From positions 1-22,704 of the IMG/VR virus record IMGVR_UViG_3300034418_004872: a stretch of DNA of 22,704 bases. One strand, written 5' to 3'. The stretch is from a virus. Made by a program: the position numbers and the translations under genes. Shown here in pieces: positions 1 to 22,704 of this stretch. Positions within the stretch are counted from its first letter, which is position 1. Every line of letters begins with the position of its first letter. Below the pieces are notes generated by a model. It searched no databases, was not told the DNA's origin, and saw only the letters and a list, made by a program, of their open reading frames with translations.

Positions 1-93
1 CCAGTAGCCTCTGACTTCTACTTTCATTGTCGGGTTTTTTAATGTTCCGTAGTTACTTTGCGTCAGAGGGTAACTAAGTGTAAAAGTAGTTAT
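1..93 (-). CDS. Possible partial CDS leaving the left edge
   Basis: Read on the minus strand, the frame is open from just after a TAA (94-96) to the window edge. It encodes a beta-rich stretch beginning I-T-T-F-T-L-S-Y-P-L and running on to K-V-E-V-R-G-Y-W. It lies downstream of the 120-755 methyltransferase in the same direction, so it could be the next gene of the early operon. The only in-frame ATG is at 27; an ATA codon at 93 would be the upstream limit. I do not recognise a family. With only 31 codons visible, both the gene and its start are uncertain. Confidence 0.3.
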   Translation of the reverse strand, partial: MTTFTLSYPLTQSNYGTLKNPTMKVEVRGYW

Positions 94-119
94 TTAATTT
101 GATATAAACAAATTTATTT

Positions 120-755
120 TTAAAAAATTGTTAATTGTGCCTGATGCTGTTTAAGACGTTTTAAGGCGCTATTGTAGTATTCGGTATCTAATTCACAAGC
201 GGTAAGGTTAAAACCTCTATTATGGCACGCTATCGCTATTGAGCCACTTCCTAAATGGGTGTCAAGTATCTTATCTCCTTCTTTTGCGTAATTATGTAAA
301 ATAAACTCATATAATTTTCTAGGTTTTTCAGTTGGGTGTATTTTTTTATCAGAGTTCCCTGTTGCTGAATAATAAAACATTCTTGTAATACCCTTCATAG
401 AACACCAAGCCATTTCTGCGTGGCTAAAATTAATATTGTGGCTCATTTTTTTATCCCAAATTATCCAAGATTTTGTAGGTTTTAAATAATCTGTAAAGTA
501 ATTACCACCCCATATAATTTGATTTTTACTTACTCTAAACAATTCTTCAAAATAAGCATCGTTTGGTATGTCTTCATCCCATTCCTTTTTATCGTATTTA
601 CAACCACCCCAATTCGGTCGGCTTTTTAGTTTTTTTATAGAACTCCCACCTCCCATATCAATACCATAAGGAGGGTCTACAATTGCAAGGTCAAAGTGTT
701 TATCTTCATACCTTGCCATCAACTCCATATTATCTTCATTTGTTATATTTATCAT
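120..755 (-). CDS. DNA amino-methyltransferase (N6-adenine or N4-cytosine), beta-class order
   Basis: This 211-aa protein should transfer a methyl group from S-adenosylmethionine to an exocyclic amino group of adenine or cytosine in DNA. The catalytic motif IV, DPPYGI, is at residues 27-32. The SAM-binding motif I lies near the C-terminus as DTHLGSGS (165-172), a variant of the usual DxFxGSG, and the adjacent HPTEKP block is at 140-145. Catalytic motif before SAM motif is the beta-class arrangement of the N6_N4_Mtase family. It is the last complete gene of the minus-strand early operon, 2 nt after the phosphoesterase gene. No restriction endonuclease is nearby, so it is likely an orphan phage methyltransferase used for self-marking or anti-restriction. 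Its sequence differs clearly from the two DLPYGTT methyltransferases in the islands. Base specificity cannot be read from the sequence. Confidence 0.88.
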   Translation of the reverse strand: MINITNEDNMELMARYEDKHFDLAIVDPPYGIDMGGGSSIKKLKSRPNWGGCKYDKKEWDEDIPNDAYFEELFRVSKNQIIWGGNYFTDYLKPTKSWIIWDKKMSHNINFSHAEMAWCSMKGITRMFYYSATGNSDKKIHPTEKPRKLYEFILHNYAKEGDKILDTHLGSGSIAIACHNRGFNLTACELDTEYYNSALKRLKQHQAQLTIF

Positions 756-757
756 AA

Positions 758-1879
758 TTAAAAAATATGAGTTATTCTTGAAACTTGCCCCTGTGTTTTG
801 TTAAAAATAAAAGCCTCTACTGCTTTAGGGGCGTGCTGAAAGCCATTTCGATGATGCCATCCGTCCGTCCCACTAGGACTCCTCAAGGTCTCTATGCATA
901 CGCTGAATATGTCCCTGGAGGTCTTATGGTGTATATGATGACCAAAGAAATATCTGTTTTTACATTTGTGCCAGTATTCGCTAGCTTCCTCAGCCATTAA
1001 CCCGTGTAGCTTATCTACTTTAGCCCCATCCATGTGAGTAGTACCTATTAGATTGTTTCCGTAAATTGTGTATTTACGATGTCTCATATCATTATCAAAC
1101 GTTACCTGTTTACATTTGTGAAACCAACTACTAATTGAATCTAAAAGCATAAAACCGTGTGTAAAATCGTGGTTACTAGGGTTGTAAACTACCTCCACAT
1201 CCGCAATAGTTAGCAAAGTTTCTATAACCTCTACCAATAATCGCTTAGCCATCATAAAATTGTCGTACCACATCTGATCGGTATCCTGATGAGTTAAACT
1301 AGTTGTTGACGATTTAGCGTTATCAACGTGAAGGATATCATTTCCAGCTACTAATATCACCTTATCGAACGAATACCCTTTCGTTTTATTTATAACACCT
1401 TTCATTCCTTCTAAAACTCTTTGAACTGCTATTTGACTGTTGTAAGTTTCACCCGTCTCAAAGCTGCTACAAATCTTACCAATGTGAATATCCGCAGGGT
1501 CGAACAATAAACAATGAGGGTCTGTTGTTTTTTCTCTCTTGAATTTAGGATATTTAAAAGCATATTCCTTCTGCTCTTTTATTGAAAGTTCGTGAAGGGT
1601 TTGTAGCTCATCTATTGCCTTTTTAATTTCAGGCTCTACATACAAAGGATTTTTAACGAATAGGCTCTCTTGCTTTGTTTTCTTCCATAAATGCTTTACC
1701 GTTGTAGGGTCAACTTCCAAACCTTCACAGGAATTAATAACCCCCTTATTTCTAAGTGTATTTAGTTGTTCTATTTGATTTTCATCTAAATTATATCTTG
1801 GATTTCCATCTTTAAACTTTGATTTAACTGTCAATCCTAATGCAGTTGCCTCCAGTGGCTTTAGTCTTACTTTTATCAT
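758..1879 (-). CDS. Calcineurin-like metallophosphoesterase
   Basis: This 373-aa protein carries the metal-binding blocks of the calcineurin-like superfamily in the right order: DIH (130-132), GND (179-181), NHD within NPSNHD (236-238), TH near 281, and GHHIHH (313-318). These coordinate a dinuclear metal centre that hydrolyses phosphomono- or diesters. The first 120 residues are a helical region with a possible helix-turn-helix (about residues 28-70), which could bind DNA. Phage members of this group are usually annotated only as putative phosphoesterases. Its place between two DNA methyltransferases in an early operon suggests a role in nucleic-acid metabolism. The substrate is unknown; nuclease, cyclic-nucleotide phosphodiesterase or protein phosphatase activity are all possible. 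Confidence 0.82.
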   Translation of the reverse strand: MIKVRLKPLEATALGLTVKSKFKDGNPRYNLDENQIEQLNTLRNKGVINSCEGLEVDPTTVKHLWKKTKQESLFVKNPLYVEPEIKKAIDELQTLHELSIKEQKEYAFKYPKFKREKTTDPHCLLFDPADIHIGKICSSFETGETYNSQIAVQRVLEGMKGVINKTKGYSFDKVILVAGNDILHVDNAKSSTTSLTHQDTDQMWYDNFMMAKRLLVEVIETLLTIADVEVVYNPSNHDFTHGFMLLDSISSWFHKCKQVTFDNDMRHRKYTIYGNNLIGTTHMDGAKVDKLHGLMAEEASEYWHKCKNRYFFGHHIHHKTSRDIFSVCIETLRSPSGTDGWHHRNGFQHAPKAVEAFIFNKTQGQVSRITHIF

Positions 1880-1893
1880 ATTTATCTATTTAA

Positions 1894-2541
1894 TTAAAAT
1901 AATTCAGTTTGATTAATATTTTGTTTTCTTATAATATCTAAAGCGGTTTCTAAAATGGTTCTTCCAGATTCGTAATCTACCAGGTTACGTGCGATTTTAT
2001 CTACTCTTTGATTTCCTTTGTATTTGTAAAAATCATAATGATGAAACTTACAAAGATTTTTTACTTCATTAGTGCTAGTACTTATTCCTTCAAAATGTCT
2101 ATCGCTTAAACTGTTTGGTAAATTAAAATTAGTCCAATACAAATGTCTATCTCTTTTTTTAGGGTTTAACATTGGTTCATAATACGGTATCACATTTTCA
2201 ACTACATACTTACCTTTAAAGTGATAATCTAAAAATATAATCTCTTGATATAATTTCATATCTGGATAAACAGGGTTTTTGCCATTTGCGCCAAAACCCC
2301 AAAATCTAGCCCTGCTATGACTAGGGCAGGGCGGTGAACTCCATATAAAATCATAATCTTGGTAATGGTCTAATAGGTATTGATGAGCGTCTGCAATAAT
2401 TACCGTATCGTTTGGGAATCGCTCTTGATATAGTCTCGCTAACTCTGGGTCAAGTTCAACAGCAGTAACTTCTATGTCTGCAACTTCATCCCACTTGTAT
2501 CTATTACCTCCCAAACAGGCATAAAGGTTTAATATTTTCAT
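1894..2541 (-). CDS. Compact C5-cytosine DNA methyltransferase
   Basis: This 215-aa protein has the ordered motifs of C5-cytosine methyltransferases. A SAM-binding motif I variant, LYACLGGN, is at residues 6-13. The catalytic Pro-Cys motif IV, SSPPCPSHS, is at 68-76 with the nucleophile Cys72. Motif VI ENV is at 115-117, a motif VIII-like RHLYW at 132-136, and a motif X-like GRTILETAL at 193-201. It is much shorter than typical members (over 300 aa). The shortening falls in the target-recognition region between motif VIII and the end, as in other compact phage enzymes. It overlaps the preceding exported-protein gene by 4 nt (ATGA), indicating translational coupling. No partner endonuclease is visible. 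Target sequence unknown. Confidence 0.87.
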   Translation of the reverse strand: MKILNLYACLGGNRYKWDEVADIEVTAVELDPELARLYQERFPNDTVIIADAHQYLLDHYQDYDFIWSSPPCPSHSRARFWGFGANGKNPVYPDMKLYQEIIFLDYHFKGKYVVENVIPYYEPMLNPKKRDRHLYWTNFNLPNSLSDRHFEGISTSTNEVKNLCKFHHYDFYKYKGNQRVDKIARNLVDYESGRTILETALDIIRKQNINQTELF

Positions 2542-3074
2542 CTGTTTAAATAATTAGTGTTAATGTCAAATTGTAATCCAATAGACCCGTTAAATCTGAA
2601 TCCTACTTTTGGAAGGTCTGGTCGTTGCATATAAACACCCTCAGCATTTAGTTTAAGCCAGTCTGTAATTCGGAAAGTAATTTCACCTCCGAACTCCCAA
2701 CTACGATAAGCGTAAGTGTTTTGCCGTCTCATAATTCCATACCCAACTAAGGGCGCAAAATGAAAGTTGTTAGTTCCTAAATTAAAGGCGTATTGAAATT
2801 CCATACCGTAACGGTATAAAAAGCCTGTTGGGTCGTATGTATCGAAATAAGCTAAGTCGGTATATCTGAACTTAACAGCGTACACTGTATGCCCTAAAGC
2901 CTTTTCATAGCCCTGTAGTTTTAATTTTGCCGTAAGGTCTGTAGTAAATCCGTTGTTACCGTGTTTAGCATCTCCAAAGGATAGCCGTGCATCTTGATAC
3001 ATTGCAACACCTACGGCAGATTGAGCAAATAAATTTAAGGATATTAATAATAAAAGTGAGGTTAATGTTTTCAT
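2538..3074 (-). CDS. Exported beta-rich protein, possible outer-membrane barrel
   Basis: This 178-aa protein begins with a clear type-I signal peptide (MKTLTSLLLLISLNLFAQS; no lipobox cysteine), so it should leave the cytoplasm. The rest alternates short amphipathic beta-strand-like stretches rich in Tyr, Phe and Trp with Gly/Asn turns, as in small outer-membrane beta-barrels of Bacteroidota. The last residues (GLQFDINTNYLNR) give a late aromatic but not the classical terminal Phe. It sits between the RusA-like gene and the C5 methyltransferase and overlaps the latter by 4 nt. An exported barrel in an early or lysogeny operon could alter the host surface or block superinfection, but that is inference. 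I do not recognise the exact family. Confidence 0.7.
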   Translation of the reverse strand: MKTLTSLLLLISLNLFAQSAVGVAMYQDARLSFGDAKHGNNGFTTDLTAKLKLQGYEKALGHTVYAVKFRYTDLAYFDTYDPTGFLYRYGMEFQYAFNLGTNNFHFAPLVGYGIMRRQNTYAYRSWEFGGEITFRITDWLKLNAEGVYMQRPDLPKVGFRFNGSIGLQFDINTNYLNR

Positions 3075-3086
3075 TTTGTTTTTATT

Positions 3087-3410
3087 TTATAATTCGGTTA
3101 TTTCAAAGTTAATAAATTCTTTTGACTTTTTAACAATTTCTTTTTTTACCGTCAATTCGTAAATCATATTGTCGTTTATATTGTATTTCTTTTGTAGGCA
3201 GTCTAGGAAGGGCTTTAAAGGGTTATCTATATCGGAAGCTCTATTGCTATACCCGAATATTATATCTACTTTTAAACGCGCATTACTATCTATTTTAATA
3301 TTTGGAAGTTTTAATATTAGCTCCTTCTCATAAGATTTATATTTTGGCGTTTTAAACCTACGCCCTTGCCACGCTTGATTAACCGATAAAGGCTTTATGT
3401 TTATTAGCAT
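3087..3410 (-). CDS. rusA: RusA-like Holliday junction resolvase
   Basis: This 107-aa protein matches the RusA family in length and layout. The N-terminal part has a PLSVNQAW block (residues 7-14) like the RusA SxN signature. The acidic cluster ASDIDNPLKPFLD (58-70) supplies the metal-binding aspartates Asp60, Asp62 and Asp70, and IND (78-80) offers a further one. RusA dimers cut four-way DNA junctions symmetrically; in phages this resolves recombination or replication intermediates before packaging. Its start overlaps the stop of the HNH-like gene by one base (TAATG). Nearby SSB-like and possible annealing proteins support a phage recombination module. Confidence 0.85.
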   Translation of the reverse strand: MLINIKPLSVNQAWQGRRFKTPKYKSYEKELILKLPNIKIDSNARLKVDIIFGYSNRASDIDNPLKPFLDCLQKKYNINDNMIYELTVKKEIVKKSKEFINFEITEL

Positions 3411-3697
3411 TAAAATAAGTTTAGTTTATCTTTTGTTTTATGACATCTACGACCTAGTATTTCAAGGTTATCATAATCCCACAAAACCTCAACGCAACCA
3501 TCTTCTTTCGCTTTCTTACGGCTTATAGTATGGGACACGTCTATTGGCTTACAGTCATTACGCTCACAGCTTTGGCAAAAGTTATATCCAAATTCCAAAA
3601 ATTGCATATCTAAAACATCTAAAGCAGATTTTTTTATTCTTTGCTCAATTTGTGGAGTAGTATATCTTTTGCCTTCACTATCGCTGTAAGTGTTCAT
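3410..3697 (-). CDS. HNH-like zinc-binding protein
   Basis: This 95-aa protein has a CxxC pair (Cys41, Cys44) with Cys49. A VSHTISRKKA block follows (His56 as the putative general base), then a DNLEILGRRCHKTKDKLN stretch (Asn77, Cys85, His86). The order Cys pair, His, Asn, Cys-His resembles small HNH/zinc-finger nucleases found in phage recombination operons. It lies directly before the RusA-like gene with a one-base TAATG overlap. It may nick or trim recombination intermediates, or only bind DNA structurally. The His-Asn-His signature is not perfect, so nuclease activity is a proposal. Confidence 0.6.
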   Translation of the reverse strand: MNTYSDSEGKRYTTPQIEQRIKKSALDVLDMQFLEFGYNFCQSCERNDCKPIDVSHTISRKKAKEDGCVEVLWDYDNLEILGRRCHKTKDKLNLF

Positions 3698-3707
3698 CTG
3701 TTAAATA

Positions 3708-4055
3708 TTAAAAGGGCATATCATCTTCTGGCTCGAATGCCTTATTGATTTTAGCAGCTCCTTCAGCTAGTTTGTCACTGGCTGTTTTATTAACATTCCA
3801 TCCTTGTATAGAGTTGAAATACTTTGTTTCTCCTTTTGGATTAACCCACTCTCTACCTCTTACGTTGATGCCAATTTTAACATCTTCCCCCACTTTAAAG
3901 GAATCTAACAAATCAGTTTTATCCTGTACAAATTCAATAAGAATATGCTGTGGATATTGCTCGTCTGTTGTTATTACCAACTCTCTTTTTCTGAAGCCTT
4001 TTTCTCCGAAAGTTTCAGTTTTTCCAATCATTTTAATTTTACCTTGTAATTCCAT
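3708..4055 (-). CDS. DUF3127-type single-stranded-DNA-binding-like protein
   Basis: This 115-aa protein looks like the DUF3127 family, common in Bacteroidota and their phages and predicted to have an OB-fold. The body is a run of beta-strands from MELQGKIKMIG to KYFNSIQGWNV. It is followed by a helical linker and an acidic tail ending in DDMPF (111-115). That tail closely matches the DDDIPF-like tip of bacterial SSB proteins, which docks other replication and repair enzymes. I infer a role in protecting single-stranded DNA and recruiting partners during phage replication or recombination. It is 10 nt from the HNH-like gene. Confidence is high for the family and moderate for DNA binding. Confidence 0.75.
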   Translation of the reverse strand: MELQGKIKMIGKTETFGEKGFRKRELVITTDEQYPQHILIEFVQDKTDLLDSFKVGEDVKIGINVRGREWVNPKGETKYFNSIQGWNVNKTASDKLAEGAAKINKAFEPEDDMPF

Positions 4056-4071
4056 ATTTAATATTTAATTG

Positions 4072-4389
4072 TTAATTTTCGTTTTTTAATATCGATATTT
4101 CCTGATTCATTTCTGAAAGAACATTTTTAACCGCCTCCATTATTTTACGAGACTCTCTTAGTTCAGGTACTTTAAAATCTGCTTTTACCCTGGCACTCGC
4201 TACGCTATCATTTCCCCTATTATAAATTAAGGTATTCCATCGATTATACGCGTCTATATTAATTTTTGTTAAATGATAGTTAGCCGTTGCAAGTTCGCGT
4301 CTAATTTGCCTTAATGTTTCTAATTGAAGATACGCTCCAGACTCGTAAAGATGTATAATTTCGCCTATCTTTTCAATTTGGTTTTCCAT
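4072..4389 (-). CDS. Conserved-looking helical phage protein, unknown function
   Basis: This 105-aa protein is predicted to be mostly alpha-helical, with a hydrophobic heptad-like pattern from about residue 5 to 45 and again from 75 to the end (EAVKNVLSEMNQEISILKN). The middle stretch NDSVASARVKADFKVPELRESRK recalls small helical proteins found beside SSB and annealing genes in many phage recombination operons. No catalytic motif is visible. It starts at the last base of the stop of the upstream 59-aa gene (TAATG overlap), so it is part of the same translationally coupled operon. Confidence 0.6.
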   Translation of the reverse strand: MENQIEKIGEIIHLYESGAYLQLETLRQIRRELATANYHLTKINIDAYNRWNTLIYNRGNDSVASARVKADFKVPELRESRKIMEAVKNVLSEMNQEISILKNEN

Positions 4390-4568
4390 TATCTTATACT
4401 TTCTAAAAGGTCATCATAATAATCTCCAATATCTAAAGCCTCAATTTCTGCATCGGTCAATTCATCACCAGTATTTCTGTCAATAGCATACACTATAAAA
4501 GCATCTGAAAAGTCTGGATAGTCTTTTGAGTCCACCCCATCAAATTCTATATTTATTAATTTTCTCAT
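4389..4568 (-). CDS. Small acidic protein (59 aa), unknown
   Basis: Hand translation of the minus strand gives a 59-aa protein beginning MRKLINIEFDGVDSKDYPDF and ending DLLESIR. It fills what would otherwise be a 184-nt gap in the operon. Its stop codon shares one base with the next start (TAATG), the same overlap type used elsewhere in this operon, and it lies 5 nt after the 70-aa gene. It is strongly acidic (many Asp and Glu). A small acidic early phage protein could be a DNA mimic or inhibitor of a host enzyme, but nothing specific supports that. No family recognised. Confidence 0.65.
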   Translation of the reverse strand: MRKLINIEFDGVDSKDYPDFSDAFIVYAIDRNTGDELTDAEIEALDIGDYYDDLLESIR

Positions 4569-4573
4569 AATTT

Positions 4574-4786
4574 CTATCTATTTTCGTTTATATATCTATC
4601 CTTTATTAGTTGCGCGTCCTTTACAGCTTTACATAGCCTTTTAAAAGTATCATCTCTTTCGTATAGGTCTGAAGTGTCAGGTAATATACGATAATCTAAG
4701 ACAGTATGTTGATCTTTTATATATTGTTCGAACCAATATACTTTGTGCTCATCCTCTAATTCCAATGTTATGTTTATTTTTATCAT
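4574..4786 (-). CDS. Small early phage protein (70 aa), unknown
   Basis: A 70-aa protein that starts with a beta-strand-like MIKINITLELEDEH and continues with two charged helices (KRLCKAVKDAQLIKDRYIN). It has no signal peptide, membrane segment or catalytic motif. Spacing to its neighbours is 11 nt upstream and 5 nt downstream, consistent with one operon. I do not recognise a named family. Confidence 0.55.
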   Translation of the reverse strand: MIKINITLELEDEHKVYWFEQYIKDQHTVLDYRILPDTSDLYERDDTFKRLCKAVKDAQLIKDRYINENR

Positions 4787-4797
4787 TTTAGTTTTAT

Positions 4798-5184
4798 TTA
4801 GTTTCGTTTAAAATCTTCACTCTCATCTTCTCCGAATACCCCAAGTTCATAGAAGCCACACAACTTTAATACAGCCCTACTCATCGCTCTTTTCTCCGCC
4901 ATTTCCATGACATACCAACTATTAGTATTTCCGTCTTTAAATGACTCCCCTTTTATAGCACTTCCAAAGGTTTGTATGGTAGCATCTTCTTTTTTTGCGT
5001 TAGCTTTAACTACACAAAAGTTAGTCTCGCATTTTATAACTTCATAATCAATAAATATTTTTTCTATCGCTTGTATTTTATCAATCCCAGATCTGGTTAT
5101 AATTGTGTAATGTTGATGTTTAAATCCGTCCTCTTTTGATAGTCCGTATTTCTTCCAAAGTTTAGTTAATTTTTCAATATTCAT
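4798..5184 (-). CDS. Putative single-strand annealing / recombination protein (SAK-like)
   Basis: This 128-aa protein starts with a helical LTKLWKKYGL segment and contains a beta-rich core. It ends with NSWYVMEMAEKRAMSRAVLKL, then GFYELGVFGEDESEDF. A conserved helix rich in Glu/Arg that precedes a Gly-Val loop and an acidic end is typical of Rad52/ERF/Sak-type phage annealing proteins, where it reads like ETRAxxRALxxxGxG. The context fits: an SSB-like protein, an HNH-like protein and a RusA-like resolvase follow in the same operon. The protein is short compared with most annealing proteins, and the similarity is by pattern only. Its start lies inside the 3' end of the 40-aa gene upstream (11-nt overlap). 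Confidence 0.42.
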   Translation of the reverse strand: MNIEKLTKLWKKYGLSKEDGFKHQHYTIITRSGIDKIQAIEKIFIDYEVIKCETNFCVVKANAKKEDATIQTFGSAIKGESFKDGNTNSWYVMEMAEKRAMSRAVLKLCGFYELGVFGEDESEDFKRN

Positions 5185-5296
5185 CTTTTTCAGTTTTAGT
5201 TATTATATTGTTAATACTTGCTATTTGTGAGCGTATCATCATTTGCAATGAATACTCAATGTTTTTATCGATAAATTCTTTTGCTGTTGTTATCAT
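5174..5296 (-). CDS. Small helical protein (40 aa), unknown
   Basis: Hand translation gives a 40-aa helical protein (MITTAKEFIDKNIEYSLQMM to KTEKDEY). It starts inside the stop of the 65-aa gene upstream (ATGA, 4-nt overlap) and ends 11 nt inside the next gene. Such tight overlaps on both sides argue that it is translated. It has no recognisable motif; amphipathic helices could form a small dimer. The length is at the limit of what can be trusted from sequence alone. Confidence 0.5.
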   Translation of the reverse strand: MITTAKEFIDKNIEYSLQMMIRSQIASINNIITKTEKDEY

Positions 5297-5490
5297 CGCT
5301 TTCTTTCTGTTTTTATATAATTTTGAAGCAATCTAATTAGTTCATCTTCATTTTTATCAGGGACATTTGGAAGAGTTCCAAACCAATTATTGCGTATCGA
5401 AATTGCTTTCACTTTGAAATACTTTGATGCTTCGTTGTAGAATCCTACTTTGTCATTTATATCATTGTGTAATTTTTGTATGTTATTCAT
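5293..5490 (-). CDS. Small basic protein with possible helix-turn-helix
   Basis: This 65-aa protein contains the stretch KVGFYNEASKYFKVKAISIR followed by NNWF. It reads like a helix-turn-helix: a short helix, a turn, then a recognition-type helix with basic residues. Such small proteins in the first genes of phage early operons are often regulators. It overlaps both neighbours (4 nt downstream and 8 nt upstream), showing operon packing. Regulatory function is an inference from shape and position only. Confidence 0.5.
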   Translation of the reverse strand: MNNIQKLHNDINDKVGFYNEASKYFKVKAISIRNNWFGTLPNVPDKNEDELIRLLQNYIKTERKR

Positions 5491-5650
5491 TTTTTAGATA
5501 TTTATTGTTATAATATTCCCCTATTGATTTAAACAATGGGTTTAGCTCATCTTTTGATTTTACTTCTATTGTCACACCAAATTCAGTATCTTTAAATTTT
5601 ATAGTGTTTCCCGTTTTTGAGTTTGGCTTCTCTGATCTTACTCTTTTCAT
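5483..5650 (-). CDS. Small early protein (55 aa), unknown
   Basis: Hand translation gives 55 aa, starting MKRVRSEKPNSKTGNTIKF and ending YYNNKYLKNE. The start sits in an ATGA overlap with the upstream gene and the end runs 8 nt into the next gene. This packing, and the fact that it fills an otherwise empty 160-nt gap, support a real gene. It has a basic N-terminus and a beta-strand pair (TIKFKDTEFGVTIEV) followed by a helix. No family recognised. Confidence 0.6.
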   Translation of the reverse strand: MKRVRSEKPNSKTGNTIKFKDTEFGVTIEVKSKDELNPLFKSIGEYYNNKYLKNE

Positions 5651-5847
5651 CTTATTTCTTTTAAACGTTCTATTATAATGTATTCCTGATCTCCGTACAT
5701 TTCAGAAGTAACATCCCATCCAGTATCTGCAATATGTACTGTGAATATCTTATAATCATCGGGTGTATTAGTTTCATATTCTCCAGGAGTAAACTCATAA
5801 TTTACAATTAAATCTATTCCCGCAAAGTTTATCGTTTTACTTTTCAT
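5647..5847 (-). CDS. Small early protein (66 aa), unknown
   Basis: A 66-aa acidic protein with alternating beta-strands (KTINFAGIDLIVNYEF, YKIFTVHIAD) and a C-terminal helix (YIIIERLKEIR). It is joined to the upstream 51-aa gene and the downstream 55-aa gene by 4-nt ATGA overlaps. It has no membrane segment or catalytic motif, and I do not recognise it. Confidence 0.58.
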   Translation of the reverse strand: MKSKTINFAGIDLIVNYEFTPGEYETNTPDDYKIFTVHIADTGWDVTSEMYGDQEYIIIERLKEIR

Positions 5848-5999
5848 AACATTTCGTTTTTAAATTCTTCAATCATTATTAATCCTAGTTTGATTTCCCA
5901 ATACAATATTGTATCTGTCAAAGCGTCTAGGTTTTTTGTGTCTGTTGCATATAGTTTGTTTAAATGCTTTTTAATTGATCTTTTAGTTTGCTTTCCCAT
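5844..5999 (-). CDS. First gene of the early operon (51 aa), unknown
   Basis: Hand translation gives 51 aa, MGKQTKRSIKKHLNKLYATD through to EEFKNEML. The N-terminus is strongly basic and the rest helical, which would suit a nucleic-acid-binding protein. It overlaps the next gene by 4 nt (ATGA). Upstream (above 5999) the strand pattern stops and a TAnnTTTG box lies 24 nt before the start codon, so this is probably the first gene of the leftward operon. Confidence 0.58.
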   Translation of the reverse strand: MGKQTKRSIKKHLNKLYATDTKNLDALTDTILYWEIKLGLIMIEEFKNEML

Positions 6000-6022
6000 T
6001 TTATATGTTTTTAATTACCTTA

Positions 6023-6030
6023 CAAATATA
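6023..6030 (-). promoter_or_regulatory. Putative leftward early promoter, -7 box TATATTTG
   Basis: On the minus strand this reads TATATTTG, an exact match to the Bacteroidota sigma-A -7 consensus TAnnTTTG. It sits 24 nt before the first early gene. The expected -33 TTTG is only weakly matched (GTGTTTA about 20 nt upstream). The surrounding DNA is very AT-rich, so a chance match is possible, but the position is right. Confidence 0.5.
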
Positions 6031-6091
6031 CATAATAATAATAATATAAACACTATAAATGTATAGTTAAATCGTTATTTATATTGAGTAT

Positions 6092-6143
6092 AAATAATAA
6101 TATAATAATAATTATTAAAGAATATTTTGTATATTCGCTAACG
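6092..6143 (+). repeat. Flank A, copy 1 (52-bp direct repeat)
   Basis: This 52-bp segment recurs at 7852-7903 with a single mismatch (C at 6136 versus T at 7896). It is an AT-rich run (AATAATAATATAATAATAA and so on) ending in TATTCGCTAACG. In this copy the promoter-like TATATTTG of the other copy is degenerate (TATATTCG). Similarity continues weakly through a TATATG (6149-6154). Confidence 0.9.
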
Positions 6144-6193
6144 TTTAGTATATGGCACGTATGCCTTTAGGCTATGGGCTATATACATTGTTA
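6139..6193. repeat. Imperfect palindrome 1 (TAACG...TGTTA)
   Basis: The element starts TAACGTTTAGTATATGGC and ends GGCTATATACATTGTTA. TAAC pairs with GTTA and GTATAT with ATATAC, separated by unequal spacers, so the folded strand would have bulges. Long imperfect stems with bulges are the geometry of folded-strand recombination sites such as integron attC, but the attC core GTTRRRY is not matched. The same outer architecture recurs at 7899-8013 with a longer loop. Confidence 0.6.
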
Positions 6194-6204
6194 CCTACTG
6201 GTGC
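6178..6204. repeat. Left inverted repeat of methyltransferase cassette
   Basis: The sequence contains TGTTACCTAC (6189-6198), an exact reverse complement of GTAGGTAACA at 7086-7095 beyond the methyltransferase gene. Alignment extends on both sides with mismatches to about 26 bp (GCTATATA... versus the complement of ...TTATAAGC, and CTGGTGC versus the complement of GCACTTG). It marks the left boundary of the payload. Confidence 0.65.
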
Positions 6205-6293
6205 GATTTAAAAGCCTAAAGTTTGATTTAAGAACTGAACCTTTTTCTTTTCTTTTTTGAGCGGTGGCAAAATTAATTTGAAAAATTAAAAAT

Positions 6294-7073
6294 ATGATAG
6301 ATTTAAGACAAGGTGATTGTCTACAAGAAATGCAGAACATACCTGATAAAAGTATTGATGCAATAATATGTGATTTACCTTATGGTACAACTCAAAACAA
6401 ATGGGACATCATAATACCATTAGATAAACTTTGGGAGCAATACAATAGAATAATAAAAGAACGTGGTGTTATTGTTTTATTTGCCCAAATACCATTTAGT
6501 TCTATTCTTGGTGCAAGCAACATAAAGATGTTAAAATATGAATGGATATGGCAAAAAGACCAAGGTACTGGACATCTAAATGCTAAAAAAAGACCAATGA
6601 AAAACCACGAAAACATATTAGTTTTTTACAAAAAATTTGGCACTTACAATCCTCAAAAAACAAATGGACATAAACCAACTAATGCAAGCAGAAAAAATGA
6701 CGTAGATACAGGAGTTAGAAACTACGGTAAATATATTGACAAAGGTGGTAGGGGCGGAAATACAGATAGATACCCTTTATCTATTTACAGATGCAATACA
6801 ATAAACGGATTTAGCAAAACAGAACCATCGCAACATCCAACACAAAAACCAATAGCTTTGATTGAAATGCTTGTAAAAACTTACACTAACGAAGGAGAAA
6901 CCATACTTGATAATACAATGGGAAGTGGAACAACGGCAATAGCTTGTGTAAATACAAACAGAAACTTTATAGGCATTGAACTTGATGAATCTTATTTTGC
7001 AATAGCAAAAAAGAGGGTGGAAGAAAAAAGAAAAGAAAAAGACTTGCAAGTACAAACTTTATTTGGAACATAG
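6294..7073 (+). CDS. DNA amino-methyltransferase, DLPYGTT type (cassette 1)
   Basis: This 259-aa beta-class methyltransferase has the catalytic motif DLPYGTT at residues 27-33, HPTQKP at 181-186 and the SAM-binding LDNTMGSGTTAIA at 205-217. The N-terminal MIDLRQGDCL is typical of the family. It is clearly paralogous to the 20867-21637 enzyme: same length, same motifs at nearly the same positions, shared blocks such as MKxHENILVF and NTNRN. It differs much more from the 120-755 enzyme. It runs opposite to the surrounding backbone and is bounded by inverted repeats. The leader (6205-6293) has a pyrimidine tract and a GAGCGGTGGC stretch. Likely an orphan methyltransferase carried as cargo for anti-restriction; base and site unknown. 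Confidence 0.88.
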   Translation: MIDLRQGDCLQEMQNIPDKSIDAIICDLPYGTTQNKWDIIIPLDKLWEQYNRIIKERGVIVLFAQIPFSSILGASNIKMLKYEWIWQKDQGTGHLNAKKRPMKNHENILVFYKKFGTYNPQKTNGHKPTNASRKNDVDTGVRNYGKYIDKGGRGGNTDRYPLSIYRCNTINGFSKTEPSQHPTQKPIALIEMLVKTYTNEGETILDNTMGSGTTAIACVNTNRNFIGIELDESYFAIAKKRVEEKRKEKDLQVQTLFGT

Positions 7074-7079
7074 AAGTAG

Positions 7080-7105
7080 GCACTTGTAGGTAACATGTTA
7101 TAAGC
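7080..7105. repeat. Right inverted repeat of methyltransferase cassette
   Basis: GCACTTGTAGGTAACATGTT and the next six bases form the partner of 6178-6204, with a 10-bp perfect core (7086-7095). It begins 6 nt after the methyltransferase stop. The same GCACTTG start is found directly after the stop codon of the paralogous methyltransferase at 21638. Confidence 0.65.
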
Positions 7106-7179
7106 TAATAAACGTCAAAGCAAAATGAACTCATTTACAACTACTTACGATATGACACATAGGCATAAAGTATATCATT
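7091..7179 (+). repeat. Flank B, copy 1 (89-bp direct repeat)
   Basis: The 89 bp match 8237-8325 with two mismatches, both in the three bases after TAACATGTTATAA (GCT here, ACG there). It contains TTTACAACTACT (7134-7145), whose reverse complement occurs with one mismatch at 7191-7202 and perfectly at 7626-7637, and a GATAT...ATATC pair (7149-7176). In this copy the palindrome is complete on the right; in copy 2 it is cut off by the holin gene. Confidence 0.92.
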
Positions 7180-7202
7180 ATTATCAATGGAGTCGTTGTA
7201 AA
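7176..7202 (+). repeat. 27-bp direct repeat, left copy, flanking the nuclease gene
   Basis: CATTATTATCAATGGAGTCG followed by TTGTAAA recurs at 7611-7637 with one mismatch (C versus A at 7194/7629). It overlaps the last 4 bp of flank B and forms the right arm of its palindrome. Paired with the right copy, it brackets a 435-bp unit that contains the GIY-YIG gene. Confidence 0.88.
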
Positions 7203-7225
7203 GGTTTTTTAAATTAAATAAAATT

Positions 7226-7630
7226 ATGGAAATATACAAAACAACAAATAAAATAACAGGCGAATATTACATTGGCTTAAATTCAACGTCTAATCCGAAA
7301 TATTTAGGAAGTGGTGTTGAACTTAAAAAACAAGTAAAAAAATACGGAAAAAAAAATTTTATAAAGGAAATATTATGCTTGGTCACATCTAGTTCAACAG
7401 ATGAGAATATTTTAAGAAAAATAGAACACGCTTATATATATAATCATATACAAAATAAAAAATGCCTAAATAAATCTATCGGTTATACAAAAGGCAAAAA
7501 AGAAGTTGAAATAAAATATATTGAAGTTGAGAAAATTATTGAAGTTGAAAAAATTATTGAAATTGAGAAAGTTGTGTATAGACCTGTTACTTTAGGAAGA
7601 AACTTATCAGCATTATTATCAATGGAGTAG
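7226..7630 (+). CDS. GIY-YIG nuclease, homing-endonuclease type
   Basis: This 134-aa protein opens with the GIY-YIG fold as in free-standing phage homing nucleases of the Seg type: EIYKTTNKITGEYYIG (2-17), then YLGSG (26-30), a basic helix LKKQVKKYGKKNF (33-45) and KEIL. IEHAYI (66-71) offers the metal-binding glutamate. Residues 99-116 are three tandem copies of the hexapeptide I-E-(V/I)-E-K-(I/V), a charged linker. The C-terminal YRPVTLGRN segment may touch DNA. The last six residues and the stop are encoded by the 27-bp direct repeat, suggesting the gene arrived as a unit that overlaps the repeated sequence. It probably promotes its own spread, and that of its neighbours, by cutting phages that lack the insert. 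Confidence 0.78.
   Translation: MEIYKTTNKITGEYYIGLNSTSNPKYLGSGVELKKQVKKYGKKNFIKEILCLVTSSSTDENILRKIEHAYIYNHIQNKKCLNKSIGYTKGKKEVEIKYIEVEKIIEVEKIIEIEKVVYRPVTLGRNLSALLSME
7520..7573 (+). repeat. Three 18-bp coding tandem repeats in the nuclease gene
   Basis: Three imperfect 18-bp copies encode I-E-V-E-K-I, I-E-V-E-K-I and I-E-I-E-K-V. The copies differ at a few bases with conservative or no amino-acid change. They form a flexible or beta/coiled linker between the nuclease domain and the tail. Confidence 0.75.
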
Positions 7631-7637
7631 TTGTAAA
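7611..7637 (+). repeat. 27-bp direct repeat, right copy
   Basis: Partner of 7176-7202. Its AGTAGTTGTAAA (7626-7637) is a perfect 12-bp complement of TTTACAACTACT in flank B (7134-7145), whereas the left copy has one mismatch. This suggests the right copy is the original palindrome arm and the left copy arrived with, or was made by, the inserted unit. Confidence 0.85.
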
Positions 7638-7710
7638 TGTTTATTTAATACTAAAACAGGAAGAAAAGTAATCAAAACAGTTTCCATAATAGCAATATAC
7701 AAAAAAAATA

Positions 7711-7842
7711 TTACTTAATCAACTTCATTTTATCTTTTGAACCTTGAGAGCTACCATAAAAATAATTAAAAACACCCGTCAATCCAGTCCCCACCACTAC
7801 ACCTAAAATAAAATTCACTACGTCCCTGTTTTGTTCTGGCAT
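7711..7842 (-). pseudogene. 43-aa membrane ORF, possible remnant of a holin-like gene
   Basis: From the ATG at 7842 the minus strand encodes MPEQNRDVVNFILGVVVGTG, then LTGVFNYFYGSSQGSKDKMK and LIK: one hydrophobic helix and a basic Ser/Gly tail. This looks like the C-terminus of phage holin-type membrane proteins, where a final membrane helix is followed by a GSS-x-GS-K tail. The frame stays open upstream into flank A (an artificial Ile-rich stretch), so the original 5' end may have been replaced when flank A was inserted at 7852. It may also be a small intact lysis gene. It is the only minus-strand coding piece inside island 1. Confidence 0.45.
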
Positions 7843-7851
7843 CTCAATGAA

Positions 7852-7903
7852 AAATAATAATATAATAATAATTATTAAAGAATATTTTGTATATTTGCTA
7901 ACG
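7852..7903 (+). repeat. Flank A, copy 2 (52-bp direct repeat)
   Basis: Copy of 6092-6143 with one mismatch. Here the mismatch restores a perfect TATATTTG box (7890-7897). It starts 9 bp after the start codon of the 43-aa ORF, whose upstream sequence it appears to have displaced. Confidence 0.9.
7890..7897 (+). promoter_or_regulatory. Putative rightward promoter box TATATTTG in flank A
   Basis: TATATTTG matches the Bacteroidota -7 consensus TAnnTTTG. It would drive transcription rightward through the palindrome into the 69-aa gene, implying that flank A supplies the promoter for whatever payload is present. No clear -33 TTTG lies about 20 nt upstream. In copy 1 the box is TATATTCG. Confidence 0.4.
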
Positions 7904-8013
7904 GTTTGTATATGAAACGTTGCAAACCGAAACCTAATAGATAAACACAAAGAATTGAATTATAAATTAACTTAAAAAAAGACCACTAAAGCAATGTTTT
8001 ATATACGTTGTTA
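7899..8013. repeat. Imperfect palindrome 2 (TAACGG...TTGTTA)
   Basis: The left arm TAACGGTTTGTATATGAAAC-GTTGC pairs with the right arm GCAATGTTTTATATACGTTGTTA over about 23 bp with a small asymmetry and two mismatches. The loop is about 67 nt. The outer sequences match palindrome 1, while loop length and content differ. The conserved arms and variable interior suggest a functional folded element rather than a chance repeat. Confidence 0.65.
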
Positions 8014-8023
8014 TATGGCGTTA
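8009..8023. repeat. Left inverted repeat of cassette 2
   Basis: TGTTATATGGCGTTA matches the reverse complement of 8227-8241 (TAATGCCACATAACA) at 13 of 15 positions. It lies just inside the palindrome, at the position that TGTTACCTAC holds in cassette 1. The outer TGTTA is shared; the inner bases are payload-specific. Confidence 0.6.
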
Positions 8024-8029
8024 TTTAAA

Positions 8030-8239
8030 ATGGCAAAAATTAGTGAATTACCAATACAAAAGTTTATAAGCGATGACATTGATAATTGTTTTTACATTGA
8101 AGATATGAACCAACCTACTATGAAAGTGGTAAGGATGCAAAGTGTTTTTGATTGGATAAAAGATGAAGCAAACAAGAACGGACTAACAGTTAAAATGACT
8201 GATGAAAGAATAATGTTTATTAGTGGTAATGCCACATAA
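8030..8239 (+). CDS. Cassette 2 payload: 69-aa protein, unknown
   Basis: This is a 69-aa protein starting MAKISELPIQKFISDDIDNC and ending RIMFISGNAT. I chose the ATG at 8030 because the upstream in-frame ATGs (7994 and 8015) lie within the palindrome arm and inverted repeat. The MAKISELP opening recalls N-termini of phage fibre-type proteins, but here it is a complete small protein with an acidic strand-helix pattern (YIEDMNQPTMKVVRMQSVFDWIKDEA). It occupies the position that the methyltransferase holds in cassette 1. Its last codons overlap the right inverted repeat. Function unknown. Confidence 0.6.
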   Translation: MAKISELPIQKFISDDIDNCFYIEDMNQPTMKVVRMQSVFDWIKDEANKNGLTVKMTDERIMFISGNAT

Positions 8240-8241
8240 CA
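8227..8241. repeat. Right inverted repeat of cassette 2
   Basis: TAATGCCACATAACA is the partner of 8009-8023. It covers the last codons and stop of the 69-aa gene and runs into flank B. Confidence 0.6.
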
Positions 8242-8325
8242 TGTTATAAACGAATAAACGTCAAAGCAAAATGAACTCATTTACAACTACTTACGATATG
8301 ACACATAGGCATAAAGTATATCATT
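8237..8325 (+). repeat. Flank B, copy 2 (89-bp direct repeat)
   Basis: Copy of 7091-7179 with two mismatches. Its right end includes the stop codon of the holin gene (8321-8323), so the phage backbone resumes exactly here. Copy 1 continues instead into the second palindrome arm. Confidence 0.92.
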
Positions 8326-8791
8326 TTTTACGCATATTCTGTATCTTTTCAAGGGAACGCCCTCCAAAATAAGCTGCATAAATTAGTAATAACAAAGATG
8401 AAAGTAAATCTATCCACTCATTTTTTACGACAAACCCAACTACCGAACTATCTATAACAATATAAATAGCCATTGAAATAGTTAAGAATATTAAAGCCAT
8501 TGGTCTCACATTTTTAGATAACCAACTATCTGATAAATTATCACTTTCCCAACGCTTAGTTATCTCCTGAGACTCCATTATATCCATTTTAAGCAACTCT
8601 AAGGCAATTTCCTTATCTTCTGGACTGATAGTATCGGTTTTACTTATTGCGTCTCCTAGCTTATTTAAAAGACTAAAACCTGTAACACTTCCCGCTAAGT
8701 TTAGAATATCTGGTGCGACTCCCTTTATAGATCGTAAAAAATCTCCAGCTCTTGTAGTTCCGTTTCGTTCTTTATAGCTTTTATCTGGCAT
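8321..8791 (-). CDS. Holin-type membrane protein (phage 3TM holin family)
   Basis: This 156-aa protein has a polar N-terminal half (about residues 1-95). The segment WLSKNVRPMALIFLTISMA follows (about 93-111) with two hydrophobic stretches, and the tail is LLIYAAYFGGRSLEKIQ. A helical cytoplasmic part, then a WxxxxVRPxxL motif and a C-terminal membrane hairpin is the layout of the 3TM holin family found in phages and gene-transfer agents. It would pore the inner membrane to release the endolysin, whose gene is 5 nt upstream. The stop codon lies within flank B. Confidence 0.72.
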   Translation of the reverse strand: MPDKSYKERNGTTRAGDFLRSIKGVAPDILNLAGSVTGFSLLNKLGDAISKTDTISPEDKEIALELLKMDIMESQEITKRWESDNLSDSWLSKNVRPMALIFLTISMAIYIVIDSSVVGFVVKNEWIDLLSSLLLLIYAAYFGGRSLEKIQNMRKK

Positions 8792-8796
8792 AGTTT

Positions 8797-9243
8797 CTAA
8801 TTAAAATATAATTCAGCTTCTTCGGCTCTACGTTTTTGAAGTCCTTTAAGTACCCTACCTCCAGCACGAACCCATTTCTTAAATTCATTTGAGATGCTTT
8901 CATCACACGGATCAATATTTATTTTTTTCAACAAAGTACTTTTCTGCAATGCCCCAACTCCTAAATTATAAGCGAAGGAAACTAAAGCATCGAACTGGTT
9001 TTGGCTTAATTGATATTGTACATATCTATTAACCCCGTCTTCATAGCTCGTTAGCATATCGCGTAGTAAGTCTTCAGCACGTTCCTTTGTGATAGGGTCA
9101 TCATTCATTGTTACCCTTTTACCTCCAGGATAATAAGTTGCCCCATATCCAATCGTAGGTACTCCTGCGGGACATAAATAAGGTTTAGCCATAAACCCCT
9201 CATATTTTTTTATAAGTTCTAATCCATTTATACCTGTTTTCAT
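8797..9243 (-). CDS. Endolysin, GH24 T4-type lysozyme (muramidase)
   Basis: This 148-aa protein fits the whole GH24 domain. The catalytic pattern is Glu15, Cys24 and Thr30 (E-x8-C-x5-T), the cysteine variant of the usual E-x8-D-x5-T triad. It is followed by TIGYGATYYPGG. Further conserved blocks are QNQFDALVSFAYNLGVGAL (about 81-99) and GLQKRRAEEAELY near the end. It hydrolyses peptidoglycan beta-1,4 bonds. There is no signal peptide or SAR segment, so release should need the adjacent holin. Start ATG overlaps the XhlA-like gene by 4 nt. Confidence 0.92.
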   Translation of the reverse strand: MKTGINGLELIKKYEGFMAKPYLCPAGVPTIGYGATYYPGGKRVTMNDDPITKERAEDLLRDMLTSYEDGVNRYVQYQLSQNQFDALVSFAYNLGVGALQKSTLLKKINIDPCDESISNEFKKWVRAGGRVLKGLQKRRAEEAELYFN

Positions 9244-9548
9244 ATTTTAGTTATTAAAAATTTAATACCTACATATAATAAAGTGCCAACAGTTCCAAAT
9301 ATAGCACTCCCAACGATTCCCCATACAGTAGCTTTACCTTTATATATCTCCTCTCGTTTAAGTAAGTTTTGAATCTCACCACGTAAATCTTTGACATTTT
9401 CAACAATCCCTTTTTGATTTGTGCTACTATCAGACTCGAAATAGAATAGAATTTTATCTATTTTCTTTTCCTGTGCGTAATTCATTTCCTCCAGCTTTTC
9501 CATTCTACCTTCAAGTATTTCTATTCGATCTCTTTCTTTTATGGTCAT
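9240..9548 (-). CDS. XhlA-like coiled-coil membrane protein
   Basis: This 102-aa protein has a long charged coiled coil (about residues 3-70, including RIEILEGRMEKLEE and KDLRGEIQNLLKREE). A single C-terminal membrane helix with glycines follows (TVWGIVGSAIFGTVGTLLYV), ending in a short basic tail. This matches the build of XhlA-type hemolysin proteins that accompany holins. It sits directly upstream of the endolysin. The first ATG gives a 38-nt overlap with the upstream gene; an internal ATG at 9503 (MEKLEEM) would avoid it, so the start is not certain. Confidence 0.62.
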   Translation of the reverse strand: MTIKERDRIEILEGRMEKLEEMNYAQEKKIDKILFYFESDSSTNQKGIVENVKDLRGEIQNLLKREEIYKGKATVWGIVGSAIFGTVGTLLYVGIKFLITKI

Positions 9549-9879
9549 TGTAAATTGCCATTATGATTATTAATAAAAAGCCTACATATTCGTTTATGCT
9601 TAATTGTGTAGGGTCAAAAAAAAGTTCATCGGCTAAATTGCTAACTGCTGACGCTAGGGCAATCTCTGACCATGTGATAAGCTCACTAAATTTATTATTT
9701 TGCTTATATAAAATTCGCGTGTATTCGTAAATGACATATAGATATCCAACATATGACGCTGCATTTCCGTAGTAAAAAACCTTTATCCCTATCCAATCTT
9801 CAATATAACTCCAAAGGCTATAATTGATAACCGACATTACAAAGGTTATTTTTAAAACAAGCTCTGCCCTGTTGTTCAT
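9511..9879 (-). CDS. Multi-pass membrane protein, unknown
   Basis: This 122-aa protein has about three to four hydrophobic segments (around residues 8-26, 36-58, 72-85 and 98-110). It ends in a basic tail, HKRKRSNRNT. Position among lysis genes suggests an accessory holin or antiholin, but the sequence gives no family. It overlaps the repeat-peptide gene by 4 nt and the XhlA-like gene by up to 38 nt. Confidence 0.55.
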   Translation of the reverse strand: MNNRAELVLKITFVMSVINYSLWSYIEDWIGIKVFYYGNAASYVGYLYVIYEYTRILYKQNNKFSELITWSEIALASAVSNLADELFFDPTQLSINEYVGFLLIIIMAIYNDHKRKRSNRNT

Positions 9880-9992
9880 CTATCGTCTGGACGATTCCCA
9901 GTAGTTCTATCATCGGGACGATTCCCAGTTGTACGGTCATCAGGTCTGTTACCTGTTGTTTTTTCTTTCGGTGTTTCTTTTTCTTTCTTCAT
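9876..9992 (-). CDS. 38-aa protein of three identical nonapeptide repeats (TTGNRPDDR)
   Basis: Hand translation gives MKKEKETPKEK followed by three exact copies of TTGNRPDDR and a stop. The three 27-nt copies use different codons almost everywhere, yet encode the same nine residues, so selection has kept the peptide. It begins 2 nt after the SGNH-hydrolase stop and overlaps the next gene (ATGA), so it is embedded in a translated operon. The protein is highly charged and surely disordered; the N-terminus is Lys/Glu-rich. Function unknown; a multivalent binding peptide or an accessory to lysis or tail assembly is possible. Confidence 0.72.
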   Translation of the reverse strand: MKKEKETPKEKTTGNRPDDRTTGNRPDDRTTGNRPDDR

Positions 9993-9994
9993 AA

Positions 9995-11320
9995 TTATTT
10001 TATTTCTCTTAAAACTGAATTAGCCATTTTTAAATGTCCTGCGTTATTTGGATGCAAACCATCTATTGTATAACTAAACACATTGTAAAAATTAATACCA
10101 CTTTCACCATATAAATCAATAACTTTTAAAGAATACATTTCACCAAGTTCTTTAATGGCATTTACATAATCTATTAATTTATGACCTGCCGAATTTGTGT
10201 ATTCAATCGTATAACCGCTATTATCTCTTTGAATTGGTGTTATTAAAAATACTTCACAATCTACATTTGATGTTTTTATAGCGTTTAAAACTGTTCTATA
10301 GGCACCATAAAAAGTCGCAGTATCAAAAGTTGTATCTGTGATACTTCCAATAGTTCCAATACTTCTATTTAGTTTAAAGTCATTTGTACCGTGTGCAATA
10401 GTTACCAAATCTTTAGCTGAATAATCATAAGCCGAAATTTGTACATAATTATCAACTGCCATTGATTTACCACTCGCACCTTGATTATCGTAAGAATTAA
10501 AAACAAGAGTTCTTGCTAAAGTTTGAATGTAACCAACACACATTTCTCCACCTCCTGTACCACCGCTTTGATTACCTGCTAATGTATTACCATCATACCA
10601 AGTAATAGAATCACCACAATTAACAGCATCAGCTTGATAAAAACGATTTGGATTTCCTAAACTGTTAAATGCTATTTCTAAATTATCAATATTCGTGTAA
10701 ACTTCTGTTTCAATATAATCTGACTTACTTGTTATCCTTACATATTTAGCACCCGTTGGTATTTGTATAAACCTATCTGTAAAAATACCATCTACGCTAT
10801 AAACTAAAGATTCTGTACTCATCCAAGCAGTAAATTCATCATAAAAGTTTATTGCCGACGCATTTAAAACAGCTAATGCAAATCTGTACGTTGCATAGAA
10901 ATCGCCAATTTCTAATAAATCAGTTGTCATAGCATTTACATTTGCTATATATGCGCCACTTGAATTAATATAACCAATATTAGGAAATGTATAATTTGTT
11001 TTTGTTTTATCTAAATAAGTATTAGCATCAACTTTCGCAGTTATAATACTATTATTTGAAACTTCTACTTCTAAATTTGTTACTCTATTTTTTAATAGTG
11101 TATATAAAAATATCTCATTAGTATCAGCACCCGTTTGCCTCCCACAGCATTGTATTTTATAATCATAATCATAAAATATAATTGTTCCTATTTTTGGGTC
11201 TGTACTATAAATTACCTCTTGAATTACATCACTTGAATTATAAATTATTATACTTGCGTAAGGTGAACCAGGTAGAGCAGTTGCATTAAATAAAAAACCG
11301 TTATTAGCATCAATAGGTAT
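9995..11320 (-). CDS. SGNH/GDSL hydrolase, tail-associated; start codon unclear
   Basis: The C-terminal domain is a clear SGNH esterase. Counting from the ATG at 10930, block I is CGDSIT (Ser108), block II QGASG (150-154), block III AHGTND (Asn183) and block V TIDGLHPN (Asp290, His293). The catalytic triad is intact. It probably deacetylates or de-esterifies surface polysaccharide as the virion binds. The frame is open for another 130 codons above 10930 with protein-like content, including GYINSSGAYIA leading into the annotated part, so the protein likely has about 441 residues. No ATG, GTG or TTG is present there. The upstream gene ends AAATAATACC, so an ATA at 11320 lies where the genome's usual TAATG overlap would put ATG. 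Confidence 0.8.
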   Translation of the reverse strand: MPIDANNGFLFNATALPGSPYASIIIYNSSDVIQEVIYSTDPKIGTIIFYDYDYKIQCCGRQTGADTNEIFLYTLLKNRVTNLEVEVSNNSIITAKVDANTYLDKTKTNYTFPNIGYINSSGAYIANVNAMTTDLLEIGDFYATYRFALAVLNASAINFYDEFTAWMSTESLVYSVDGIFTDRFIQIPTGAKYVRITSKSDYIETEVYTNIDNLEIAFNSLGNPNRFYQADAVNCGDSITWYDGNTLAGNQSGGTGGGEMCVGYIQTLARTLVFNSYDNQGASGKSMAVDNYVQISAYDYSAKDLVTIAHGTNDFKLNRSIGTIGSITDTTFDTATFYGAYRTVLNAIKTSNVDCEVFLITPIQRDNSGYTIEYTNSAGHKLIDYVNAIKELGEMYSLKVIDLYGESGINFYNVFSYTIDGLHPNNAGHLKMANSVLREIK

Positions 11321-11883
11321 TATTTAGTTGTACCATCAGCATTTAAAATTGTTGATGATAATGTTCCTGTAATATCAGTAATAGAACTTTTATCAACAAT
11401 ATCCCAATCAAAAACAGTTCCACCACTAACCGCATCTACATTTCCATCTTCAATAACCCCGTTAACCGCATTTGTTTGTTGAGTGTATGCCGTTCCATCA
11501 CTTGAATAGTCTCCGTTTTTAGAAGTATCAGAATCAGCTATTACTTTATAAGCCGTTCCCGAAACTCCAGTTGCACTTGCCGCAATCATATCGGCATAGG
11601 TTTCAAAATAAAGAACCCCGCTAATTTGATTTAAATTTAATAGTGCAACATCAGACTCTATTGTATCAAGGTCAACCGCCTGCGTCACACTTACAAATCC
11701 TAATTTTGTTAAATTTGCAGATGTTGTAAATTTGTTAGTAGTTGAAGTGTCATCTAAATCGTCTGGGTCTAATGTTACAACTCCTGTTTGAGAATTTACA
11801 CTTAAAACAGAAACATCAGAGGTTTGCACGAATAAAGAAACTACCTCCTGTGAATCTACTACTGTTACTTGTATTTCTTCCAT
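11320..11883 (-). CDS. Tail fibre-like structural protein
   Basis: This 187-aa protein contains SVNSQTGVVTLDPDDLDDTS (about residues 28-47), a motif very common near the N-terminus of phage fibres (VNGQTGxVxLxxxDV). It is followed by Ser/Thr/Asn/Asp-rich, Cys-free beta sequence. It sits between the BppU-N-like protein and the SGNH hydrolase, consistent with a baseplate or fibre component. Its start touches the stop of the preceding gene (TAATG). No enzymatic motif. Confidence 0.6.
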   Translation of the reverse strand: MEEIQVTVVDSQEVVSLFVQTSDVSVLSVNSQTGVVTLDPDDLDDTSTTNKFTTSANLTKLGFVSVTQAVDLDTIESDVALLNLNQISGVLYFETYADMIAASATGVSGTAYKVIADSDTSKNGDYSSDGTAYTQQTNAVNGVIEDGNVDAVSGGTVFDWDIVDKSSITDITGTLSSTILNADGTTK

Positions 11884-12239
11884 TATGCTGTCGTTACATC
11901 TTGAATTACACTAACTAAACCTTCTACGTATGTTTTAATCCGCCCATCACTAAAAGTAATTTGAATATCATAGTAGTATTTATCTACCGCCCAATCTACG
12001 GGTGTAAACTCATCTATTTCTAACACTCCACCAGTAGCATCTGTAACTGTAATTCCTGAACCGTCTGTAATTGTTTTAACGGCAGCCCCCGTTCTAGTTC
12101 GATATCTAAATTGACATCTTACAGTTGCCCCCGTCAAGTCTATTGGGTCTCCGATTCCATCTGCAAATGTGAACGATACACTACTGAAAGTGTCATTTTT
12201 AATCCTATCTTTTAAATTACTCGTTTGTATTGATGCCAT
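11883..12239 (-). CDS. BppU N-terminal-like baseplate protein
   Basis: I start this 118-aa protein at the ATG at 12239 (MASIQTSNLKDRIKNDTF), not at the further upstream ATG at 12308. The longer form would overlap the fibre gene by 59 nt with an unrelated N-terminus. The core KNDTFSSVSFTFADGIGDP followed by IDLTGATVRCQFR is the signature of BppU N-terminal-type beta-sandwich domains, which link receptor-binding proteins to the baseplate. An immunoglobulin-like strand pattern follows (YYYDIQITFSDGRIKTYVEG). Confidence 0.65.
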   Translation of the reverse strand: MASIQTSNLKDRIKNDTFSSVSFTFADGIGDPIDLTGATVRCQFRYRTRTGAAVKTITDGSGITVTDATGGVLEIDEFTPVDWAVDKYYYDIQITFSDGRIKTYVEGLVSVIQDVTTA

Positions 12240-12249
12240 ATTTATATTT

Positions 12250-14241
12250 TTAAGCTGATACCCAAGCTGATCCGTTGTAAAAAACAGGTACTGTAATAGC
12301 ACCTCCACCCGTTAGAGTTCCATTATATGTAGGGGCAGTAGCGTCTGTTACGTAGGCTCTCATCCCTACAACTCCTGTTGGCAGTGTCGCTACTGTATAA
12401 CCTCCCGTTGCTATTGTTGTATCAAAAGTTGCATTACCATTTTTAAGAATGATTAACGCGTCGTTCCTAGTTCCTGTTCCCGTTCCATTTCCTACAACAA
12501 AGAGTCTATCTGTTGCGTCAAAAGCAGTTGTACTTGTAGGTGTATATGCGGTACTAAATAATCCAGCGCGAAATTCACAGAAAGAAGGTGCTTCGTTGTT
12601 ATAATTAGCTGAAAAAGAATTATTACCGCTTGATGTATTTCCCGACCCAGAAGCGAATGAGTTAGTCCCACTAGCTACGGTAGAAAATCCAAACGCCTGA
12701 GTTTGAGAACCTGTCGCCGTCGTATTTCTTCCAAAAGATATAGATGAGTTACCGTCTGCATTTCCAGAAGTGTCGTGAAGTCCCCATACCATAGAACCAC
12801 TCCCTACTGATGGTGTAGTGCCTCCGCCAAAAGAACCTATCTTCATATAGGTATTATTAATTTCAGTAGCTCCAAAACCTCCTCCAGAAGTCCATTTTAT
12901 AGGAGTGTACCCAGTTATTTCAATTTCATCAGCTACATCATCTATGGTTATATGGGTAGATGCAGAATTAAGATAACCTCCTAGTTTGACAATTAAATCA
13001 TCTGCTGCTTGCGTTCCTGTTTCACTATATCCCTCCAAAACAAGATTAGTTGCTGATACGATTGGTCTTAATGGGTCTGAACTATCTACTGTCACATTAG
13101 TACCTGCTACAACCTCTAAAACAGATTGAGCATTAGTAGGATTTGCCACACCCCCAGTTATATTGATAACGTCTAAGTTTATAATAGGACTGTTAACAGT
13201 TTTTATACTTAATATGTCATATTCAGTAGGAGGTACTCTGCTGTCTGAAACAAACTCATTTAAAGGCACTCTAATTAATTGCCAAGCATTACTAGTGACA
13301 TCAAACCCGTAATCTCTTAACGTTTCAAATGTTAATACAAATCTAAAGTATTTAGAACTAGAGCTATTAATTAATTCTAGTTCAATTTTAGGATTAGTTT
13401 CTACCGCTTCGGGGAATTTCATAGCAAAGTTTAAACTACCTTCTGCATCGTGTGCAAACATCGCATCCTTTTGCCATTTAGTAGTTCCGCTAGTTGTAGC
13501 GGGTAAATACAAACTATAAGTCCCGCTATATGGAGCTGTTGTATAGTTTAAATTTGCTGAAGTGGCTAGTAATATATTATCCCATTCGTTAGTTTCGCCT
13601 AGATTTTCGTTATAAATTAATTCAGCCGTAAAGTCTGGGTCTGTTGTCTCATTATCTAGCACCAATTTAAAACTAACTTCCACTTGCGTAGATAGATTTA
13701 ATGAGGGCTTGATAGGTGATACAGCTGGCGTCCCCTCAACTACAACAATAGAAGCTACTGGAGGGTCATCTGTTGTTATCTCCACCGCAAATACATCTAT
13801 TCGGGAGTTAGTTGCATCCCCATCGCTTAAAGTAACAGTATCTGATACATAATCAGTATAAACCTGGTTGTTAATTATATATTTAGACGCGTATATGGTA
13901 TAGTTTAAACCGCTTCCTGTATATATTACACCGCCTTTTATAATTGCATTTCCACCTAACAAATCTGTGTAAGTCGGTAGTGTAGTTAATTTTAATTCAG
14001 GAACTCCTAAACTATTATAAGTCACAGCGGGTACAAATCCTGTCTTCCCTACGTAAGTACTATCGTTTACGTCTCTTAATTTCAAGAAACTAAAAAGCGT
14101 GTCTTTAATAGTTGCCCAAGTTAATTTTTTTGAAGTTCCTTCAGTTGAATCTGTTGTATCTGAAACGTCTACCGAATGAATGAAATCGGAATTTACAGGG
14201 TCTAAATGATAATCTTTGTCTGATAATTTTTGATTTGCCAT
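12250..14241 (-). CDS. Tail fibre/adhesin with YadA/Hep_Hag-like head repeats
   Basis: This 663-aa protein is the largest in the window. The N-terminus (MANQKLSDKDYHLD, TWATIKDTLFSFLK) resembles fibre attachment ends. The middle is beta-rich. Near residues 500-550 are repeats of the type ATGSQTQAFGFSTVASGTNS and FASGSGNTSSGNNS, matching the G-x-x-(S/A)-x-A-x-G pattern of trimeric YadA/Hep_Hag heads. The tail VGMRAYVTDATAPTYNGTL, then VPVFYNGSAWVSA, is a common phage-fibre tip. It probably forms a trimer that recognises the host surface. It lies 8 nt after the tail-tube-like paralogue. Confidence 0.72.
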   Translation of the reverse strand: MANQKLSDKDYHLDPVNSDFIHSVDVSDTTDSTEGTSKKLTWATIKDTLFSFLKLRDVNDSTYVGKTGFVPAVTYNSLGVPELKLTTLPTYTDLLGGNAIIKGGVIYTGSGLNYTIYASKYIINNQVYTDYVSDTVTLSDGDATNSRIDVFAVEITTDDPPVASIVVVEGTPAVSPIKPSLNLSTQVEVSFKLVLDNETTDPDFTAELIYNENLGETNEWDNILLATSANLNYTTAPYSGTYSLYLPATTSGTTKWQKDAMFAHDAEGSLNFAMKFPEAVETNPKIELELINSSSSKYFRFVLTFETLRDYGFDVTSNAWQLIRVPLNEFVSDSRVPPTEYDILSIKTVNSPIINLDVINITGGVANPTNAQSVLEVVAGTNVTVDSSDPLRPIVSATNLVLEGYSETGTQAADDLIVKLGGYLNSASTHITIDDVADEIEITGYTPIKWTSGGGFGATEINNTYMKIGSFGGGTTPSVGSGSMVWGLHDTSGNADGNSSISFGRNTTATGSQTQAFGFSTVASGTNSFASGSGNTSSGNNSFSANYNNEAPSFCEFRAGLFSTAYTPTSTTAFDATDRLFVVGNGTGTGTRNDALIILKNGNATFDTTIATGGYTVATLPTGVVGMRAYVTDATAPTYNGTLTGGGAITVPVFYNGSAWVSA

Positions 14242-14249
14242 TATTTTAA

Positions 14250-14822
14250 TTAATTAAATATATAATTATTGCCATCTTGAAATAAAAAGTAGTTTCCATC
14301 TTGAAATAAATACAAGTTTTGAGGATTTACCTCGACTCCTCCACCTCCAGTATCTACCCATCCACGCATCCAAAGAGCTTGCCTAGCCTCTTTTCCAGTA
14401 AATGATACCTTATATCCATTAAAACTAGCCTTATCTGTCCCTGTTTCGTTGGTTACGGATGCTTCTAAACCATTATAAAGCCCTAATATCCTTGCATTTC
14501 CAATCCTATCTACGAATATAGCCCTGTAATCTTGTTTTACAAGTCTATACAGTTGATTTGTAAACGCTGTTTTTGGCACTTCAATGGTAAAACTTTGATT
14601 CCAAAGTACATCACCACCCTCTATTTCAGTTGATTCTGAGTAGTTTGTACTGCTAGAATACACTTCAAAAACCGTTGTTGTTGGAAAAGAAGTGATTTCC
14701 TGCCCTATAATCGTTATTTGAGTCCTCGAATATTTCACATAAGGAAATAAATATACTTTTTGTACTCCCCCAATTAAATCCTTACAAGGTCTACCTATAG
14801 TAGCTGTTAATACTTCACTCAT
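14250..14822 (-). CDS. Tail-tube-like protein, paralogue of 17405-17920
   Basis: This 190-aa protein shares an ordered set of motifs with the 171-aa protein downstream of the capsid gene. These are CKDLIGGVQKVYLF versus CKDILGGNSVIYLF, an SxNYxE/R strand, a VPK/LPK motif, VDRIGNARILGLYNG versus VKDRAGNYMALGITDG, and NGYKVSFTG versus NGWTITATA. The two are clearly duplicates of one beta-sandwich fold. The C-terminus is extended by an unusual tandem LFQDGNYFLFQDGNNYIF. Because the other copy follows the capsid gene, this copy may be a tail terminator, distal tail or minor tube protein. It overlaps the connector gene by 4 nt. Confidence 0.55.
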   Translation of the reverse strand: MSEVLTATIGRPCKDLIGGVQKVYLFPYVKYSRTQITIIGQEITSFPTTTVFEVYSSSTNYSESTEIEGGDVLWNQSFTIEVPKTAFTNQLYRLVKQDYRAIFVDRIGNARILGLYNGLEASVTNETGTDKASFNGYKVSFTGKEARQALWMRGWVDTGGGGVEVNPQNLYLFQDGNYFLFQDGNNYIFN

Positions 14823-15358
14823 CTATATCTCCTTTCAAAACCTAGTTCATCTTCTGTAAGCCCTATGCTACCGCCAAAATGCCAACCTGCTGTTAAACTT
14901 ATATCTTGCGCATCTACTTCATCCTGATAGCGCTTATATTCCGTCAATGGGTTCTTACATATCCATTTCTCAAAGCGTTGTATATACATTTGAGCCATCG
15001 CGCTATACTTATCGCTTAAAGTATCTGTTTCATCTTTAGAAACTACCTCTGCATTCTCTGGAGAGTGTTTGTATAATCCACCATTTGACAATATATAAGG
15101 AGCTACTGATATATAATTAGCCGCAGCTGCATACTTTGTAATTGGCTTTATAAATTCAGTATATAAAGTTGAATAGTCACCCGCATAAGTCGGGAAATCG
15201 CTTACTATTTTATCATATAATTCAGACCCCAACAAAGGCTCGATAATACTTATTTGCGTAAATTCAATACTGAAGGTATATTTATCAAAATCTAAGTTTC
15301 CGCTTATGATAGTACTTTCAGTTAACTCCTGCGGTGTTATAAATAGTTTTATAGCCAT
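14819..15358 (-). CDS. Head-tail connector-like protein
   Basis: This 179-aa helical protein follows the portal gene by one nucleotide. It begins MAIKLFITPQELTESTIISG and contains IIEPLLGSELYDKI (about 39-52). It ends with a Tyr/Arg-rich helical part (MAQMYIQRFEKWICKNPLTEY). Small helical proteins with an EPLLG-x-ELY motif next to the portal are a recurrent Bacteroidota phage family and occupy the adaptor position of gp6-type connectors. Function is inferred from position and pattern. Confidence 0.58.
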   Translation of the reverse strand: MAIKLFITPQELTESTIISGNLDFDKYTFSIEFTQISIIEPLLGSELYDKIVSDFPTYAGDYSTLYTEFIKPITKYAAAANYISVAPYILSNGGLYKHSPENAEVVSKDETDTLSDKYSAMAQMYIQRFEKWICKNPLTEYKRYQDEVDAQDISLTAGWHFGGSIGLTEDELGFERRYR

Positions 15359-15359
15359 A

Positions 15360-17021
15360 TTATTTTCTATATGTAGGGTCTAAACTCCACCAATTATTAA
15401 AAGGGCTTGCTGTTACAGCCACTCTAGGGTCATTAGCTTCCCACATCGCGTCTTTACGATCCGAAGGTTCTAACTCTAAAATCATTTTTCTAGCCTGATT
15501 AACGCTTATTACTCCGTTGTCTTTCTTTAACAAAATAACACGTTGCCACCAATGTTTACAATTTACGCCACCTTTAAATAGAAAAACATTATAACTATTC
15601 TTCCCCTTTGGCGCGAAATCTTCATTATAATTTGAATTAAAATCTAAATCCTCAGCTCTATATAGTTTATCCGCATTGATTATCTTATTACAAAAATCTC
15701 TTTCTCCTGTATTACTACCCGAGTACTTATATCTAATTTTAAATAGACTTGTATCTTGATCTGAATTTTTACGGGGCGTTACAGGTACACTAGCAAACTT
15801 AAAGAAGGTGTTTAAATCACTTTCCCTTAATGTAATAGCATCACATCGCTCATCTGAAATAACCTCATAACCCTCATCTAAATCTTCACCTAATTGAATT
15901 AAACAATCTGCATTAGGTGATTCGTGGCTAGACATCGACACTGGCGTACTAACTTCATCTGTAAGGGGTTTAAAGTATAACTCTAAGTTTATACCGTTAT
16001 CCACTAAAACCTCTTGTAAGGCGTTTAAAATTTGATTCTGTTTAGGTTGAATTACTCTTTTAATTAGTTGAGCCTCTGCCGTGTCCATTTCATCAGCGGT
16101 ATTACTAAATCCTGAACTCGATACAATACCAACAATAGAAGGAGATGTACACCTATGAGCTGTTAGTATCTTTTGACTAGATGTATCATTTAAAGACTCC
16201 CACTGTTTGTGAACATTTTCGTTCGTTGGAAAAGGAATAACTGTTATTTCTAAATCCTGCCCTGCAAAGTTTATTATAAAATTCGAAGCGCTACTACTGC
16301 CTGATAGTTTCGCTTTTATTTGATTTTCTAGTTTATTCTTTTGTTCGGATTCCCAATTAAAACCCCCTGGAACATTTACAATGTAACCCGCGCTAAGACC
16401 TGACCTTATAGAATTAAGATTTAAGTTTGCAATCTCCTCCTCCATTTCAGCATACATCAAACCACTCAAATAGTCTGGCTGTCCAAAATATTCAGCACCT
16501 ACAATGTAAGGTTTAACCACGTATATTTCATCTTTAGAACCCGACCCATACGCATCGTATTCTAAAGGCTCATTTTTATAAGTGTTAGTCCAATCTTTAC
16601 AAAACCAATAAGATTCAATTAAACCTTCATCGTTTTCCGTCGAAGGAACTACCATATTTTTAGGAACGTGATTAATAGAACTCAACTCCTTACCTTTAGT
16701 TTTAACAATTTGGAAAGAACATTCACCAAAAATCTGATAATCTTTTATAATAGCCTGTAAATCTTCGGGCTTTAATACGGTAACTAACTTAGTCCAGTCT
16801 TTTAAATTGATACTGGCGTTCTTTGCGGCTAATCCTTTTCCATAAATTAAGTCGCTATATGAATTGTTTATACTTGCATTAGTTGGACTTCCGTTATTCC
16901 TATCTATAATATACTGATAGAATTTATTTTTGTCTCCGTTCAATACCCAATTACGCGCCTTGTTTACTTTTAACTTAGGGCGTACATAATTACTAAATTG
17001 AAATAATCTTATATCACTCAT
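15360..17021 (-). CDS. Portal protein with C-terminal Cys/His domain
   Basis: This 553-aa protein has a portal core (about residues 1-360) with the typical helical-stem region around EEEIANLNLNSIRSGLSAG (195-213) and a crown part. It is followed by a separate C-terminal domain. That domain contains YSGSNTGERDFC (433-444), DKLYRAEDLDF (451-461), GGVNCKHWWQR (484-494) and a conserved-looking end DPRVAV...WWSLDPTYRK. The FC...NCKHWWQ pattern resembles the cysteine/histidine core of MuF-like head-morphogenesis domains, so it may be a portal-MuF fusion. The portal forms the dodecameric DNA gate. It overlaps the 100-aa gene upstream by 8 nt. Confidence 0.75.
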   Translation of the reverse strand: MSDIRLFQFSNYVRPKLKVNKARNWVLNGDKNKFYQYIIDRNNGSPTNASINNSYSDLIYGKGLAAKNASINLKDWTKLVTVLKPEDLQAIIKDYQIFGECSFQIVKTKGKELSSINHVPKNMVVPSTENDEGLIESYWFCKDWTNTYKNEPLEYDAYGSGSKDEIYVVKPYIVGAEYFGQPDYLSGLMYAEMEEEIANLNLNSIRSGLSAGYIVNVPGGFNWESEQKNKLENQIKAKLSGSSSASNFIINFAGQDLEITVIPFPTNENVHKQWESLNDTSSQKILTAHRCTSPSIVGIVSSSGFSNTADEMDTAEAQLIKRVIQPKQNQILNALQEVLVDNGINLELYFKPLTDEVSTPVSMSSHESPNADCLIQLGEDLDEGYEVISDERCDAITLRESDLNTFFKFASVPVTPRKNSDQDTSLFKIRYKYSGSNTGERDFCNKIINADKLYRAEDLDFNSNYNEDFAPKGKNSYNVFLFKGGVNCKHWWQRVILLKKDNGVISVNQARKMILELEPSDRKDAMWEANDPRVAVTASPFNNWWSLDPTYRK

Positions 17022-17316
17022 AAACGTAAATTCCGTTTGTTATTTTATAATCTTGCGGTGTTTGGTCTGTAACTAATATCTTACCTCTATATACAACCTC
17101 ACTACCCTCTGTAACTTTAATCTGAAACCTGTCCTTTTCTACAAATGTATAAGTGAAATTTACCGTTGTATATCCGTTGGAAGTCGCGTAAGTATTAGCA
17201 GGCGTACCTGTTGATCTATCCGCTTCATTGTATAACGAAACAACCAAATCTAACGTTGGGTAAAATCTAGGGATAAACGAAATACTATGAGCCGTTCCAG
17301 TTTGTACTACTTTCAT
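17014..17316 (-). CDS. Small beta-rich structural protein, unknown
   Basis: A 100-aa protein made of beta-strands (HSISFIPRFYPTLDLVVSLY, TVNFTYTFVEKDRFQIKV, VYRGKILVTD) that could form an immunoglobulin-like domain. It lies between the terminator after the tube gene and the portal gene, overlapping the portal start by 8 nt. Position suggests a head or head-tail joining accessory. No family recognised. Confidence 0.5.
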   Translation of the reverse strand: MKVVQTGTAHSISFIPRFYPTLDLVVSLYNEADRSTGTPANTYATSNGYTTVNFTYTFVEKDRFQIKVTEGSEVVYRGKILVTDQTPQDYKITNGIYVYE

Positions 17317-17350
17317 ATATATATAACAAATAAAAGCCTTTTTTGTTATT

Positions 17351-17383
17351 AAAAAGGGTCACCACCTAATAGATAATGACCCC
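17351..17383 (-). terminator. Hairpin terminator after the capsid/tube genes
   Basis: On the minus strand GGGTCA (17382-17377) and TGACCC (17361-17356) form a 6-bp GC-rich stem with a 15-nt loop, followed by TTTTT (17355-17351) and more T-rich sequence. This is a Rho-independent terminator or attenuator just after the tail-tube-like gene. It would let capsid and tube messages be more abundant than the downstream portal and tail genes. Confidence 0.6.
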
Positions 17384-17404
17384 AATTAACTAAAAAACTA
17401 AAAA

Positions 17405-17920
17405 CTAAACTAAAGCTAATAAAGCTGCTATTGTTGTGGTGTCTAAAAAAGGTGATAATTGCCCCTCTATTGCAGTTGCTGTGATAGTCCAACCGTTAGC
17501 GTCTGTTTTCGCTCCACCTGTCGCACCAACGACCGTCCAATCCATGCCATCTGTAATTCCTAAAGCCATATAATTACCTGCGCGATCTTTTACAACCGCG
17601 TGAGCGAATGATGCAGCAAGCAAATTAAATTCTGCTGAGTCTGCAACGCTCATTTTTGGTAATTGAACTGTTAATGTTTGGGTATTTACTCTTGTATAAT
17701 TTGCCGACTCTCCTACCATAGATTGCTCTAAGGTGTTAGTATCTCCCATTACTGGGTATTCAAATACAGCCGTTACCCCTGCGTTTATTGCCGTCGCGAC
17801 ATTTGCCGCGGATACTGTAAAAGGGTCTGCGATATTATCGAACAAGTATATGACAGAGTTACCTCCTAATATATCTTTACACGAAATCTTAGCCCTACTC
17901 GATGTTAATGCACACGCCAT
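17405..17920 (-). CDS. Major tail tube-like protein
   Basis: This 171-aa beta-rich protein directly follows the major capsid gene and precedes a terminator, as expected for a highly expressed structural protein. Motifs shared with the 14250-14822 paralogue (CKDILGGNSVIYLF near residue 14, TNTLEQSMVGESANYTR, VQLPKMS, VVKDRAGNYMALGITDG) point to one duplicated fold. The beta pattern and size fit tail tube proteins. The assignment rests on size, position and duplication, not on a diagnostic residue. Confidence 0.55.
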   Translation of the reverse strand: MACALTSSRAKISCKDILGGNSVIYLFDNIADPFTVSAANVATAINAGVTAVFEYPVMGDTNTLEQSMVGESANYTRVNTQTLTVQLPKMSVADSAEFNLLAASFAHAVVKDRAGNYMALGITDGMDWTVVGATGGAKTDANGWTITATAIEGQLSPFLDTTTIAALLALV

Positions 17921-17944
17921 TTATAAAATGTTTTATGTCAAATA

Positions 17945-17966
17945 GCGGATTCAATTAAGAACCCGC
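17945..17966 (-). terminator. 8-bp stem between capsid and tube genes
   Basis: On the minus strand GCGGGTTC and GAATCCGC form an 8-bp stem (one G-U wobble) with a TTAATT loop. No clear T-run follows. It sits between the capsid stop and the tube start and may be a partial attenuator or an mRNA stability or processing hairpin rather than a full terminator. Confidence 0.4.
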
Positions 17967-17982
17967 CTTTAACGTTATTAAA

Positions 17983-18909
17983 TTACGCTGTAAGAACTAA
18001 CCAAACGATATCCTCAGAATTGTAATATCCAACTCCCGCGTTATAAACGATTTTACCTCTTACATTTCCTGTCAATAGACCAACTTCATCCTCATCTACT
18101 AAAGCAATTTCGTTGTGATCTCCTTGTAATCCTGTGCAAAATACAATGTTTTTCTTTTCGTATATAACGATTGTATTAACAGGCAGTCCGCTAACTTCAT
18201 TCAAAGTGTAGCGCCCAAATTTCGCACTCTTATCTTCTGTTGAGCCGTTCCAAGCAATCCCCTTAGAAATCAAATAGAAATTATACGCCTGAAATACATC
18301 AGGAGATACACAAACTGTCAAGTCTTTTCTACGTAGTGCAATCGGCACAGCTGCTAAAGCTAATTTTAAATCAGCTTCTACTGTTGATTCCGTCACAGCG
18401 TGTCCAGGTGCAGTAACACCGTTGCCATCTTTAATAATAGCAGCGTCTGCTGTGAATTGCTCGATAAGTCCCGCAAACTGTCCATCTGTTGCTGCTAAAC
18501 CGTTCCAAATATCGCTATCGATTTTTGCAGCCTGTGAAGCCAATACTTCAGCTGTGATAGCTTCCATAATATCACTAGGTGCGTTCGGATTAGATGCACT
18601 CGCACCCATTGAGTCCTCGCTCCAAGTTTGTCTGAAATCCTCTTTGCAAATTTGAAAAGGATTCATTAACTTCTCTGGAACTATTTGTTTTTCTGATTGA
18701 GTAAAAGTACCACTAGGTACAAATCCACAAGCATAGTCTGTAGTACCATCTGAATAGGTAAACTTTCTAAGATTGTACTTATAGTTTACGTTTTCTGCTA
18801 CGGTTACTAACCCTAACCTTAAAGTGTCGGCTTCTTTAATCGAAGTACCGAAGATACCACCTGCTACCTTTCCGACATAATTACTTGTTACATTGTTTGT
18901 TGTTGCCAT
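17983..18909 (-). CDS. Major capsid protein
   Basis: This 308-aa protein sits directly after protease/scaffold and decoration-type genes, in the capsid position. It has an N-terminal arm (MATTNNVTSNYVGKVAGGIF), a middle with CKEDFRQTWSEDSMGAS and a helix EAITAEVLASQAAKIDSDIW. A domain around LTVCVSPDVFQAYNFYLISK, with GLPVNTIVIYEK and LLTGNVRGKIVYNAGVGYYN near the end, follows. This layout (long helix, P-loop-like strand, then beta-rich A-domain) is typical of HK97-fold capsids of Bacteroidota phages. I cannot see the E-loop directly. Codons are the most GC-balanced of the window, in line with high expression. Confidence 0.78.
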   Translation of the reverse strand: MATTNNVTSNYVGKVAGGIFGTSIKEADTLRLGLVTVAENVNYKYNLRKFTYSDGTTDYACGFVPSGTFTQSEKQIVPEKLMNPFQICKEDFRQTWSEDSMGASASNPNAPSDIMEAITAEVLASQAAKIDSDIWNGLAATDGQFAGLIEQFTADAAIIKDGNGVTAPGHAVTESTVEADLKLALAAVPIALRRKDLTVCVSPDVFQAYNFYLISKGIAWNGSTEDKSAKFGRYTLNEVSGLPVNTIVIYEKKNIVFCTGLQGDHNEIALVDEDEVGLLTGNVRGKIVYNAGVGYYNSEDIVWLVLTA

Positions 18910-18929
18910 TGTTGTTTTTTTTTATATTA

Positions 18930-19328
18930 TTATGCCGTTGTGAATGATGCTGCTACTGATAACTGTCCTGCCACGTACCAATTAACGCCGTCGCTTTCAA
19001 GTGTAAACCAATCGCCTTGAATTGCTTTTGTAAATACTATTGTGATAGTAGTTTCAGCTGATGCTAATTGTACTAAACCTGCTTCCGTTACACTTCCGTA
19101 AATTAAAGCTCCTGTCGCTGCTACAGTCCAAGAACTTGTTATAACAGCTGCTGTTACTAGAAATTTATAATTTACCCCAGCTTTTGGCGCTGGCAAAGTA
19201 ATCGCTTCGCCTACTGCGTCAAGTAAAATTGTTTTACCACTGTCGCTGTATGTCAACGTAGTGTCCGCTGTGACCGATTTTTGATCTTGATTCGCGTCTA
19301 ATTGTCTGTATGAAATTGTTGTGCTCAT
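18930..19328 (-). CDS. Capsid-associated (decoration-like) protein
   Basis: A 132-aa beta-rich protein with strands TISYRQLDANQ, DTTLTYSDSGKTILLDA, VTAAVITSSWTVAATGALIY and GDWFTLESDGVNWYVAGQL. It has no Cys and few helices. Placement between protease/scaffold and major capsid genes is the usual site of head decoration or stabilising proteins. Its GxWFTLESDGxNWYVxG ending also resembles beta-trefoil or fibre-tip repeats, so an alternative is a surface fibre on the head. It overlaps the protease gene by one base (TAATG). Confidence 0.58.
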   Translation of the reverse strand: MSTTISYRQLDANQDQKSVTADTTLTYSDSGKTILLDAVGEAITLPAPKAGVNYKFLVTAAVITSSWTVAATGALIYGSVTEAGLVQLASAETTITIVFTKAIQGDWFTLESDGVNWYVAGQLSVAASFTTA

Positions 19329-20416
19329 TAGTTATTTCTTAATTTATTTAAAATTCGACCTGTAGAATTTAATTGAACTGGAGACGCAACTATTTTCTTT
19401 GCTGCGGGCTCTGATGACAATTCAACTATTTCTTTTTTTAATTCTGTATTCTTCTTTTCCATCTCGTTAAAACGGATTTCTAAGGCGTTAAACTTAGCGT
19501 CGCTTTCCGAGCTGTACTTTATTAATAGTGACTTAATTTGATTAAGAACATCTCCACCTGGTGCAGCAGGTTGTGCTGGTGCTTTTTCTAATTCTGCAGG
19601 CGCTTCCTCCATAGGTGCATTGCCAATCGCCCCAACTACTCCAGGCTCTGTTACAGATAATACCTCACCTGATTCAAGCGGGTATTCTCCAACTGGCAAA
19701 GGCTCTTTCATTCCTTCTTCGGTTTCGAGCCATACAGCCCCTCCTACCATTAACATTTCGCCATCAAACATTATGTCAGTCTCACCCGATTTAATGCTCC
19801 CAAGCGTTACCTTTACTTCGGGTTTGTTAATTCCAAGTGCGGTCTTAACGTCCTTAATAAAGTCATTTACTAAGTTACTTTCCATTTTCTCTGTTTTTAA
19901 ATTAATCTCTTTTAAGTCTATCATTGCATCTACAGAAAAGCCTTTTAACTTTCCTGTTTTTATGTAGTTATTCCAAATGTCATCGTTCTCTACTTTCATC
20001 GTAGCAATCCAAGAGCCTTTAGGATAACTAAAACCGAAGTTTGCACTTTTATCTATTTTAGGATTTTCTACAAGCCAAGATTCAACGAAAGTTACTCCCT
20101 CTATTGGCGATTCGTGTTCTAGTTTACTATTCTTTTGAAAGCCTCCCTTAAAGAAATTGTGAGATAGCTCTTTTATTACATCTTCTTTAAAGACAATATT
20201 AAACTCCTCTCCGTTTTGATTTCTATAAATTGGCTTATTAGGTTCTAAAACCAAACCCATTAGGATACGCTGCTCCTTATCAATTTCTTTTAATTGTATT
20301 ACTTCCTGTTCTTTAAGGGCTAGAAAGAATCCCTTCATTGCTGGGTCTTCCACTAATGAAATCGCAAATACCCCATCATTTTTGGAGGGATTAAAAACAG
20401 CGTCGTAGGTTATCAT
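19328..20416 (-). CDS. Prohead serine protease with scaffold tail (XkdF/S78_2-like)
   Basis: This 362-aa protein opens with a protease domain. GLVLEPNKPIYRNQNGEEF (54-72) begins the core, LEHESPIEGVTF holds the putative catalytic His101, and KLKGFSVDAMI holds the putative nucleophile Ser161. NFGFSYPKGSWIATMKV lies between them. This matches the XkdF-like prohead protease family (S78_2). Residues about 175-360 form the scaffold part: a beta region, a Pro/Ala/Glu-rich linker (EEAPAELEKAPAQPAAPGG) and a coiled coil (about 285-335). The protease would mature the prohead and then degrade the scaffold. It is the first gene of the capsid block and ends one base into the next gene. Confidence 0.85.
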   Translation of the reverse strand: MITYDAVFNPSKNDGVFAISLVEDPAMKGFFLALKEQEVIQLKEIDKEQRILMGLVLEPNKPIYRNQNGEEFNIVFKEDVIKELSHNFFKGGFQKNSKLEHESPIEGVTFVESWLVENPKIDKSANFGFSYPKGSWIATMKVENDDIWNNYIKTGKLKGFSVDAMIDLKEINLKTEKMESNLVNDFIKDVKTALGINKPEVKVTLGSIKSGETDIMFDGEMLMVGGAVWLETEEGMKEPLPVGEYPLESGEVLSVTEPGVVGAIGNAPMEEAPAELEKAPAQPAAPGGDVLNQIKSLLIKYSSESDAKFNALEIRFNEMEKKNTELKKEIVELSSEPAAKKIVASPVQLNSTGRILNKLRNN

Positions 20417-20437
20417 ATAGAGAATATCTATAAGTTA

Positions 20438-20460
20438 AACAATATAAATAGGATATTGTT
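20438..20460. repeat. 8-bp perfect inverted repeat before island 2
   Basis: AACAATAT (20438-20445) and ATATTGTT (20453-20460) form a perfect 8-bp palindrome with a 7-nt spacer. It lies between the protease start (20416) and the rightward promoter box (20495). It could be an operator or a processing hairpin in the leader of the leftward message. No T-run is attached, so it is not a typical terminator. Confidence 0.45.
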
Positions 20461-20494
20461 ATAAAAATGCCTTGTTTCGTATTATTATTATTTG

Positions 20495-20502
20495 TAGATT
20501 TG
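20495..20502 (+). promoter_or_regulatory. Putative rightward promoter of island 2, TAGATTTG
   Basis: TAGATTTG matches the Bacteroidota -7 consensus TAnnTTTG. A CTTG (20471-20474) lies 20 nt upstream, close to the expected -33 TTTG position. The box is 56 nt before the first island gene and points rightward, so island 2 probably has its own promoter. This is the best-supported promoter in the window. Confidence 0.6.
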
Positions 20503-20558
20503 CTTTAACTAACTTTAAAGGCTCTGATTAATGCAATTAACTTAAAATAAATATTATT

Positions 20559-20864
20559 ATGGAACGAAAAGAATTAGAAGCCTTATTAAATAAGCACTAT
20601 GAGAATTATAGACACTCTGATAGTTTACATGGAGAAACCCTTGATTATGTTATTGATGCAATGCAAGAAGCATTAAGTATAGATGGTGCTAGTAATTGGG
20701 TGGCGGTTAAAGAGCGATTACCTGATAATAACGACATGAAAAATATATTTAAAGGTGATTGTATTAAAAATATACATTGGTTTATTGGAAAATATATAAA
20801 CGGCAAACATTATTACAATGAATGTGCCTATTGTAAAAAAAAACAATCAATAGATTTAGATTAA
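20559..20864 (+). CDS. 101-aa protein with partial DUF551-like motif
   Basis: This 101-aa protein has an N-terminal helical half (ERKELEALLNKHYENYRHSD, DAMQEALSIDG). A motif NWVAVKERLPDNN (about residues 46-58) follows, matching the W-x-x-(V/P)-x-E/D-R-L-P opening of DUF551-type phage proteins. The usual DUF551 continuation is absent. Instead the protein goes into FKGDCIKNIHWFIGKYINGK and a CAYCKKKQ end, as if two gene ends had been joined. The CxxC could bind zinc. It lies 2 nt before the methyltransferase, probably co-transcribed. Function unknown. Confidence 0.55.
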   Translation: MERKELEALLNKHYENYRHSDSLHGETLDYVIDAMQEALSIDGASNWVAVKERLPDNNDMKNIFKGDCIKNIHWFIGKYINGKHYYNECAYCKKKQSIDLD

Positions 20865-20866
20865 TT

Positions 20867-21637
20867 ATGATAGATTTAAGATTGGGCGATTGCCTTGAAG
20901 TAATGAAAACGATTGAAGATAATAGTATTGATTTGATACTTGCAGATTTACCATACGGAACAACCGAATGTAAATGGGACAGCATAATACCACTAAATGA
21001 ATTATGGCAACAATACAAAAGAATATTAAAAAAAACAGGTTGTATTGTTTTAACAGGAACACAGCCTTTTACAACTAAATTAATAAGTAGTAATTACGAT
21101 ATGTTTAAGTATGAGTTAATTTGGGATAAGGTTTTACCTACTGGCTTTGCAAACGCTAAATATCAGCCAATGAAGCAACACGAAAACATATTAGTTTTTG
21201 CAAATGGTAAAACAACATACAATCCACAAAAGATAAAAAGAGATAAGCCAAGAAAATATAATAGAACTCATAAAAAATATGAAGGAAGTGAAAATTTAAA
21301 AGGTGGACACGATGGCAAAGATAGAATTTTAGAATACTACGAACCAAGAAGTATCCAGAAATTTAGCAATGCCAACCAAAAGAAAAAAGTACACCAAACA
21401 CAAAAACCTTTACCATTGTTTGAAATGCTCGTAAAAACATACTCAAACGAGGGTGAAACTGTTTTGGACAATACTATTGGAAGCGGAACGACTGCTATTG
21501 CTTGTATGAATACAAATAGAAACTGTATAGGAATTGAAAAAGATATTGACATTTACAATCTTGCTAAAAAAAGGGTGAAAGAAAAAAAAGAAGAAAAAGA
21601 TAATGAACCACCAACTTTATTTAATGCACAGACCTAA
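20867..21637 (+). CDS. DNA amino-methyltransferase, DLPYGTT type (island 2)
   Basis: This 256-aa beta-class methyltransferase has catalytic DLPYGTT at residues 27-33, HQTQKP at 176-181 (a variant of HPTQKP) and the SAM-binding LDNTIGSGTTAIA at 200-212. Its start MIDLRLGDCLE and the block MKQHENILVF align with the 6294-7073 enzyme throughout, while the central region (about residues 125-170), likely part of target recognition, differs. The two are paralogues of separate specificity or separate acquisition. No restriction partner is nearby. It is followed directly by the cassette-end-like sequence at 21638. Confidence 0.88.
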   Translation: MIDLRLGDCLEVMKTIEDNSIDLILADLPYGTTECKWDSIIPLNELWQQYKRILKKTGCIVLTGTQPFTTKLISSNYDMFKYELIWDKVLPTGFANAKYQPMKQHENILVFANGKTTYNPQKIKRDKPRKYNRTHKKYEGSENLKGGHDGKDRILEYYEPRSIQKFSNANQKKKVHQTQKPLPLFEMLVKTYSNEGETVLDNTIGSGTTAIACMNTNRNCIGIEKDIDIYNLAKKRVKEKKEEKDNEPPTLFNAQT

Positions 21638-21663
21638 GCACTTGCCTACAACACCGTATAACC
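21638..21663. repeat. Cassette-end-like sequence after the methyltransferase
   Basis: GCACTTGCCTACAACACCGT and the following TATAACC begin immediately after the methyltransferase stop. It shares GCACTTG, a CCTAC/GTAGG block and a TATAA element with the right inverted repeat of cassette 1 (7080-7105), but the middle is rearranged. No matching left partner was found near 20559. It may be the trace of an older cassette boundary. Confidence 0.45.
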
Positions 21664-21687
21664 ATAACAACCTATAAACTAAAAATT

Positions 21688-22365
21688 ATGAAAAAATGTA
21701 CTAAGTGCGGAGAAACTAAAGAACTAAGTGAGTTTAATAAAACTAAAAACACAGCTTCAGGAGTTCATTCTTGTTGTAAATGTTGTGATAAAAAGTGGAG
21801 AGAAGAAAATAAAGAAGATACAAAAATAAAACAGAAAGAATACCGTGAAGATAATAAAGAAAAAATAAAAATAAAACAGAAAGAATACCGTGAAGATAAT
21901 AAAGAAAAAATAAAAATAAATCGAAAAGAATATTATCAAAATAACAAAGAAAAATTTAAAAGATACCGTGAAAATAACAAAGAAAAAATAAATGAGCGGA
22001 TGAGAAAATATAAAAAAGACAGAAAAAAAACAGACCCATTATTTAAGTTAACTTGTAATTTAAAAACAAGAACTAGTCTGGCTTTTAAAAATAAAAATTG
22101 GATTAAAAATGGAGGCAGCGAGCAACTACTAGGTATAGATTATGAGCGTTGCAAGCTACATTTAGAACGCCAGTTTACTAATGGTATGAGTTGGGATAAC
22201 TACGGTGACTGGCATATAGATCACATTATACCTTTATCATCTGCAACTACTGAAGTAGAACTACGTAAGCTATGCCACTATACAAACCTACAACCATTAT
22301 GGGCGTATGATAATATGTCTAAGGGCGCTACAATGCCAGAGGTACAAATACAATTAAGAGTTTAG
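21688..22365 (+). CDS. HNH endonuclease with zinc finger and lysine-rich repeats
   Basis: This 225-aa protein begins with a zinc-finger-like region (Cys4, Cys7, then a CCKCC cluster at 29-33) of the kind found in phage HNH homing-type nucleases. Residues 46-90 are a 15-aa repeat (KIKQKEYREDNKEKI twice, then a degenerate KINRKEYYQNNKEKF), forming a long basic helical arm. The HNH core is at the end: GMSWDNYGDWHIDHIIPLSS (His176, His179), TNLQPLW (Asn200) and DNMSKG (Asn209). It likely cuts DNA to spread itself, or nicks DNA as an accessory. It converges on the tape-measure gene with a 5-nt gap. Confidence 0.82.
   Translation: MKKCTKCGETKELSEFNKTKNTASGVHSCCKCCDKKWREENKEDTKIKQKEYREDNKEKIKIKQKEYREDNKEKIKINRKEYYQNNKEKFKRYRENNKEKINERMRKYKKDRKKTDPLFKLTCNLKTRTSLAFKNKNWIKNGGSEQLLGIDYERCKLHLERQFTNGMSWDNYGDWHIDHIIPLSSATTEVELRKLCHYTNLQPLWAYDNMSKGATMPEVQIQLRV
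21823..21957 (+). repeat. Tandem 45-bp coding repeat in the HNH gene
   Basis: Two nearly identical 45-bp copies (21823-21867 and 21868-21912) and a third diverged copy (21913-21957) encode the 15-residue charged unit. The near identity of the first two copies suggests recent slippage or duplication, so copy number may vary between relatives. Confidence 0.8.
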
Positions 22366-22370
22366 ATTCA

Positions 22371-22704
22371 TTACAAACTAGCTCCACCTTCAATATTCCT
22401 ATCCATTTCCTGACGTGAAGTGACGTCTTTAGAAGTGACATAAGCCTTGACGGGTTGCGTTCCCGATTGTACGCTATCTGCTATTTGATTAGATTTCGTA
22501 CCTTGTACTAGATTGAACGCAGGAGGTTTTGGAGCGCCCCCTCCACCACCTACTCCACCACCTACAAACCCAGAGCCTGTGGCAGATGGTATCTTTGTTT
22601 TAGTGATTTTAATAATTTGAGATACCCCAGTTGCACCCACTAACGCTGCTGCTACAATCGCAGGAACTGTTGGCAATGTGGCAAAGGCTTGCATTATACC
22701 CTGA
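22371..22704 (-). CDS. Tape-measure protein, C-terminal part (truncated by window edge)
   Basis: The frame is open beyond the ATG at 22694 to the window edge (upstream codons Q-G-I), so this is the C-terminal portion of a longer protein. It shows a hydrophobic stretch VPAIVAAALVGATGVSQI, a Gly-rich segment (GFVGGGVGGGGGAPKPP) and the end YVTSKDVTSRQEMDRNIE. A transmembrane-like helix, then a glycine-rich linker and a V-x-x-x-D-V/I-T-x-x-Q-x-x-x-x-R-I tail is typical of tape-measure C-termini in Bacteroidota phages. It would set tail length and pass into the host during DNA entry. Confidence 0.68.
   Translation of the reverse strand, partial: QGIMQAFATLPTVPAIVAAALVGATGVSQIIKITKTKIPSATGSGFVGGGVGGGGGAPKPPAFNLVQGTKSNQIADSVQSGTQPVKAYVTSKDVTSRQEMDRNIEGGASL

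Follow-up and report, generated by a model that had tools for sequence, protein, structure and literature searches.

In an uncultured phage, the coding frame of an SGNH-hydrolase adhesin abuts the end of the neighboring gene for a fiber stalk, with ATA in the place where relatives often have ATG, so that the gene is initiated weakly at ATA, is deprived of its start, or is the latter half of a single broken gene; the junction is unusual, whereas its parts are ordinary. The analyzed window is a whole IMG/VR record of 22,704 bases, and the SGNH locus lies on its minus strand. The SGNH frame runs uninterrupted from 11323 to its stop codon at 9997-9995; 310 further codons follow its first ATG before this stop. 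The stalk ORF terminates at the TAA 11322-11320, within AAATAATACC. A canonical start codon is absent from the overlap of the two frames. The codon found there is ATA, one letter away from ATG, and its position at 11320 yields a gap of -1 to the stalk ORF, as in coupled gene pairs (-1 or -4). The features of the locus, all on the minus strand, are as follows.

11320..11883, minus strand: stalk ORF (fiber stalk/attachment protein) of 187 aa, just upstream, with relatives in 44 viral loci
11324..11326, minus strand: in-frame TAA closing the SGNH frame upstream, from frame reading
11318..11322, minus strand: TAATA, in which the stalk stop TAA 11322-11320 shares one base with the in-frame ATA 11320-11318 of the SGNH frame
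10931..11323, minus strand: extension of the SGNH frame, 131 codons without ATG, GTG or TTG, coding by codon bias
10928..10930, minus strand: first ATG of the SGNH frame, probably an internal methionine, inside the beta-type domain and with a poor upstream context
10715..10993, minus strand: beta-type (jelly-roll-like) domain, residues 111-203 of the extended protein, from a profile match
10034..10615, minus strand: SGNH/GDSL hydrolase domain (PF13472) with blocks GDSI, GASG, GTND and DGLHP

An initial sequence-only reading had described an SGNH frame that extends far upstream of the ATG at 10930 with no ATG, GTG or TTG. This description holds for all 131 codons (11323-10931). The coordinates and sequences it quoted are right, including the stalk end within AAATAATACC, and its linker motif GYINSSGAYIA occupies residues 117-127 when the frame is translated from 11323. 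We consider it somewhat better than an even chance that the locus comprises two neighboring genes of one adhesin operon, one for a short stalk or attachment protein and one for a separate SGNH adhesin starting at the stalk stop.

Coding content and domains of the SGNH frame

The 131-codon extension is real coding sequence, because its codon bias matches the value for the SGNH core and because the coding signal changes frame at the junction. The bias is 0.612 bits per codon in frame versus -0.18 and -0.19 in the other frames, and 0.624 bits per codon in the core. Scored in 30-codon windows, the signal is carried by the stalk frame (0.83) before the junction and by the SGNH frame (0.70) after it, with no decay of either frame ahead of the switch. 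The earlier claim that the extension encodes protein-like sequence is thus borne out. Of 2000 first-order Markov sequences matched in composition, none stayed open across 132 codons. Inside window genes, 15 of 2255 stretches of 131 codons had no start-like codon. A first start-like codon at least 100 codons into the frame was observed in two of 290 closed frames of at least 250 codons, this one and L006:8895-9671, in a survey of 816,671 bases of related loci plus the window, where many loci overlap and the frames are therefore non-independent. The frame L006:8895-9671, located after an ORF at 7750-8922, is glycine-rich and fiber-like, comprises 258 codons, lacks any start codon, and looks like a broken fiber gene.

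The SGNH/GDSL hydrolases share a scheme of catalytic blocks, namely GDS, G, GxND, and DxxH. The window protein matches the PF13472 profile with 61.2 bits (curated cut-off 32.9), and its catalytic blocks are intact, with GDSI at residue 237, GASG at 282, GTND at 312, and DGLHP at 421. Residues G237, D238, S239, G285, N314, D421, and H424 are invariant across alignment A4. Assignment of the frame to a fiber-type SGNH protein, also proposed from the sequence alone, is supported as well. The closest SGNH sequence found belongs to a Bacillus chungangensis protein (54% over residues 262-435), which suggests transfer of the SGNH domain across phyla. Predicted structures were too poor for use, with a mean pLDDT of 50.5 for the SGNH frame (below 50 for residues 1-156) and 31.5 for the stalk.

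The end of the extension lies within the beta-type domain, which precedes the SGNH domain, as beta-type domains do in other phage SGNH proteins. It was detected with a profile of 13 domain copies from eight phage or viral proteins (L002, L080, L083, L088, L089, L092, L093, and L094), at 26.3 bits with the HMMER composition correction and 32.0 bits without it; the latter score was reached by none of 1000 shuffles. The ATG at 10930 corresponds to residue 132, inside this shared domain, which is matched on both sides of it; therefore, this ATG is probably not the original start. The sequence-only reading would have been contradicted by homologues that begin at the equivalent of 10930 and lack the homology upstream. 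No homologue beginning there was found.

Stalk relatives and the variable adhesin cassette

The stalk ORF is characterized by MEEIQVTVVDSQE..., the SVNSQTGVVTLDPDDLDDTSTTNKF motif, and ...DAVSGGTVFDW.... Among its relatives in 44 viral loci, 36 have a complete ORF and eight are truncated at the edge of a contig. A TAATG overlap (gap -1) leads into the next gene in 16 of the 36 complete cases, although these counts are non-independent, as near copies are present (L028/L029 and L017/L018). The genes after TAATG mostly encode separate adhesin-like proteins of approximately 260-440 aa, and the downstream proteins inspected at 13 loci mostly belong to one family beginning with MSLYQKASLVQIPSGYKA or similar. 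In L017 and L019 the gene after the stalk instead encodes a 134-aa protein of a different type, and the one in L018 is equally long. Three of the 36 stalks are as short after the motif as that of the window (at most 104 residues), and two of these (L031 and L011) lead via TAATG into a separate adhesin-like gene. Such cases led us to reject the notion that the stalk ORF is too short for an independent gene.

Positional counterparts of the stalk ORF are the MAEEIQV-type genes that follow the phrog_1084 gene in L050-L056. In five portal-related phages, the gene after the phrog_1084 homologue adjoins its neighbor at gap -1 in L052 and L054, and the same boundary has other short distances in L050, L051, and L056. 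Elsewhere in the window, gap -1 occurs in the gene pair just upstream (11883) and also at 19328 and 3410. Because TAATG is frequent both in the stalk relatives and in the portal-related phages, the TAATA of the window occupies a place where a start codon often sits. The comparison with TAATG overlaps made in the sequence-only reading was thus apt, the exact overlap being present in both sets. The window resembles the pairs of stalk and TAATG adhesin genes (L031, L011, L028, and L033, and the portal relatives L052 and L054) in the stalk motif, the gap of -1, and the adhesin-sized downstream frame; it differs in having ATA as the overlap codon and an SGNH-family adhesin.

A widespread adhesin-like family with the V-IPSGYKA...KLYSV motif, represented by L057:4850-6568, L050:8708-10051, L031:2802-4112, and their relatives, is often found in a TAATG overlap after the stalk gene. 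Two members scanned (L057 and L031) had no Pfam match.

A homologue spanning the junction was found neither in phages (by DNA or protein) nor in viral contigs, genome contigs, or plasmids, the last compared with the SGNH part only, although records nearly identical to the window may be missing from these collections. The viral contigs were queried with the protein P0001, its N-terminal part, the C-terminal part of the stalk, and a junction peptide. The sole match to P0001 was the distant L002, with the N-terminal part uncovered. Genome contigs (query A2) yielded only stand-alone SGNH genes. The near relative L048 (98% by portal) ends approximately 30 bases into the stalk gene. L057 and L072 have a different cassette between the upstream fiber and the following 122-aa gene. 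Since they belong to the same lineage, the locus is, as judged from these comparisons, a modular adhesin site, and its joint was possibly made by recombination. When window positions 9880-12250 are compared with L057:4570-7650 and L072:14906-17986, the following genes are 98-100% identical and the adhesin cassette is wholly different, sharing only a C-terminal KTTGNRPDDR repeat tail (window 9989-9880).

The G+C content falls from approximately 35-38% to 27-31% around the junction, with the best change point at 11402 (2-log-likelihood range 11248-11465) and a log-likelihood ratio of 8.2; of 200 shuffles, 95% gave values below 5.3 and the largest gave 9.3. Such a drop is as expected of two genes of different origin, but it is broad and fits a broken gene too. 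The host is probably a member of Bacteroidota, judging by the contexts upstream of gene starts and by a short match to Olleya phage Harreka_1. The window also contains two N6/N4 DNA methylase genes on the plus strand, at 6294-7073 and 20867-21637, which are 56% identical to each other. Each is followed by a small plus-strand ORF (7226-7630 and 21688-22365) that by eye is GIY-YIG- or HNH-like and has no Pfam match. Possibly, these pairs are mobile insertions among the minus-strand genes.

One gene or two

The reading with two genes is favored by the switch of frames without decay, the intact catalytic blocks, the precedents for gap -1, and the best upstream context at the ATA 11320. It is opposed by two observations: among the TAATG relatives found here, none has its stalk followed by an SGNH adhesin, and the start of the window SGNH protein is unlike those of the adhesin genes after TAATG in relatives. 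The main competing explanation, which we regard as less probable although a substantial contender, is a single receptor-binding gene with a stalk, beta domains, and a C-terminal SGNH domain, whose frame was broken at 11320-11326 by a small indel or an out-of-frame recombination joint, either in the phage or in the assembly only. Tail-fiber SGNH/GDSL hydrolases (PHROG 11541 and 5240; L002, L088, L089, Javan585, and crAss001 gp25) have the same C-terminal SGNH domain after beta-type domains, but each is encoded by one long ORF that has an ordinary start and includes its own stalk, whereas in this contig the stalk and SGNH parts are in two frames. The joined length would be 629 aa, which fits the single ORFs of other phage groups (L002, 619 aa; L088, 658; L089, 662; L080, 607; Javan585, 630; crAss001 gp25, 782), and the single ORF of L002 carries a module that by eye resembles one in the window stalk ORF (GGYIGAFATLAELNA...NNGDYRYTGTAW versus GVLYFETYADMIAA...KNGDYSSDGTAY). 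A break would also be consistent with the abutting of undecayed frames, the G+C step near the junction, and the comparable startless fiber frame in L006, which has a 28-nt overlap with its upstream ORF. The geometry argues otherwise. A simulated loss of one base left an overlap of at most 4 nt at 1.9% of 11,582 positions in 18 window frames and at 2.8% of 1206 positions within the SGNH frame, and a gain of one base did so at 0% of positions; in addition, the in-frame codon at the overlap is one letter off ATG. A first beta domain straddling the junction is unsupported (3.2 bits, with 116 of 999 shuffles scoring as high), and joining the frames gave no gain in pairwise z-scores, which were 1.8, 1.6, -0.1, 2.7, and 0.5 for the downstream part versus 1.5, 1.4, 0.1, 2.1, and 0.0 for the joined sequence. 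A split of the first jelly-roll domain by the junction, suggested by a MAFFT alignment to L002, was dropped after the profile test and the pairwise shuffles. Moreover, SGNH genes occur as stand-alone genes (L087, 230 aa; L090, 211 aa) or with one beta domain, as in a 378-aa gene of HS6. Since the straddling domain is unsupported and such genes exist, the argument from single-ORF architecture is real but not decisive. The ranking of these readings, which multiplies the odds of a frame break or a non-canonical start per gene by those of the geometry, is our own weighing of the counts.

Two further explanations carry much less weight. The ATG at 10930 could be the true start, with the upstream 131 codons left over from a longer ancestral gene: no canonical start precedes it in the SGNH frame, all SGNH blocks are downstream of it, and SGNH proteins without beta domains exist in L087 and L090, which start just before the SGNH domain, some 80-100 residues later than a protein starting at 10930 would. 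This is very improbable, as such a start would remove the first strands of a domain matching from residue 111, the codons upstream of it are undecayed, and its upstream context is poor. By context score, the ATA at 11320 was the best of the candidate starts (1.1) and the ATG at 10930 the worst (-2.6), below 24 of 25 window gene starts, these same 25 genes having trained the score. At position -3, the ATA has A and the ATG has G; a study of Flavobacterium johnsoniae, whose mRNAs have no Shine-Dalgarno (SD) sequences, reports that A at -3 favors initiation (PMC6847099). The least credible alternative, and a highly improbable one, is that a programmed -1 ribosomal frameshift or a ribosomal hop joins the stalk and SGNH ORFs. 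The shift needed is indeed -1 and the overlap is small, but the sole possible slip point, ACT AAA TAA, is neither of the motifs required for -1 frameshifting, Z_ZZN or X_XXZ_ZZN (PMC4066793). The RNA downstream of it folds less stably than its shuffles (z +1.53), there is no homopolymer for transcriptional slippage, and RNA folding and Rfam comparison revealed nothing. Thus, of the interpretation offered by the sequence-only reading, the coding extension, the fiber-type SGNH protein, and the likeness to TAATG stand, and a frameshift of the programmed -1 type is disfavored by the missing motif.

Initiation at the overlap codon

Under the two-gene reading, the original start of the adhesin would have been at the overlap codon; in relatives, where the boundary is often TAATG, a ribosome can restart on ATG just after terminating. 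The present ATA may act in weak termination-reinitiation, resulting in a low level of the adhesin, or the start may have been lost by mutation or miscalled in the contig, the two possibilities being about equally probable. If ATA is used, the ribosome that terminates at TAA would probably itself resume translation at the overlapping codon; if it is unused, the adhesin would be lost or truncated in this genome. Overlaps of -1 and -4 are described as coupling translation (PMC10666635). Coupling by short overlaps is also reported in a second study, which found few SD motifs (10%) at overlapping pairs in Bacteroidetes (PMC6728339). More specifically, a phage of an SD-poor host might use ATA in the TAATA overlap for termination-reinitiation and so keep the SGNH adhesin deliberately scarce relative to the stalk protein, a proposal that we put forward as speculative and rather doubtful.

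Initiation on AUA at native sites in Staphylococcus aureus reaches approximately 10-30% of that on AUG, and the AUA and AUU cases there come from a study of extended SD motifs, with at least one very strong motif (PMC13009471). The window gene would, like S. aureus infC, ccpN, citZ, and cvfC1 with their AUA or AUU starts, initiate on a non-canonical codon. It differs from them in that the S. aureus starts were demonstrated by ribosome profiling or reporter assays (PMC13009471), whereas the window case is known from sequence and no SD motif was seen at the ATA 11320. In Escherichia coli, AUA efficiency is up to 1% of that of AUG (Hecht et al., 2017, as quoted in PMC12864459). A naturally occurring ATG-to-ATA change in rpoS reduced protein levels by as much as 5-fold (PMC12864459). 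A literature search on 'ATA start codon' and 'phage' gave by title no phage gene with an ATA start, which is not proof of absence.

For annotation, the consequence is that gene callers would place the start of the SGNH protein within a domain and overlook 131 coding codons. Genuine use of ATA would show that a ribosome reinitiating at a stop/start overlap can do without a canonical start, in a setting that lacks SD help, and this would be a simple way to set the dose of an adhesin. If, instead, the start was lost or the frame was broken, the locus would be an instance of adhesin variation or of a contig error.
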